Positions 1 to 64,000 of a DNA stretch of 64,000 bases are shown here, piece by piece. The translations under genes were made by a program, and so were the position numbers. The DNA is taken from positions 1-64,000 of the forward strand of contig JAMDDD010000005.1 in the NCBI GenBank assembly GCA_023489275.1, written 5' to 3'. Positions within the stretch are counted from its first letter, which is position 1, and each line of letters opens with the position of its first letter. The stretch comes from Actinomycetota bacterium (lineage in GTDB: Bacteria > Actinomycetota > Thermoleophilia > BMS3ABIN01). The notes beneath the pieces are model-generated. The model saw only the letters and a list, made by a program, of their open reading frames with translations, was not told where the DNA came from and did no database searches.

Positions 1-1
1 C

Positions 2-109
2 TATCGTTTCAACCGGCGCAGTGAGCGGACCGATCTCTTTCGCCGGGTTCTAAACCGCTGCGTCCGTTTCACGGAACCTGTCACCTATGCCCAGTTGATT
101 GCTTCCTGA
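2..109 (+). CDS. C-terminal fragment of a transposase, IS1595/ISXO2-like (truncated by window edge)
   Basis: Frame 2 reads YRFNRRSERTDLFRRVLNRCVRFTEPVTYAQLIAS*, resembling the RFNRR...F.RLL......PVTY.ELI tail of IS1595-type DDE transposases. Confidence 0.55.
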   Translation, partial: YRFNRRSERTDLFRRVLNRCVRFTEPVTYAQLIAS

Positions 110-118
110 GCGAATTGA

Positions 119-463
119 ATGGTCAGTAATTACTATGTCAAAGTTCCCCGGGGAGGGTCGCGCAAGGTTTCCCGGCGGGCGGTGCTGGCCAGGGACAATC
201 ACTGCTGCCAGTACTGCGGCTCACGCGCGCATCTGACTATCGACCACGTTATCCCCAAGAGCCGCGGCGGCGCCACCACCTGGGAAAATATTGTCACCTC
301 CTGCGCACCGTGCAACTCACGCAAAGGGGACCGGCTCCCGCGGGAGGCGAACATGCATCCACGGACCAGCCCACGGCCTCCCGATCCCTTTTCCTTCATT
401 CATCTGGCCGTGACCGAAATCCGCCGTTCCTGGCGGCAGTATCTGGAATACGCCGCGGTTTAG
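119..463 (+). CDS. HNH endonuclease
   Basis: ORF with CQYCGS...LTIDHVIPKSRGG..TWENIVTSCAPCNSRKGDR, the HNH motif with CxxC pairs. Confidence 0.85.
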   Translation: MVSNYYVKVPRGGSRKVSRRAVLARDNHCCQYCGSRAHLTIDHVIPKSRGGATTWENIVTSCAPCNSRKGDRLPREANMHPRTSPRPPDPFSFIHLAVTEIRRSWRQYLEYAAV

Positions 464-634
464 CCGGCCGCAACAAGTTGATCTTCTGTAATTTTTAAGT
501 TATCTTCATAACCGGAAATGGTGGTGCGCCGCGGGGGGCCCGCCGCCTTGAAAAATAGGAGCTGCAGCGATGATTCCTGTTACTGTGCGGCAGGCGCCAA
601 CCTTAAATAAAGTTATGGCTCAACGGGGGGACCT

Positions 635-1744
635 GTGAAAGCCGTCATTCTGGTGGGGGGTCAAGGAACCCGGCTGCGGCCGCTGACGCTGGGAACCCCG
701 AAGCCGATGGTGCCGCTGGCAAACAAGCCTTTCGTCTCCCACGTGCTCGATCACCTGAAAAGTCATGGCGTTGATGAGATCGTCTTTTCCATGGGGTATC
801 TGCCCGAGGGAATTAAATCCTATTTTGGCGACGGCTCCGCGTTTGGGGTCAAGGTCGCATATGTGGTTGAAGATCGTCCGCTCGGCACTGCCGGCGCGGT
901 CAAGAACGTCGAGAAGCACATTCAAGATGGAAACTTTCTGGTGCTCAACGGCGACATCCTCACGGACCTGAACCTGAAGTCGCTGCTCGACTTTCATCAG
1001 CAGCGCGGCGCTGCGGCCACGATTGCCCTTACCCCAGTTTCCGATCCAACCGCTTACGGCCTGGTGAAGCTGGGAGATGACGGGGAAGTGACTGGCTTTC
1101 TGGAAAAGCCCAGCTGGGACCAGATCGATACAAACCTTGTCAACGCCGGCACCTACGTGCTGAAGAGCGAAGTCATCGGCATGATTCCCGCCGGCATTGA
1201 GTACTCGTTTGAGCGCGGCGTTTTCCCCCGGCTGGTGGGGAAAGGCCTCTTCGGGTTTGGCAGCAGCGCCTACTGGATGGACATCGGCACGCCGGAAAAA
1301 TATCTGCAGGCCCACTATGACATTCTGGAGAAAAATGTCAAAACGAGTGTTTCCGACTGCTTGAACAAGGATTTTATTTGTGTTGAAGATGGCGTCAAGC
1401 TGGAGGAAGGCGCCAAGCTGGTGCCGCCGGTGATGATCGGGCCAGGTTCGGTGATCAAGGCCGGCGCTCGGATTGGCCGGATGGCGGTCGTGGGCCCCGG
1501 CTGCGTCATTGATGCGGGAAGCATTATCGAGGAATCCGTCATCCAGGAGGGCTGCGTGCTGGAGAAAAATGTCTCCGTCAAACGGAGCATCATCGCCCGC
1601 GGCGCCCGCGTCGGCGACCGGACGGTGGTAACGGCGGGCGCCGTTATCGGCGAAGAAGCGGTTGTAGGCGCTGATAACATTCTCGCCAATAACATCCGCA
1701 TCTATCCGCAGACAACCATCCAGGCCGGGACCATAAAGTTTTAG
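635..1744 (+). CDS. NDP-sugar pyrophosphorylase / mannose-1-phosphate guanylyltransferase-like
   Basis: MKAVILVGGQGTRLRPLTLGTPKPMVPLANKPF nucleotidyltransferase motif with C-terminal left-handed beta-helix repeats; GTG start. Confidence 0.88.
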   Translation: MKAVILVGGQGTRLRPLTLGTPKPMVPLANKPFVSHVLDHLKSHGVDEIVFSMGYLPEGIKSYFGDGSAFGVKVAYVVEDRPLGTAGAVKNVEKHIQDGNFLVLNGDILTDLNLKSLLDFHQQRGAAATIALTPVSDPTAYGLVKLGDDGEVTGFLEKPSWDQIDTNLVNAGTYVLKSEVIGMIPAGIEYSFERGVFPRLVGKGLFGFGSSAYWMDIGTPEKYLQAHYDILEKNVKTSVSDCLNKDFICVEDGVKLEEGAKLVPPVMIGPGSVIKAGARIGRMAVVGPGCVIDAGSIIEESVIQEGCVLEKNVSVKRSIIARGARVGDRTVVTAGAVIGEEAVVGADNILANNIRIYPQTTIQAGTIKF

Positions 1745-1831
1745 GGCTGCCTGTCCTTAAAGGAGAATAATGGCGAGGCCGGGCGAAAAGGTTGCGGGCC
1801 AGGCCGCGTTAACCGTTAGCCCTTTTGCAGC

Positions 1832-3124
1832 TTACCTTCCGATTCCTTCATAAGTAAATCCAGCGGCCCTGATCTTGTCCGGGTCGAGAAAATTGCGCCC
1901 GTCAATGATTAATGGATGGCGCATTCTTTGCTTCATTTCTGCGAGCGGCAGCTCGGCAAACTCGTCCCATTCGGTAACCAGAACGGCGGCGTCGCTGCCA
2001 TCGACCGCGGAGAGCACGTCGTCGCAAAGAAGCACGCCCCGGACCGCCCGGGCGGCGTCCGGGATCGCCACCGGATCATATGCCTTCACGTACGCTCCGT
2101 CCCCGAGAAGGCGGGACGCGAGGACGATCGAGGATGCCTCCCTGAGGTCATTGGTGTTTGGCTTGAACGCCAGCCCCAGGAGAGCTATCGTCTTGTCGGT
2201 CAAGGTGCCCAGGTGTTTCTTGAGTTTGTTGACCACGCGCCGTTTTTGCAGTTCATTGACTTCAATCACCGCCGTGAGCAGCTGAAAATGATAGCCGGAA
2301 TTGCCGGCGATCTGCTTCAGGGCCGTGACATCCTTGGGAAAGCACGAGCCGCCGAATCCGATGCCCGCGTTGAGGAAGGAATCGCCGATGCGCTGGTCGT
2401 ATCCCATCCCCTCGGCGACGACGCTGACATCGGCGCCGATCTCATCGCAGACATTCGCTATCTCATTGATAAAAGAAATCTTGGTTGCCAGGAAGGCGTT
2501 CGAGGCATACTTGATCATTTCCGCCGTCGCGAGGCCCGTCATCAGAATCGGCTTGTCCAGTTTCCGGTACAGGCGGGCCACCTTCTCGCCGGCCTCCGGA
2601 GCTTGCGAGCCGATGACGATCCGGTCCGGGTTGAGGAAGTCGCCGATCGCGGAGCCTTCGCGGAGAAACTCGGGATTGGAGACGTAATCGATGCTGCCTA
2701 TTTTCTGGCGGTTTAACTCGCCGCTAATCTTGCCGCCGGTCCCAACCGGCACCGTGCTCTTCATCACCAGGATGTGATGCCCGTCAGGCATGCCTGGCAG
2801 CGAAGACATCACCGCAAACACGCGGCTTAAATCCGCGTCGCCGGTGAAAGTGGGAGGCGTGTCGACGGCGATAAACACGATCTCGCATTGCTTGAAAACG
2901 TCTTCCAGGGCGGCGGTAAAGTCCAGGCGCTCCCTGTTTTTTTCAATCAGCTCCGCCAGCCCCGGCTCGAATATGGGGATCTCCCCATTTTTCAGGGATT
3001 CAATCTTGACGGCGTCGATGTCCATGCAGACGACGCGATTGCCCAGCTCGGCCAGGCAGGTGGCGGTGACCAGGCCGACGTAGCCGATGCCGATCATGCC
3101 AATTTTTTCTTTTTCTGAACCCAA
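1832..3124 (-). CDS. UDP-glucose/GDP-mannose 6-dehydrogenase family
   Basis: GIGYVGLVTATCLAELGN Rossmann motif; NAGIGFGGSCFPKD active-site Cys motif. Confidence 0.93.
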   Translation of the reverse strand: MGSEKEKIGMIGIGYVGLVTATCLAELGNRVVCMDIDAVKIESLKNGEIPIFEPGLAELIEKNRERLDFTAALEDVFKQCEIVFIAVDTPPTFTGDADLSRVFAVMSSLPGMPDGHHILVMKSTVPVGTGGKISGELNRQKIGSIDYVSNPEFLREGSAIGDFLNPDRIVIGSQAPEAGEKVARLYRKLDKPILMTGLATAEMIKYASNAFLATKISFINEIANVCDEIGADVSVVAEGMGYDQRIGDSFLNAGIGFGGSCFPKDVTALKQIAGNSGYHFQLLTAVIEVNELQKRRVVNKLKKHLGTLTDKTIALLGLAFKPNTNDLREASSIVLASRLLGDGAYVKAYDPVAIPDAARAVRGVLLCDDVLSAVDGSDAAVLVTEWDEFAELPLAEMKQRMRHPLIIDGRNFLDPDKIRAAGFTYEGIGR

Positions 3125-3211
3125 TGGTTTCCCGCTTATAAATTGATAAGTTGCTTAAACTTTGATATCATGGAATTGCAGCTGGCAGAAACAGTATAGC
3201 CATTGCCGCCC

Positions 3212-4231
3212 TTACCCGGCAACGGCCTGAAATACCTGTTCGTAATGATCGGCGGCGCTGTCAACGCTGAATTTGACCTTGACGTAATCGCGGCACTTCC
3301 GCGAGTCAATCCGGTCAACAGCCTCAAGCCGTTCGATCATCTCCTCGATATCGCCGACGACGAACCCGGAAATTCCGTCCGCCACTACCTCCGGCACGGA
3401 TCCCTCCGGAAAAGCCAGTACCGGCGTGCCGGCCGCCATCGCTTCAATCATAACCATCCCGAAGGGCTCCGGCCACTGAATCGGGAATAAAAATGCCCTG
3501 GCCTTGGAGAACAGATTCCATTTTTCCGTCAGCGAAACCTCGCCCACGAAGCTGATCTGTTCTCCGTCGATCTCGGGCTTGACCACCGTCTCATAATAAT
3601 CCCGGTTGACCTGCTGGACGGCTCCGGCGATGATCAGCCTGCTGCCGGTCCGCTTGGCGACTTCGATGGCGGTGTGAAACCCCTTGTCGGCACAAATCCG
3701 GCCGAAGGCAAGCAGGTAGTCTTCCTTGTCAGCCCGATCGACGAACGGCAGCTCTTCGACATCGATTGGATTGTAGACGGTGCCCGCATATTGCAGGCTC
3801 GGACAGCAGCTGCGCTGGTAATCGCTGATGGCGACGTAATGGGCCGAGTCGTGGAAGGTTTCGTAAAAGGCGCAGTTATCGCCGCTGAAGGGGCCGTGGA
3901 GCGTATGCACCAGCGGCGTGTCTATCAGCTGGGCAAACGGGACGGCGGCAAAACCGGAATGGTCATGGATGACGTCGAAATCACGGGCCTGACGGAAGCA
4001 GCTTGCCACGTTCTTGACATCATACATTGTCTGTCCGATGCGATCCGGCATCTGCCGCGGGAAAGGCGACACCAGGTTCGCCCTGGTGACGGAATCGCCA
4101 GGAGCAAACAGCGTCACTTCGTGGCCACGGTCAACAAGCGCGTCCGTGAGGTAGTGGACAACCCACTCAATGCCTCCATAACCCCCCGGCGGGATTTTGA
4201 TCCAGGGAGGAGCCAGCATGGCGATCTTCAA
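3212..4231 (-). CDS. Glycosyltransferase family 4
   Basis: PPGGYGGIEWVVHYLTDALVDRGHEVTLFA N-terminus and PEPFGMVMIEAMAAGTPVLAFPEGSVPEVV motif. Confidence 0.9.
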   Translation of the reverse strand: MKIAMLAPPWIKIPPGGYGGIEWVVHYLTDALVDRGHEVTLFAPGDSVTRANLVSPFPRQMPDRIGQTMYDVKNVASCFRQARDFDVIHDHSGFAAVPFAQLIDTPLVHTLHGPFSGDNCAFYETFHDSAHYVAISDYQRSCCPSLQYAGTVYNPIDVEELPFVDRADKEDYLLAFGRICADKGFHTAIEVAKRTGSRLIIAGAVQQVNRDYYETVVKPEIDGEQISFVGEVSLTEKWNLFSKARAFLFPIQWPEPFGMVMIEAMAAGTPVLAFPEGSVPEVVADGISGFVVGDIEEMIERLEAVDRIDSRKCRDYVKVKFSVDSAADHYEQVFQAVAG

Positions 4232-4414
4232 AATGTCACATCCCTTTTCTTAGCTGTTCATACAACTGAATCCGGGTAAGATGCCGCCCCGCACTTCGCT
4301 ACCGCTCAGCACCGGCTCCGCGAAGGTTTTGCTTTTAAAGCAGAACCCGGTCGCATCGCTCCCCGGAATGACAAACCGTTTTCCAGCCGGTCCGGATTGG
4401 GTGATCACTTTTCC

Positions 4415-5593
4415 TTACAATTTCTGGTCCGGAGATTCGCCGCGGGCGGTTTCTCCGGTAGCTGCACGGTCACAACCGGCGGCCTTGATCCCTGCCCGTT
4501 TCAGGGCCGCGTCCACTCTTTCGGTCAAGAAGCTGATTATTTGAGCCGGAGTTTCGCCGGTGATGGAGGCGCCGGCTGCCTGCACATGACCGCCGCCTCC
4601 TTTTGCCTTGGCGATTCTCTGCACGCTGATTCTTTCGGTTGACGATCTCAGGCTGATCCGGTAGAGAGGCGCGCCGCCGCCCTGGTTGCCGGACTGGGCG
4701 TAAATGAGGGCAGCCACGAGGACGCCGTCGATGGCGCGGAGGCTGTCCACCAGCCCCTCGGTAGCGCTGCCGTCAGCGCCGGTTTCATTAAAGTCTGACA
4801 TTTCCAGAACCGCCGCGGCCAGGCGCCCGCCGCAGGCAATCGTCAGCCGGTCAAACATGCGGCAGGAAAGCTTTACTTTTGACAGCGGCACTGTTTCATA
4901 TACATACCGGAAAATAGCGGTGTGATCCACCCCCCGGCTGATCAGATCGGCTGCCACCCGGAAAGTGGACGGGGAGGCCGAAGCGTACTGAAAACGCCCG
5001 CTGTCAACCAGTATGCCGGTGTAAAGCGCTTCGGCAATCTCGGGGGATACATTGACTTCCATTCTTTGCAACAGAAAAAACAGAATCTCGGCCGTCGAAC
5101 TGGCGCCGCCGACGACGAGGTTGATCTCACCAAAACGGGTATTGTCGGCGTGGTGGTCGATATTGATGATACGCGGCGCCGCCCGAACCAGATCATCATT
5201 GCCGATCCGCTCGGCGTTGCCGCAGTCGACCGCCACCAGCGTGCGGAACTGGTAGTCGTCCGGAAGACCGCCCCGGATCACTTCCGCCAGGCCCGCCAGG
5301 AAGCGCCATTCCACGGCGACGGGCTCAGTCGAAGCCAGATACATGATGCTGTCGACTCCCAACTGGGTCAGCGCCCGGTGGAGGGCAATCATCGAGCCAG
5401 CGGCATCTCCATCCGGATTCACGTGACAGGTTATCAACACCCTCGCTTCAGCCTTGAGGGCCTCCGCAACGGCTTGCAAAGCCTGTTCGACGGGATTGAC
5501 GGTTGCCACTTGTTTTACCGGTAGAACATCAACTGCGGGTCTCGCTGGGCTTCCCCGCGGCAGGAACCGGGCCGCCTGTCCCCAGAGGAGCAA
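4415..5593 (-). CDS. nrnA: DHH/DHHA1 phosphoesterase, NrnA-like oligoribonuclease/pAp phosphatase (true start probably internal, e.g. GTG near 5509)
   Basis: ITCHVNPDGDAAGS, VAVDCGN, NIDHHADN and KGGGGHVQAAG motifs. Confidence 0.88.
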   Translation of the reverse strand: MLLWGQAARFLPRGSPARPAVDVLPVKQVATVNPVEQALQAVAEALKAEARVLITCHVNPDGDAAGSMIALHRALTQLGVDSIMYLASTEPVAVEWRFLAGLAEVIRGGLPDDYQFRTLVAVDCGNAERIGNDDLVRAAPRIINIDHHADNTRFGEINLVVGGASSTAEILFFLLQRMEVNVSPEIAEALYTGILVDSGRFQYASASPSTFRVAADLISRGVDHTAIFRYVYETVPLSKVKLSCRMFDRLTIACGGRLAAAVLEMSDFNETGADGSATEGLVDSLRAIDGVLVAALIYAQSGNQGGGAPLYRISLRSSTERISVQRIAKAKGGGGHVQAAGASITGETPAQIISFLTERVDAALKRAGIKAAGCDRAATGETARGESPDQKL

Positions 5594-6968
5594 GGTAATT
5601 GCGGCCGTCAGCGAATTCCTGCGCCGCTTTAAGGATGCGCCGCATGTGTCCCAACGTCAGGTTTCTGGTTAATAACCCGTGCACCAGAGGCCAGACCCTT
5701 TTTGCGACTATGCCTGAACTTACGTAGGCTGCCCGGTAGAGCCCGGCCAGCTCCTTGTAGAACTCGGCGGGATCGAGCTTGGTCGGCAGCACCGAGTGAA
5801 GGAAATCGTAAAGTTCATAATTTCTGTAAACAATCTTGCTCTCGATCTCCCGGAAAAGATCCGTTCCCGGCAGCGGCGTCAGCACCGAGAACTGCGGCAC
5901 ATTAATGCCATGCGCCAGCACATACTTTCGCAGCCGCTCAAACTCCTGGTGGCCGTAATCCGGCTTGATGATAAATGCGCCGGTCACGGAGATGCCATAT
6001 CTGTGAATAACTTTTAGCGCTTCCTCGTTGGCCTCGACACTGTTCCTCTTGTTGACCGCTTTCAGCTCGTTTTGATCGACGCTTTCAAAGCCGATGAAAA
6101 TATGTGACAGGCCGGCTTTTTTCCATTTGGCGATGATCCCCGGATGTTTGACAATGGTATCGCTCCGGGCCTGGAAGGAGTACTGTTTCTTAATGCCCCG
6201 CGCCTCGAGCTGATCGGCGATGTCGCTGGCTCTTTTGACGTTTTGCAAGAAATTGTCATCGGTGATCAGAACAAATTTTTCTTTAAGCCCGGCCAGCTCA
6301 TCGGCCACCCGTTCCGGGCTCTTGGTCCGGCACCGCCCTTCATAGAATGCCCAGACGCTGCAGAAGTTGCAGCGGTACGGGCAACCCCGGGATGTCTCTA
6401 TCGCCGCCAGCGGCTTCCAGAAATTGAAGAAATACCGGCGGCGGCCGTGGGGCAACAAATCGCGCGCCGGGAAAGGCAGATCGTCCATTTTATCAATCGG
6501 GGGGCGCTTCCCGGTGAAGCGCAGGCCGCTCGCATTATTGATGACCAGGCCGCGAACATCGCTCAAATCAGCGCCGTCGCGGAGCGCATTAACGAGCTCC
6601 AGGGAGCCGGCCTCGCCTTCGCCGACGACGATGCAGTCAACCGCCGGATTGTTGAAATCGGAGGGATTCAGGGAGGCGTGCAGGCCGCCAATAAACACGA
6701 ATGGCGCGCCGCTCGCCTTTGCCTTTTCCGCTATTTTCTGGCTCCGGTAAACATCTATGGTAAAGCAGCAACTAATCCCGACCGCACCGGGCTTGTATGA
6801 GCGGATGGCGCTTTCGATATCTTCATCAATGCGCATGTCATGAATACGAACGTCGTGTTCAGCCCGGAGAGCGCCGGCGACCATTTCCAGCCCCAGCGGC
6901 TCCACCAGCGCTACCTTGGTAAATCCCGGTGTACCAAATTGTGGTGGTTGTACAAGGAGAACTTTCAC
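5529..6968 (-). CDS. Cobalamin-binding-domain radical SAM protein (HpnR-like architecture)
   Basis: N-terminal B12-binding-like domain (VALVEPLGLEMVAGALR; GEGEAGSLEL) and radical SAM motif TSRGCPYRCNFCSVW. Confidence 0.85.
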   Translation of the reverse strand: MKVLLVQPPQFGTPGFTKVALVEPLGLEMVAGALRAEHDVRIHDMRIDEDIESAIRSYKPGAVGISCCFTIDVYRSQKIAEKAKASGAPFVFIGGLHASLNPSDFNNPAVDCIVVGEGEAGSLELVNALRDGADLSDVRGLVINNASGLRFTGKRPPIDKMDDLPFPARDLLPHGRRRYFFNFWKPLAAIETSRGCPYRCNFCSVWAFYEGRCRTKSPERVADELAGLKEKFVLITDDNFLQNVKRASDIADQLEARGIKKQYSFQARSDTIVKHPGIIAKWKKAGLSHIFIGFESVDQNELKAVNKRNSVEANEEALKVIHRYGISVTGAFIIKPDYGHQEFERLRKYVLAHGINVPQFSVLTPLPGTDLFREIESKIVYRNYELYDFLHSVLPTKLDPAEFYKELAGLYRAAYVSSGIVAKRVWPLVHGLLTRNLTLGHMRRILKAAQEFADGRNYLAPLGTGGPVPAAGKPSETRS

Positions 6969-7112
6969 ATGTGCTTCCTGCCCGTTTTTTATTGCTATGA
7001 ATCCTAGACGATCGATTGAAAAGAAGCAAAAAAGGCAATTTGCAGGTTACAGGATAACTGGAGTCCGATTGTCGATGCCGGTTTTTAATTAGCAGGAATC
7101 CGGCCAGGAGGA

Positions 7113-9662
7113 ATGATGCACGACCTGGGACAGGCCCCGATCAAGGGCATTTCCGAAGCTGAAGCGGCAAGGAGGCTGGCGGCGGAAGGCTTCAATGAGC
7201 TGCCTGCGGGAGGCAGACTCGGCTTTTTCACCAAGCTGCTGAACGTCGCCAGAGAGCCGATGTTCATCCTTCTCCTGGGCGCCGGGTTTCTCTACCTGGC
7301 TCTGGGCAACACAACCGAAGCGCTGGTGCTGCTATTTTTTGTTTTTGTCATCATAGGAATCACATTTTATCAAGAAAGAAAGACAGAGCATGCGCTGGAT
7401 TCCCTCCGGGATCTTTCCAGCCCGCGGGCCAGGGTTATCCGCGATGGGGAGGTCAAACGAATCGCCGGACGCGAAGTTGTCCGTGGCGATCTCCTTGTTG
7501 TCGATGAGGGCGACCGGGTGCCGGCGGATTGCGTTCTGCTGTCATGCGTCAATCTTTTTGTTGACGAGTCGCTGCTGACGGGGGAATCGGCCCCGGTGCG
7601 CAAGGCTGCCGGCAAGCCGGCACGGAAGGCGGGTCCGCCGGGCGGGGAAGGAACTCCTTTTATTTATTCCGGCACCATGGTAGTCAAGGGCAAGGGGTTT
7701 GCCAGGGTTCTGGAGACCGGCGAGGCCACCCGGATGGGAGGAATCGGCAAATCCCTGGAATCTGTTTCCCCGGAAAAGACGCCGCTGCAGAAGGAAAGCG
7801 GGCGCCTGGTCCGCAATTTTGCTCTGGCCGGATTGTCAATTTGCGCTTTTGTGATAGTTCTCTACGGGGCCGTGGAGCGGGCCTGGCTCAGCGGCCTGCT
7901 GGCAGGAATTACCCTGGCGATGGCCATCCTTCCGGAAGAAATCCCGGTGGTGCTAATTGTCTTTCTCGCCCTGGGAGCGTGGCGCATATCGCGGAACCAC
8001 GTGCTTACCCGGCGCTTGGCCGCGATTGAGATCCTCGGCGCCGCGACCATCTTGTGCGTTGACAAAACCGGAACCCTGACCGAGAACCGGATGTCAGTGG
8101 GCAAGCTTTTTGCAAACGGAGTTTTTCTTGATATTCCCGGCAGATCCGGGGCGGTCGTCCTGCCGGAAGGATTCCGTGAACTGGTCCGGTACGGCATTCT
8201 GGCCAGCCAGAGAGACCCGTTTGATCCGATGGAAAAAGCAATCGCAGAGCTGGGAAAGCAGGGAGTCGAGCCAGTCCGGCAACCCCAGGATGACTGGAGC
8301 CTGGTGCGCTCTTATCCTCTTTCGGAAAAAATGCTGGCGCTGACACAGGTATGGCGGCCGCCCGAATCGGCGGAGTATGTAATTGCCGCTAAAGGAGCCC
8401 CTGAGGCAATTGCAGATCTGTGCCACATTGATCCGCAAACCGCGAGCGTGATTGAAAAAGAAGCCGGCGAGATGGCGGCGTCAGGGTTAAGAGTCCTGGG
8501 AGTAGCCCGCAGCCGGCTGGGACTTGTGCGTCTGCCGGACGGCCCTCACGGTTTTAATTTTAAATTCGTGGGGTTGCTGGGGCTGGCTGACCCGGTGCGG
8601 CCGGGTGTGCCGGACGCCATCAGGGAATGCCAGAGCGCGGGAGTTCGCGTTCTCATGATCACAGGCGATTATCCGGGGACGGCCCGTAATATCGCCTCCC
8701 GTATCGGGCTCAGGCATGACCGGGCCGTTGTTACGGGCCCGGAGCTTGATGCAATGACAGAAGAAGAACTCGGCGCGCGCATCGGCGACGCCGCCGTCTT
8801 TGCGCGGGTGGTGCCGGCGCAAAAACTCCGGCTCGTTCGCGCCCTCAAGGCAAGCGGGGAGATTGTCGCGATGACGGGAGACGGCGTCAACGACGCGCCG
8901 GCGCTGAAGGCGGCCCATATCGGGGTCGCCATGGGCGGCCGGGGAACCGATGTGGCCCGTGAGGCCGCGGCGCTTGTTCTCACCGACGATGATTTTTCCT
9001 CGATTGTGCAGGCGGTGCGCCTGGGCCGGCGAATTTATGACAACATCCGCAAGGCGGTGACCTATACCTTCGCCGTGCACACGCCGATCATCGGCCTGAC
9101 GCTAATCCCGCTTTTTTTTGGCTGGCCGCTCGTGCTTTTCCCGGTTCACATTGTCTTCCTGGAGCTGATCATCGACCCGGCCTGCTCGATTGTGTTTGAG
9201 GCAGAACCGGCGGAATCCGATGTGATGAGGAGGCCTCCCCGGGACCCCGGAACGCCACTTTTTGGCTGGCAGGGCCTTTCCTTCAGCATACTCCAGGGGC
9301 TGAGCGTGCTGGCGGTAGTGATGGCTTGCTTCATTTTCTTTTTTTACCGCGGTTATGACGAGGGTTCTGTCCGGGCGCTGACTTTTTCCACCCTGATTTT
9401 TGCCAATGCCGGATTGATCATGGCAAATCGCTCCTGGACCCGGACGATGATCGCCACGCTCAAGTCTCCCAACGCCTCGTTCTGGTGGCTCCTGGCCGGA
9501 ATTGCTATCGTGCTGACGCTGGTACTTTATGTTCCGGCTCTGAACCGGCTGTTTCTCTTCGACCGGCTGGCGCTGCCGGAACTCACGGTCAGCCTCGCGG
9601 CGGGTGCTTTCATAATTTTCTGGCTGGAGGCGCTAAAATATCTGCGAAGGCGGCTGACCTGA
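7113..9662 (+). CDS. P-type cation-transporting ATPase (P2/Ca2+-ATPase-like)
   Basis: DKTGTLTENRM phosphorylation motif, VAMTGDGVNDAPALKAAHIGVAMG hinge, TGES motif. Confidence 0.93.
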   Translation: MMHDLGQAPIKGISEAEAARRLAAEGFNELPAGGRLGFFTKLLNVAREPMFILLLGAGFLYLALGNTTEALVLLFFVFVIIGITFYQERKTEHALDSLRDLSSPRARVIRDGEVKRIAGREVVRGDLLVVDEGDRVPADCVLLSCVNLFVDESLLTGESAPVRKAAGKPARKAGPPGGEGTPFIYSGTMVVKGKGFARVLETGEATRMGGIGKSLESVSPEKTPLQKESGRLVRNFALAGLSICAFVIVLYGAVERAWLSGLLAGITLAMAILPEEIPVVLIVFLALGAWRISRNHVLTRRLAAIEILGAATILCVDKTGTLTENRMSVGKLFANGVFLDIPGRSGAVVLPEGFRELVRYGILASQRDPFDPMEKAIAELGKQGVEPVRQPQDDWSLVRSYPLSEKMLALTQVWRPPESAEYVIAAKGAPEAIADLCHIDPQTASVIEKEAGEMAASGLRVLGVARSRLGLVRLPDGPHGFNFKFVGLLGLADPVRPGVPDAIRECQSAGVRVLMITGDYPGTARNIASRIGLRHDRAVVTGPELDAMTEEELGARIGDAAVFARVVPAQKLRLVRALKASGEIVAMTGDGVNDAPALKAAHIGVAMGGRGTDVAREAAALVLTDDDFSSIVQAVRLGRRIYDNIRKAVTYTFAVHTPIIGLTLIPLFFGWPLVLFPVHIVFLELIIDPACSIVFEAEPAESDVMRRPPRDPGTPLFGWQGLSFSILQGLSVLAVVMACFIFFFYRGYDEGSVRALTFSTLIFANAGLIMANRSWTRTMIATLKSPNASFWWLLAGIAIVLTLVLYVPALNRLFLFDRLALPELTVSLAAGAFIIFWLEALKYLRRRLT

Positions 9663-9745
9663 GGCTTGCTGGGCCGGAAGTCGGGAGAGCCGGCATTTCT
9701 GCTCATACGGGGCCGGTTCCGCATTCTCGATAACTGCCTCCGGCA

Positions 9746-9821
9746 TGGCGCCCCGAGAAGGAATCGAACCTTCGACCTACCGCTTAGGAGGCGGTCGCTC
9801 TATCCCCTGAGCTATCGGGGC
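9746..9821 (-). tRNA. tRNA-Arg (anticodon CCU), CCA encoded
   Basis: Minus strand gccccgatagctcaggggatagagcgaccgcctcctaagcggtaggtcgaaggttcgattccttctcggggcgcca; 7-bp acceptor stem, anticodon loop CTCCTAA, TTCGATT T-loop. Confidence 0.95.
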
Positions 9822-9830
9822 GAAATAGCA

Positions 9831-9862
9831 GACGGTGGATGGCAGATTGTGGATGACAGATT
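9831..9862. repeat. Degenerate GGTGGATGGCAGATT-type intergenic repeat
   Basis: gacggtggatggcagattgtggatgacagatt. Confidence 0.6.
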
Positions 9863-9919
9863 AACCAAAGCCTTCCATTGTCAATCCGGCATCCAGTCTC
9901 CGGCATCGGTTTAATTATT

Positions 9920-10861
9920 TTAGCCTGTGGCGCAGAGCAAAATTTCTTCCACCATTTGGCTAAAGCTTAAGCCCGCAGATTGAGCCGCCATCGGCAACAG
10001 GCTCGTTTCCGTAAAGCCGGGGATGGTATTGATCTCCAGGCACCAGAGGCCGCCGCTTTCATCCAGGATCAGGTCTACCCGCCCGAAACCGGCGCACTGG
10101 AGGGAATTAAAGGCCTGTAGCGATATTTCCACAGCCCGGCTGGCGAGGTCCGGCGGAATCTCGGCCGGGACAACGTAATCGGCTTTGCCGATCGTGTAAC
10201 GTGACTCAAAATCGAAGAACTCGGTTTTGGGAATCGCTTCAACGACCGGCAATGCCCGCGGCTCCTTGCCGATAATGCTGACGGCCAGCTCGCGGCCCTT
10301 GACATATTTCTCCAGCAACACCTTATTGTCAAAACTGAACGCAGATATCAAAGCTGCCGGGAGCTGCTCGGCGTTGTGGGCGAACCTGACGCCAAGCGCC
10401 GATCCCTGCCCGGAAGGTTTGACCACGATCGGGAATTCCAGCTCTTTAGCTATGATCGGCATTGTATCAACCGCGCCCAGTTCCTGGAAAGCGTCCCGGT
10501 TAAAGGCGTAAAAACGTGGCGTTGGGATGCCGTCCGCGACAAATATATGCTTGGAGAGCACTTTGTCCATGCAACGGATCGACGGCAGCACCGCCGAGCC
10601 GGTATACGGGATGCCGAGAATGTCCAGGAGTTCCTGGACGGTGCCGTCCTCGCCGCTTTTGCCGTGCATGGCGATAAAGGCGGCATCCGGTTTCATCTCC
10701 TTCAATCGGCGAACGAGACGGGCGTCAACGTCGATTCCTTCGACGCTGTAGCCAAGCTCCACCAGCGCTTTTTCCACCCGGGCGCCGGACTTGAGCGATA
10801 TGTTGCGCTCCAGGGACCTGCCGCCCTTCAAGACCGCTACCTTCCCGATTTTTTTACTCAT
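9920..10861 (-). CDS. ddl: D-alanine--D-alanine ligase
   Basis: AVLKGGRSLERNISLKSG, FPIVVKPSGQGSALGV, LEINTIPGFTETSLLP motifs. Confidence 0.93.
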   Translation of the reverse strand: MSKKIGKVAVLKGGRSLERNISLKSGARVEKALVELGYSVEGIDVDARLVRRLKEMKPDAAFIAMHGKSGEDGTVQELLDILGIPYTGSAVLPSIRCMDKVLSKHIFVADGIPTPRFYAFNRDAFQELGAVDTMPIIAKELEFPIVVKPSGQGSALGVRFAHNAEQLPAALISAFSFDNKVLLEKYVKGRELAVSIIGKEPRALPVVEAIPKTEFFDFESRYTIGKADYVVPAEIPPDLASRAVEISLQAFNSLQCAGFGRVDLILDESGGLWCLEINTIPGFTETSLLPMAAQSAGLSFSQMVEEILLCATG

Positions 10862-10957
10862 CCCTTCCCTCCCGGTTTTAGGGAAATAGTTATTTCTGAA
10901 AACAACTCGCTCATATAGTCAATTGTATATTTGCGAGGGCTTGATGAGAATGACGCT

Positions 10958-12199
10958 TTAGTGCAGCGACCGGTACAGCTCCATCTGCTCCTTGATTACT
11001 TTCGCCAGACGTTTGATGCCTTCCTCGATTTTGGCCTCGGTCACGCCGCAAAAAGCCAGCCGCATATGGTTTGCCCCGCTGGAGTCAACCCAGCCGCCCG
11101 CGCCCGGCACGAAAGCCACTTTTTGCTCTTCCAGGGCCAGCGCCAGCAGGTCGGCCGTATCCAGGTATTCCGGCAGTGTCACCCAGATGTAAAAGCCTCC
11201 CTGCGGATGCGTCCAGGCTGCCTCTTCCGGGAAATATTCCTGCAGCGCCCGCAGCATGGCGTCGCGGCGCTTCCGGTAGATCCCGGTGACCTTGCGCACG
11301 TAATCTCGCCAGTCGGCCTGCTTGAAATAGTGATTCACCACCATCTGCGCCAGCGTTGAGGGACACAGGTCGGCCGCCTGTTTTCCCAGGTTAAATTTGG
11401 ACAGGAGCGGCGCCGCCGCCGCGATCCAGCCGAGCCTGATCCCGGGCGACATTATCTTGGAGAAGGTGCTGATATAAATGACGTTGTCATCATCGTCAAG
11501 CGAGTAGAGCGCCGGCAACGGCTCGCCCTCGAATCGCAGCTGACCGTATGGGTTGTCTTCCAGGATGATCAGCTGCCGCTGCCGGGCCAGCGCGACCAGT
11601 TGATGCCGCCGTTCGAGGCTCAGGGAGACGCCGGCAGGGTTGTGAAAATTTGGTATCACATAAATGAATTTGGGTTTTATTTTCTTTTTTTGTGCCTGAT
11701 CCAGATACCTTTCGAGCAGATCGATCCGCAGGCCCTCGTCATCGAGCGGAATCTGGTGCACGTTTGCCTCGAAGCTGCAAAAAGACGGGATGGCGCCCGG
11801 GTAAGTTGGCGCTTCGGCGACGATCGTGTCCCCGGGATCAACCAGGACGCGGGTGACCAGGTCGATGGCCTGCTGCCCGCCGGTTGTCACGATCAGGTTG
11901 TCGATATCAACGTGCATGCCTTCCGCCGCCATCACCCTGGCGATGTTCATCTTGGTCTCGTCAAAACCTTCCGTCGGACCGTACTGCAGCGCCGCCGCGG
12001 AGGAGTTCATCGATATTTCGTGCGTGATCTTCGCCAGCGTCCTGGCGGGAAAGCTTTCGGTGCTGGGCAGGCCGCCCGCCAGAGTGATGACGTCCGGCCG
12101 GGCCGTGACCGCCATCAGGTCCCGCATCACGGAAGAGCGCAGGCCGCCGGTCCGTTTGGCATAAAATTCTTCATATTTGTCAATGCCGATTTTGGTCAT
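10958..12199 (-). CDS. PLP-dependent aminotransferase (fold type I, 2-aminoadipate/LysN-like)
   Basis: ITLAGGLPSTESFP, IPNFHNPAGVSLS, YISTFSKIMSPGIRLGW; start taken at MTKIGIDKYEEF. Confidence 0.9.
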   Translation of the reverse strand: MTKIGIDKYEEFYAKRTGGLRSSVMRDLMAVTARPDVITLAGGLPSTESFPARTLAKITHEISMNSSAAALQYGPTEGFDETKMNIARVMAAEGMHVDIDNLIVTTGGQQAIDLVTRVLVDPGDTIVAEAPTYPGAIPSFCSFEANVHQIPLDDEGLRIDLLERYLDQAQKKKIKPKFIYVIPNFHNPAGVSLSLERRHQLVALARQRQLIILEDNPYGQLRFEGEPLPALYSLDDDDNVIYISTFSKIMSPGIRLGWIAAAAPLLSKFNLGKQAADLCPSTLAQMVVNHYFKQADWRDYVRKVTGIYRKRRDAMLRALQEYFPEEAAWTHPQGGFYIWVTLPEYLDTADLLALALEEQKVAFVPGAGGWVDSSGANHMRLAFCGVTEAKIEEGIKRLAKVIKEQMELYRSLH

Positions 12200-12298
12200 G
12201 GCTTTTGATTCTAGTATCGCCGGTTTCTTTAAGCAACAGGGCGGGAATGGTAAAATTCTCCTCCTGGGAATACCTTTTTTAATTGGCAAGGAGTCAGA

Positions 12299-12871
12299 AT
12301 GGCAATCGTTTGGGCAATCGGGGTCGGGATCGGGCTTGCCGCGCTGGCGGGGCTGCGGCCGCTTATTCCGCTGGCGGTGTTTATTTTATTTGCCCGCCTG
12401 GGCTGGGCATGGGGATTCAAAGTGGAGGGGACGCCGATGGACTGGTTCCATTCGGTTGCTGCCGTCGCCGTCCTCCTGGCGCTGATCATCCTGGAAATCA
12501 TCCTGACGAGAACAAACCGATCGCTGGCGCGAGCCGACACGCGGCTGCAACTGCCGTTGGCGATCATCATCGGCGCGCTTGTTTTTGTCGCAATCCTTTC
12601 CGGTGAGTTCTCCAGCAACTGGCGCTGGCTGGCGCTGGCGGCAGGGGTGGTGCTGGCGCTCCTGGGAAATTACGTCCATACGGGCCTGGCGATAACCGGT
12701 GGCGGCAAGGATCCGGGGCCGGCGCTCGATTTTACGGTGGTGATCCTGTCGGTTTTGATGATGCTGGTGCCGCCGGCTGGTTACCTGCTGCTGCTGGTGG
12801 TGCTATGGCTTGCTCTCAGGGTCAGGCGGCTAAAGCGGATGAAATACAAGGGACTCAGGGTCCTGGCTTGA
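12299..12871 (+). CDS. DUF4126-like integral membrane protein
   Basis: Multiple hydrophobic segments, GLAALAGLRPLIPLAVFILFARL start. Confidence 0.6.
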   Translation: MAIVWAIGVGIGLAALAGLRPLIPLAVFILFARLGWAWGFKVEGTPMDWFHSVAAVAVLLALIILEIILTRTNRSLARADTRLQLPLAIIIGALVFVAILSGEFSSNWRWLALAAGVVLALLGNYVHTGLAITGGGKDPGPALDFTVVILSVLMMLVPPAGYLLLLVVLWLALRVRRLKRMKYKGLRVLA

Positions 12872-12917
12872 GAGCCGGTCCCGGAATCTAACTACCGGGA
12901 CAGGCAAGGGAGAATCC

Positions 12918-13211
12918 TTGAGGAGAATTCCCATCAAACGTGCTCATGTCTACATTTCCGGCCGCGTCCAGGGCGTTTTTTTCCGGTCCTGGACTGCCGA
13001 GCAGGCGCGCCGGCTGGGTCTGGGCGGCTGGGTTCGCAATTGTCACGACGGTCGCGTCGAGGCGGTGTTTGAAGGCCCAGCGGCCAGCGTTGATCTGATG
13101 GTGAAGTCAAGCCATGAGGGGCCGGCGCACGCCCGGGTCGATACGATTCTGGATGATTACAGCGAGCCGCCGGAGGGGCTGACCGGGTTCCAGGTGAGGC
13201 CGTCTGCCTGA
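12918..13211 (+). CDS. acyP: Acylphosphatase
   Basis: HVYISGRVQGVFFRSWTAEQARRLGLGGWVRNCHDGRVEAVFEG; TTG start. Confidence 0.93.
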   Translation: MRRIPIKRAHVYISGRVQGVFFRSWTAEQARRLGLGGWVRNCHDGRVEAVFEGPAASVDLMVKSSHEGPAHARVDTILDDYSEPPEGLTGFQVRPSA

Positions 13212-13322
13212 TTCGATGATTCCCGGTCAAATCCCCACGATTCTTCGCCGCCCTGGGCGGCCCGGAATGACCATTCCATCTGTTATCCGGACTTGCCGGG
13301 AGAATACCTGGCGACCGGATGA

Positions 13323-14141
13323 TCAGCCTTGGTGATGATCGTGCCCCTCGACGTGGCTGTGCGGATGAAGATGCTCGATTCCCGCGTGCATATGCGGATG
13401 ATGATGCACCAGGTTTGCCGCCATCAGCAGGTCCTGGTCGGCCAGGACAGTGAGAGCGTCACCATCGCCCGCCACCCGGTGGTCCTCACCGAGGACGACC
13501 GCCCGGCGGGCCAGAAACGGCACTATCCGCAGGTCCTGGGTGGCGGTGATGATCGTCTTTCCGGCGCGGTTGATCTCTTTTATCAACTGAAGCAGGAAAG
13601 CCTCGGTTTTGGGATCGAGCCCCGCGGTGGGCTCATCAAACAGAAGCACGTCCGGATTGATCGCCAGCACCGACGCCAGCGCCACTTTTTTTTTCTCGCC
13701 GCCGCTGAGGTGAAACGGCGGGCGCTCGCGCAGGTGGTCCAGGCCGAGAATATGGATGGTATCGTTGACGCGCCTGTCAATTTCTGCTGGCGGCAGGCCC
13801 AGGTGGAGCGGGCCAAACGCAATCTCTTCCAGGACGTTGGGGGAGAAGAGCTGCGCGTCGGAATTCTGGAAGACAAAACCAACCCGGCGGCGGAACGCCT
13901 GGGAAAAACCTTCGTCCAGCAGCGCCGCTTCCGTCAGCGGCTCGCCAAACGCGCTTACTGAGCCGCGGCTGGGAAAGACCAGCCCGTCAAGCATCATCAG
14001 CAGCGTCGACTTGCCGGAGCCGTTCGCGCCCAGGAGGGCAACGCTCTCACCCGGGTCGACTTTGAAGCTGACGCCGGCCAGCGCCACCGCGTCCTCGTAG
14101 CTGTATTCAACTGCCTTAATGTCAAAAATTGCGTCGTTCAT
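13323..14141 (-). CDS. cbiO: Cobalt/nickel ECF transporter ATPase CbiO-like, with His-rich C-terminal tail
   Basis: Walker A GANGSGKSTL, LSGGEKKKVALA signature, DEPTAGLDP; C-terminus LVHHHPHMHAGIEHLHPHSHVEGHDHHQG. Confidence 0.92.
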   Translation of the reverse strand: MNDAIFDIKAVEYSYEDAVALAGVSFKVDPGESVALLGANGSGKSTLLMMLDGLVFPSRGSVSAFGEPLTEAALLDEGFSQAFRRRVGFVFQNSDAQLFSPNVLEEIAFGPLHLGLPPAEIDRRVNDTIHILGLDHLRERPPFHLSGGEKKKVALASVLAINPDVLLFDEPTAGLDPKTEAFLLQLIKEINRAGKTIITATQDLRIVPFLARRAVVLGEDHRVAGDGDALTVLADQDLLMAANLVHHHPHMHAGIEHLHPHSHVEGHDHHQG

Positions 14142-14168
14142 TAACCTGTAATGTTATTCTAAGTTGTG

Positions 14169-15122
14169 TCATCCGAGGGCGCGGTCCGCGCCCCAGGCAA
14201 CCAGTGCGATGACCACTGCGGCCGCGAACACCGCCCAGTCGGCGGTCCGGGCGCGGAACCGCCGCAAGGCCACCGGCTCGCCGTTGTAGCCGCGGCTGAC
14301 CATGGCGGCGTAGATTTCGTTGCTGAGAGAGTGTGATTTGCCGAGCAGCGTTCCCATGCTGGCGGCGGCAAAATGGCGATCTTCCCTGGGATTGGAGGGG
14401 CCGACCATGCGGCTGCGCCGCGCCGTGAACATGTCTGAGGCCAGGCTGAGCAGCAGGAAGATGTAGCGGTACGTCATGGACAGGGTGAGGATGAAAACCC
14501 GGGGCACGTAAAAGACGCGCAGGGCCTTCAGCAGGTCAGACCAGCGGGTGGTAAGCGCCAAGAGCACCGCCAGGGACACCGAGACCGCCACCCTGAGGAT
14601 GAGAATGGCGGCGCCCTCCAGCCCCTGTTTGGTGATGGCGACGGAATCTCCCAGCGACCACGGGCCCAGGTGAACTTCATGGCCAAAATTCCAGATCGTG
14701 ACCAGCGGATCTCCAGCTTTGACAACATTGAATATACTCGGCGCTACGATAATGCCGGCGAAGATCGGGATAAATAGCCAGACCCGTTTTATAAAGAATC
14801 CAAGCGAGAGCCGGGAGGCTGCGGCTCCGGCCAGCGTTACGGCGTACATGCCCAGCAGAATCAGAGGCTGGCGGATCACGGCTGTCGCCAGCAGCAGGCC
14901 CAACAGGCCGGCCGTCTTTGCCCGCGGATCTGCTTTCTGAAGCAATCCGGGGCGCGCGGCAACCTGCTCAGAAAATACACTGTTTTTCAACGCCCGGGTG
15001 AGGTTTTGGATAGTTCTCTCCACGGCGCTGCGCTTGCGCGTCCGTCCGATGCGGCAACAGGCGCAAGTGGCCGGCCCGGTACCTCTCATCCAGGCAGGGG
15101 CTGTGGAGAGCGGCTTAGGCAC
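14169..15122 (-). CDS. cbiQ: Cobalt/nickel ECF transporter transmembrane component CbiQ-like
   Basis: Position between CbiO and CbiM; DLLKALRVFYVPRVFILTLSMTYRYIFLLL and AAMVSRGYNGE motifs. Confidence 0.88.
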   Translation of the reverse strand: MPKPLSTAPAWMRGTGPATCACCRIGRTRKRSAVERTIQNLTRALKNSVFSEQVAARPGLLQKADPRAKTAGLLGLLLATAVIRQPLILLGMYAVTLAGAAASRLSLGFFIKRVWLFIPIFAGIIVAPSIFNVVKAGDPLVTIWNFGHEVHLGPWSLGDSVAITKQGLEGAAILILRVAVSVSLAVLLALTTRWSDLLKALRVFYVPRVFILTLSMTYRYIFLLLSLASDMFTARRSRMVGPSNPREDRHFAAASMGTLLGKSHSLSNEIYAAMVSRGYNGEPVALRRFRARTADWAVFAAAVVIALVAWGADRALG

Positions 15123-16131
15123 TTTTGCCGCTCCGGCGGGAAAGAAACGTGACGATCAGGAAAGTAATGGCGCCGATGATGGCCACACCCACAACGCCGG
15201 AAACCAGGTAGCCGGGCACCGATGACCAGAAACCGCCCTGGGCGCCGTAGCCGGGAAGAATTCCGCGCCAAATTCCTGCAAACCTTCTCATGCCCTCGGG
15301 AACGAAACCAAAGCGCTGCCGGATTTCAGCCGGGCTCCACTCGCCCCAGGCGGTGGCGCTGGCGATCAGCCCCAACGGCACAAATATCAGCATTAGCAGC
15401 AGTCCTATAATTAGTGGTTTTAGCCGGAAACCTCCACCTGCGTCTGGTGCGGGCGCGGCTGCGCCGCCCAGTAATCCCGGGTGGGCCCGTTGCAAGTAAA
15501 GCACTGCCAGGGAGGTGACAGCCAGCTCGATAAACCCGATCACCGTCGAGTGCACCAGCATCATCGCCGGAATTGTTTGCGATAATCCATACGGCGAGTA
15601 AAAGGGAGTGCCGTCGGCGGCATGGAAAAGCCCGGGCTGAATCCCGACCTCCACGGCGGTCATAAAGGCAGCCAAATTGATGCCGGCATAAGCGCCTATG
15701 CCTGCTCCTATCCAGCGGCGCGCCCCGCTTGCCGGAGCGCCGGCAGAGAGCAGCCTGTATATAAAATACCCGCTTACCGGCAAAACAAAGGCCATGTTAA
15801 AACAGTTGGCGCCGATAGCAATAATGCCGCCGTCGCCAAAAAAAAGCGCCTGGATCACCAGCGCCACGGTGACGGAGATGATGGCTGCCCAGGGCCCCAG
15901 AACCACGGCCACCAGGGTGCCGCCTACCGCGTGCCCGGAAGTGCCCCCGGGGACCGGCACGTTAAACATCATGATGACGAACGTGAACGCAGCCCCGATC
16001 GCCACCAGCGGCGCCTGCTTGGCTTTAAGAACTTTTTTTACCTTGTAAGCGGCCGTGTACCAGACCGGCACCATTATTGCCCACAGCCCGCCTGCTGTTT
16101 GCGGGCTTATGTAGCCGTCGGGTATATGCAT
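15115..16131 (-). CDS. cbiM: Cobalt/nickel transporter substrate-binding component CbiM-like with CbiN-like C-terminal extension
   Basis: MHIPDGYISP N-terminus, GGTSGHAVGGTLVAVVLGPWAAI. Confidence 0.92.
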   Translation of the reverse strand: MHIPDGYISPQTAGGLWAIMVPVWYTAAYKVKKVLKAKQAPLVAIGAAFTFVIMMFNVPVPGGTSGHAVGGTLVAVVLGPWAAIISVTVALVIQALFFGDGGIIAIGANCFNMAFVLPVSGYFIYRLLSAGAPASGARRWIGAGIGAYAGINLAAFMTAVEVGIQPGLFHAADGTPFYSPYGLSQTIPAMMLVHSTVIGFIELAVTSLAVLYLQRAHPGLLGGAAAPAPDAGGGFRLKPLIIGLLLMLIFVPLGLIASATAWGEWSPAEIRQRFGFVPEGMRRFAGIWRGILPGYGAQGGFWSSVPGYLVSGVVGVAIIGAITFLIVTFLSRRSGKSA

Positions 16132-16269
16132 CTGTTCTTCTCCTTTCGGTTCCCTGTCGTAGGCCGGGAGCCAAAGCCACATGAAGACCGGCGCCGCCTG
16201 CTGGCGGCAGCTGGGGCCTTCGTGGCCCGCCGGGGCACACTGATCGTGCCCCCGTCAAACGGAAGGAGT

Positions 16270-16455
16270 CTAGCGGGTCAGATATGCCTTGTGCTCCAGG
16301 AGCTTCAGCTCCTGGAGCTTTGCCTCCACAATCTTTTGTTGCCCCAGAAGATCGGTCAGCACCAGGCGGTCGCCGTCCGGTGTGATTGTGGCCACATCTT
16401 CCATGACCATTTCTTCCCGATCCTGATCTAGAAGATAAACAGTCAACTCACACAT
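16270..16455 (-). CDS. CooT-family nickel-binding protein
   Basis: MCELTVYLLDQDREEMVMEDVATITPDGDRLVLTDLLGQQKIVEAKLQELKLLEHKAYL matches the MCE..VYL...VMEDV pattern of CooT. Confidence 0.8.
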   Translation of the reverse strand: MCELTVYLLDQDREEMVMEDVATITPDGDRLVLTDLLGQQKIVEAKLQELKLLEHKAYLTR

Positions 16456-16897
16456 CAGTGTTCACCTCCTCACCGTTCGCCAATATCTGCTTCACCATGT
16501 CGATCGCTTCTTCCATCAAATGTGGCAGAGGCTGGTGGCTGACGCCCACGAATGCGACTTTGAGCTGGCCCAGGGGGAGGAGTATCTTCCGGGCTCGGGA
16601 CGAGGAAATAGCAGCCGCCATGCCCGCTGTCAGCTCCCCCAGGTAAGAGTTGGGAATGACCGCCGCGATAGGTGCCACGACTATATCTGCCTGGGATATC
16701 GACACCCGGATGGCGTTCTCCCCGGTTGCGCCTCTGCTGGCGCGGGCCTTCATCATGTTGGCAGTGGCGGCGGAGTTGGTCCCAAAGACCATGATCTCAA
16801 TGTCCCCGGGCAGCTCACGCCTCAGTTGGCTCACAATCTGGTGACCAATGTTGCCGCCCATGCCGTCGATCACGGCTATTACCGGTTTCTTTCTCAT
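16448..16897 (-). CDS. DUF3842-family protein
   Basis: MRKKPVIAVIDGMGGNIGHQIVSQLR...GTNSAATANMMKA...ENAIRVSISQADIVVAP. Confidence 0.75.
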   Translation of the reverse strand: MRKKPVIAVIDGMGGNIGHQIVSQLRRELPGDIEIMVFGTNSAATANMMKARASRGATGENAIRVSISQADIVVAPIAAVIPNSYLGELTAGMAAAISSSRARKILLPLGQLKVAFVGVSHQPLPHLMEEAIDMVKQILANGEEVNTDV

Positions 16898-16909
16898 GAT
16901 GAATGACAC

Positions 16910-17045
16910 CTTTCAAAAACGCAAAAAACCCCGAAGCCGGGAGCCCAGCGGCTCTTCCTGACCTTCGAGGTCGGATTGATCACAAAAATTAAGTTACGGA
17001 GCTTCGGCTCTCTGACAAGAGGCTACAGCCTCCCAAAATCAGTAT
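16910..17045 (-). promoter_or_regulatory. Candidate structured 5' leader of the CbiMQO/CooT operon with terminator-like element
   Basis: Minus strand contains hairpins GAGGC-tgta-GCCTC, GAGC-cgaa-GCTC, GACCT-cga-AGGTC and CCCG-gctt-CGGG followed by TTTTTT just before the DUF3842 start. Confidence 0.45.
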
Positions 17046-17211
17046 AGCCGGTCGGTGGCGGCGGGGCAACCGGGTCGTACCGGGCATCCTGCCGCTGACT
17101 CACGGCAGCGGACAGCCAATGGCTCCCGCCGGCTAAATATCCACGGCCAGGTTGCCGACAGCAGGTATATCCTGCCCGCTTTAAAAGCGTGGTTTAACCG
17201 ACCCCAGGGGG

Positions 17212-17604
17212 ATGCCGGAAATGATTGATGAAAAAGTACTGGTAGTGGATGATGAAGAAGTAATCCGCGATGTTTGCGCCGAGATACTCGCGGGCGAAGG
17301 ATATCAGGTCACGACAGCCTCAACGGGTCAGGAAGCGCTCCATCTCGTCAGCGAGAACAGCTACGACGCGGTCGTCACGGATATCATGATGCCGGACATG
17401 TCGGGGCTGGAGCTGCTCGAGGTTATCCGGAGCACAAGCATTGACGTCAGCGCCATAGTTATCACCGGCCTGGGCACCTTTGACATGGCTACCCAGTCGG
17501 ACAGGCTGGGCGCCCGCGAATTCGTGGTCAAGCCCTTTACGCCCCTCGAGCTAAGCCGCGCCGTGAGCAAGGCCCTGGCCGGGAAGAATTCCAAAGCCGT
17601 GTAA
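17212..17604 (+). CDS. Single-domain response regulator
   Basis: VLVVDDEEVIRDVC, AVVTDIMMPDMSG, FVVKPFTPLEL. Confidence 0.92.
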   Translation: MPEMIDEKVLVVDDEEVIRDVCAEILAGEGYQVTTASTGQEALHLVSENSYDAVVTDIMMPDMSGLELLEVIRSTSIDVSAIVITGLGTFDMATQSDRLGAREFVVKPFTPLELSRAVSKALAGKNSKAV

Positions 17605-17642
17605 CGGGCTTCCCGGGTCGCACCGCGTCGCGAGCAGCGGAA

Positions 17643-18353
17643 CTAGCCCGGCCGTAACCGCAGCTTCCACACCAGCAGCGCCGCTTCGTACACTATCCGC
17701 CGGGACATTTTGGACTGCCCCAGCTCCCTGTCGGCGAAAGTAATCGGGATCTCCTTAACCCGGAATCCTTTTCGGAGGGCCTGATACGTGAGCTCGATCT
17801 GGAATCCGTAACCCTGTGAAGAAACCGCGTTCAGATCAAGCGTTTCCAGCACCTGGCGGCGGAAACATTTCAGCCCCCCGGTCAGGTCATTTATCTTCAC
17901 TCCCAGAATCATTTTGGCATACATGCCGCCGCCGCGGCTGATGAGCCTCCGCCCGAGGCCCCAGTTCTCCACGCGCCCGCCCGCCACATAACGGGAGCCA
18001 ATGACGAGATCGGCGTCTTCGGCCGCGTCCAGCAAGACAGGCAGATATGCCGGATCATGCGAGAAGTCGCAGTCCATCTCGAGGATAAAATCAGTGTCGG
18101 TCTTAAGCGCCTCTTTAAAACCGGCCAGATACGCCGGGCCGATCCCCTGCTTTTCCGACCGGTGGAGGACAGACAGGTTACCGTATTGCCCGGCCAGCCG
18201 GTCAGCAATCTCGCCGGTCCCGTCCGGGGAGTTGTCGTCGACGACAATGATGCGCCCGCCGAGCCCGCCGGCAGCGAATACTTCCTGAAGCTTACTGACA
18301 AAGCGCTCCAGGTTCTCGCACTCGTTATACGTAGGCAGGATAATTGTGAACAT
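17643..18353 (-). CDS. Polyprenol monophosphomannose synthase-like GT2
   Basis: IILPTYNECENLERF, IVVDDNSPDGTGEIAD, MDCDFSHDPAYLP. Confidence 0.92.
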   Translation of the reverse strand: MFTIILPTYNECENLERFVSKLQEVFAAGGLGGRIIVVDDNSPDGTGEIADRLAGQYGNLSVLHRSEKQGIGPAYLAGFKEALKTDTDFILEMDCDFSHDPAYLPVLLDAAEDADLVIGSRYVAGGRVENWGLGRRLISRGGGMYAKMILGVKINDLTGGLKCFRRQVLETLDLNAVSSQGYGFQIELTYQALRKGFRVKEIPITFADRELGQSKMSRRIVYEAALLVWKLRLRPG

Positions 18354-18470
18354 GATCTTGAAAAGAAAAAGCCCGGGCGAACCACCTGAAACAAATCTAG
18401 CGGTTTTTACCTGAAAAAGGAACTGCCGCCGAATTCCCGCAACGCGAAACCGGAAACTGGAAACTCGTTT

Positions 18471-19247
18471 TTACTTGACCAGCCTCCGGTACATGCTCCT
18501 TACCGCCAGCTCCGTCAGGATGAGCGTCGTTCCCAGCCCGTAGGCGGCTTCCAGAAGCAGCTTCCAGGAGTAGCGGTCCAGCATCACCGAGCGGGTAATA
18601 TCGATAAAGCTGGTAAAAGGAATCGCCCAGGCGACCAGCTGCAGCGCTTCCGGAAACCGCGAGATGGGGAAAAAGGTATCGCAGAGGAACTGTGCCGGGA
18701 GCACGAAACCCGCGAAGTAAAAACGGAAGTACTCCATCTGTGCGATGCGGCTTGTCACCAGGATGGCGATGGCGGCAAAGTTGAACGATGCCGCGAACAT
18801 GATGAAAGGGATAAAAACCGATTGCCAGTGGTTGATGATTCCCAGTGTCAGCAATATGCTCAGAACCAGCACCGAATTGACGAAGCCGCGGGTCGCTCCC
18901 CAAAGAATTTCCGCCAGGCTGACTTCGCCGGCGCTGACCGGCGTCGAGATGATGCCCTCAAACGTGTTCTGGATCTTCATCCGGAAGAAGGAGCCGTAAG
19001 TGCATTCAAAAGTGGCCTGCATGATGGCGGCGCTCCCCAGGATGCCCGCGGCGACAAATTTAATGTACGGCACCCCTTCGATATGGGAGATGTAGGAGCC
19101 GATTCCCAGCCCGAAAATGAAGATGAACAGCATCGGCTCCACCAGCGCCGGGATGATGTTGAACTTAAGCAGCGCCACATAAACCTGGGCGTTGCGCAGC
19201 CAAACGCGCAGGAAAGCCGGCGTCACCGAGAGCAGGCCTTCGGTCAT
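18471..19247 (-). CDS. ABC-2 type transporter permease
   Basis: Hydrophobic permease with MTEGLLSVTPAFLRVWLRN start; overlaps the ATPase gene start by 4 nt. Confidence 0.88.
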   Translation of the reverse strand: MTEGLLSVTPAFLRVWLRNAQVYVALLKFNIIPALVEPMLFIFIFGLGIGSYISHIEGVPYIKFVAAGILGSAAIMQATFECTYGSFFRMKIQNTFEGIISTPVSAGEVSLAEILWGATRGFVNSVLVLSILLTLGIINHWQSVFIPFIMFAASFNFAAIAILVTSRIAQMEYFRFYFAGFVLPAQFLCDTFFPISRFPEALQLVAWAIPFTSFIDITRSVMLDRYSWKLLLEAAYGLGTTLILTELAVRSMYRRLVK

Positions 19248-20161
19248 AACCGGATCTCCCTGCCGGTCAGTTTCAGGAAGACATCTTCCAGGGATGCCGG
19301 CCTGATGATGTGATCGGCTTGAGGCCATGCGGCCAGCATCTGGTCAAAATCACTGGGGGAGCCGCCGTATATGTAGAGGTTCTGGCCGCTCTCCTGGTGA
19401 CTGACCTCGGGAAAGCGCCCCAGGATCTCCCCGGCGAGGGCCCGGTCAGCTCTGAGCTCGAGCACGAACGGCGGCACGTGCTTCCGGATTAGCTCCTCGG
19501 GGCTGCCTTCGTCGACCCGCCGGGACTGGTCCATGATCACGATCTCGTCGCACAGCTTCTGCGCTTCGTCCATGTAATGGGTCGTGATTAGCAGCGTTAT
19601 GCCACGCTCCTTGAGTTCGAGCAACCGGTCCCAGATGAGGTGGCGCACCTGCGGATCGAGGCCGGTTGTGGGCTCATCCAGAATGATCAGCTCCGGGTCG
19701 TTGATGAGCGCCCGCGCCAGAATCAGGCGCCGCTTCATGCCGCCGGAGAGCGACGGGACCGGAGTGCCGGCCCTGTCACCGAGATGCATGAAATCAAGCA
19801 GATCCCGGCCGCGGCGCCGGGCCGCCTCGCGGGGCATACCGAAATAACGGGCATAGACCATCAGATTCTGCCAGGTGGTCAGATCGGGGTCGAGATTGTT
19901 TTCCTGCGGCACGACTCCCAGCCGCGCCTTGATCTGACGGGGCGATTCAATCACATCCATACTGAAGACCTTCAAGGAGCCGGACGTGGGCCGGACGATG
20001 CAGTAGATCATCTTCATCGTCGTCGTCTTGCCGGCGCCGTTGGGACCGACAAATCCGTAGCAGCGTCCCCGGGCGACTTCAAAGTCGAGCGACTCGACGG
20101 CGACGACTTCGCCGTAACGCTTATGCAGCGATCGGGCTTGAACGACCATGGCTTGGTTCAA
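19244..20161 (-). CDS. ABC transporter ATP-binding protein
   Basis: GPNGAGKTTTMKM, LSGGMKRRLILARALI, ILDEPTTGLDP. Confidence 0.94.
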   Translation of the reverse strand: MNQAMVVQARSLHKRYGEVVAVESLDFEVARGRCYGFVGPNGAGKTTTMKMIYCIVRPTSGSLKVFSMDVIESPRQIKARLGVVPQENNLDPDLTTWQNLMVYARYFGMPREAARRRGRDLLDFMHLGDRAGTPVPSLSGGMKRRLILARALINDPELIILDEPTTGLDPQVRHLIWDRLLELKERGITLLITTHYMDEAQKLCDEIVIMDQSRRVDEGSPEELIRKHVPPFVLELRADRALAGEILGRFPEVSHQESGQNLYIYGGSPSDFDQMLAAWPQADHIIRPASLEDVFLKLTGREIRL

Positions 20162-20362
20162 AGTTTAAAGTTCCAGGTTTTCAGGTTCCGGGGATTGGTT
20201 TGATTAAATTTTTAAATTCCATCACTGAACATGACCCTCCGGTTATTCCCGCAGAGGAACGAGGTTGAATCAAATCAGTCAGACAAGATTCTAAATGACT
20301 GCCTGATCATTTAGGGAAATTTTCATAAAATACAAGTATCTTGTAATAAATATCTGTAATCT

Positions 20363-22813
20363 GTGAGCATCATGAGCGATCCGGGAACAAACAAGATTCT
20401 TTTACCGATCGAGGGTATGTCCTGCGCCTCTTGCGTCGAACGGAACGCCCGGGCGCTGAGGCTGCTTCCGGGCGTGGCCAGGGCGGACGTCAACTTCGCC
20501 ACCGAGAAGGCGACAGTCGAGTTCGATCCGGCTATCATCTCTCCGGCCGAACTGGTCGCGGCCGTTCAGAAAGCTGGCTACAAGGTGATCACCGAGAAGG
20601 TGACGCTCGCCGTCGGCGGCATGTCCTGCGCGTCCTGCGTCGATCGGGTGGAAAAGGCGCTGGCAAAGGCTCCCGGCGTTATTTCCGCTTCCGTGAATTT
20701 TGCTACTGAAAAAGCCACCGTTGAGTTCATCGCCGGCGCGGCCACGGTGGCCGGCCTCGCCACCGTGGTGGAAAAAGCGGGCTACAAGGTGCGCGGAACC
20801 GAGGTGGCGGGCGCCGCCGGAACCGGCGAGGCGGAAGACATCGAAGCCCGGTCGAGGCGGCGTGAGTACCGGCGCCTAAAATTGAAAGTGGCTGCCGGCG
20901 CGGTTATTTCGGTTCCGGTGTTTCTCGGGAGCATGTTCAGCCTGGGGCCGCTTAGCAATATGTACGTTTTGTGGGCGCTGGCCACCCCGGTGCAGTTCTG
21001 GGTGGGGCGGCAGTTCTTTTCCGGCGCCGTGGCGGCGGCCCGCCACCGGTCGGCAAACATGAATACGCTGGTGGCGGTCGGGTCCCTGTCTGCCTATCTG
21101 TACAGCGTTTCCGGCGTTCTCTTCCATTCTTTCTACCAGCAGCGGGGGCTGGCGCTGCCGATGTACTTCGATACCGCCGCCATCATCATCACCCTGATCC
21201 TTTTTGGTCGCATGCTTGAGGCCCGGGCCAAGGGTCAGACCTCAGAGGCGATCAAGAAGCTGATCGGCCTGAAGCCGAAAACGGCACGGGTGGTCCGGGA
21301 CGGGACTGAAACAGACGTGCCCGTCGAGGAAGTTTTGGTTGACGATCTGGTTGTGGTCCGCCCGGGAGAAAAGGTGCCGGTAGACGGCGTTGTCGTTCAG
21401 GGCGAGTCAAGCGTTGATGAATCGATGATCAGTGGTGAAAGCATGCCGGTGGCAAAATCCCCGGGGGACGAAGTGATCGGCGCCACCGTCAACAGGCTTG
21501 GCAGCTTCCGCTTTCGCGCCAGCCGGGTGGGCAAAGAGACAGCGTTGGCACAAATCATCCAGTTGGTTCAAGACGCTCAGGGCTCGAAGCCCCCGATTGC
21601 CCGCCTCGCCGATGTGATCGCCGGTTATTTCGTGCCGGGCGTTTTTGCCGCCGCCGGGATCACGTTTGTTATCTGGATTATCTTTGGCCCGGAGCCGGCG
21701 TTTACCCGGGCGCTGCTCAGTTTTGTGGCCGTGCTTGTTATCGCCTGCCCCTGCGCTCTGGGGCTGGCGACGCCGACGGCGATCATGGTTGGCACCGGCA
21801 AGGGAGCGGAGGCAGGCGTGCTGATCCGGGGTGGGGATTCGCTGGAGACGGCTCATAAGCTGGATACGATCGTGCTGGACAAAACGGGCACGATTACTCG
21901 CGGCGAGCCGGCTGTGACTGACATCTTTGCCGACGGGTGGGATGAAAACCGGATTCTGGAGCTGGCCGCCGCCGCCGAGCGCGGCTCGGAACATCCGCTG
22001 GGAGAAGCCATTGTTGCCGGCGCTTTAAGCCGGGGGATCGCCGCCGGTGAGGCGGAGCGATTTCAGGCGGTGGCGGGACAGGGCATCGAGGCCACCGTCG
22101 CCGGGCGCCGCGTGCTCATCGGCAATCAGGCACTGCTTGAGGGGCGGGGCATCGAACTCGACGGGCTTCAGGAACGCGCCCAGATGCTCGCCGGCGAGGG
22201 GAAAACGCCGATGCTGATGGCCGTTGACGAACGGCCGGCGGCGGTTTTCGGCCTGGCGGATACGATCAAGGATGGTTCCCGCGAGGCGGTGGCTGCCCTT
22301 AAGCGCCTGGGGCTGGAAGTGGTAATGCTGACCGGCGACAACCGGCGGACGGCGGACGCCATCGGCATGGAAGCCGGGGTTGACCGGGTGCTGGCAGAGG
22401 TGCAGCCGGCCGGCAAGGCGCGCGAGGTGGAGCGGCTCCAGGCGGCAGGAAGGAAAGTGGCAATGGTCGGGGACGGGATCAACGACGCGCCGGCGCTGGC
22501 CCAGGCGGATATTGGCATCGCAATCGGCACCGGGACGGATGTGGCCATGGAGGCGGCTGACGTTACCCTGATCTCGGGGGACCTCAAAGGGGTGGTGACG
22601 TCAATTTCACTAAGCCGCCGGACCATCCAGATCATCCGGCAGAATCTGTTCTGGGCGTTCTTTTACAACACGGCCCTGATTCCCATAGCGGCGGGGATCC
22701 TGTATCCTTTTTTTGGCGTAATGCTGAATCCGATTTTCGCTGCCGCCGCCATGGGCATGTCGTCGGTGACCGTGGTGAGCAACTCGTTGCGGCTCAGGCG
22801 GTTTAACCCCTAA
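20363..22813 (+). CDS. copA: Copper-translocating P-type ATPase with two N-terminal HMA domains
   Basis: Two GMSCASC motifs, [47 protein letters not shown]. Confidence 0.94.
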
Positions 22814-22824
22814 CCGCCAATTTT

Positions 22825-22930
22825 CGCGTTTCTGGTTTCTGGTTTCGAGTTTCGAGATAGAATAAGGGGTGTATCATGATGATTTTGAATAAGCGGCAAC
22901 CAGAAACCGGCAACCAGAAACTGGAAACTT
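22825..22930. repeat. Degenerate GTTTCTGG / CCAGAAAC repeats in inverted orientation
   Basis: gcgtttctggtttctggtttcgagtttcgag followed ~40 nt later by cggcaaccagaaaccggcaaccagaaactggaaac. Confidence 0.8.
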
Positions 22931-22934
22931 TATT

Positions 22935-23744
22935 TTGACTCAGGTCCGTGACCATTACACAATCGCGCAGATTTCTGATATTCACTGCGGCGACCTCCGG
23001 TTTGACACTTCCCTGATCGAGGAGGCGCAGGCGGAAATCAATGACGCCAGCCCCGACCTCATGGTTGTCGCCGGAGACCTGACCGCCAATGGCTACCGGG
23101 AGCAGTTTGAGGAAGCCAAACGCTATATCGATCTCATCCGCTGCCCGGAAAAAATAGTGGTGGCCGGCAATCACGACACGCGCAACGTCGGCTATCTTCA
23201 TTTTGAGGAGATGTTTGGCGCGCGTTTCGTCCAGCGGGAGCTGGACTTTCTTATTTCCGTCGCCGGGAAGAAAGAGGAAGTCCAGGAACGCGTCAGGATC
23301 CTGGCGCTGGATTCAAACAAGCCGGATATGAACGACGGCGAGATCGGCCGCCAGAACTATCCCCGCATCGAATCGGCCTTCGCCGACAGGAAGCATTACA
23401 AGATTTTCATCCTGCACCATCACCTGGTCAGCATTCCCGGCACCGGCCGGGAGCGAAACGTCGTCTGGGATTCGGGGGACGTGCTGGAAGAGCTGATGAA
23501 TGCCCGCGTCGACCTGGTCCTGCACGGTCACCGGCATGTCCCGTTCAACTGGCCGGTAGGGAATATGCTGATCGTCAGCAGCGGCACGGGGTGCACCTGG
23601 CGGACGCGCGGCTATAACCAGCCGTCTTATAACCTGATTGAGATCTACCCCGAGGTGATCAGAGTCACCACCAAAGTGCCGGGGGGAGAGACGCTCTCAC
23701 GCCATCGCTTCCACCGCCAGCCGCGCCCGCCTCTGCCGGCTTAG
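22935..23744 (+). CDS. Metallophosphoesterase
   Basis: IAQISDIHCGD, VVAGDLTANG, VVAGNHDTRN, LHGHRHVP. Confidence 0.93.
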   Translation: MTQVRDHYTIAQISDIHCGDLRFDTSLIEEAQAEINDASPDLMVVAGDLTANGYREQFEEAKRYIDLIRCPEKIVVAGNHDTRNVGYLHFEEMFGARFVQRELDFLISVAGKKEEVQERVRILALDSNKPDMNDGEIGRQNYPRIESAFADRKHYKIFILHHHLVSIPGTGRERNVVWDSGDVLEELMNARVDLVLHGHRHVPFNWPVGNMLIVSSGTGCTWRTRGYNQPSYNLIEIYPEVIRVTTKVPGGETLSRHRFHRQPRPPLPA

Positions 23745-23923
23745 GCACTTCCTGATTCCTCTTCTTCCTGCACGCCCTGTTCGATCTCGTCTTTCTTGCC
23801 GCGGCGATTTTTCTTGCCGTATTTGGTCGTATCATGAAAACCGGCGCCCGAGCGCGGGCGGCCGGCAAATGGATTGCGCCTGACTTGCTTTTTATCTTTG
23901 TCTTTTTTGCTTTTTTCTGCCAT
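23741..23923 (-). CDS. Small highly basic hypothetical protein
   Basis: MAEKSKKDKDKKQVRRNPFAGRPRSGAGFHDTTKYGKKNRRGKKDEIEQGVQEEEESGSA; occupies the gap between two genes, 4-nt overlap with 22935..23744. Confidence 0.4.
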   Translation of the reverse strand: MAEKSKKDKDKKQVRRNPFAGRPRSGAGFHDTTKYGKKNRRGKKDEIEQGVQEEEESGSA

Positions 23924-23945
23924 GGTATCTGCAAATTGCCGCATA

Positions 23946-24425
23946 TTACTTCGGCGCCGCCGCCAGATTCCGGCTGTCCGGATCGGGATCTTTACGAAGC
24001 AATATTGTCACCGGGCCGTCACCCACAAGTTCCACCTGCATCCGCGCGCCAAACACGCCGGTCCTGACCTCGAGGCCTTCGCTTTTTAGCGCGGCGGCGA
24101 CATCCAGATAAAGCTTTTCAGCCACGGACGGCGCCGCGGCGCCGGTGAAGCTGGGCCGGTTTCCCCGGCGCGTGTCCGCCAGCAGGGTAAACTGGCTGAC
24201 CAGCAACACCGAGCCGCCGGCCTCCTTGACGGAAAGATTCATCCGCCCGCTGCCGTCGTCGAAGATACGCAGGCGCGAGATCCTGGCGGCGATATAATGG
24301 GCTTCGGCGCTGCCGTCTTTGCTGGCAACTCCGAGCAGCACAAGCAGCCCGGGACCAATCGAAGCCACCTGATCGCCGTCCACCTGGATGCTTGCCCTCT
24401 TAACCCTTTGCAAAACGGCTTGCAT
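23946..24425 (-). CDS. dtd: D-aminoacyl-tRNA deacylase
   Basis: MQAVLQRVKRASIQVDG, GSVLLVSQFTLLADTRRGNRPSFTGAA, GDGPVTILL. Confidence 0.95.
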   Translation of the reverse strand: MQAVLQRVKRASIQVDGDQVASIGPGLLVLLGVASKDGSAEAHYIAARISRLRIFDDGSGRMNLSVKEAGGSVLLVSQFTLLADTRRGNRPSFTGAAAPSVAEKLYLDVAAALKSEGLEVRTGVFGARMQVELVGDGPVTILLRKDPDPDSRNLAAAPK

Positions 24426-24488
24426 GGCCCAAGTCTATTTCTATTGAAAAATAGTTGAAAGCCTGCGCGCAATGAAACAGAATCACGC

Positions 24489-24905
24489 ATGATCATGAAC
24501 CGGCAGATCGGCGAGATCGACAGCCCCAGAATCGGGCTGCTATTCTGGATTTCCCAGGGCACCTCGAAGCAATCGATGACGGCGGGGGCCGGTCATATCG
24601 ATGGGACCCCCTTGCCGGGCGCCGGAGGCAGTTTTGCCATCGCCGGCGACCGGGTGCTTTACGGCGCTCCGTTTCTGAAGCTTGACCAGGTGCGCGCCGG
24701 CGACAAAGTCATCCTGCGGATGCCGTATGCCGGCCTGACCTACCAGGTGAGCGGCGTTACGAAAGTGCCGCCCGATGACGTCAGCGTGCTTGATCTCCGC
24801 GGTGATGACTCGATCACCTTAAGCACCTGCGACCCGGTCTGGCGGGTCGACCAGAGAATAATCGTCTCAGGAAGGTTGATTAACCTTGAGGTGAAACCGT
24901 GGTAG
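24489..24905 (+). CDS. Sortase-like protein without N-terminal TM; canonical catalytic His position is Asp
   Basis: FAIAGDRVLYGAPFLKLDQVRAGDKVIL and SITLSTCDPVWRVDQRIIVSGRL match sortase motifs (AGHR, TLSTC, R), with AGHR read as AGDR. Confidence 0.75.
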   Translation: MIMNRQIGEIDSPRIGLLFWISQGTSKQSMTAGAGHIDGTPLPGAGGSFAIAGDRVLYGAPFLKLDQVRAGDKVILRMPYAGLTYQVSGVTKVPPDDVSVLDLRGDDSITLSTCDPVWRVDQRIIVSGRLINLEVKPW

Positions 24906-26329
24906 GTTATGCCGGCAGTCCGAAAGGATCGCCATCGCTGCGCCGCGCCGGGCTTTACCTCCTTTTTGGGGCCCTGCTCCTGGGAACGCTGCTCCGCGGC
25001 GGCTACTTTCCCGTTCCCAAATGGACTTTTGCGCTGCTGCTTCTGCTTGCCGGCGCTGTGGAAGTGGCGGTGGTGGCTGCTTTCAAGGAGCTGAGCCTGC
25101 CGCGGACGCCGTTATTCTGGCTGCTCGCGGCCTTTTCGGCGTTTGCCGCCATCAGTGGCGCCTGGAGCGCGGCGCCGGGCGAAACGCTGCGGGAATCGGT
25201 ACTGCTTTTCGGGCTGCTCGCGGCCGGATATACCGTCTTGAGCCAGCTCCGCTGCCGCCGGACCGAGACGGTTGACCTCATCGCCGCGGGAGTAGTTTAT
25301 ACCACCGCTTTCGCATCAGCATGGGGAATCGTCTCCTTCATCATCAGAATGCAGCCTTACAGCGGTTACGTGGACGGTTTTCTCCGGGCCGGCTCGACTT
25401 TCGAGTACTCAAATGCCCTCAGCTGCTTCGGGCTGATGGGGCTGCCGGTCACGTTTGCCATGCTTAAGCGCTCCTCGCCGCGGGACCGGCCGCTTTTCGG
25501 GCTGGCGCTGGGCCTGGAGACGGCGGCGGTGTTGCTGAGCTACGCCAGATTTGGTTACGTGATTCTGTTCTTCCTGAGCCTGTATTTCATCGTCAGCGCG
25601 GCAAAGCTGCGCGCGGCCGTTTTTGTGTCTCTGGCTGCGGGCATTGCGGCCGCGGTGGCCGCCGCGGCTGCGGAAGAAAGTTCGCTGCCCACATTCGGCT
25701 TTTTTGCCGTGATTGCTATTTTCGGCTGCGCCTCGGTGCTTCAGCCGCTGCTGGCGGCGCGGGCGGAACGGGCCGCCCGCCGGCGGGCGCGTCTGGCGGA
25801 AGGGGCAGCGGCAGTGGCCGTATTGATCGGCGCGCCGCTACTAATTCTCAAGACCGGCCGGCTTCGACAGATCGTCACTTCCCGGTTCGGTCAGGGTATG
25901 GAGCCTAGCCATCTTGTGCCGCACCGGCTGGACACTTACCGTGGCGTCCTCGACGCTTTTCGGATTCATCCCCTGGCTGGTTTTGGCCTGGGCTCCTTTG
26001 CCGGCGTTTACCAGCGTTACGCCATTGCCTCCTACACAAAGTTTGCCCATAACCTGGTGTTGCAGACCGCGGTTGACACAGGGATCATCGGCGCCGCGCT
26101 GATGAGCGCCTGGCTCGCCCTGGCGGTGGCGCTCTCGATCTGGCGGCTGGCGGCGGCGCGCGCCGAGCCGCTGGCGCGGGCGTTCGCGATCTCAACCCTG
26201 GTCTTTATTGCCTACAACATGTTTGACTGGGAATGGTACGTGCCGGCTCTGGCCGGCTGGTTTGTGGTCGGGTTGATGGTGGTAGCGACCCCGGACCGGC
26301 CGGAGAAGGACCTTGGCAGAGCGTCCTAG
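24899..26329 (+). CDS. O-antigen ligase/polymerase (WzyC-like) membrane protein
   Basis: Multi-TM, with HPLAGFGLGSFAGVYQRY...AHNLVLQTAVDTGIIG motif. Confidence 0.85.
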   Translation: MVGYAGSPKGSPSLRRAGLYLLFGALLLGTLLRGGYFPVPKWTFALLLLLAGAVEVAVVAAFKELSLPRTPLFWLLAAFSAFAAISGAWSAAPGETLRESVLLFGLLAAGYTVLSQLRCRRTETVDLIAAGVVYTTAFASAWGIVSFIIRMQPYSGYVDGFLRAGSTFEYSNALSCFGLMGLPVTFAMLKRSSPRDRPLFGLALGLETAAVLLSYARFGYVILFFLSLYFIVSAAKLRAAVFVSLAAGIAAAVAAAAAEESSLPTFGFFAVIAIFGCASVLQPLLAARAERAARRRARLAEGAAAVAVLIGAPLLILKTGRLRQIVTSRFGQGMEPSHLVPHRLDTYRGVLDAFRIHPLAGFGLGSFAGVYQRYAIASYTKFAHNLVLQTAVDTGIIGAALMSAWLALAVALSIWRLAAARAEPLARAFAISTLVFIAYNMFDWEWYVPALAGWFVVGLMVVATPDRPEKDLGRAS

Positions 26330-27204
26330 TGGGTAAGCACGTCGGCGGCCAGAAAGGCGAAGTAGACGATGCCGATAAACCCGTTCATCGTCATGAACGT
26401 TCCCACGCGTGACAGGTTGTTTTTCGTCACCAGCGCGTTTTCAAAGGCAAGAAGGACGGCGGCCACGGCAACGCCGGTAAAGTACAGGAGACCGCGTCCC
26501 TGGGCCCATCCGGCGGCGGCGATCAGCGCCACGGCGAGCACGTGAAAGACGCGCATCACGATCAGCGCCGGCCCCGCTCCCAGCGAAACAGGCAGGGAGT
26601 GAATACCCTCCGCCCGGTCGAAATCAAGATCAAGGCAGGCGTAAGCGATGTCGAAGCCGCCGATCCAGAAGGTGATCGCACCCATGAGCAGGAATGGTTG
26701 CCACGTTAACCCACCTGTGACAGCAACCCAGGCGCCTGCCGGCGCCAGCCCGTCGGTCGCCCCCAGAAAGACATGGCACAGGGACGTGAACCGCTTCGTG
26801 TAGGGATAGATGACAAACGCGGCGATCACGATCGGGGACAGGTACCAGGTCAGGGGTGGCAGTTGCGACAGCGCCGCGCCCAGCACCGCCAGCGACAGCA
26901 GGGTGAAACCGGCCGCGGCCCTCAGCGACAGCTTCCCGGCCGCCAGCTCCCGCCCGGCCGTGCGCGGGTTGCGGGCGTCGATGCGGCGGTCAATGATCCG
27001 GTTGAGCGACATTGCCAGGCTGCGCGCCGCCACCATCGCCACCGTAATCCACAGAATCTTCAGCGCCGGCGGGATGCTGTTCCGGGCCAGAAGGGCACCC
27101 GCGTAAGCAAACGGCAGCGCAAAGACGCTGTGCTCCACCTTGACGAATTTTGCCAGCATCGCTGGAAGCCTGAACATCGATGCCGTTTCCGCCTTTGAGG
27201 ACAC
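26326..27204 (-). CDS. UbiA-family prenyltransferase (menaquinone pathway type)
   Basis: RSLAMSLNRIIDRRIDARNPRTAGRELAAG (NxxxDxxxD) and DLDFDRAEGIHSLP. Confidence 0.92.
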   Translation of the reverse strand: MSSKAETASMFRLPAMLAKFVKVEHSVFALPFAYAGALLARNSIPPALKILWITVAMVAARSLAMSLNRIIDRRIDARNPRTAGRELAAGKLSLRAAAGFTLLSLAVLGAALSQLPPLTWYLSPIVIAAFVIYPYTKRFTSLCHVFLGATDGLAPAGAWVAVTGGLTWQPFLLMGAITFWIGGFDIAYACLDLDFDRAEGIHSLPVSLGAGPALIVMRVFHVLAVALIAAAGWAQGRGLLYFTGVAVAAVLLAFENALVTKNNLSRVGTFMTMNGFIGIVYFAFLAADVLTH

Positions 27205-27265
27205 CTTGTCAGAGCCTATCCCAGTAGGTAATCAGTAGCGAGGCAGAGCGAGAGGGCTATGGCTC

Positions 27266-28699
27266 TCATAACTCGATGCCGTACTCGGACCAGCGCCGGT
27301 CGACAAGCTCCTTGATCTCGGGACTCATGGCGATGTCATCGGGCCAGGGGCGCGTGTGCCCTTCTTCCGGCCACTTCTTGGTGGCGTCGACGCCCATCTT
27401 GGCGCCGTAGTTCGGAGTGGGACTGGCGTGGTCCAGCACGTCCAGCGGCCCCTCGCTGATGAGGATGTCCCGGCCGGGATCGACATTGTTAAAAACGCGC
27501 CAGGCCACTTCGCTCTCGTCATGGACATCAACATGCTCATCGACAATGACGACAAATTTTGTCAGCGACAGCATCCCCAGGCCCCAGACCGCGTTCATGA
27601 CCTTGCGCCCCTGCATCGGATAGCTCTTTTTGATTGATATGATTGCACAATTGTGAAAGACGCCTTCCAGTGGCAGGTTCATGTCGGCCATCTCCGGCAG
27701 CGTCATCTTCAGCAGCGGCAGGAACAGCCGCTCGGTGGCCTTGCCCAGGAAGCAGTCCTCCATCGGCGGCCGCCCGACGATAGTGGTGGCGTAAACCGGA
27801 TCGCGCCGGTGGGTGATGCAGGTCAGATGAAACACGGGGTAGTCGCCGGCCAGCGAATAATAGCCGGTGTGGTCCCCAAACGGCCCCTCGCAGCGGAGTT
27901 CGTCTTTTTCAACGTATCCTTCCAGCACGATCTCGGCGGTGGCCGGAACTTCCATGCCCACGGTTTTACACCGCACCATCTCTACCGGGCTCCCTTTGAG
28001 GAATCCGGCCAGCATCATCTCGTCGATTCCTTTCGGCAGCGGGGCGGTGGCGGCGTAAGTTGTCGCCGGATCGGTACCGATGGCGACGGCCACTTCGATC
28101 CGTCCGGCGGCCATCCGGAAGTTTTCGGCGCCGTCTTTGTGCACATGCCAGTGCATGCCCGTGGTCGAGCGGTCGAATTTTTGCAGCCGGTACATGCCGG
28201 CGTTGCGGCGGCCTTGCGGATCCTTGGTGAAGACCAGCGGCAAGGTGATGAACGGTCCGCCGTCGCCCGGCCAGGTTTTCAGGATGGGCAGCGCGTCAAG
28301 ATCCGGCTGATCCATCACGACTTCCTGACATGGACCGGAGCCAACTATCCTGGGGGCCGATCCGGCCAGATCTTTCAGCTTTCCCAGCGCTTTCACCTTG
28401 GCCACCAGTCCCTGCGGCGGCTGCAGCTCCAGAACCCGTCCCAGCCGGGCCGCAACCTGATCCAGGTTCTCTCCCCCGAGCGCCATGCTCATCCGTTTCA
28501 TGCTGCCAAACTGGTTGATCAGGATCGGCATCGTCGAGCCACTGGGGTTGCGGAACAGGAGGGCGGGGCCCCCCGCCTTGCTGACCCGGTCGGTGATCTC
28601 AGAAACCTCCAGCTCCGGATCGACCGGGGCCGTCACCTCGATCAGCTCACCTTCCCGCTTAAGAAGGTTGATAAATTGCCTTAGATCGTTTATTGCCAT
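27266..28699 (-). CDS. UbiD-family decarboxylase
   Basis: MAINDLRQFINLLKREGELIEV, EGPFGDHTGYYS, VGRPPMED. Confidence 0.93.
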   Translation of the reverse strand: MAINDLRQFINLLKREGELIEVTAPVDPELEVSEITDRVSKAGGPALLFRNPSGSTMPILINQFGSMKRMSMALGGENLDQVAARLGRVLELQPPQGLVAKVKALGKLKDLAGSAPRIVGSGPCQEVVMDQPDLDALPILKTWPGDGGPFITLPLVFTKDPQGRRNAGMYRLQKFDRSTTGMHWHVHKDGAENFRMAAGRIEVAVAIGTDPATTYAATAPLPKGIDEMMLAGFLKGSPVEMVRCKTVGMEVPATAEIVLEGYVEKDELRCEGPFGDHTGYYSLAGDYPVFHLTCITHRRDPVYATTIVGRPPMEDCFLGKATERLFLPLLKMTLPEMADMNLPLEGVFHNCAIISIKKSYPMQGRKVMNAVWGLGMLSLTKFVVIVDEHVDVHDESEVAWRVFNNVDPGRDILISEGPLDVLDHASPTPNYGAKMGVDATKKWPEEGHTRPWPDDIAMSPEIKELVDRRWSEYGIEL

Positions 28700-28715
28700 T
28701 GTTCCGACAAATTTG

Positions 28716-29384
28716 TCAAATTACCGCCAGGGTCGAGATCCAGTCCTCAACGCTAATGGCCGGAAAGTCCGCCGCCAGCCGGGCTACGATCGCGCTGCGC
28801 CGGGAGCTGGCGGCGCCATAATCGTTGGCCAGCAGGCTCGCGCGGTATGGGCCCAGCTCTTCCTGGCAGCGCCCGTTCTCTCCCGAGACGGCACGGCCGG
28901 CCAGGCAGAGCGTCGTAAATACCCAGGCGGACATTGCCCAGGAGTCTTCCGGGCCGGCGCCATCGTCCGCAGGCCTCCGCGGCTTCAGGGCGGGGTCCGA
29001 TGGCGCCGCCTCCGCGCCCACATGAGCACAGAGGCTGATCAGATCCGCGAGACAGGCCACGCCGAACAAATCTCCCAGCGCCGCAATATAGGTGAGCCCT
29101 TTCGCGTACATATAATCGCCGGCCAGCAGACTGAAATCAGAAGCGTCCGCCTCGATCAGCCGGCCCTGGTGATGATAGTGCAGCAGGTAACCCTCAAAGA
29201 TGTACTCGAGCGCAAACAGGTAATTTTCGTTGGCGGAGCTCCCGCCGCAGGCGCTGGCAAACAGGTCCGAGACTCCCTCGCCGGCCGGCGGCGGCGTCAA
29301 CCGGTTGACAAACAGCGGGCTTTCCGCCGCTATCTGGCGGGACATTTCGGCCAAAGTTATCTCGGCGATGGTTTTCATCATCAA
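28716..29384 (-). CDS. Degenerate isoprenyl-diphosphate-synthase-like protein
   Basis: SDFSLLAGDYMYAKGLTYIAALGDLFGVACLADLISLCAHV resembles the LLAGDYLYA region of trans-prenyltransferases but no DDxxD motif seen. Confidence 0.45.
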   Translation of the reverse strand: MMMKTIAEITLAEMSRQIAAESPLFVNRLTPPPAGEGVSDLFASACGGSSANENYLFALEYIFEGYLLHYHHQGRLIEADASDFSLLAGDYMYAKGLTYIAALGDLFGVACLADLISLCAHVGAEAAPSDPALKPRRPADDGAGPEDSWAMSAWVFTTLCLAGRAVSGENGRCQEELGPYRASLLANDYGAASSRRSAIVARLAADFPAISVEDWISTLAVI

Positions 29385-29412
29385 AGGAAAAGTGATCCAA
29401 TCCGTACGCTTT

Positions 29413-29480
29413 TGTCATCCTGAGCGGTGAAGAATCCGGTTTATATGCCCGAGATCCTTCCGCTTCGCGCCAGGATGACA
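29413..29480. repeat. Extragenic inverted repeat tgtcatcctg...caggatgaca
   Basis: Perfect 10-bp terminal inverted repeats around ~48 nt between genes. Confidence 0.75.
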
Positions 29481-29560
29481 GTTTCCTCATGGTTAAATAA
29501 CAATTCAGACTAACAGGTTTTTTAACTTTCAACTTTCAACTTGGAGCCTGGAACTTGACG

Positions 29561-30202
29561 TTAGCAACCTTGATTATTGAGATAAAACGACAGGCTCATC
29601 AACTCGGTAGAGAGGTCAACCTGCCTGACAATCGCCGGTTCTTTTACGTGTGCCCTGATCGGCGCAAAATTAAGCACTGACGGGACTCCGGCCGCCACGA
29701 CCCGGTCGATCAGTTCCTGGGCGACGGAAGCCGGCGTGGTGATAATGGCGATGTCGACGCGGTTGCTGGTGATAAAATCCTCGAGCTCATCGGTTGATTT
29801 GACATGGCCTACACCCCGGCTTTTGCCGATAACCGCCGCGGCCGAGTCGAACATGCCGAGGAGATTAAAGCCCTGCTTTTGAAAGGCGCGGTAACGGGCC
29901 AGCGCCGTGCCCAGCTTGCCGGCGCCGATGATGATTGTGTTCCAGGTGCGGTCCAGCCCCAGGCACTTTTTCAGCTCTTCGATCAGGGAGGCGACGTCGT
30001 AGCCCACTCCCCGAATGCCAAACTCGCCGAAGTAAGAGAGGTCTTTGCGAATCTGCGCCGGATTCGTGCCCACCGCTTCCGCCAACTGGCGCGACGACAC
30101 GGTTGATGTCCCGCGGGACTGCATTTCCTGGAGCTTGCGCAGGTACCGGGAAAGGCGGGGCACGGTAGCGGCCGGCACGCTGTGGTTTTTATTTCCCGCC
30201 AT
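29561..30202 (-). CDS. rex: Redox-sensing transcriptional repressor Rex
   Basis: VPRLSRYLRKLQEM, QIRKDLSYFGEFGIRGVGYDV, IIGAGKLGTALARY. Confidence 0.95.
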   Translation of the reverse strand: MAGNKNHSVPAATVPRLSRYLRKLQEMQSRGTSTVSSRQLAEAVGTNPAQIRKDLSYFGEFGIRGVGYDVASLIEELKKCLGLDRTWNTIIIGAGKLGTALARYRAFQKQGFNLLGMFDSAAAVIGKSRGVGHVKSTDELEDFITSNRVDIAIITTPASVAQELIDRVVAAGVPSVLNFAPIRAHVKEPAIVRQVDLSTELMSLSFYLNNQGC

Positions 30203-30211
30203 TGCTGCCTG

Positions 30212-31534
30212 TCACTCCCCCCGCCGGAAAAACTCTGCCGCCGCCGTCACCGTGCGGTCCAGGTCGCCGTCGCTGTGGGCCAGCGACACAAAAGCAGCCT
30301 CAAACTGAGAGGGAGGCAAGTAAACTCCCGCCGAAAGCATGTGCTGGTAAAAACGGGCGAAGCGGCCGGTATCGCTGGTCCTGGCCGAGTTAAAATCGGC
30401 AACGGGGCCGGCGGTAAAAAAGAGCGTCATCATCGAGCCGGTCCGGTTCAGGCTTGCCTCAGGTTCACCGCCGGCAGCCGCTTTCGTGAGGCCATCCGCG
30501 AGCCGGAGCGATTTTGCTTCCAGGGCCTCATAAACGCCCGGCGCCCTTAACTCGGCCAGTGTCGCCAGTCCCGCGGCCATCGCCAGGGGGTTGCCGGAAA
30601 GCGTTCCCGCCTGGTAGGTGTTTCCCGCCGGGGCTACCGTCTCCATGATCTCCCGGCGGCCGCCAAAAGCCCCGACCGGCAGGCCACCGCCAATGATTTT
30701 GCCCAGGCAGGACAGATCCGGAGTGACGCCGTAAAGCTCCTGAGCGCCGCCGTAAGCGACTCGAAAGCCGGTCATCACTTCATCAAAGATCAAAAGGGCG
30801 CCAAATTTTAACGTCAGGTCGCGCAATCCCTGGAGGAATCCGTCCGCCGGCGAAACGACTCCCATATTGCCGGCAACCGGCTCCACGATGATCGCCGCCA
30901 CCTGGTCGCCCTCGCGGTCCATAATCTCGCTGACCGCTCCCAGGTCATTAAAGGGGGCCAGGATCGTATCGGCTGAGGCGCCGGCGGTAACGCCGGGGCT
31001 GTCAGGGAGGGACAGCGTCGCTACACCCGATCCGGCATGGACGAGCAAGCTGTCAACAGCGCCGTGGTAACAGCCGGCGAACTTGATGATCTTTTCCCGG
31101 CCGGTGTAGCCGCGGGCCACTCTCAGCGCGCTCATGGTGGCTTCGGTGCCCGAGTTTACCATCCTGACCATCTCTACCGATGGCACCGCCCGCACAATCT
31201 GGCCGGCCAGCTCCACTTCCAGTGGCGAGGGCGCCCCAAAGCTGGTTCCATCCCGAAGCGTTTTTTCCAGCGCTTCCCGGACGGCGGGGTGGCAATGGCC
31301 CAGAATCAGCGGCCCCCAGGACCCGACGTAATCGATATATTCGTTCCCGTCGACGTCAATCATATGGCTGCCGTCACCCCGGGTGATGAACCGCGGCTCC
31401 AGGCCCACGGGCCGCATCGCCCGCACGGGGCTGTTGACGCCGCCCGGAAGCAGCTCGAGCGCTTCCATGTACAGCTGGCGTGATTTTTCAGTTTTCAATT
31501 GGCTCCGGCTGATTTGACTTTCCTGTATATGCAT
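30212..31534 (-). CDS. hemL: Glutamate-1-semialdehyde 2,1-aminomutase
   Basis: [52 protein letters not shown]. Confidence 0.95.
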
Positions 31535-31576
31535 GCCGCGCTCACCTAAATCCGAGGCAAGAGATCGACAGACAGG

Positions 31577-31618
31577 CGAAACTGGAAACTTTGAATGTTC
31601 AACTTTGAGCTTTGAACT
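31577..31618. repeat. Degenerate AACTTTGAA/GGAAACT intergenic repeat
   Basis: gaaactggaaactttgaatgttcaactttgagctttgaactg. Confidence 0.7.
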
Positions 31619-31621
31619 GTT

Positions 31622-32596
31622 TCATCTTCCCAGCCAGGCGGCGACGTCCCTGGCGTGGTAGGTGACGATCATGTCGGCGCCGGCGCGGCGGATCGACGTG
31701 AGCGCTTCCAGCACGGCCTGCTGTTCGTCCAGCCAGCCATTGGCGGCGGCGGCCTTGATGGCGGCATACTCGCCGCTAACGTTATACGCCGCCAGCGGAA
31801 ACTTCGTCTCCTGCTTGACCCGCTGAATCACGTCCAGATAGGGCAGCGCCGGCTTGACCATAATAATGTCGGCGCCTTCGTCGATGTCGAGCAGGCATTC
31901 GCGGACGGCCTCATCGCTGTTCCGCGGGTCCATCTGGTAGGAGCGGCGGTCCCCAAATGCGGGGACTGATTCCGCCGCCTCGCGGAAAGGCCCGTAGAAA
32001 GCGGACGCATACTTGGCCGCATAAGACATGATCGGCGTGCCCGTAAAGCCCTCATTATCAAGCGCCCCGCGAATGGCCGCCACGCGGCCGTCCATCATGT
32101 CCGACGGAGCAACTATATCTGCACCGGCTTCGGCGTGCGAGAGCGCCATCTTGGCCAGCAATTCGAGCGTCAGGTCATTGTCAACCTGGCCGCCCTGGAC
32201 GATGCCGCAATGGCCGTGGCTGGTATACTCGCACAGGCAGACGTCGGTGATCAGCACCAGCTCGGGGACTGCGTCCTTAAGGGCGGCCAGCGCCATCTGG
32301 ATGATTCCTTCCTCGTCATAAGCTCCGGAACCGGCTTCGTCTTTCTGCGCCGGTATCCCGAACAGCAGGATTGCCGGGATGCCCAGCTTTAGCAGCTCCC
32401 GGGCCTCCTTCACCAGATTGTTGATCGACAGCTGGAAGCAACCCGGCATGGCGCCGACCTCGCTCCTGATATCGTTGCCGTGGGTCACGAACAGGGGATA
32501 GATGAGGCGGTCCGGCAGCAGGTCAGTCTCCCGCACCAGGTTTCTGATCTGGGGGGTCTGCCGCAGGCGCCTCATCCTATATGCGGGAAAGTACAC
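31622..32596 (-). CDS. hemB: Delta-aminolevulinic acid dehydratase
   Basis: [45 protein letters not shown]. Confidence 0.95.
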
Positions 32597-32715
32597 TCAG
32601 GGCTCCTTCAACTTTCAAAGCGAATCTCCGGTTTCATCGTTAACGCTTCCACCGCCGCTTTTTTAAAAACCGGCGCGTTAACCCGTCGCACCATCCGTAA
32701 TATTAACGGAAAAAA

Positions 32716-33504
32716 TCATCCTCTGCCCAGCCGGTCTTCCAGCTTTCCCAGGATTTTCCCCACCTCGGCGGCGTAGGCGGGAGCCGCGTCATAGGGAGAT
32801 TCTTCATCGAGATCGGCCGTCCGGACGCTGCTGTCAAACGGCAGGCACCCGAGGACGTCGTAATTTTGCTCCAGATCACGGCAAAAACCGGCATCGTCAT
32901 CAGTTACCTTGTTGATGATTAAAAAGAGGCGGGAAATGCCTATCTCTCCGGCAAGCCGGGTAATGTCATCGGCCGTCTGCAGACTGCGCTTCCCAGGCTC
33001 GGCGACGATCAGCATGGCGTCAACGCCGCGAGCCGTCGCCCGGCCCAGATGCTCGATGCCGGCTTCCATATCGACGATCACGACATCCTTTTCTGCCAGC
33101 ATCAGGTGCGACAGCAACGATTTAAGCAGCGCCGATTCAGGGCAGATACAGCCACCGCCGCCCGTCATGACCGTCCCCAGTTTCAGCAGCCTCACCCCTT
33201 GGGCTTCCACTGACATCGCCGCCGGGATGTCATCGACGCGCGGGTTCATCTTGAAAACAGGCGCCAGCGATCCAGGCTCGGCCCCTGTCCTTTCCCTGAT
33301 CAGGTCTTTCATCGCCGAGATGGGTGTGATCGCCGCCGCGGCCGCTGGCGTGGCGCCGACCGCCCCGGCAAGGTTGGCGTCGGGATCGGCGTCAACGGCA
33401 ATGACCCGCAGGCCGCGCGCGGCCATGATCCTCGCGAGCGTTCCGGCGATCGTTGTCTTGCCCACGCCACCTTTCCCGGTTACAGCCAGTTTCAATCCGG
33501 CCAA
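32716..33504 (-). CDS. cooC: CooC-like ATPase (CO dehydrogenase maturation factor family)
   Basis: LAVTGKGGVGKTTIAGTLARI, VDADPDANLAGAVG, CICPESALLKSLL. Confidence 0.88.
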   Translation of the reverse strand: MAGLKLAVTGKGGVGKTTIAGTLARIMAARGLRVIAVDADPDANLAGAVGATPAAAAAITPISAMKDLIRERTGAEPGSLAPVFKMNPRVDDIPAAMSVEAQGVRLLKLGTVMTGGGGCICPESALLKSLLSHLMLAEKDVVIVDMEAGIEHLGRATARGVDAMLIVAEPGKRSLQTADDITRLAGEIGISRLFLIINKVTDDDAGFCRDLEQNYDVLGCLPFDSSVRTADLDEESPYDAAPAYAAEVGKILGKLEDRLGRG

Positions 33505-34134
33505 ATCGTTCCTCCAGTGGTTTTTTTGGATTGTTCCATATACAGATTACCCGATTGACGCCAAACAAATATAGTTATTATCATATTTTAATAAGATATC
33601 AAGACACGGGAAAGTATTATTTCCCACCAGCTGCGTTTCCTCAACCGGCCATTTTTCAGCAGGAAAAAGGCCTGACAAAATCAGTCAAAAATTGCGAAAA
33701 GTGCTGCTTATGGCAATACCCCGGGGGGCTTATAGTGGACCAAATTTGAGTTTGCTTAATCATGAATATAAATAATATGCATCATGTAAAAAGCGAATAT
33801 TAGAGTAAACTTCTTGCATTAAGAGCGTCTTTATCAACTATCTGTGGTGCATGGTAGCGCAGTAACGGTGGTTGGGTAAGACTTGATCTTGACCGGCTAA
33901 CGCGGAAACTGGCCCCGGTGGAGTTACCCGGTCTTCTGATATGCGAGTCAGCTCATGAATTTGAGGCCCTTCTTTTCCGGAACCGTTAATGTGTTCCCGC
34001 GACCCCGGATCTTGGGCGCTCTGGAGGTCCAGGAAAACGTCTACTCGGGGGAGTAGGAGGTGATGGAAAGGTTTAATGCAGAAAGTTGTTTTCAGCCCTA
34101 ACCAGAATTCGACTAGGAGGAGGAGGGTGAAGGA

Positions 34135-37100
34135 ATGAAGAGCAGTTTCGGAGGTAATCGCAAGCTGCGGATCCTGTTGGTTATCGCTCCGCTGGCTTTG
34201 CTGATAATCCTGGCGGTAGCAACGCTGGGGCTTTCCAGCGGCGCCGCGGTGACTCAATATCAAAGTACGGCTGTACCGGGCAATTACGGCGTCAGCAACC
34301 AGATGCTTTATGTCGCCAACGGCACCGACAGCAATGTCAAGGTAATTGACGTGGGCAGCATGAGTGTCGTCGACACCGTTCCGGTGCCGGCCCAGCCGGA
34401 CGGCCTGCAGGGCCTCGGCTTGAACTGGGAGGTCCACGGCGTTGTCCCGTCGGCCGACAGAAGCAGCCTCTACACGGTGGGCGCTCTCTCGGGCGGCTAC
34501 TTAAATGGCAGCAATTGTGACGGCGGCTGCGGTTATCACATTTCCCAGATCAACACCAAGACCAAAACTGAGATTAGGACCATCCCGCTGCCGACCGCCG
34601 CTTACGACCCGGTTGGCTACTGCGGCCTGGAGTACAACCTCAACAACGTCAACTCGAACTACCTGATCGCGGCAACAATGAACACCACGGACGCCAATCT
34701 GACGAACATGTTTGGCGCCCCGAATCTGGGTCGCACGCCGCAGCAAATGTTAGGCGGCTGGGCCAGTGTCAACCTGACTACCGGCTCGTCCACGTTCCTG
34801 AGCACCGACCAGAACGGCGACGGAGAATCAGGCACCTGCGGTATCGCCTGGAACGCCGCCGGCACGAAGGGCTACGCCTCGCAGATGTTCTCGCCGTTCA
34901 TCGCCACGATCAACTGGGATGCGGCCACGGCCACCGGCACGCTCACGGGCTCGGCCATCGACGCTCCCGCCAACAGCGGCATGTATCATCAGGAAACAAC
35001 AGACCCGTCCACCAATACCCTGTATGCGGCGAACGAGCAGCTCATCGATGTGATCGACATGAACACCGATACACGGATCACCACCATCGACATGTCCAAG
35101 CTGCTGGGCGCTACGGCTCCGCTGCATACGCATTCTGTGGACTTCACCGATGCGGGCGGCCACAAGGTGCTGTACGCGACGGTGCGGGATTATCCCGACA
35201 ACAGCCAGGCAAGCATCGTGGCGCTTGACGTCAGCAATGTAAACAGCCCGGTAGTGATCGGTGAGACCCAGGGTCTTAACTACGAAGCCTGCGGCGTCTA
35301 CGCCGATCCCAATAAGAGCCTGTACTACAAGGCTTCGGGGATCATCAGCGGCGCTCAGAGCGCTGCCGACGCCGTATATGGCATAACGGTTACCGCCGGT
35401 GGCAGCAATTACACTTCGGTGCCGACGGTGACGATCAGCGGCGGTGGCGGCAGCGGCGCCAGCGCGTCAGTCAGCGTTTATAACGGTTCTGTCAACGCCA
35501 TCAACCTCCTCTCCGGCGGCGGCGGCTACACCACCGCTCCGACGGTGACGATCAGCGGCGGTGGCGGCAGCGGCGCGACGGCGACGGCTTCGATCGTCCC
35601 GGTTGCTCCGTTCAACCATAACGCTCTCGCTAACGACCTGCTGTTCATCGCCGGCGGCCGCGACAGCAACGTCAAGGTCGTCGACCCGAGCTCGATGAGC
35701 ATCGTGGACAAGATCCCGGTGCCGGACGAGGTCACGCCTGGTACGCCGGGAAATCCGACCACCTGCGTCAACTTGCCCTACTATGGCTGCACCAACCTGT
35801 ACAGCCTCAATCCTGCCTTGATGGATTGGGAGGTCCATGGTGTTTCTGTTTCGCCCGACCGCACCAAGATCTATGCGCAGGGCGCCCTCTCCGGCGGCAG
35901 TTACGCGACGCCGGGCGACTTAAACAGCACGTTCAACGTGGGCGACTACAAGCTGTACACGATCGGCACGGCGGATAAGCAGCTCCAGCGCGCAGATTCC
36001 CTGCAGCAGGCCAGTGACCCGGTAAATCCGGTTGGCTTCTGCGGCATGGAATACGACCTGAATAACGAGAACGCGAACTACATGATCTCGACATCGATGA
36101 ACGCCAGCAACGCCACGCTCAAAGGCGCTCTGAGCGGCGCCGATCTCTCGAACGTGCGCGGCAGCGGTTATAACGAGCACGGCGGTTGGTACATCTTCAA
36201 CCTGTCGACGCATCAGAACGTCAGCTTCCTCGACACGTACGATTCGGCGGCGGGCGAGGTCAACAATGAGTCCTCCACCTGCGGCATTGCCTGGAATGCG
36301 AGCGGCACGAACGCTTACGCATCGCAGATGTTCCAGCCGTTTATCGACACAATAAGCTGGACGCCGGAGGCCGGGACTAATCCGCCCAGTGGTACTGTGA
36401 CCGGCAACCTGACGCTGACGTCAGAAGCAAGTGGCGGCATGCACCAGGAATCCTCGGATAAAACGAATGGAATCCTGTATGTAAGCGATGATAGCGGTTA
36501 TCTGGATGCTTATAGCATGACTACTAACACAGCGATTGGCGAGATCAACATTCGCGGCCTCACCGGTTCGCCGAATGTTATGGTCCACAGCGTTGAGGTG
36601 TCTCCGAGCGACCCAAGCGTCATCTATGTGCAGGGTCATGACTTGCCAGAAAATCCGGCAGGCACGGTCGATCCGGACAAGGGCGCCACTGAAGGCGGCG
36701 TTGCTGTCATCAAGATCGACGACTTCGCAAACCCGGGCAGCTCGGCGCACGTGCTGGGAATCATCCCGGATATGGGCTATAACTCCTGCGGCGTGTATGC
36801 GATCCCCGACAAATCAACCTGGCAGGCAGTCCAGAACGCGGTCAAGCCAGCGCTGTCACTGACAAAGGGCAACGTGTACTGGGCCTCGTACAGCGACTAT
36901 ACGAACCACCAGCTGTCGGTTGACTTCACGGTCAACGCGGCAGCGACAAGCTCGGCGGCGAGCGGCGTGCAGATTACCGGCGCCACCTTCGACCGGGCCG
37001 GCGTGTCCCTGGCAACCCCGATGCCGCTTTCGCTTGGCGATTTCGGCGCCGGCGGCAGCGCCTCGTTCACGCTCAAGTACGACGTTTCCAGCCTGGTTGG

Positions 37101-37161
37101 CAACGTGTTCAAGACAACCACCGATGCATCTGCCGATGGCGGCGCGTGGACCTATCCCTAA
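34135..37161 (+). CDS. Exported protein with two homologous beta-propeller-like halves and a C-terminal domain shared with 39358..41241
   Basis: N-terminal TM/signal ILLVIAPLALLIILAVATLGL; halves LYVANGTDSNVKVIDVGSMSVVDTVPVP / LLFIAGGRDSNVKVVDPSSMSIVDKIPVP; RBS aggaggaggg. Confidence 0.9.
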   Translation: MKSSFGGNRKLRILLVIAPLALLIILAVATLGLSSGAAVTQYQSTAVPGNYGVSNQMLYVANGTDSNVKVIDVGSMSVVDTVPVPAQPDGLQGLGLNWEVHGVVPSADRSSLYTVGALSGGYLNGSNCDGGCGYHISQINTKTKTEIRTIPLPTAAYDPVGYCGLEYNLNNVNSNYLIAATMNTTDANLTNMFGAPNLGRTPQQMLGGWASVNLTTGSSTFLSTDQNGDGESGTCGIAWNAAGTKGYASQMFSPFIATINWDAATATGTLTGSAIDAPANSGMYHQETTDPSTNTLYAANEQLIDVIDMNTDTRITTIDMSKLLGATAPLHTHSVDFTDAGGHKVLYATVRDYPDNSQASIVALDVSNVNSPVVIGETQGLNYEACGVYADPNKSLYYKASGIISGAQSAADAVYGITVTAGGSNYTSVPTVTISGGGGSGASASVSVYNGSVNAINLLSGGGGYTTAPTVTISGGGGSGATATASIVPVAPFNHNALANDLLFIAGGRDSNVKVVDPSSMSIVDKIPVPDEVTPGTPGNPTTCVNLPYYGCTNLYSLNPALMDWEVHGVSVSPDRTKIYAQGALSGGSYATPGDLNSTFNVGDYKLYTIGTADKQLQRADSLQQASDPVNPVGFCGMEYDLNNENANYMISTSMNASNATLKGALSGADLSNVRGSGYNEHGGWYIFNLSTHQNVSFLDTYDSAAGEVNNESSTCGIAWNASGTNAYASQMFQPFIDTISWTPEAGTNPPSGTVTGNLTLTSEASGGMHQESSDKTNGILYVSDDSGYLDAYSMTTNTAIGEINIRGLTGSPNVMVHSVEVSPSDPSVIYVQGHDLPENPAGTVDPDKGATEGGVAVIKIDDFANPGSSAHVLGIIPDMGYNSCGVYAIPDKSTWQAVQNAVKPALSLTKGNVYWASYSDYTNHQLSVDFTVNAAATSSAASGVQITGATFDRAGVSLATPMPLSLGDFGAGGSASFTLKYDVSSLVGNVFKTTTDASADGGAWTYP
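35422..35576 (+). repeat. 38-nt perfect direct repeat encoding PTVTISGGGGSGA
   Basis: ccgacggtgacgatcagcggcggtggcggcagcggcgc at 35422-35459 and 35539-35576. Confidence 0.95.
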
Positions 37162-37223
37162 ATGAGCGGGACTAGGGAAAACGGAGAACGTCATTGATCA
37201 AGCTAAGTAAAAAGGAGAACGTT

Positions 37224-37349
37224 ATGGCTAAGAAAAGCCAGCGGGAGCCTTACGCTAAGCCTGAGCTGGTGAAGCACGAGAACCTGAAGGAAATTACCTT
37301 CGAGTGCTCGGGCTGGCAGTGCAGCGTAGTGGTTCCGTCAGCGCCGTAA
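37224..37349 (+). CDS. 41-aa RiPP-precursor-like peptide (copy 1), not in supplied ORF track
   Basis: ATG at 37224 with aaaaaggagaacgtt upstream; MAKKSQREPYAKPELVKHENLKEITFECSGWQCSVVVPSAP*; paralog at 41294. Confidence 0.88.
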   Translation: MAKKSQREPYAKPELVKHENLKEITFECSGWQCSVVVPSAP

Positions 37350-37384
37350 AACGGCGAAGAGAAAGCAGGACGATAGCAACGAAA

Positions 37385-37417
37385 CGGGAGGGCCGGCCTC
37401 GCGGGCCGGCCCTCCCG
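37385..37417 (+). terminator. Perfect 14-bp GC-rich hairpin after peptide 1 (no clear U-tract)
   Basis: cgggagggccggcc-tcgcg-ggccggccctcccg. Confidence 0.65.
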
Positions 37418-37507
37418 AAAACTTGACAGATCGGCGGGCAAGTTTGGCGGATTTGCCGTATAATTAAAAACTGCTTTTCCGCAACCAGAAGAAGGAGAAC
37501 GTATCGC

Positions 37508-38092
37508 ATGAAAGCTGTAGCAGGCCAGAACCGGAACGGGAAATGGAGAGGTTCACAGGGAATGATGGCGGTGGCCGCGATGGCGCTGCTTGCCTTCACC
37601 ATCATCATCGCGGGATGCGGCGGGGGGTCTGGAAACACAACAGCCTCACAGCTTAATAGCAAGTCAACAGGCACAACAGGGAAAACAGTGGCCTCAACAC
37701 ACAAAACTGGCACGACCGCTACTGTTCCCGGGGTTATGGGAAACCAGCAGGTGCTGGCCGGATATACCGCGGACCAGTGCATGTCCGACTTGACGGCGCG
37801 GTACGGAAGCAGTGACGTTGCCGCTCAGGCATGCGCCCAGATCAACAAGGATTACGGAAGTTCCGTGCCCCGCAGCCAGCTAACCACCACTGTTTTGCCT
37901 AAAATCGAGCAGCAACATCCGAACTGGAAACCGGTGCAGCCGGGAACTCCGCCGCCGTCGCCCGCACCGTCTCAACCGACGTCTGGCGGGCAGTCGCCGC
38001 CAGGAGGATCGGGCGGCACGAGCACGGGCGGCTGGTCCGGCGGCGGTATTCCGATCACGGTGCCGGGGCAGCCCGGAGGTAACGGCCCCTAA
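37508..38092 (+). CDS. Lipoprotein with Pro/Gly/Ser-rich C-terminus
   Basis: AAMALLAFTIIIAGCGGG lipobox; TPPPSPAPSQPTSGGQSPPGGSGG tail. Confidence 0.8.
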   Translation: MKAVAGQNRNGKWRGSQGMMAVAAMALLAFTIIIAGCGGGSGNTTASQLNSKSTGTTGKTVASTHKTGTTATVPGVMGNQQVLAGYTADQCMSDLTARYGSSDVAAQACAQINKDYGSSVPRSQLTTTVLPKIEQQHPNWKPVQPGTPPPSPAPSQPTSGGQSPPGGSGGTSTGGWSGGGIPITVPGQPGGNGP

Positions 38093-38145
38093 GGCCGGAC
38101 GGCCGGCGCGGCCCAGCGACAATGACAGGTTATAAGGGGAAGAAA

Positions 38146-39171
38146 ATGCTTGACAGTCTAAGTGAGATCATGGGTCAACGGTTCAGCGACGCCAAGCCAA
38201 ATGCGGCGACGTATGACGTGCACGGCGTCGTCACAAAAGTCTATGCGGATGACCATCTGCTGGCGCTGGCGATCCAGGATTTCCTGAGGCCTTTCCGCGG
38301 CCTGCCGGGCGCAGAGCCGGACATCGAGTTCTATCTCCTGACCAAGCCGGATGGCGACAAGGATGCCGGCGGCAGCTTCCGGGCAGCGGAGCTCCTGTAT
38401 GACTGGAAGGTCCTCCGCTACAGCCGGGAAGGCCAGCTGCGGTATCAGGAAGTGCCCGGCGCCGGCTCGGTCGCGGCGGATCTCGATGCCGGACTGGCAG
38501 TGGCATTTGTGGATAGTGGCATGTCGGCGCGGGCCTGGTCTGTGGCGCATGTGATCTTCTTCCCGATCTGGGCTCAGCTTCTGAAGGTAAAAGGCCTTTT
38601 CCCCGTGCATGCGGCCGGCATGGAGCGGCAGGGGTGCGGTCTTCTCTTTCCCGGAAGGAGCGGCAGCGGAAAGTCCACCCTGTCATTGCAGCTCTTGCGG
38701 CGCGGCTTCCGGCTGCTGGGAGACGATACGGTCTTTGTCAGGGCAAATTCCCATGATGGTGCGGACATGCTCTTCTTTCCGGAGGAAGTTGATGTCTGCC
38801 CGGAGACGGTGGACCTGTTCCCCCAGCTGGCTTTGGCGCGAAATCTGACCGAGGATCGCTGGCAGCCCAAGACCAGGGTGAATCTCGGCGATGTCAGATC
38901 GAGCCAGGTGATCGAATCTGCGGCAGTCAACCTGCTCGTATTCCCGGTTATCGCCCGCGACGGCTGCACGCGTTACGAACGGATCGGGCAGACGGAGGCC
39001 CTGGCGGAGCTGATTCTGTTCGCCTTCCTGTTTATGGACCCGGAGACCAGCAAGGAAAACTTTGGTCTGCTGGCGGGTCTGGTGCGCAGGGCAGGCTGTT
39101 TCCGGCTCCACATGGGCCTGGACGGCGGTGAGCTTGCCAAAGCTGTTGACGAAATGGTAGCTAGAGTATAA
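38146..39171 (+). CDS. HPr kinase/phosphorylase-like P-loop protein (HprK-related kinase)
   Basis: FPVHAAGMERQGCGLLFPGRSGSGKSTLSLQLLRRGFRLLGDDTVFV; start set at ATG 38146 after aaggggaagaaa. Confidence 0.85.
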   Translation: MLDSLSEIMGQRFSDAKPNAATYDVHGVVTKVYADDHLLALAIQDFLRPFRGLPGAEPDIEFYLLTKPDGDKDAGGSFRAAELLYDWKVLRYSREGQLRYQEVPGAGSVAADLDAGLAVAFVDSGMSARAWSVAHVIFFPIWAQLLKVKGLFPVHAAGMERQGCGLLFPGRSGSGKSTLSLQLLRRGFRLLGDDTVFVRANSHDGADMLFFPEEVDVCPETVDLFPQLALARNLTEDRWQPKTRVNLGDVRSSQVIESAAVNLLVFPVIARDGCTRYERIGQTEALAELILFAFLFMDPETSKENFGLLAGLVRRAGCFRLHMGLDGGELAKAVDEMVARV

Positions 39172-39213
39172 AATTAGCTGCCTTATCCGGCGCAGCCGGG
39201 GCGCCGGGTGGTT

Positions 39214-39261
39214 GGCAAGCTTGGGGGCTTGCCGCAATCCCGAAGCAGCGACCATCGCTGC
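39214..39261 (+). promoter_or_regulatory. Two perfect 7-bp hairpins in the leader upstream of 39358..41241
   Basis: ggcaagc-ttgggg-gcttgcc (39214-39233) and gcagcga-cca-tcgctgc (39245-39261). Confidence 0.5.
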
Positions 39262-39357
39262 GGCAGGAAAAAGGAGGGGTGGGACCGCTTAATGGCCGCG
39301 GGCCCGCACAAAGTCCGCTCCTAGCGGAAAAAACACTAGAGGATGAAGGGAGGAAGT

Positions 39358-41241
39358 ATGCAAATCAGTTCAAAATTGCTTCGCACGGCGATTCTCGTTC
39401 TGGGGCTGATGGTAGCGCTTGGGCTTTATCTGAGCCTGAGCCTTGGACGCATCAGCACGGCCAAGGGCGTCGTCAGCGCCTGTAGCGGAACTGACTGGCA
39501 GAAAGTCCAATGCTACGCGGATAAGTACATCCAGAACCAGTATCCGGGCGCCAGCGTTGGCGAAGGCGAAGGCAGCGTCGCCGCCGCGCAAAGCACGCCC
39601 TCGGGTTTCTACGTAAACCAGGCAACGCTCAAGAGTAAAGTTGACTCTAACGGTGACGGCACCTATCTGGGTGAGGGCGACGACCTGGCCAAGGCGCCGG
39701 TTCTGATCGACAACCTGAACCAGTTTACGACCTTGATTCCAGGCACCACCTTCCGTTGCAACTGGAATGAGAACAGCTGCTTCGAGCCGGGATCGGTGGC
39801 CGACGTCAAGACACAGGTGGATGACCACGAAGCAGCCACCGGTCAGGTACCGGCTATTGTTGATTACTGCCTGACCGACCACACGGCGGCGCCGACCACC
39901 GGCGCCTGGGGCTACATCGCCCAGACCGGCGGCCTGGCCACCGACGGCTCCATCCCCAAGGTCTACGGCTTTACCTGGGGACGTGACGGCTGGACCAACA
40001 CGCCGGTTAACAGCGGCTCCACCACCACCAACGGCATCTACACGTACTCCAATACGTATCCAGTCACTTCTCCGGCCGCGACTGCTACCTACACGCCACC
40101 GTCCACGGTGCCGGGCAGTTGCACCAGCGCCGGCGGCGACGCCGACCTGGTCCGCTGCGCGGCTGAGTGGGCCATCAGCCAGGATGCCGGTGAAGGCAAC
40201 GTTGGCAACGGCCAGAATGTGGGCGCCACCATGACCGCCGGCCAGGTGGTTGATGTTAGAGCGGATACGCCTGCAAGCACCGTGAACCTGAACGGTTCCC
40301 TGGCTGCGAATCAGATCCCGATCAACACTATCTTCAACACCGGTCTGGCTAACGTCAATCCGGCGGCAACGAGCGGCGTTCTCATCGCCAGCGGCTCCCA
40401 GGGACCGGGCGGCATCGTCGCCGAGGGTCTCAGGATGCTGGGATACACCACCGCCACCGGCGGCTATATCCATAGCGGCGTGCCGTACTATAACAACACC
40501 CTGTCGGTAAGCCAGGGACAGCCGAACACCGGCACAGCTTACCCGCTCGATGCGGTCACGGCGCAGTGCACCGCTCCCAGCAACGGCTGCAACCAGATCT
40601 ATGGTACTCAGGATCTGGGCGCGGAGATGAACACCACCGCGGCGGCGATCAGCAGCTCCAGCGCTACGGACACCGGTGACACGACCGCGACGGTCAGCAG
40701 GACGACGAGTCAGCCGGCTACCACCAAGATCGATCTGACCGGTTCTGACAGCTCTGCCGTACATGTCAACAACACCATCCTGCACGCCAGCGACACGGAG
40801 AACCTGACCGGCCTGCATCCGGGTGTGACCTATACCGGCACGCTGAGCGTCTACAACAACATGGCGCTGGTTTCCAGCACGCCGATCAGCTTCACGACGA
40901 GCGGCATCGCCTGCGCCAAACCGGCGCTCGGGCTGACGTCACCTCCGCACGCCTACTGGGCCAGCCTGTCCGACTACAGCGCCGGCATCCTGTCGGTTGA
41001 CTTCACCATCAATAATAGCGCCGTCAGCCCGAACGCGGTGGGTGTCCAGATCACCGGCAGCGCCAGCAACAACGGCGTCACCGTCAACTCCGGCATACCT
41101 TCGGCGGCGACCAACATCGCCTCTGGCGGCTCGGCTACGGTGACGGTCACGTACCACATTCCCGCGGGCGTCACATGGTTCCACACAAGCCTGACCGTGA
41201 GCGCCCAGGATGAATGCGGAAACTCGTATACGTATCCCTAG
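39358..41241 (+). CDS. Exported protein with tandem rhodanese-like domains, FnIII-like region and shared C-terminal domain
   Basis: Signal/TM LLRTAILVLGLMVALGLYLSLSLG; VPAIVDYCLTDHTAAPTTGAWGYIAQTGG...KVYGFTWGRDGW; second GVLIASGSQGPGGIVAEGLRMLGYTTATGGY without Cys. Confidence 0.8.
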   Translation: MQISSKLLRTAILVLGLMVALGLYLSLSLGRISTAKGVVSACSGTDWQKVQCYADKYIQNQYPGASVGEGEGSVAAAQSTPSGFYVNQATLKSKVDSNGDGTYLGEGDDLAKAPVLIDNLNQFTTLIPGTTFRCNWNENSCFEPGSVADVKTQVDDHEAATGQVPAIVDYCLTDHTAAPTTGAWGYIAQTGGLATDGSIPKVYGFTWGRDGWTNTPVNSGSTTTNGIYTYSNTYPVTSPAATATYTPPSTVPGSCTSAGGDADLVRCAAEWAISQDAGEGNVGNGQNVGATMTAGQVVDVRADTPASTVNLNGSLAANQIPINTIFNTGLANVNPAATSGVLIASGSQGPGGIVAEGLRMLGYTTATGGYIHSGVPYYNNTLSVSQGQPNTGTAYPLDAVTAQCTAPSNGCNQIYGTQDLGAEMNTTAAAISSSSATDTGDTTATVSRTTSQPATTKIDLTGSDSSAVHVNNTILHASDTENLTGLHPGVTYTGTLSVYNNMALVSSTPISFTTSGIACAKPALGLTSPPHAYWASLSDYSAGILSVDFTINNSAVSPNAVGVQITGSASNNGVTVNSGIPSAATNIASGGSATVTVTYHIPAGVTWFHTSLTVSAQDECGNSYTYP

Positions 41242-41293
41242 ACACTGAACCAGGAATATGGCAAATAAGGCAAAGAAAAGAGGAGAAACCGCA

Positions 41294-41419
41294 ATGACCA
41301 AAGAAACAATGCGGGAACCCTATGCCAAGCCTGAGCTGGTGAAGCACGAGAACCTGAAGGAAATCACCTTCGAGTGCTCGGGCTGGCAGTGTAGCGTAGT
41401 GGTTCCGCCGGCGCCTTAA
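41294..41419 (+). CDS. 41-aa RiPP-precursor-like peptide (copy 2), not in supplied ORF track
   Basis: ATG at 41294 with aagaggagaaaccgca upstream; MTKETMREPYAKPELVKHENLKEITFECSGWQCSVVVPPAP*; an in-frame ATG at 41258 could give a 53-aa form. Confidence 0.88.
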   Translation: MTKETMREPYAKPELVKHENLKEITFECSGWQCSVVVPPAP

Positions 41420-41465
41420 AGGCGAAACAAAGAAAGAAGGGCGCAGCTCGCTGCGTCTTTAAGGA

Positions 41466-41495
41466 GAGAGGGCGGCCCGTACGGGCCGCCCTCTC
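41466..41495 (+). terminator. Perfect 30-nt GC-rich palindrome after peptide 2
   Basis: gagagggcggccc-gtac-gggccgccctctc. Confidence 0.65.
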
Positions 41496-41983
41496 GCTGC
41501 GTTAGCCTCCACCGATCAAGCAATCATCCAATTTTACCGAGGATTCCGCTCCGCTCTTGATTTTCGGATTTTGAACCTTGCGCTTGTTAACTTTGGACTT
41601 AAAAAGCGGGGACGCACGCCGCGCCCCCGCCAAGAAGAAGCGGCAATTGCCTCCTCTTCATGGAAACCGGTTGGCAGGAATATCAGGCGCATCGCGAAAC
41701 ACCCCAAATAGTCATTACCACGGCTTCCAAACATAAAAACAGATATTGAATAGCAAAACCCGGTTTCTAACCAGCCTGATCGAGAAACCTTGACCGCTAC
41801 CAACAATGTTCTCGCGGGTGCTGCCCTTCATGGAAAGCCCCTTGGGGGAATACCCTTAGCCCATATTATGAGAAACTCTTCGGCAGAAGACGGTAAAATC
41901 TGTAGCGGCGGGGTCCCGGGCAATTTTACTTGACGGCCGGCAAAGGGTACCCTTTAATCAGGTTCGTTATTCCAGGAGAAAGC

Positions 41984-42630
41984 TTGCAGCACATCATCGG
42001 CCCGCTCATAAATCTGGCCACGGATACAATCGGCCCGTACGGCGTCATCGCCGTTTTTCTTCTGATGGCGCTTGAGAGCGCCTGCATCCCCATTCCCAGC
42101 GAAGTCATCATGCTTCTGGGCGGCTTCCAGGTTGCCCAGGGCAAAATGACGCTTCTGGAGGTGACGGCCGCGGGCGTCACCGGTAACATGGCCGGTTCCT
42201 GGCTGGCTTACGCGGCCGGCCGGTATGGCGGCCGCGGCGCGCTCGAGCGATATGGCAAGTATATCTTTTTATCAAGTGAAAAACTCGATATGGCGGACAA
42301 ATGGTGGGCAAGATACGGCAGTCCGGCGGTATTTTTCTCGCGGATGCTGCCGATCATCCGCACGTTCATTTCGCTGCCGGCGGGAATTGGACGGATGCCT
42401 TTTGCCCGTTTTCCGCTTATACCGTGGCCGGCTCGATCCCCTGGTCGCTGATGCTGGCGTTTGTCGGTTATAAAGTAGGCGAGAACTGGCAAAGCATCTA
42501 CGACAAGCTGCATCTGCTTGACTACCCCGTTCTGGCCGCGGTAGTCCTTGCTTTATTTTATGCGATCTGGCGCCGGCGCCGCCGCCAGCAGGCCGCCGTT
42601 GCCGCTGTCAAAAACGGTCCCGAAAAATAG
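41984..42630 (+). pseudogene. DedA-family membrane protein interrupted by a -1 frameshift at a TTTT run (42409-42412)
   Basis: Frame 1: ...RTFISLPAGIGRMPFARF then PLIPWPARSPGR*; the other frame continues SAYTVAGSIPWSLMLAFVGYKVGENWQSIYDKL...NGPEK*; RBS aggag before TTG 41984. Confidence 0.75.
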
Positions 42631-42669
42631 AATTATGGGCAGCCTCTGCCGGAAACCCGCGCCAACCAG

Positions 42670-43569
42670 GTGGCTCCCAAGCAGATGAAGGGCCTCTCTC
42701 CCCTGAAACGGCTGCGGCTCAGCGGCATCGTTCCGGATCGTTCACTGGGACAGAATTTTCTGATTGACGCGAATATTCTGGGCGTAATCGAACGGATGGC
42801 GTCACTGAATGCAGCGGACACCGTCCTTGAGGTCGGACCGGGCGCCGGCGTGCTTACCGAGCTACTGGCCAGGCGCTCCGGGCACGTCCATGCGGTTGAG
42901 GTCGACCGGCGGCTGGCGGCGCTGCTGGAGCAGGAATTTTCCGGCGCCGCGAATTTCAGCCTGCATCAGGTCGACGCGATGAAGCTGCCGTTCGGAGAGC
43001 TGCTGCCGCCACCGACCAAGTTTGTCTCCAATCTGCCATACAGTGTGGCTGCGCCGCTGGTAATGAAGAGCCTGGAAGAAGCTCCGGCCGTCCACCTGTG
43101 GTGCCTGATGGTGCAGAAGGAGATCGGCAACCGTTTGTTTGCCGCTCCGGGACTGGCCGCGTATGGAAGCATCTCGGTGATAATCCAGCTGTTTACGGAA
43201 AAAAAATCCGCGCGGGCGGTGCCCCGGACCGTTTTCTATCCGCAGCCGCGGGTAAGATCGGTTCTGGTTTCATTCGTCCGCCGGCAAGGCGCGGAGCCTT
43301 CACTGGAGGAGTTGCCGCTGATAAAACAGGTGGCGCAGGCCGCCTTCCGGCACCGGCGGAAAACTCTGGTAAACAGCCTTGCTGATGCTCCGGCAGAGTC
43401 GCTCCCCCCGGCCCTTGGCCGGCTTGATGTCCGAGGCCGGAAACAGCTGACACTGGATCTTCTGTCCCGGATGGGACTCGAGTCCGGCATCAGGCCGCAG
43501 ATGCTGTCGCCGGCACAGTTCTGGCGGCTGGCCCGATTTCTGGAGGACGCTCGTGACAGCGGGCCATGA
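42670..43569 (+). CDS. rsmA: 16S rRNA (adenine(1518)-N6/adenine(1519)-N6) dimethyltransferase
   Basis: SLGQNFLIDANIL, VLEVGPGAGVLTELLA, KFVSNLPYSVAAPLVM. Confidence 0.95.
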   Translation: MAPKQMKGLSPLKRLRLSGIVPDRSLGQNFLIDANILGVIERMASLNAADTVLEVGPGAGVLTELLARRSGHVHAVEVDRRLAALLEQEFSGAANFSLHQVDAMKLPFGELLPPPTKFVSNLPYSVAAPLVMKSLEEAPAVHLWCLMVQKEIGNRLFAAPGLAAYGSISVIIQLFTEKKSARAVPRTVFYPQPRVRSVLVSFVRRQGAEPSLEELPLIKQVAQAAFRHRRKTLVNSLADAPAESLPPALGRLDVRGRKQLTLDLLSRMGLESGIRPQMLSPAQFWRLARFLEDARDSGP

Positions 43570-44440
43570 TCGTCCTGAATCCAGGGACTGGGCAGAAGCG
43601 CGGGCTCCGGCCAAGATTAACCTGTTTCTCTTTGCCGGTCCCCGTCGTGGCGATGGCTACCATCCGGTCTTCTCCCTGATGGAGGAGGTCAGCCTCTACG
43701 ATGTCCTCCGTGTTCGCCGGGCCAAACCCGGCAGCGGCGCCTCACTGACCGGGATGGATATTCCTGCCGCCGAGAATATCGTGATAAAGGCGGCGCGGCT
43801 GCTTTCCAGGGAAGCAGGTGTGTCCCTGGATGTGGAGATCGAAATTGTCAAGCGGATACCGGTGGCAGCCGGGCTCGGCGGCGGCAGCTCCGATGCCGCC
43901 GCGGCCTTGAAGCTGCTCGCGGGGGTATCCGGTCTGAATATCAGCGGCCGGGACCTGGCGCGAGTGGCGCTGGCTGTTGGCGCCGACGTGCCTTTTTTTC
44001 TGACGCGGGGACCACAGCTGGCCAGCGGCGCCGGTGAGATCCTTGAAGGAACCGGCGTCCCCGAACATTTTCTGGTGCTGGTGACGCCGGATTGCCGGCT
44101 GGCGTCGGGGAAGGTTTATGGAAGGTTCGACGAGACGGGCGGCGGCAGCGATCTGGCCGCGCATGAGAGCAGGCTGCGACATGAACTCCATAAGGCCGCT
44201 GGTTCAGGCGGCATTGCCTCCCTGCTTCACAATGATCTGGAACCGGCGGCAGTTTCGCTCTGCCAGGAGATCGTTACCGCCCGGCGGGAGCTTCTCGCCT
44301 GCGGCGCCGCCGGAGCGCTCGTCAGCGGCAGCGGCCCGACGGTTTTCGGGATCTTCCCCGACCAGAAAAGCGCGGATGCAGCCGCAGAAAAGCTACGCCT
44401 TGATTTCCCGCAAGTCTGGGCACTGCGGCCGGTCAATTAG
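43553..44440 (+). CDS. ispE: 4-diphosphocytidyl-2-C-methyl-D-erythritol kinase
   Basis: APAKINLFLFAGPRRGDGYHPVFSLM, RIPVAAGLGGGSSDAAA, VSGSGPTVFGI. Confidence 0.95.
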   Translation: MTAGHDRPESRDWAEARAPAKINLFLFAGPRRGDGYHPVFSLMEEVSLYDVLRVRRAKPGSGASLTGMDIPAAENIVIKAARLLSREAGVSLDVEIEIVKRIPVAAGLGGGSSDAAAALKLLAGVSGLNISGRDLARVALAVGADVPFFLTRGPQLASGAGEILEGTGVPEHFLVLVTPDCRLASGKVYGRFDETGGGSDLAAHESRLRHELHKAAGSGGIASLLHNDLEPAAVSLCQEIVTARRELLACGAAGALVSGSGPTVFGIFPDQKSADAAAEKLRLDFPQVWALRPVN

Positions 44441-44771
44441 AAACGGTTAAAAGTTCTCCCGGATGCCGAAGTTTCGGTTCCCTTTTTCCGGTTATAGATT
44501 CCTCAGGGAATTTCTTGCCTTGCTTTCGGCGTTTTCCCCGATTCTCTTATTTTAACCGCCGGGTAAAATATTCGCAGGCTTTTTCACGCGCGAGAAGCCC
44601 GGGCAGAAATTTTTTAAAGTTGGGTACCCCCACCCTGGCGGGCAAGGCCAGTCAGAACCGGCAGGATCGGCTGGCTTTGCCCGCCGCCCGCGCTTTAGCT
44701 GCCTGTTTTTTTACATTTTATGTAGCGTGGGGCCAGCCTTAAAAATTCGGGCCGGGGGAAGGAGGAAGAAA

Positions 44772-45383
44772 ATGAGCAGCACCGGTTTCCTGAATACGGT
44801 CAAGAAAAAAGGCGGATACAGCCTCGAACGGGAGGCCCGGCAGGCGGCCAACTCCGTTTTTGCTACCATCAAATCCTGGCTGGCTCCGGCAGCTTCCGAA
44901 GCGATGAGGAAGACGCTGCCCGAGGAAGTCTCCCAGATCTGGAGCTATGCTCCGATTGGATTTCGCGCCGGCCCGGCAAGGACCGCTGACGCGGCTTTGG
45001 GCCCTCGGCATTTCATTCTCAGGGTGCAGCAGGCGGGCAGGTACGAGAGCTACCGTGACGCCCGCACTGCGGTTGAATCGGTCATGGAAGCATTAAGCAA
45101 GACAATACCGTCTGAGTCTGCCAAATTTCTGAGCCGGATGGTCTCCCGCGAGCTTACCTCCGTCTCCGCCGCCGGCAAAGGGCGGGCAGCCACACTGTAT
45201 GGCGGCAGCAACATCGCCAACGTGATTTCTGATTTCAGTTCCTGGAAAAGTCCGCCGGCTGTCTTTTCTTTTCATGCCCTGGATCCAGAATCCAGAATCC
45301 GCTTTATGATATACTCTTTCGGCCTTCGCTGGCTGCCCATGGGGCGTAGCCAAGTGGTAAGGCAACGGGTTTTGGTCCCGTGA
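44772..45383 (+). CDS. DUF2267-like protein; ORF 3' end overlaps tRNA-Gln
   Basis: MSSTGFLNTVKKKGGYSLEREARQAANSVFATIKSWL...LPEEVSQIW, two repeats of this type; stop at 45381-45383 inside the tRNA. Confidence 0.65.
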   Translation: MSSTGFLNTVKKKGGYSLEREARQAANSVFATIKSWLAPAASEAMRKTLPEEVSQIWSYAPIGFRAGPARTADAALGPRHFILRVQQAGRYESYRDARTAVESVMEALSKTIPSESAKFLSRMVSRELTSVSAAGKGRAATLYGGSNIANVISDFSSWKSPPAVFSFHALDPESRIRFMIYSFGLRWLPMGRSQVVRQRVLVP

Positions 45384-45414
45384 TTCGGAGGTTCGAATCC
45401 TCCCGCCCCAGCCA
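45340..45414 (+). tRNA. tRNA-Gln (anticodon UUG), CCA encoded
   Basis: tggggcgtagccaagtggtaaggcaacgggttttggtcccgtgattcggaggttcgaatcctcccgccccagcca. Confidence 0.96.
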
Positions 45415-45516
45415 GCAAGCATCAGATTCTGGACAATATCGCTGCTTTCGGGATCTTCTGCCTTGCCGGAGAGCATCGTTTGCCAAAGGAATCCCGAGCG
45501 AGAACCCCGGAGCGAA

Positions 45517-46932
45517 ATGCAGTTTTCACCAGCTGAAGAAGCGCGTCGCCGGCTGGCCGTTGTCGTCCTCGCGGCAGGTCTGGGCACGCGGATGAAATCA
45601 AAGCGGCCCAAGGTGCTCCATGATGTGTGCGGGCGCCCGATGATTGCCTGGGTAGGTGACGCCGCCGGCGCCTTGTCACCGGACCGGATGCTCATTGTGC
45701 TCGCCCCGCAAGCCGCCGATGATGTCCACCAGGTTCTGTCTCAGAACGTGGAGGTTGCCATCCAGGAGCGGCAACTGGGAACAGGAGACGCAGTCCGGGC
45801 GGCAAAAAGGCCGCTGGAGGGTTTTGACGGCGATATTCTGGTGATGTATGGCGACACGCCCCTGATTACCAGCGAAGAGCTTCAGGGATTGCTTCAGGCG
45901 CACCGGGCGCACGGACCCGCCTGCACGCTGATGACGGTGGTCGTTGGCGACCCGTTTAATTACGGCCGGGTGTGTCGCGACGCTGACAGCCGCGTGACTC
46001 GCATCGTCGAGGATCGCGACGCCAGTGAAGAAGAGAAAAAAATTTGCGAGATTAACGCCGGCGTTTACATCTTTGAGTCGGGGGCGTTATGGGAGGCTCT
46101 TTCCGATGTTGGCAGCGAGAACGCCCAGGGAGAAATCTATCTGACAGACGTGATCGGGATACTTGCTTCCCGGGGCCAGGCCGTGATGGCGCACGAGGTC
46201 GCAGATCCGGCCGTCACGATCGGGGTAAACTCCCGCGGTGAGCTTGCCGAGGCAGCCGGGATGATGCGCGCGCGCATTCTCGATCATCATATGCGGCAGG
46301 GAGTCACGGTGATCGATCCCGCCTCGACTTATGTGGATGCGGAGGTGAAGATCGGCCGCGACACGGTGCTCGAGCCGATGACGGTGCTGGCCGGCACTAC
46401 CCAGATAGGGGAAGATTGCGTGATCGGGCCTTCCAGCCGCGTCGTTGACGCCGTGATCGATGACGGTGTGACGCTGGTTTCGTCTTATGTGTTTCAGGCG
46501 GAGATCGGCAGCGGCTGTACCATTGGTCCCTTTGCGTATCTCAGGCCCGGCGCCCGGATTTTACCGGGAGCCAAGGCGGGGACTTTCGTGGAGATCAAGA
46601 ACGCCGTCGTGCATGAAGGTTCGAAAGTGCCTCATCTGAGCTATATTGGCGACGCCGAGATCGGCGCCGGGACCAATATTGGGGCGGGCAACATCACCGC
46701 CAACTATGATGGCAGGAGCAAGTCGCGAACAGTTATCGGCGCCAGCGTCCATACCGGCGCCGACACGGTGTTCGTCGCTCCGGTCAGCATTGGAGACGGC
46801 GCCGTGACCGGGGCCGGATCGGTGATCACCAGGGACGTTCCCCCGGGAGCGCTGGGCATCTCGCGCCCCGAGCAACGGAACATCGAGGGGTACGCCAGAA
46901 AAAAATTTGCACCTAAGGAGGAAAACGAGTGA
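45517..46932 (+). CDS. glmU: Bifunctional N-acetylglucosamine-1-phosphate uridyltransferase/glucosamine-1-phosphate acetyltransferase
   Basis: VVVLAAGLGTRMKSKRPKVLHDVCGRPM, hexapeptide repeats, GNITANYDGRSKSRTVIGASVHTGADT. Confidence 0.95.
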   Translation: MQFSPAEEARRRLAVVVLAAGLGTRMKSKRPKVLHDVCGRPMIAWVGDAAGALSPDRMLIVLAPQAADDVHQVLSQNVEVAIQERQLGTGDAVRAAKRPLEGFDGDILVMYGDTPLITSEELQGLLQAHRAHGPACTLMTVVVGDPFNYGRVCRDADSRVTRIVEDRDASEEEKKICEINAGVYIFESGALWEALSDVGSENAQGEIYLTDVIGILASRGQAVMAHEVADPAVTIGVNSRGELAEAAGMMRARILDHHMRQGVTVIDPASTYVDAEVKIGRDTVLEPMTVLAGTTQIGEDCVIGPSSRVVDAVIDDGVTLVSSYVFQAEIGSGCTIGPFAYLRPGARILPGAKAGTFVEIKNAVVHEGSKVPHLSYIGDAEIGAGTNIGAGNITANYDGRSKSRTVIGASVHTGADTVFVAPVSIGDGAVTGAGSVITRDVPPGALGISRPEQRNIEGYARKKFAPKEENE

Positions 46933-47924
46933 CTCCGAGCAGCATTCAGGCACAGAAAAGCAAGCGCCTGATGGTCTTCTGCGGCCGCAGCGTTCCCGGG
47001 CTGGGGGAGAAAATAGCGGAAACCCTTCATATCAAGCTTGGCGACATTGAAAACAAGACCTTCAGTAACGGCGAGATATATGTCCGGTACCGGGAGAACA
47101 TCCGCGGCAGCGATGTTTTCCTGATCCAGTCCACGAGCGACCCCGTCAATGAAAACCTGATGGAGTTACTGATTATGATCCAGGCGGCGCGGCTGGCCTC
47201 GGCGCGGCGGATTACGGCAGTCATGCCGTGGATGGGATATTGCCGCCAGGACAAGAAATCCGCCGGCCGTGAGCCAATTAGCGCCAAGCTGGTCGCGGAT
47301 TTGCTGCAGGTGGCGGGGGCCGACCGGGTTCTGACCATGGATTTACACCAGGGCCAGGTACAGGGATTTTTTAATATCCCGGTCGATCACATGACGGCGT
47401 TGTCGATTATCTCCGGCTACTTCCGGCTCAAGCAGATACCGGAAGAGGAAATCGTTGTCGTTTCTCCGGATGTCGGCGGCGTCAAGCGGGCCAAGAAGTT
47501 TGCCGAGAAGCTTGGCCCCAAGGTGGATCTGGCTATTCTGACAAAGACAAGGCCGGAGCATAATGTGGCTGAGATCATGGCGGTTATCGGCGATGTCAAA
47601 GACAAGGTCGCCATTATGGTCGACGACATGATCGACACCGCCGGCACCATGAAGGCGGGAGCGGAAACGCTGACCGGCATGGGCGCGCGGGAGGTCTATT
47701 CAGCATGTACCCATGCCGTGCTGTCCGGCGCCGCCTACGAGCGGCTGGAAGATTCGCCGATCAAGGAAGTGGTGGTTACCGATACGCTGCCGCTGAATCC
47801 GGAGAAAAGCGCCGGCAAGATCAGGGTGCTGTCGACGGCATCGACACTCGCTGACACGATCCAGTCGGTATTTCTGGACGAATCGGTGAGCCGGCTGTTC
47901 GAGGGCGATGACCAGCTGTTTTAG
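46929..47924 (+). CDS. prs: Ribose-phosphate pyrophosphokinase
   Basis: FSNGEIYVRYRENIRGSDVFLIQST, RQDKKSAGREPISAKLVADLL, VDDMIDTAGTM. Confidence 0.95.
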   Translation: MTPSSIQAQKSKRLMVFCGRSVPGLGEKIAETLHIKLGDIENKTFSNGEIYVRYRENIRGSDVFLIQSTSDPVNENLMELLIMIQAARLASARRITAVMPWMGYCRQDKKSAGREPISAKLVADLLQVAGADRVLTMDLHQGQVQGFFNIPVDHMTALSIISGYFRLKQIPEEEIVVVSPDVGGVKRAKKFAEKLGPKVDLAILTKTRPEHNVAEIMAVIGDVKDKVAIMVDDMIDTAGTMKAGAETLTGMGAREVYSACTHAVLSGAAYERLEDSPIKEVVVTDTLPLNPEKSAGKIRVLSTASTLADTIQSVFLDESVSRLFEGDDQLF

Positions 47925-47982
47925 TTCAAAGTTCAAAGTTAAAAAAGCCGGGGCTGGCTGCAACTTTGAACCTGGAACTCGG
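47924..47982. repeat. Degenerate GTTCAAAGTT repeat with perfect 10-bp inverted copies
   Basis: gttcaaagttcaaagtt ... aactttgaacctggaactcggaac. Confidence 0.8.
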
Positions 47983-48004
47983 AACTACATGAATTGAGGT
48001 TTCA

Positions 48005-48664
48005 ATGAAAAAGGTGGAATTGAAAGTTAAGGAGAGGGAAAGTTTTGGCAGCTCCGAGGCCAGGCGTCTGCGCCGGACGGGGTGGATTCCTGGAGTGCTT
48101 TACGGTTCCGGAGACAGCTCCATCCCGCTCGCGGTGGAGGAGAAATCTCTGAAAAAGGCGCTCGGACACGAGGGCGGCGCGGCTATCCTGACGCTTTCAT
48201 TTGATGGCAAGAAGAAAGAGCACCCGGTTATCCTCAAGGAATACCAGAGCATTCCCGCCGGCGCCGGAGTGCTGCACGTGGATTTCATGGAGGTCCGGCT
48301 GGACCAGCCGGTTGAGGCAAATGTCCGTCTTGAGCTAACCGGTAACGCCATCGGTGTGCGCGATGGCGGCATCATGGACCATACGCTGCGGGAGCTGCAT
48401 GTCCGCTGCCTTCCAGCCGATATCCCCGAGCGTATCACCATAGGGGTTGATGAGATGCAGATCGGCTCTTCGATCAAGGTAGTGAATATTACGGCTCCCA
48501 AGGGCGTCGAAATTCTCAATGACCCCGATTCGCAAGTAGCCAGCGTAATGGCGCCCACTCTGGTGCAAGAAGAAGTGCCCGTGGAAGCTGCTGAGGCAGC
48601 GGAAGCAACGGAGGCGGCGCCCGAGGGCGGGCAACCTGCCGCAGGGGAATCCGGGACGGAGTAA
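48005..48664 (+). CDS. ctc: 50S ribosomal protein L25/general stress protein Ctc
   Basis: ARRLRRTGWIPGVLYGSGDSSIPLAV, HPVILKEYQSIPAGAGVLHVDFMEV. Confidence 0.93.
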   Translation: MKKVELKVKERESFGSSEARRLRRTGWIPGVLYGSGDSSIPLAVEEKSLKKALGHEGGAAILTLSFDGKKKEHPVILKEYQSIPAGAGVLHVDFMEVRLDQPVEANVRLELTGNAIGVRDGGIMDHTLRELHVRCLPADIPERITIGVDEMQIGSSIKVVNITAPKGVEILNDPDSQVASVMAPTLVQEEVPVEAAEAAEATEAAPEGGQPAAGESGTE

Positions 48665-48722
48665 AAAACATAAAACCGGATATTGGATTCTGGATGCTGG
48701 ACTTTGGATAAAAACATAAAAC
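48663..48722. repeat. Direct repeats AAAAACATAAAAC flanking a GGATTCTGGATGCTGGA-type repeat
   Basis: aaaaaacataaaaccggatattggattctggatgctggactttggataaaaacataaaac. Confidence 0.75.
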
Positions 48723-48871
48723 GATCATCGAATTAGCTCAGGAAACTCCATTTAGGATTTGCTCTGAGCTAGTGGGATCAAAGTAAACAAGAAACTTTGC
48801 TGGCTTTGTTAAATCCAAAGTTCAAGGTCTAATGTCCATAGTCCGGTTTTAGATTATTTCTCCTTCTCTCT

Positions 48872-49495
48872 ATGCGGTTTTTCCGACACAGCCCAAAGAA
48901 CGATCCGCATGGCAGGGAACTGTTTCTCGTGGTTGGCCTCGGTAACCCGGGTGAGCGATACGCCCGCACGCGGCACAACGCCGGTTTCATGGCGGCCGAG
49001 CGGTTTCGGACCCGGCACGGGCTGCCGCGCCCCCGGAGCCGCTACGCGGGCCGCTACTCCGAAGGCAGCGCCGCCGGCCGGCGGGTTGCCGTTCTGCTGC
49101 CGATGACTTTCATGAACGCTTCCGGGGATGCGGTTATCCAGGCCGTGACATCCCGAAAGATACCGCTAAAAAATGTCATCGTTGTCCACGACGATCTTGA
49201 CTTTCCCTTTGGAACCGTCCGCGTCAGGCGCGGCGGCGGCAGCGGGGGGCACAATGGCCTGAAGAGCATCGCCCGCCGCCTGGGATCGCCGGATTTCTCC
49301 CGCGTCCGGATTGGCATTGGCCGGCCCGATAACCCCCGGTTTGATATCAGCGATTACGTGCTCTCCCGGTTCATGGCCTCCGAAACCGAGCTTGACAGAG
49401 TTATTGATGAAGCTGCAAATTGTGTTGAAGAGATCCTGACCGGTGGAATCGAAGCGGCGATGACAAACTGTAATAAAAAGGATGCTGGATGCTAG
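48872..49495 (+). CDS. pth: Peptidyl-tRNA hydrolase
   Basis: LVVGLGNPGERYARTRHNAGFMAAE, PMTFMNASGDAV, GGGSGGHNGLKSI. Confidence 0.95.
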   Translation: MRFFRHSPKNDPHGRELFLVVGLGNPGERYARTRHNAGFMAAERFRTRHGLPRPRSRYAGRYSEGSAAGRRVAVLLPMTFMNASGDAVIQAVTSRKIPLKNVIVVHDDLDFPFGTVRVRRGGGSGGHNGLKSIARRLGSPDFSRVRIGIGRPDNPRFDISDYVLSRFMASETELDRVIDEAANCVEEILTGGIEAAMTNCNKKDAGC

Positions 49496-49562
49496 AAGCT
49501 GGATGCTAGAAAAACAAGTCCGTTAAATCGAAAGTCAGATCGGAAATTCAGAAGCCAGCATC
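49480..49562. repeat. Degenerate GGATGCTGGATGC repeat overlapping the 3' end of pth, with inverted copy gccagcatcc
   Basis: aaggatgctggatgctagaagctggatgctag ... gaagccagcatccg. Confidence 0.8.
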
Positions 49563-49571
49563 CGTTCAACC

Positions 49572-52500
49572 ATGGATCTCACCGCTTATATTAAGGATAA
49601 TCAAAAATTCCAGGAGCTTGCCAGCGAGCTCTTTTCGGGCAAGCCTCGCGTTTATGCGGGCGCCTCTTTTCAGGGTTACCTGCTGGCGGCTCTCCAGGCG
49701 GAAGCCTGGCCGGGGCGGACGCTGCTGGTGGCGGCGCCGGATGCGGCGGCTGCCGCCCGTCTCGCTGGCGAGTTGAAAACCTTTGCCGGCGTGCCCGCTC
49801 TGCAACTGCCGGCGCGGGGCGCTCCCTGGGGAAGCGGCCTGAAGCCCTCCCGCCAGTCTACCGGTCTTCGGCACGCCGCCCTGGACTGCCTGGCCGGAGG
49901 CAAGCCCTGCATCCTGGTTGCGGACATCGTGGCGCTGATGGAAAAGGAATTAAACCCGGGCGCCTGGCCGGAGCCGTTAGTGGTCAAAAAAGGCGGCGCC
50001 GGCTTCGATGAAATTGTTGGCCGCTTGGCCGGGCTCGGCTACGAGCGCCTGGCCCAGGTTGAGGACCCAGGCCAGTTCTCGGTGCGGGGCGGGATCATTG
50101 ATTTCTTCCCCGCTGGCTGGATAACGCCGGCGAGGCTGGAGTTCTGGGGAGACGAGCTGGAATCGCTCCGGTCTTTCTCGCCGTTTACGCAGCGGTCACT
50201 GGGCAGCATCGAGAGCGTCGTGGTTTATGCCGCGACAGAACCGGAAGCAAAAGGGCTGGATGGTCCGGGACTGCTGGAAAAGAGCGAGGCCGTCATCGCT
50301 CGCGTTGATCCGGCGGCAGCGTCAGAATCGGCAGGTTCTTTTTGGGAAGACATTAGCGGACAATTACTGCCGGAGGCTGAGGCCGCGGGCTTTTATTTTA
50401 GTCCCGGCGAGCTTGAGAACAGGCTGGATGATTTTTCTGCCGTCGTCTTCGAGAGCCTGCCTCTTAATCAGCCTCACCGCTTCCCTGTTTCCGGGATTGA
50501 CTTCGGCTCGCGCAAGATAAGCGACGCCTCGGCTCAGCTTAACCGGCTGGTAAAGGATGGCTACCGCGTTTTTGTCTGCTTCGCTTCCACCGGGGCGGCC
50601 TTGCGGGCCGAGCACGGCCTGGCGGGGGCGGCCTCGGTGCTGCCGGATGGCTCACAGCCGCCTGCCGGCGCCGGCGCCTGGCTCGTCGCCTCTCCCGCAC
50701 CGGCGGGTTTCTTAAACAGGGAGCTGAAGCTCGCCGTGCTTGGCGAGCGGTCGCTGCTGAAGCCCAGCCGCTCCTCAAGGAGCCAGCAGCTGGCTCTCGG
50801 CGGTCGGACAGTGCTGAGCTTCCGTGACCTTAGCCCGGGAGATTTTGTCGTCCACGAGGATCACGGCATTGGCATCTTTGATTCGATCCAGACGCGTACG
50901 GTCGCCGGCATCACCCGCGACTATCTGCTGCTCCGCTTCAAGGGCGACGACAGGCTGTTTGTTCCCCAGGATCATATTGCCAGGGTTTCCCGCTACATCG
51001 GCGCTGGCGCCGGGTCGCCGCCACTAAATAAACTTGGCGGCCGGGCCTGGACGCTGGCCCGCGCCCGCGCCCGCGGCGCCGCCCGCGAGATGGCGGGCGA
51101 GCTGATGACGCTGTACGCGGTGCGGCAAAGCCTGCCGGGCCACGAATTCGATCCGGACAACCGGTGGCAGATTGAGATGGAAGCCTCTTTTCCTTTTGCC
51201 GAGACGCAGGACCAGGCAGCCGCCATCGAGGACGTCAAGGAGGACATGGAGTCGCCCCATCCAATGGACCGGCTCATCTGCGGCGACGTCGGTTACGGAA
51301 AGACAGAGGTGGCCCTGCGGGCCGCGTTCAAGGCCGCTTCCCAGGGGCGGCAGGTCCTGATGCTGGTGCCGACAACGATTCTGGCCCTGCAGCATTACAA
51401 CACCTTCAGCGAGCGTTTCCGCGATTATCCCGTCAATGTAGAGATGATCTCCCGCTTCCGCTCCCAGGCCCAGAGCCGGCGCATCGTGGCCGGCTTCCGG
51501 GAAGGAAAGATTGACATTCTCATCGGCACGCACCGGCTGCTGTCGTCCGACGTCGCTCCGCATGACCTGGGTCTGGTGATTGTTGACGAGGAGCAGAGAT
51601 TTGGGGTGTCTCAGAAAGAGGCGCTTCGCCAGATGCGACTGAAGGTGGACGTGCTCAGCCTGTCGGCGACGCCGATCCCGCGAACCTTGCAGATGTCGCT
51701 GGCGGGCATCCGCGACATCAGTGTTATGGAGACGCCCCCGCCGGGGCGCAATCCCATCCGCACTTATGTCGGCGAATATAACGAGGAGATGGTTGGTGAG
51801 GCGATCAGGCGGGAAATGAAGCGCGGGGGCCAGGTTTTCTTCCTGCATAACCGGGTGGAGACAATCGAGGCACGAGCGGCGGAGCTTCAGGGCCGTTTTC
51901 CGGATGTGCGCTTCCTGGTTGCGCACGGCCGGATGCCGGAAGCTCAGCTCGAATCCGTAATGGTGGCTTTTCTGAGCCGGGAAGCCGATGTGCTTGTTTG
52001 TACCTCGATTATTGAAAGCGGTCTGGATATTCCCACCGCGAACACCCTCATCATCGATCATGCCCAGCTGCTTGGCCTGGCCCAGCTTTACCAGATCCGC
52101 GGGCGCATCGGCCGCTCCAGCCTAACGGCGCACGCTTACCTGTTTTACCCGCCGGCGGCATCGCTGACTTCGGAGGCTATGGCCAGGCTGTCAACCTTAA
52201 GCGATTATACCGAGCTCGGCTCCGGCTTCAAGATTGCGATGCGAGACCTGGAGATTCGTGGCGCCGGCAACCTCCTGGGAGACGAGCAGTCGGGGCATGT
52301 TGCCGCCGTCGGTTTTGACATGTATTGCGACCTGATCAGGCGCGCCGTGGCCGATCTGAAAGGCAAGCCGCTGGAAGACCTGGCGATGGCAAGAGTGGAA
52401 ATCGACGCTGACGCCTACATTCCCGCTGATTACATCGGCTTTGAGGCGGCGCGGATAGACATGCACCATCGCATCGCCGCAGCCCGGAGTGAGCAAGAGC

Positions 52501-52844
52501 TGGCGGAAATCGTCGCCGAGCTGGAAGACCGTTTCGGGTCTCCACCGGAAGTGGTGTATAATCTCCTTAATATGCAGGAAATTCGGCTCAGGGCGGCGGT
52601 CGTGGGGGCCGCTTCGGTAAGTTACCGGAAAGGACGCCTGGAGCTGTCAGATATGAGGATCGGCGCCGCCGGCCGCCGGGCCCTCGAGGAAGCGGACCTC
52701 AAATTTGCCTTTCACCCGCTCCAGAAGACCCTGGTGCTCTGGCCCCAAACGGGCGAAGCTGATCAGCGGGAATCGCTTTCTGTTGTTAAGCAAACACTTG
52801 ATGTTATAATTGATCGTCTTTTGACGCCAACGGCAAGCCTCTAG
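49572..52844 (+). CDS. mfd: Transcription-repair coupling factor
   Basis: 1090 aa; DLSPGDFVVHEDHGIGIF, CGDVGYGKTEVALRAAFKA, VDEEQRFGV, LSATPIPRTL. Confidence 0.96.
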   Translation: MDLTAYIKDNQKFQELASELFSGKPRVYAGASFQGYLLAALQAEAWPGRTLLVAAPDAAAAARLAGELKTFAGVPALQLPARGAPWGSGLKPSRQSTGLRHAALDCLAGGKPCILVADIVALMEKELNPGAWPEPLVVKKGGAGFDEIVGRLAGLGYERLAQVEDPGQFSVRGGIIDFFPAGWITPARLEFWGDELESLRSFSPFTQRSLGSIESVVVYAATEPEAKGLDGPGLLEKSEAVIARVDPAAASESAGSFWEDISGQLLPEAEAAGFYFSPGELENRLDDFSAVVFESLPLNQPHRFPVSGIDFGSRKISDASAQLNRLVKDGYRVFVCFASTGAALRAEHGLAGAASVLPDGSQPPAGAGAWLVASPAPAGFLNRELKLAVLGERSLLKPSRSSRSQQLALGGRTVLSFRDLSPGDFVVHEDHGIGIFDSIQTRTVAGITRDYLLLRFKGDDRLFVPQDHIARVSRYIGAGAGSPPLNKLGGRAWTLARARARGAAREMAGELMTLYAVRQSLPGHEFDPDNRWQIEMEASFPFAETQDQAAAIEDVKEDMESPHPMDRLICGDVGYGKTEVALRAAFKAASQGRQVLMLVPTTILALQHYNTFSERFRDYPVNVEMISRFRSQAQSRRIVAGFREGKIDILIGTHRLLSSDVAPHDLGLVIVDEEQRFGVSQKEALRQMRLKVDVLSLSATPIPRTLQMSLAGIRDISVMETPPPGRNPIRTYVGEYNEEMVGEAIRREMKRGGQVFFLHNRVETIEARAAELQGRFPDVRFLVAHGRMPEAQLESVMVAFLSREADVLVCTSIIESGLDIPTANTLIIDHAQLLGLAQLYQIRGRIGRSSLTAHAYLFYPPAASLTSEAMARLSTLSDYTELGSGFKIAMRDLEIRGAGNLLGDEQSGHVAAVGFDMYCDLIRRAVADLKGKPLEDLAMARVEIDADAYIPADYIGFEAARIDMHHRIAAARSEQELAEIVAELEDRFGSPPEVVYNLLNMQEIRLRAAVVGAASVSYRKGRLELSDMRIGAAGRRALEEADLKFAFHPLQKTLVLWPQTGEADQRESLSVVKQTLDVIIDRLLTPTASL

Positions 52845-52862
52845 CCTGATGGGAGATTACCA

Positions 52863-53906
52863 ATGATAAAAAAACTGATTCTGGCGCTTGCGGTCGTGGC
52901 AATTATTCCGCTCGTGGCAATCGGCTGCGGCAGCCTGCCGAAAAGCGCCGTAGCCGAGGTGAACGGAAAGGTCATTACCCGGGAAGATCTGGACAGCAAG
53001 ATCGCCGATATCAAGGCGCAGTACGGAAATCAAGCCGGAATCCCCCAGGAGGGCACGCCGGAATACACTGATTTTGAGAAACAGGTGACGGAAGAGCTTG
53101 TCAATGAAGAAGTAATGTGGTTTGAGGCGGACAAGCGCGGTCTTGATGTCAGCGACGCTGATATTAACAAGGAAGTTGACCAGATCAAGCAGTCGGCCGG
53201 CGGTGAGCAGCAGTTTCAGCAGGCGCTGAATCAGCAAAATATAACACTCGATCACCTCAAGGATAATATCCGCAAGGGACTGCTTTACCAGAAGCTGCTG
53301 GCGGCGGTGACCAAGAATCAGCCGGCGGTGAGCGACGCGCAGGCCCAGAATTATTATAACCAGCACAAGACCGACCAGACTTTCCAGAAGCCGGAAACCC
53401 GCAAGGTGCGCGAGATCGTGGTGGCGGACCAGGCCACGGCGCAGAAGGTCAAGTCCCAGCTGGACGCCGGCGCCGATTTCGCGACGCTGGCCAAACAATA
53501 TTCGACCGATACCACCACCAAGAATAATGGCGGCGACCTGGGCGAGATTCCCAGCCAGCAGAGCGGCCTGCCAGCCGCGGTCGAGCAGGCGATGGACAAG
53601 CTAAGCGCCGGTCAGACATCGGACCCAATCAAGTCAACGGATGGTTATCACATTATCCGGGTCGATCAGATCATCCCCCCTGGAGTAGCGCCTTTTAGCC
53701 AGGTCGAGTCCGAGATCAAAAGCCAGCTGGCGCAGGACAATCAGCAGCAGGCTTTCATGACATGGCTTAATAAGACCAAGAAAAATTATGACATCAAATA
53801 CTCCGATGAGTTCAATCCCTATAAGACCGCGCCGGTAACAGGCAGCAGCAAACCGGCTTCCACGGCGCCGGCCGGAACTTCCACGGCGCCGGCCGCGGGG
53901 CAATGA
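52863..53906 (+). CDS. SurA/PrsA-like peptidylprolyl isomerase lipoprotein (paralog 1)
   Basis: LVAIGCGS lipobox; parvulin region RKVREIVVADQATAQKVKSQLDAGADFATLAKQYSTD...DGYHIIRVDQI. Confidence 0.88.
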   Translation: MIKKLILALAVVAIIPLVAIGCGSLPKSAVAEVNGKVITREDLDSKIADIKAQYGNQAGIPQEGTPEYTDFEKQVTEELVNEEVMWFEADKRGLDVSDADINKEVDQIKQSAGGEQQFQQALNQQNITLDHLKDNIRKGLLYQKLLAAVTKNQPAVSDAQAQNYYNQHKTDQTFQKPETRKVREIVVADQATAQKVKSQLDAGADFATLAKQYSTDTTTKNNGGDLGEIPSQQSGLPAAVEQAMDKLSAGQTSDPIKSTDGYHIIRVDQIIPPGVAPFSQVESEIKSQLAQDNQQQAFMTWLNKTKKNYDIKYSDEFNPYKTAPVTGSSKPASTAPAGTSTAPAAGQ

Positions 53907-53974
53907 TCCAGGCCGGCAGCAGCTGATTTAACCGGCAACAGCACGCAACCGCTGGACAGACGGACGGAGCCGTA

Positions 53975-54997
53975 GTGAAAAAAAGGGCCAGAAGGGTAAC
54001 ATATGCAGCCGCCGCCCTGGCTGTGCTGGCAGTCCTGCTTGTGCTGGCCGGCTGCGGCAGCAGCTCCGTGAGCCTCGCCAAGGTGAACGGTCAGGACATC
54101 ACCAAAGCGGAAGTTGACCGCGAGGTGAAGTTCAGGGACGGCTGCAGTGCCGCCGGTAAGCCAGGTACCGCTCAGTTTAAATCCTACGAAACCCAGATGG
54201 TTGACGTTCTGGTCAGCCAGCAGATCATCAACTCCGAGGCCGCCAAAAAAGGGATCAGCGTTAGCGACAATGAGATCAGCCAGGCCATCACAGAGGAGCA
54301 GAACGCTTTGGGCGGCTCGGCCAAGCTGAAGCAGCAGGAGAGCTGCGCCGGGGTGAGCGACGATCAGCTCCGGAACATGATGAAGGACGACCTTTATTTC
54401 CGGAAACTGATCGCAAATGTAACAAAAAATGACCCCCCGGTGACCGACGCCGAAGCCCAGGATTACTACAACCAGCATAAAAATGATCAGACCTTCCAGG
54501 CGCCGGAGACGCGGCGGGTGCGCCATATCCTCGTGTCCGACCTGGCGACGGCCCAGAAGATTAAGGCGCAGCTGGACGCCGGCGCCGATTTCGCCACTCT
54601 GGCCAAGCAGTATTCGATCGACCCCGGCAGCAAGGACAACGGAGGCGAGCTGACCACGTCCGACGGCAGCCCGGACATTCCCAGCCAGAACAGCGGTTTC
54701 GTACCCGCGTTCGAGCAGGCCATGGACAAGTTAAGCGCCGGCCAGATCTCCGATCCCGTCAAGACGCAGTTTGGCTGGCATATTATCCAGGTTGAGTCTA
54801 TCAAGCCCGCCGGCCTGGAGAGCTTCAATCAGGTCAAGGATAGCCTGAAGCAGGGCCTGGCCATGGAGAGGGAACAGCAAACCTTCAATACCTGGATGGC
54901 CGGCGCGCGCCAGCGCTACCGCATCACTTACTCGCCTGGATGGGCGCCGGCAACCACGGCACCATCCAGCGGGCAGACAACTCCGTCCGGATCGTAA
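53975..54997 (+). CDS. SurA/PrsA-like peptidylprolyl isomerase lipoprotein (paralog 2)
   Basis: LLVLAGCGS lipobox; RRVRHILVSDLATAQKIKAQLDAGADFATLAKQYSID...FGWHIIQVE. Confidence 0.88.
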   Translation: MKKRARRVTYAAAALAVLAVLLVLAGCGSSSVSLAKVNGQDITKAEVDREVKFRDGCSAAGKPGTAQFKSYETQMVDVLVSQQIINSEAAKKGISVSDNEISQAITEEQNALGGSAKLKQQESCAGVSDDQLRNMMKDDLYFRKLIANVTKNDPPVTDAEAQDYYNQHKNDQTFQAPETRRVRHILVSDLATAQKIKAQLDAGADFATLAKQYSIDPGSKDNGGELTTSDGSPDIPSQNSGFVPAFEQAMDKLSAGQISDPVKTQFGWHIIQVESIKPAGLESFNQVKDSLKQGLAMEREQQTFNTWMAGARQRYRITYSPGWAPATTAPSSGQTTPSGS

Positions 54998-55018
54998 GCG
55001 CATGCCGGGGTTATAAGA

Positions 55019-55852
55019 TTGGCCGGCGGCAGCGTACCCGACTCTAATCAGGCGCGCCTGGCGGACGCATTACTTTTACTGGACGCGGTCGTCCGCCGCC
55101 TCCGGCGTGAATGTCCCTGGGACCGCGAACAGGACGCCGGTGATATTGTCAGCCATACCCTCGAGGAAACCTACGAGCTAATCGATGCAGTTCATGCGGG
55201 CAGCGGCGCCGAGGTCACCGGCGAGCTGGGGGACCTCCTCTTTCACGTCTTCTTTCTCTCACTGATTGCCGAAGAGCGCGGCTGGGGCGATCTGGTCCGG
55301 GTAGCGGCAGGAGTCACAGAGAAACTGGTGCGACGCCATCCGCATGTCTTTGGTCAGGCAGAGGCAAACACCGCCGCCGAGGTGGTCGAGCGGTGGGAGC
55401 AGATCAAGCGGGAGCGCGAAGGCAGGGAAGGCATCTTTCATGATACGCCGGGATCGTTGCCGGCGGCACTGTTTGCCCGGCGGACGCAATCGCGGGCGGC
55501 GGCCGTCGGATTCGACTGGGATCGGCCTGAGCCCGTCTTCGCCAAAATCGGAGAAGAGATCGCCGAACTGAGGGCGGCACTCGCGGTCGAGGCGCCGCCG
55601 GAGGGGGCGGGCGGCGGCCGCGGGCCCGGAACGGAAGCGTATCATGAGGTGGGAGACCTACTCTTCGCCGCCGTCAATCTGGCCCGGAAGCTGCAGGTTG
55701 ATCCGGAGCTGGCGCTCCGGAGCGCGGCGGACCGTTTTCGCGGCCGGGTGGAGCGGGCTGAGGCGCTGGCCCGGGAAAACGGCGATGACTTCGCCGGCTT
55801 GCCGCTCGAGCGCCAGGAGGAATATTATCAGCGGGCAAAAAGCGGATTGTAG
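55019..55852 (+). CDS. mazG: Nucleoside triphosphate pyrophosphohydrolase MazG
   Basis: RRECPWDREQDAGDIVSHTLEETYELIDAV, ELGDLLFHVFF, RRHPHVFGQ. Confidence 0.93.
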   Translation: MAGGSVPDSNQARLADALLLLDAVVRRLRRECPWDREQDAGDIVSHTLEETYELIDAVHAGSGAEVTGELGDLLFHVFFLSLIAEERGWGDLVRVAAGVTEKLVRRHPHVFGQAEANTAAEVVERWEQIKREREGREGIFHDTPGSLPAALFARRTQSRAAAVGFDWDRPEPVFAKIGEEIAELRAALAVEAPPEGAGGGRGPGTEAYHEVGDLLFAAVNLARKLQVDPELALRSAADRFRGRVERAEALARENGDDFAGLPLERQEEYYQRAKSGL

Positions 55853-55936
55853 CTGGCGGACTGTAATTTTGTGAAGCTGGATGCCGGATAACAAAAATCC
55901 GATGAAAAGTTGACAAGCGGTGAATTGAAGCCATAA

Positions 55937-57247
<1,311 letters not shown>

Positions 57248-57418
57248 CCAGCCCGCTGCGTGATTTATTTCCGGCGCGCGGGAGCTCCGAGGATCTGGAG
57301 GCTGAGGTTGTTGGTTCCCGCGGGCCGCGGTGCGGCCCAGGCACTCCTTTCCTCCAGTCCGTAGTGTGCGCTTCCCGGCTGTTACCGGGTTTGAAGCTGG
57401 AACGAAAGGAGGTGTTGC

Positions 57419-57754
57419 ATGGCGGAAAAGGACCCGATCGAGGTTGATGACTCAGATTTCGAAGCGGAAGTGCTTAATTCGGAAATACCGGTCCTGGTTG
57501 ATTTCTGGGCAGAGTGGTGCGCGCCCTGCCGAATGGTGGCGCCGGTGCTGGAAGAACTGGCGGCGGAGTTCGCCGGCAAGCTGAAAGTTGCCAAGCTTAA
57601 CGTTGACGCCAACCGGGAGACATCTTCCAAGTATGACATTATGAGCATTCCCACCGTGATCCTATTTAAGAACGGCGAAATCGTCAAGCAGGTCGTGGGA
57701 GCTCTGCCAAAGGAATCTCTTTTGAAAGAGCTGGAGTTGGGAGAAGAGGCATAA
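57419..57754 (+). CDS. trxA: Thioredoxin
   Basis: VLVDFWAEWCAPCRMVAPVLEEL; MSIPTVILFKNGE. Confidence 0.95.
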   Translation: MAEKDPIEVDDSDFEAEVLNSEIPVLVDFWAEWCAPCRMVAPVLEELAAEFAGKLKVAKLNVDANRETSSKYDIMSIPTVILFKNGEIVKQVVGALPKESLLKELELGEEA

Positions 57755-57782
57755 TCCAAGAATTCAAAGGCTGGGCGGCGAT

Positions 57783-57805
57783 TAGGCGGGCCTTCGGCCC
57801 GCCTA
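57783..57805 (+). terminator. GC-rich hairpin after trxA
   Basis: taggcgggcc-ttc-ggcccgccta. Confidence 0.6.
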
Positions 57806-57833
57806 GGCCGTTTCTGCTAGAATTTTACTTAAG

Positions 57834-58343
57834 ATGTACTGTGTTAACCACCCCACTGTCGAAACGCTCGTAACCTGCAGCGCCTGCGGTAATCCCATCT
57901 GCCCCGACTGCATGGTCCAGACGCCGGTGTCGGCAAAATGTCCCGCGTGCGCCAGGATGCCGAAGGCCGCGCTGGTAAGGCTAAAACCGGACCGGATCGC
58001 CCTCACCGGGATCATCGGCCTGGTGGCCGCCGCCGCCGGGGGGTACGTGTTCGGATTGTTTGTCTCGGCGCTCAGCTTCTTTGCCATCATCATCGCCTTT
58101 ATGCTGGGCGCCGCCGTGGGCGAGGCCGTTTCCCGGGCCAGCGGCCGTTTCCATGGCCGGGAAATCGCCGCCTGGGCTGCCGGGTGCGCGGCGTTGGGGA
58201 TCCTCTTTCCGCTCTTTCTGTGGGGTGTCTCGGCTTACGGGCTGACAGGGCCGACGATTACTTATGTCATTGCCTTCGGGGGCGTGTGGAAACTGCTTTG
58301 GATGGCGGCCGCCGCCTACGGCGCCTGGCAAAGGAACGCGTGA
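57834..58343 (+). CDS. Membrane protein with N-terminal B-box-like zinc ribbon
   Basis: CVNHPTVETLVTCSACGNPICPDCMVQTPVSAKCPAC followed by TM segments. Confidence 0.75.
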   Translation: MYCVNHPTVETLVTCSACGNPICPDCMVQTPVSAKCPACARMPKAALVRLKPDRIALTGIIGLVAAAAGGYVFGLFVSALSFFAIIIAFMLGAAVGEAVSRASGRFHGREIAAWAAGCAALGILFPLFLWGVSAYGLTGPTITYVIAFGGVWKLLWMAAAAYGAWQRNA

Positions 58344-58346
58344 GGG

Positions 58347-58715
58347 TCAATCAAAAGACGGGTCGCCGGGGCCCCCAGCCTGTGACTTGTCCAGCTCGCG
58401 GGCGTAGATTGCGTCTAACTTCTTGACATTAACGATGATGTAGTCAGGTTCGTCAATTACCGCGTTTAAGTCCCGGTCAAAGATCTTGACGCGGGAAAGC
58501 GTCATGTAATCGGAGGGGAAGTGTCTCAGGAAGTCTGAGGCGCGCCGGGAGGTGGAGCGGGTATCCATGGTGAGCGCCACCTCGCCGACTATTTTTAGCG
58601 AATTGATGTAAATAGTCGCCTGAAAATGGAGCTTCCCGGAGTCGGACCGGAAAGCCTCGCGCAAATCATCGTAATTGTCTGATCCTTCCATTTTCTCCTC
58701 TTCTGCTGATGACAT
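58347..58715 (-). CDS. DUF6812-like hypothetical protein
   Basis: KLHFQATIYINSLKIVGEVALTMDTRSTSRRASDFLRH...LSRVKIFDRDLNAVIDEPDYIIVNVKKLDAIY. Confidence 0.6.
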   Translation of the reverse strand: MSSAEEEKMEGSDNYDDLREAFRSDSGKLHFQATIYINSLKIVGEVALTMDTRSTSRRASDFLRHFPSDYMTLSRVKIFDRDLNAVIDEPDYIIVNVKKLDAIYARELDKSQAGGPGDPSFD

Positions 58716-58769
58716 CCCCTGGTGATATACGCCTGCGGCTGGACAGTTTTAAACAACAATCTTTCCGAG

Positions 58770-59780
58770 CTAGCCTGCAGCCGCCTTCTGCCGCCGGCGG
58801 CCGGAGGCGCCGTCCTGCATTTCCCACTTGCCGCAGCGGCCTCCCCAGCGGGCCAGCGTCTTGTCTCCGACCTTAATGCGCACGACTTCACAAGTGTTTG
58901 AACAACCCTCGCAGACGAAGGTAGAAGTCTCATAGACAAGCCCGGTGACCTCGAACCCTTTGAAGTTCGTTTCGCCGGGGCTCAATTCCTGCTCCATCGC
59001 CAGGATGGCGCAGCCGATCGCTCCCATTACATGATGGTATGTCGGAACCACCACCTCAACGTCCAGCGCTGCCTCAAAGGCCCGTTTCATGCCCGCATTA
59101 GCGGCGACGCCGCCCTGAAATACCATTGGCTCCAGCAGGTCCTTGCCCTTGGCCAGGTTATTGAGATAATTGCGAACGAGGGCATGGCAGAGGCCGTAAA
59201 TGATATCATCGACCGCGACGCCAACCTGCTGTTTGTGAATCATATCCGATTCGGCGAAAACGGAGCAACGGCCGGCAATATGGGCCGGAGCCGCGGAGCG
59301 GAGCGCGTATTCACCAAACGACTCGATGGGGATCCCCAGGCGGGTGGACTGATGGTCAAGAAAGGAGCCGGTGCCGGCGGCGCAGACCGAATTCATGGCA
59401 AAATCGGTGACGATGCCGTCGCGCAGCACGATCAGCTTTGAATCCTGGCCGCCGATCTCCAGAACTGTGTTGACATCAGGGATTACTTGTGACGCTGCCA
59501 CCGCGTGGGCGGTGATTTCGTTCTTGACCACGTCGGCGCCGACGATGACGCCGGTCAAATGCCTGGCGCTGCCGGTGGCGCCGACCCCGCAGATCTCCAG
59601 TTCATCAACGTCGATCATTTCGGTCAGCTCAACGAGCCCTTCCTGGACCGCCTTGATCGGCTGCCCCTGGGTCCGCCGGTAGACGGCAGCCAGCACGCCG
59701 GCATGCTCATCAAGAATGACCAGGTTCGTGCTCACCGAGCCGACGTCGATGCCAAGATAAGCAGTCTTGCGGTCTATCAT
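58770..59780 (-). CDS. Acyl-CoA dehydratase activase (BadF/BadG/HgdC-type ATPase)
   Basis: AYLGIDVGSVSTNLVILDE, VLEIGGQDSKLIVLRDG, NSVCAAGTGSFLDHQSTRLG; start at ATG 59780. Confidence 0.92.
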   Translation of the reverse strand: MIDRKTAYLGIDVGSVSTNLVILDEHAGVLAAVYRRTQGQPIKAVQEGLVELTEMIDVDELEICGVGATGSARHLTGVIVGADVVKNEITAHAVAASQVIPDVNTVLEIGGQDSKLIVLRDGIVTDFAMNSVCAAGTGSFLDHQSTRLGIPIESFGEYALRSAAPAHIAGRCSVFAESDMIHKQQVGVAVDDIIYGLCHALVRNYLNNLAKGKDLLEPMVFQGGVAANAGMKRAFEAALDVEVVVPTYHHVMGAIGCAILAMEQELSPGETNFKGFEVTGLVYETSTFVCEGCSNTCEVVRIKVGDKTLARWGGRCGKWEMQDGASGRRRQKAAAG

Positions 59781-59826
59781 TTTTTTCCTCCACAATTCAA
59801 GTTCAAAGTTTCCGGGCTCGTGCGTG

Positions 59827-61032
59827 CTAGCTGCTTGAGGAGCAAGCCGAGCCCGAAGCTGATTTTGCCGCGCAGCCGGCGCAGCTGTCGCCCGGCATCG
59901 TCTCAGGCTTTGCCGCTCTCTTCCAGGAAGCAAGCGGCGCGCCGCCGCGGCGCGCCTTAAGCAAGTCCACAAACGCTTCCAGCCTGGTGACCATCCCGGC
60001 GCGGCCGGTCTGCTCGTCAAAAGCCAGCGTCAAGACCGGGATGTCGTGCTGCTGCTGCACCTTGGGCAGGATGCTGGTCGCGATATTTTCCGGCATGCAG
60101 CCGAACGGCAGCAGCTGGATCACGCCGTCGAAGCCGCGCTCGGCGAACAGCACCGTGCTGCCAATCGTCTCCCGGCCCTCGCCGCCAACGTTGTGACTCA
60201 GGAAAGGCTCTGCTTTCTCCGCCAGCAGATGCTTGGAAAAGCCAAAAATCTTGTTGTCTCTCCGGGGAGCGATCCAGTCAGTTACCCAGACGGTCCGCTC
60301 CAGGTAAACTCCCATATTTCCAAGGATTTCCTCAAGGTCAAAATTGCTGAATGGCTCCAGGAGCAGATAAAACTCACCAACGATCCCTACCTTGAAGATG
60401 TCCCGCCCGGGGTCCTGCTCGACGGAGTTAATTACCGACATTGACTCTGCCGCCGCCGCCGTAACTTCCTCCGGTGAACGGGCCGCCGCCAGGATCTTCT
60501 CCGCCCGGCGCAGGGCTTTGTTGGTGTCCCCCCGGTTTACTTCGAAGGCACGCACCTGCAGCGACCGCCAGGTCAACCGGTCAAAGGCGCGCCCTTTGGT
60601 AAATGACGACTTGAGGATTTTCCATAGTTTCAATATTGATAGACCGGCAGAAAGTTCAGCAAACGTCCGGTAAAAGGCCCTGGGACCGTCCCGGAAAGGT
60701 TCCAGCATGATAAAGTCGAAATCGTAGCCGAGATCACGGAGGATGCGCTCTTCGACGATGCCGTAATAGCCGAAACGGCAGGGACCGTGGCCGCCGGCCA
60801 TGGCGATCGTGTTTGCCCCTTGCTCCAGCGCCTGGATGAAATTTCCCAAATTGATCTTGAGCGGCAGGCAGGCAAATTCGGGGCTATGCTTGACGCCTAT
60901 TTGCAGGGTCTTCGTGGAGGACGGCGGCGGCTTAATATACTCGACTCCGAGGCGGTCAAACAGGTCGTCGAGCAGCAGGTGCAGATTGCCCAGATGCGGG
61001 GTCGTCACTTTGATTTCACTCACAGGCCTCAT
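59827..61032 (-). CDS. Acyl-CoA dehydratase activase-related protein (DUF2229/HgdB-like), Cys/Ser-rich C-terminus
   Basis: TIAMAGGHGPCRFGYYGIVEE, LPFGCMPENIATSILPKV, DSCAGCAAKSASGSACSSSS tail. Confidence 0.82.
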   Translation of the reverse strand: MRPVSEIKVTTPHLGNLHLLLDDLFDRLGVEYIKPPPSSTKTLQIGVKHSPEFACLPLKINLGNFIQALEQGANTIAMAGGHGPCRFGYYGIVEERILRDLGYDFDFIMLEPFRDGPRAFYRTFAELSAGLSILKLWKILKSSFTKGRAFDRLTWRSLQVRAFEVNRGDTNKALRRAEKILAAARSPEEVTAAAAESMSVINSVEQDPGRDIFKVGIVGEFYLLLEPFSNFDLEEILGNMGVYLERTVWVTDWIAPRRDNKIFGFSKHLLAEKAEPFLSHNVGGEGRETIGSTVLFAERGFDGVIQLLPFGCMPENIATSILPKVQQQHDIPVLTLAFDEQTGRAGMVTRLEAFVDLLKARRGGAPLASWKRAAKPETMPGDSCAGCAAKSASGSACSSSS

Positions 61033-61101
61033 ATCTCAACACCATTCATGGTTTTTATCCAGCATCCGCCATCCAACATTCAACATTTACCATCTATTCT
61101 G

Positions 61102-62097
61102 CTATGCGGCGCTCATGGCGGACTTCTTCCGGGTGAGCATGTCAACAAATGCCTCGATCCGGGTAACAAGCCCCGCTTCACCGCTATGCTCGTCGACCGT
61201 CAGTGACATCAGCGGCACTTTGTGCTGCCTGGCCCGGTGCTCGATCAGCACCTGGATCAGCGAGTCCGGCCCGCAGGCAAAGGCAAGGACGTAGATGACG
61301 CCGTCCACCAAGCGGTTGCCGGTCCAGTGGTTGATCGCTCCCATGATTTCCTTTTCGTAACTCCAGTAAAGCTGCTTCGGCACATCGGTTGCGGCTTCCA
61401 TCAATACGTGATGGTCAGTCATTTCCGGAACGATCAGCTCCACGCCTGTTTCTTCCAGGCGGGCAATCAGGTTCTGGGTGATATACCCGTCGTAAATATT
61501 GTAAGGATGACCGAGGAGCCCGATGCGTCTGGGCCCTCCCTTGACCGGGGAACGCCAGCGGGGCCGGTTCAGCTTGCTGGCCGGGAGCAGGTCCAGCGGG
61601 CGCCGGCCCGCCACGAGGCTTTCCTCATAGCGCCGCTGCGCCACCTTGGCCGACTCCAGCGCCGCGACCCCGTCCAGCAGGCCGAGGCCGAACTGTTCCC
61701 GGGCAAAATTAATCAGCTGCCATTTAAATTCGCTTGGCTTCTCCCGCTGGTTCAGCTTCGGCGTCAGCAACGGCGGCAGGCCGAGGTTGTCGGCCACGGC
61801 CCCGACCATGTCCGGGAGCCCGAGAAACTTGGGGCAGGTGTAAGCCCGCTCTTCGACACTGACCACGCGCGGCACGAACAGCGCGTCGACGCCGCTGTCG
61901 CGAAGCGACATACAGTGGCCATAGAAAGCTTTCACCGGGACGCAGAGCTCGTTTTCCGCCACCTTAACGCCGGCGGAAAGGATTTTCTTGTTGGTTAGCG
62001 GAGAGGTCTCCACTTCCAGCCCCAAACCTGTCAGAAAAGTCTTCCAGAAGGGCAGGTATTTGTAATAAAGAAGTGATCTGGGAATGCCAACGCGCAT
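61102..62097 (-). CDS. Acyl-CoA dehydratase activase-related protein (DUF2229-like)
   Basis: MRVGIPRSLLYYKYLPFWKTFLTGLGLEVETSPLTNKKILSAGVK, ELCVPVKAFYGH. Confidence 0.85.
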   Translation of the reverse strand: MRVGIPRSLLYYKYLPFWKTFLTGLGLEVETSPLTNKKILSAGVKVAENELCVPVKAFYGHCMSLRDSGVDALFVPRVVSVEERAYTCPKFLGLPDMVGAVADNLGLPPLLTPKLNQREKPSEFKWQLINFAREQFGLGLLDGVAALESAKVAQRRYEESLVAGRRPLDLLPASKLNRPRWRSPVKGGPRRIGLLGHPYNIYDGYITQNLIARLEETGVELIVPEMTDHHVLMEAATDVPKQLYWSYEKEIMGAINHWTGNRLVDGVIYVLAFACGPDSLIQVLIEHRARQHKVPLMSLTVDEHSGEAGLVTRIEAFVDMLTRKKSAMSAA

Positions 62098-62252
62098 AAA
62101 AGTCTTTGATTTAAGGGTTGCCTTAACTTGCCGCCGGGGGCTGGCAGAGCGCCACCGGAATTTCTCTAAAGAGACTTCCCTTTTTCAGTAACATCCAATC
62201 GGAAGGTTAAGTGATAGTAACGTGATTTGCCGCCGGTTGGCAAACTCCTTTG

Positions 62253-63365
62253 CTACCCACCCTGGATATCCCTCAGACTTTCCCTCCGAACCTGCTTGAA
62301 GCTCAGGCCCTCCTTGAGGAGAAAAGCGCTTCCCACTCCCAGACCGATCGACCCCTCAATTGCCTGCAATCCAATGGAAAAAGCCAGCGCCGTGGACTCG
62401 GTGATGCAGTGAAACTCGGGTGTGCAGGGATTGCCGCCGGCGGTGGATCCGTAGGCGATTGCCAGCGGGATGACGGTTGCCAGCTGAAAGATGCCCACAT
62501 TGCCCGGCGTCGCCGGGAGCGCCCCGGCGACGTTAATCAGGATCAGCAGCAGCGTCGCCCCCAGAAAGCCGGTAAACCCGAGATGAAAGGCGTGCAGGGA
62601 AAGGAAAACGGCAGTCAGCTGAGACATCCAGGAGGCCGATGTGGTGCAGAGGATCGCCAGAACCCGCCCCGGGCTTCGCAGGACCTGCTGGCCTTCGCTG
62701 AAGCGGGCGACGATGCCATGCAGCTTTGTCAGCTGCTTGCGCCACCACGGATGTTCCTCGCGGTACCGCGCCTGGGCGGCGGCGGCGCCCGCCTTGATCT
62801 TTTCCCGCTTGATTTCCAGCACTACCAGAGAAATGCCAAATATCAATGCTATGGCGAGAAGCACGATCGCGCCTCTGCCCGCCCAGGACGGCAGGTTCAT
62901 CCGGAAAACCCCGTAAAAAATGATCGCGGCCAGGACGAATCCATCAAACACGCGCTCGAGCACGATCGTGCCGAAGACGGTAGAGCGGGAGAGAGAATAT
63001 CCGTTAAGCGACTCGCGACGCGATATCACGTATGCGCGGGCCAGCTCGCCGATCCGCGCCGGTACCAGCGCGTTTACCAGAAAACCGATCATCAGCGCCG
63101 AGGTCAGGTCGCGCCAGCGGGCCCGGAAGCCGGGAAACGTAAAATTGTAGATGATTCTCCAACTGGCGACCTTGAGCAAGATGGAGGAGAGATTGGCAAT
63201 AATCGCCAGAAAGACAAAAAACCAGGAGACGCCCGCAAACGCGGACCAGACCTGGCGGTAGTTCACCTGCTTCGTAAGTACGTAAACAACCGCCGCCAGC
63301 AGGACGGCCAGCAGCCAGTGGCGAAGGGCCAGCCTCCCGATCTTGCTGATGGCCGGGAGCCTCAC
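62253..63365 (-). CDS. Lysylphosphatidylglycerol synthase TM-region / UPF0104 family membrane protein
   Basis: Multi-TM; NALVPARIGELARAYVISRRE, RVFDGFVLAAI, GALPATPGNVGIFQ. Confidence 0.88.
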   Translation of the reverse strand: MRLPAISKIGRLALRHWLLAVLLAAVVYVLTKQVNYRQVWSAFAGVSWFFVFLAIIANLSSILLKVASWRIIYNFTFPGFRARWRDLTSALMIGFLVNALVPARIGELARAYVISRRESLNGYSLSRSTVFGTIVLERVFDGFVLAAIIFYGVFRMNLPSWAGRGAIVLLAIALIFGISLVVLEIKREKIKAGAAAAQARYREEHPWWRKQLTKLHGIVARFSEGQQVLRSPGRVLAILCTTSASWMSQLTAVFLSLHAFHLGFTGFLGATLLLILINVAGALPATPGNVGIFQLATVIPLAIAYGSTAGGNPCTPEFHCITESTALAFSIGLQAIEGSIGLGVGSAFLLKEGLSFKQVRRESLRDIQGG

Positions 63366-64000
63366 CGGCGCCCGGCTCCTGCCTCCGCCTCCCGGATCAA
63401 CTCCTCGAGCGTGACAAACTTAAGGCCCCGCGATCTGGCTTCCCTGATAATTCCCGGCAGCGCTGCGACTGTTTGCGAGCGGTCTTCCGGCTGCGGTCCC
63501 TGCCAGCCGTCATGAAGCAGGAGAATGCTCCCGGGATTAAGCAGCTCCGCCGTCCGCGAGACAATCACTTCCGTTCCCGGAAGCGCTGTATCCCACACTC
63601 CCTTGGTCCAGCCCGCCACCCGGTAGCCGCGCCCGGTAATGGCCCGGTGGGCCTTCGGACTCAACCAGCCATGGGGAGCCCGGAACAGCGGCGCCGGTTC
63701 GGTTATGCCTGCCTGTTTCAGCGCCCGCTCCCCTTCCTCCAGCTGCCGCAGGGCGGCTCCCGCCCCAGCCCACATGAGAATGTCATGATCGTCTCCGTGG
63801 TTGGCCACCCGGTGGCCGCCGGCCTCGATCCGGCGCACCAGCTCCGGACTCCGCCGCGCATTTTCTCCCAGGATAAAGAAGGTTGCCGTCACGCCTTCGC
63901 GCTTGAGGACTTCGAGAATCTGCTCCGTATACGGAGACCGCGGCCCGTCGTCAAAAGTAAGCGCGACGGAGCTGTCTGCCCCGGACCCGCGATAGAAAGT
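63362..64000 (-). CDS. Polysaccharide deacetylase (N-terminus truncated by window edge)
   Basis: Frame continues to the edge as ...VALTFDDGPRSPYTEQILEVLKREGVTATFFILGENARR; HRVANHGDDHD; LLLHDG. Confidence 0.9.
   Translation of the reverse strand, partial: TFYRGSGADSSVALTFDDGPRSPYTEQILEVLKREGVTATFFILGENARRSPELVRRIEAGGHRVANHGDDHDILMWAGAGAALRQLEEGERALKQAGITEPAPLFRAPHGWLSPKAHRAITGRGYRVAGWTKGVWDTALPGTEVIVSRTAELLNPGSILLLHDGWQGPQPEDRSQTVAALPGIIREARSRGLKFVTLEELIREAEAGAGRR

Follow-up and report, generated by a model that had tools for sequence, protein, structure and literature searches.

Our main conclusion is that the 41-codon open reading frame studied here, judged from its sequence and from that of its relatives, is a real gene. 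With a probability of roughly 60%, these genes encode the precursors of one RiPP system that is dispersed over the genome, spans the family, is of lasso descent and has no cyclase, and that would yield a linear peptide, phosphorylated at core Ser8 and cut from its leader by B2. The gene lies in the window, by which we mean the whole 64,000-nucleotide stretch of DNA that was analysed, and its neighborhood is given in Table 1.

Table 1. Features of the peptide cluster in the window
Feature	Position	Strand	Details
Surface protein 1	34135..37161	+	1008 aa; N-terminus a hydrophobic signal/anchor, then YVTN-type beta-propeller repeats (TIGR02276, 31.7 bits > 27.85)
Shared C-terminal Ig-like domain (CTD) of surface protein 1	36832-37158	+	CTD HMM match
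Shine-Dalgarno AAGGAG	37212-37217	+	6 nt spacer to ATG of copy 1; from sequence
Precursor peptide copy 1	37224-37349	+	ATG 37224, stop 37347-37349, 41 codons
Copy 1 leader	37224-37301	+	MAKKSQREPYAKPELVKHENLKEITF
Copy 1 predicted core	37302-37346	+	ECSGWQCSVVVPSAP; boundary predicted with the lasso Thr(-2) rule
G+C-rich hairpin 3' of copy 1	37385-37417	+	15 bp, -37.2 kcal/mol, z -4.33
Lipoprotein-like gene	37508-38092	+	between copy 1 and kinase
HprK-like kinase Kwin	38122..39171	+	Pfam Hpr_kinase_C 37.5 bits > 33.3
Surface protein 2	39343..41241	+	632 aa
CTD of surface protein 2	40906-41238	+	CTD HMM
Precursor peptide copy 2	41294-41419	+	MTKETMREPYAKPELVKHENLKEITF / ECSGWQCSVVVPPAP; predicted core 41372-41416; 88% identical to copy 1

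The peptide genes, their distribution and their anatomy

The first-pass annotation had pointed to an uncalled 41-residue frame behind a strong AAGGAG, and its start codon, spacer and translation (MAKKSQREPYAKPELVKHENLKEITFECSGWQCSVVVPSAP) are exactly as quoted there. In 89 of 103 copies a possible start has a Shine-Dalgarno-like motif ahead of it, compared with 9% per random start codon, a control that is approximate because several starts were allowed per copy. Among 88 distinct DNA variants the synonymous difference is near-saturated (pS 0.55-0.64) and pN/pS is 0.22-0.27. The search pattern itself shapes part of the column counts from this analysis; less affected by it are the signs of conservation in alignment A2, in copies found through leader similarity alone and in a scan that made no demand for the Thr. 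An identity as an Ogr/Delta zinc finger was rejected, the Pfam match (E 0.019) falling below the cut-off.

The genome that holds the window (G000; 45 contigs, 1.58 Mb) carries six copies, spread over four contigs, with E<=1.1e-14 and one further divergent copy, which makes six to seven in total. A possible extra precursor in the same genome was seen at L007:1426-1626 (contig C22), reading MDDFGATYAEPCLTKLGNIIDITADSVGWASSWCVNDEDDDGQSCDD. All 18 other genomes of the GTDB family have matches, 4-12 each, and a comparison set of 41 genomes drawn from the other families of the class gave none. When 349 genomes of the class were searched with a profile, the family was hit in 19 of 19 and the remainder in 2 of 330, both marginally (E 0.006 and 0.01); E-values of 41-residue queries are here backed by many independent copies. 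In GTDB r220 contigs the peptide occurs at 75 loci, nearly all in Thermoleophilia, Gaiellales or "Actinomycetes" MAGs such as B_ACT_11, SURF_19, BMS3Abin01 and DeMMO3_11, the outliers being one Dehalococcoidia bin and one Gemmatimonadetes locus that matches in the leader only. At L149:4937-5104, in a Gemmatimonadetes MAG, the leader is similar (YEKPELVRHGNLKEIT) and the core different. The viral contigs searched held no relatives of the peptide, and a viral origin was rejected on that ground.

The leader has the lasso-type layout Y-x2-P-x-L-x9-T, with the Thr exactly 15 residues after the Tyr in 103 of 107 copies, as found by a scan whose pattern did not ask for it. Some copies also carry the lasso Gly, as in L003 ("YKKPELVRLGNLKEITFEC"). 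A homologue, "MTDRKLITYEKPVLASLGNVKEVTFEC...", passes the lasso leader model NF033521 (lasso_leader_L3) with 19.9 over a cut-off of 19, and L003 reaches 17.0, below it. The earlier view of a lasso-type leader on a RiPP precursor is borne out by the homologue that passes this model, together with an RRE and a B2 in every adequately complete relative.

If the boundary follows the Thr(-2) rule, the core reads E1-C2-x-x-W5-x-C7-S8-V-x-V-P-x-x-P, where position 3 is P, S or A and the conserved Ser is position 8. The first-pass annotation had made drift within CSGWQC a test of its proposal; both Cys and the Trp are held in the main family, where C-x4-C is invariant, but positions 3, 4 and 6 are variable. 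A divergent class retains the leader and W-x-C-S, and has C2 and the VPP tail replaced by Asp/His-rich tails (for example L257, "TFVHSYWNCSINGPDVHAGGPCDHDNPHGHN"). W-x-C-S is present in the great majority of these copies, with F or another residue for the W in a few and the C-S missing in 2 of about 17 (L250 and L262). It is thus W5-x-C7-S8, and not the Cys pair, that is common to the main family and the divergent copies. In L251, L252, L254-L260 and L263-L266, which have the same leader and W-x-C-S, the tails are rich in Asp, His and Gly, and metal binding could be possible. None of the inspected copies of either class has Asp or Glu at core positions 7-9, where the main family reads C-S-V and the divergent class C-S-x.

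Maturation enzymes

One conserved locus, present in every relative of adequate completeness, encodes an HprK-like kinase (K1), a PqqD/RRE protein (B1) and the B2 peptidase of lasso type, and in the loci read DUF2079 is present as well. PqqD (PF05402) occurs in all 19 family genomes, and in 17 a PqqD gene follows one for an HprK-like kinase, the exceptions being the two least complete genomes. B2 (Transglut_core3, PF13471) is above cut-off in 16 of the 19 and adjoins B1 in all of these except G004. It passes NF033537 (lasso_biosyn_B2; 38.4 > 33), and by the lasso B2 model it is found in 16/19 genomes of the family against 23/280 other genomes of the class (Fisher p 2e-13, not phylogenetically corrected for the ancestry that family and enzymes share). 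B1 is closest to lasso PqqD models, at 61 bits, below the cut-off of 80 for NF033536; the B1 of the window's own genome matches the solved lasso RREs TbiB1, PbaB1 and TfuB1, and also LppB. The kinases conserve HAAG (H), GxSGxGKS and DD motifs, which match the motif of lasso precursor kinases (PMC10368454). Kwin, the kinase in the window, is 39% identical to K1 and keeps the Walker A and DD motifs; ATG 38146, with AGGGG upstream, is its likelier start than 38122.

In the window's own genome the stretch after K1-B1 carries a gene for NTP_transf_5, one for a CTD protein and a glycan locus. NTP_transf_5 (PF14907) is above cut-off in 11 of 19 genomes, mostly on the contig of K-B1-B2. A search of the window's own assembly (92% complete) found no B2. 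This is best explained by the end of a contig: the one with K1-B1 (C10) aligns with contig C3 of G004 up to G004 position 18334, and the B2 of G004 lies at 21937, so that synteny predicts the missing gene about 3.6 kb beyond the end of C10.

The precursors are not adjacent to K1-B1-B2, and the pairing of precursor and enzymes is therefore based on leader type and co-occurrence. About 10 of the 19 family genomes also have loci that combine a radical SAM (rSAM) protein with PqqD, which seem like an rSAM variant of the theme of linear polyphosphorylated peptides (LPPs, see below). Archaeal-type signal-peptidase-I-like genes (TIGR02228 matches) lie by these loci and elsewhere. None lies beside K1-B1-B2, where B2 fills that place.

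Proposed product and alternatives

The enzymes that go with the family, an HprK-like Ser kinase and in 11 genomes also an NTP transferase, point to Ser phosphorylation in the first place. In the proposed pathway B1 would bind the YxxPxL of the leader, and the kinase, acting in trans as K1 and perhaps in cis as Kwin, would phosphorylate the conserved core Ser8. B2 is predicted to cleave two residues past the start of the conserved Thr-Phe pair, with the Thr at -2, releasing a linear peptide of 15-18 residues, ECxxWxCSVxVPxxP. The calculated [M+H]+ of the unmodified core is 1548.682 for copy 1 and 1558.703 for copy 2. The NTP_transf_5 enzyme could extend the product at the phospho-Ser, and the product would presumably be exported and act at the cell surface with the co-encoded CTD protein.

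Several other products have to be weighed against this one. A true lasso or another ring could be closed on an unusual acceptor by an ATP-dependent cyclase that is unlinked or unrecognised. Leader, B1 and B2 are all of lasso type, and most genomes have two to five Asn_synthase matches, one of which (L237, from the g6 genus) scores 178 bits with the lasso cyclase model and 199 with that of asparagine synthase. Against a ring stand the residues at core 7-9, in both classes, and G002, which is 98% complete, has 10-11 copies and has no full-length Asn_synthase. The Asn_synthases typed in the window's own genus (typing covers some genomes) resemble asparagine synthase or polysaccharide amidotransferases more closely than lasso cyclase, and the two on contig C4 of the window's own genome were rejected as cyclase candidates on this basis. 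No lasso cyclase is linked to K1-B1-B2. We consider such a ring very improbable, and the first-pass view that the product is not a classical lasso holds for every inspected core and for the linked genes. Scarcely more probable is modification, for example at Trp5 or Cys7, by the relatives' loci of rSAM, PqqD and ScmC-like kinase, some with a signal-peptidase-I-like protein. Trp and Cys, both conserved here, are residues that rSAM enzymes typically modify, and such loci also stand beside CTD genes (L181, L182, L184, L185, L187 and L196). However, they are absent from the window's own genome and from about half of the family, where many copies of the peptide persist, and most have no main-family peptide in the stretch that was read.

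The first-pass annotation had favored a Cys-based product, in which C2 and C7 form a disulfide, bind metal or are joined enzymatically by a thioether after leader removal, with phosphorylation secondary or absent. The invariant C-x4-C of the main family speaks for this, and some divergent cores, Asp/His-rich and with a further Cys, are compatible with metal binding. But the copies are strongly homologous, which makes invariance by itself weakly informative, and the divergent class loses the first Cys and keeps W-x-C-S. No thioether-type enzyme is common to all genomes: the rSAM-PqqD loci reach only about half of them, and the sole PqqD gene of the window's genome is in its kinase locus. Cys-based chemistry is thus not established, and with the enzymes pointing to Ser phosphorylation we judge it unlikely, if still worth keeping in mind. 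It is also conceivable that the peptide is no RiPP at all and acts unmodified, for example as a partner or regulator of the surface protein encoded upstream. This would suit the position of most copies directly behind CTD genes and the lack of any operon shared with peptide machinery. It leaves the precise leader geometry, the match to the lasso leader model and the family-wide co-occurrence with RRE, B2 and kinase without a place, and we give it hardly any weight.

Surface proteins and comparison with known systems

In the contig collection 53 of 78 copies follow a gene for a CTD-ending protein on the same strand, at a distance of 35-114 nt measured to the Tyr codon. Contig ends truncate several of the other 25, and those left are mostly a syntenic solo copy, one per genome, at a conserved hemC-side locus. 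Several divergent copies likewise adjoin CTD genes, before or after. Many relatives (L077, L079, L192, L193 and others) repeat, fully or partly, the order CTD, peptide, lipoprotein, kinase, CTD, peptide seen in the window, and the lipoprotein-like gene keeps its position in L075, L077, L079, L081, L084, L104 and L192-L194. The C-terminus of this lipoprotein, GWSGGGIPITVPGQP (W..GGI.I.VP..P), is similar to the tail of the peptide. The hairpin behind copy 1 likely marks the end of the CTD-peptide transcript; its terminator-like run of T sits on the minus strand. A rare palindrome half, CTCCCCCGAGTAG, was seen at 34041-34056 (-) of the window, near the CTD-peptide operon, and at L003:1641-1653, after another precursor copy.

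The proteins that carry the CTD are otherwise unrelated, and include YVTN beta-propeller, rhodanese-like and parallel beta-helix types. AlphaFold models the CTD of surface protein 2 as an Ig-like sandwich (pLDDT 96). Its sequence similarity to CARDB/DUF11 is weak, and a structure search gave weak generic Ig-like matches (best E 5e-3), none informative for function. Behind CTD genes that have no such peptide we found no convincing short peptides of other kinds. A c-di-GMP-I riboswitch lies directly upstream of the CTD gene beside K1-B1 in the window's own genome (L067:13102-13180, -) and at the matching site of the close relative G004 (L269:4893-4971, -). None was found at the other scanned CTD loci, and the window cluster has no riboswitch and one sRNA match far below cut-off.

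Because of this gene order we tie the peptide to the surface proteins, and a surface or biofilm role is plausible. A more specific reading, possible but on balance doubtful, is that each gene for a CTD protein comes with a lasso-leader peptide of its own, which after maturation (phosphorylation) would serve the Ig-like CTD at the cell surface as a dedicated partner, a ligand or a covalent decoration. If so, one central K-B1-B2 set would serve the whole surface proteome.

Among known systems, LPPs, described in Bacillota in 2026, combine HprK, RRE and NTP transferase and are linear and polyphosphorylated at Ser3 (PMC13381572). They resemble the present system in the YxxP leader, with a conserved Thr and a conserved His at comparable distances (PMC13381572), as well as in a discrete RRE, an HprK-like kinase, a link to polysaccharide loci and the lack of a cyclase; the NTP transferase of LPPs has a counterpart in the 11 of 19 genomes with NTP_transf_5. 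They differ in being cut by the SpI-like LppS, where we predict a lasso-type B2, and in the phosphorylated Ser, which is core 3 there and the candidate core 8 here. Here, too, the system belongs to Actinobacteria, spans a whole family in multiple copies and has precursors with a short Pro-rich tail, dispersed behind surface-protein genes. The phosphorylated lasso peptides paeninodin, pseudomycoidin and Bsf (PMC9266682, PMC10368454) share the leader with Thr(-2), B1, B2, the HprK-like kinase and often NTP_transf_5. In the Bsf system the kinase acts on Ser3, and B1 aids both the kinase and B2 (PMC10368454). Unlike these, our family has no linked cyclase and no ring acceptor at core 7-9, and its precursors lie apart from the enzymes. 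The known phosphorylated Ser are core 3 (LPP, Bsf) or C-terminal (paeninodin), which counts against core 8 here. SynChlorMet/ScmC and HPr-rel-A kinase systems (TIGR04249, TIGR04352) also pair an HprK-related kinase with a PqqD protein; the kinases here score 58-61 bits against an equivalog cut-off of 200, and the universal locus is without rSAM.

If our main reading is correct, lasso B1 and B2 operate here without a cyclase. PMC13381572 states that no role is known for LPPs or for peptides of the paeninodin type, and an LPP-related, cyclase-less system that is universal in a bacterial family, multi-copy and linked by gene order to surface proteins offers a concrete hypothesis of role. What is new in comparison with all of these systems is the organization, with precursors dispersed over the genome, mostly behind CTD genes, plus the one syntenic solo copy. 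Such a layout is easily overlooked, with genes of about 40 codons that lie far from the enzymes.
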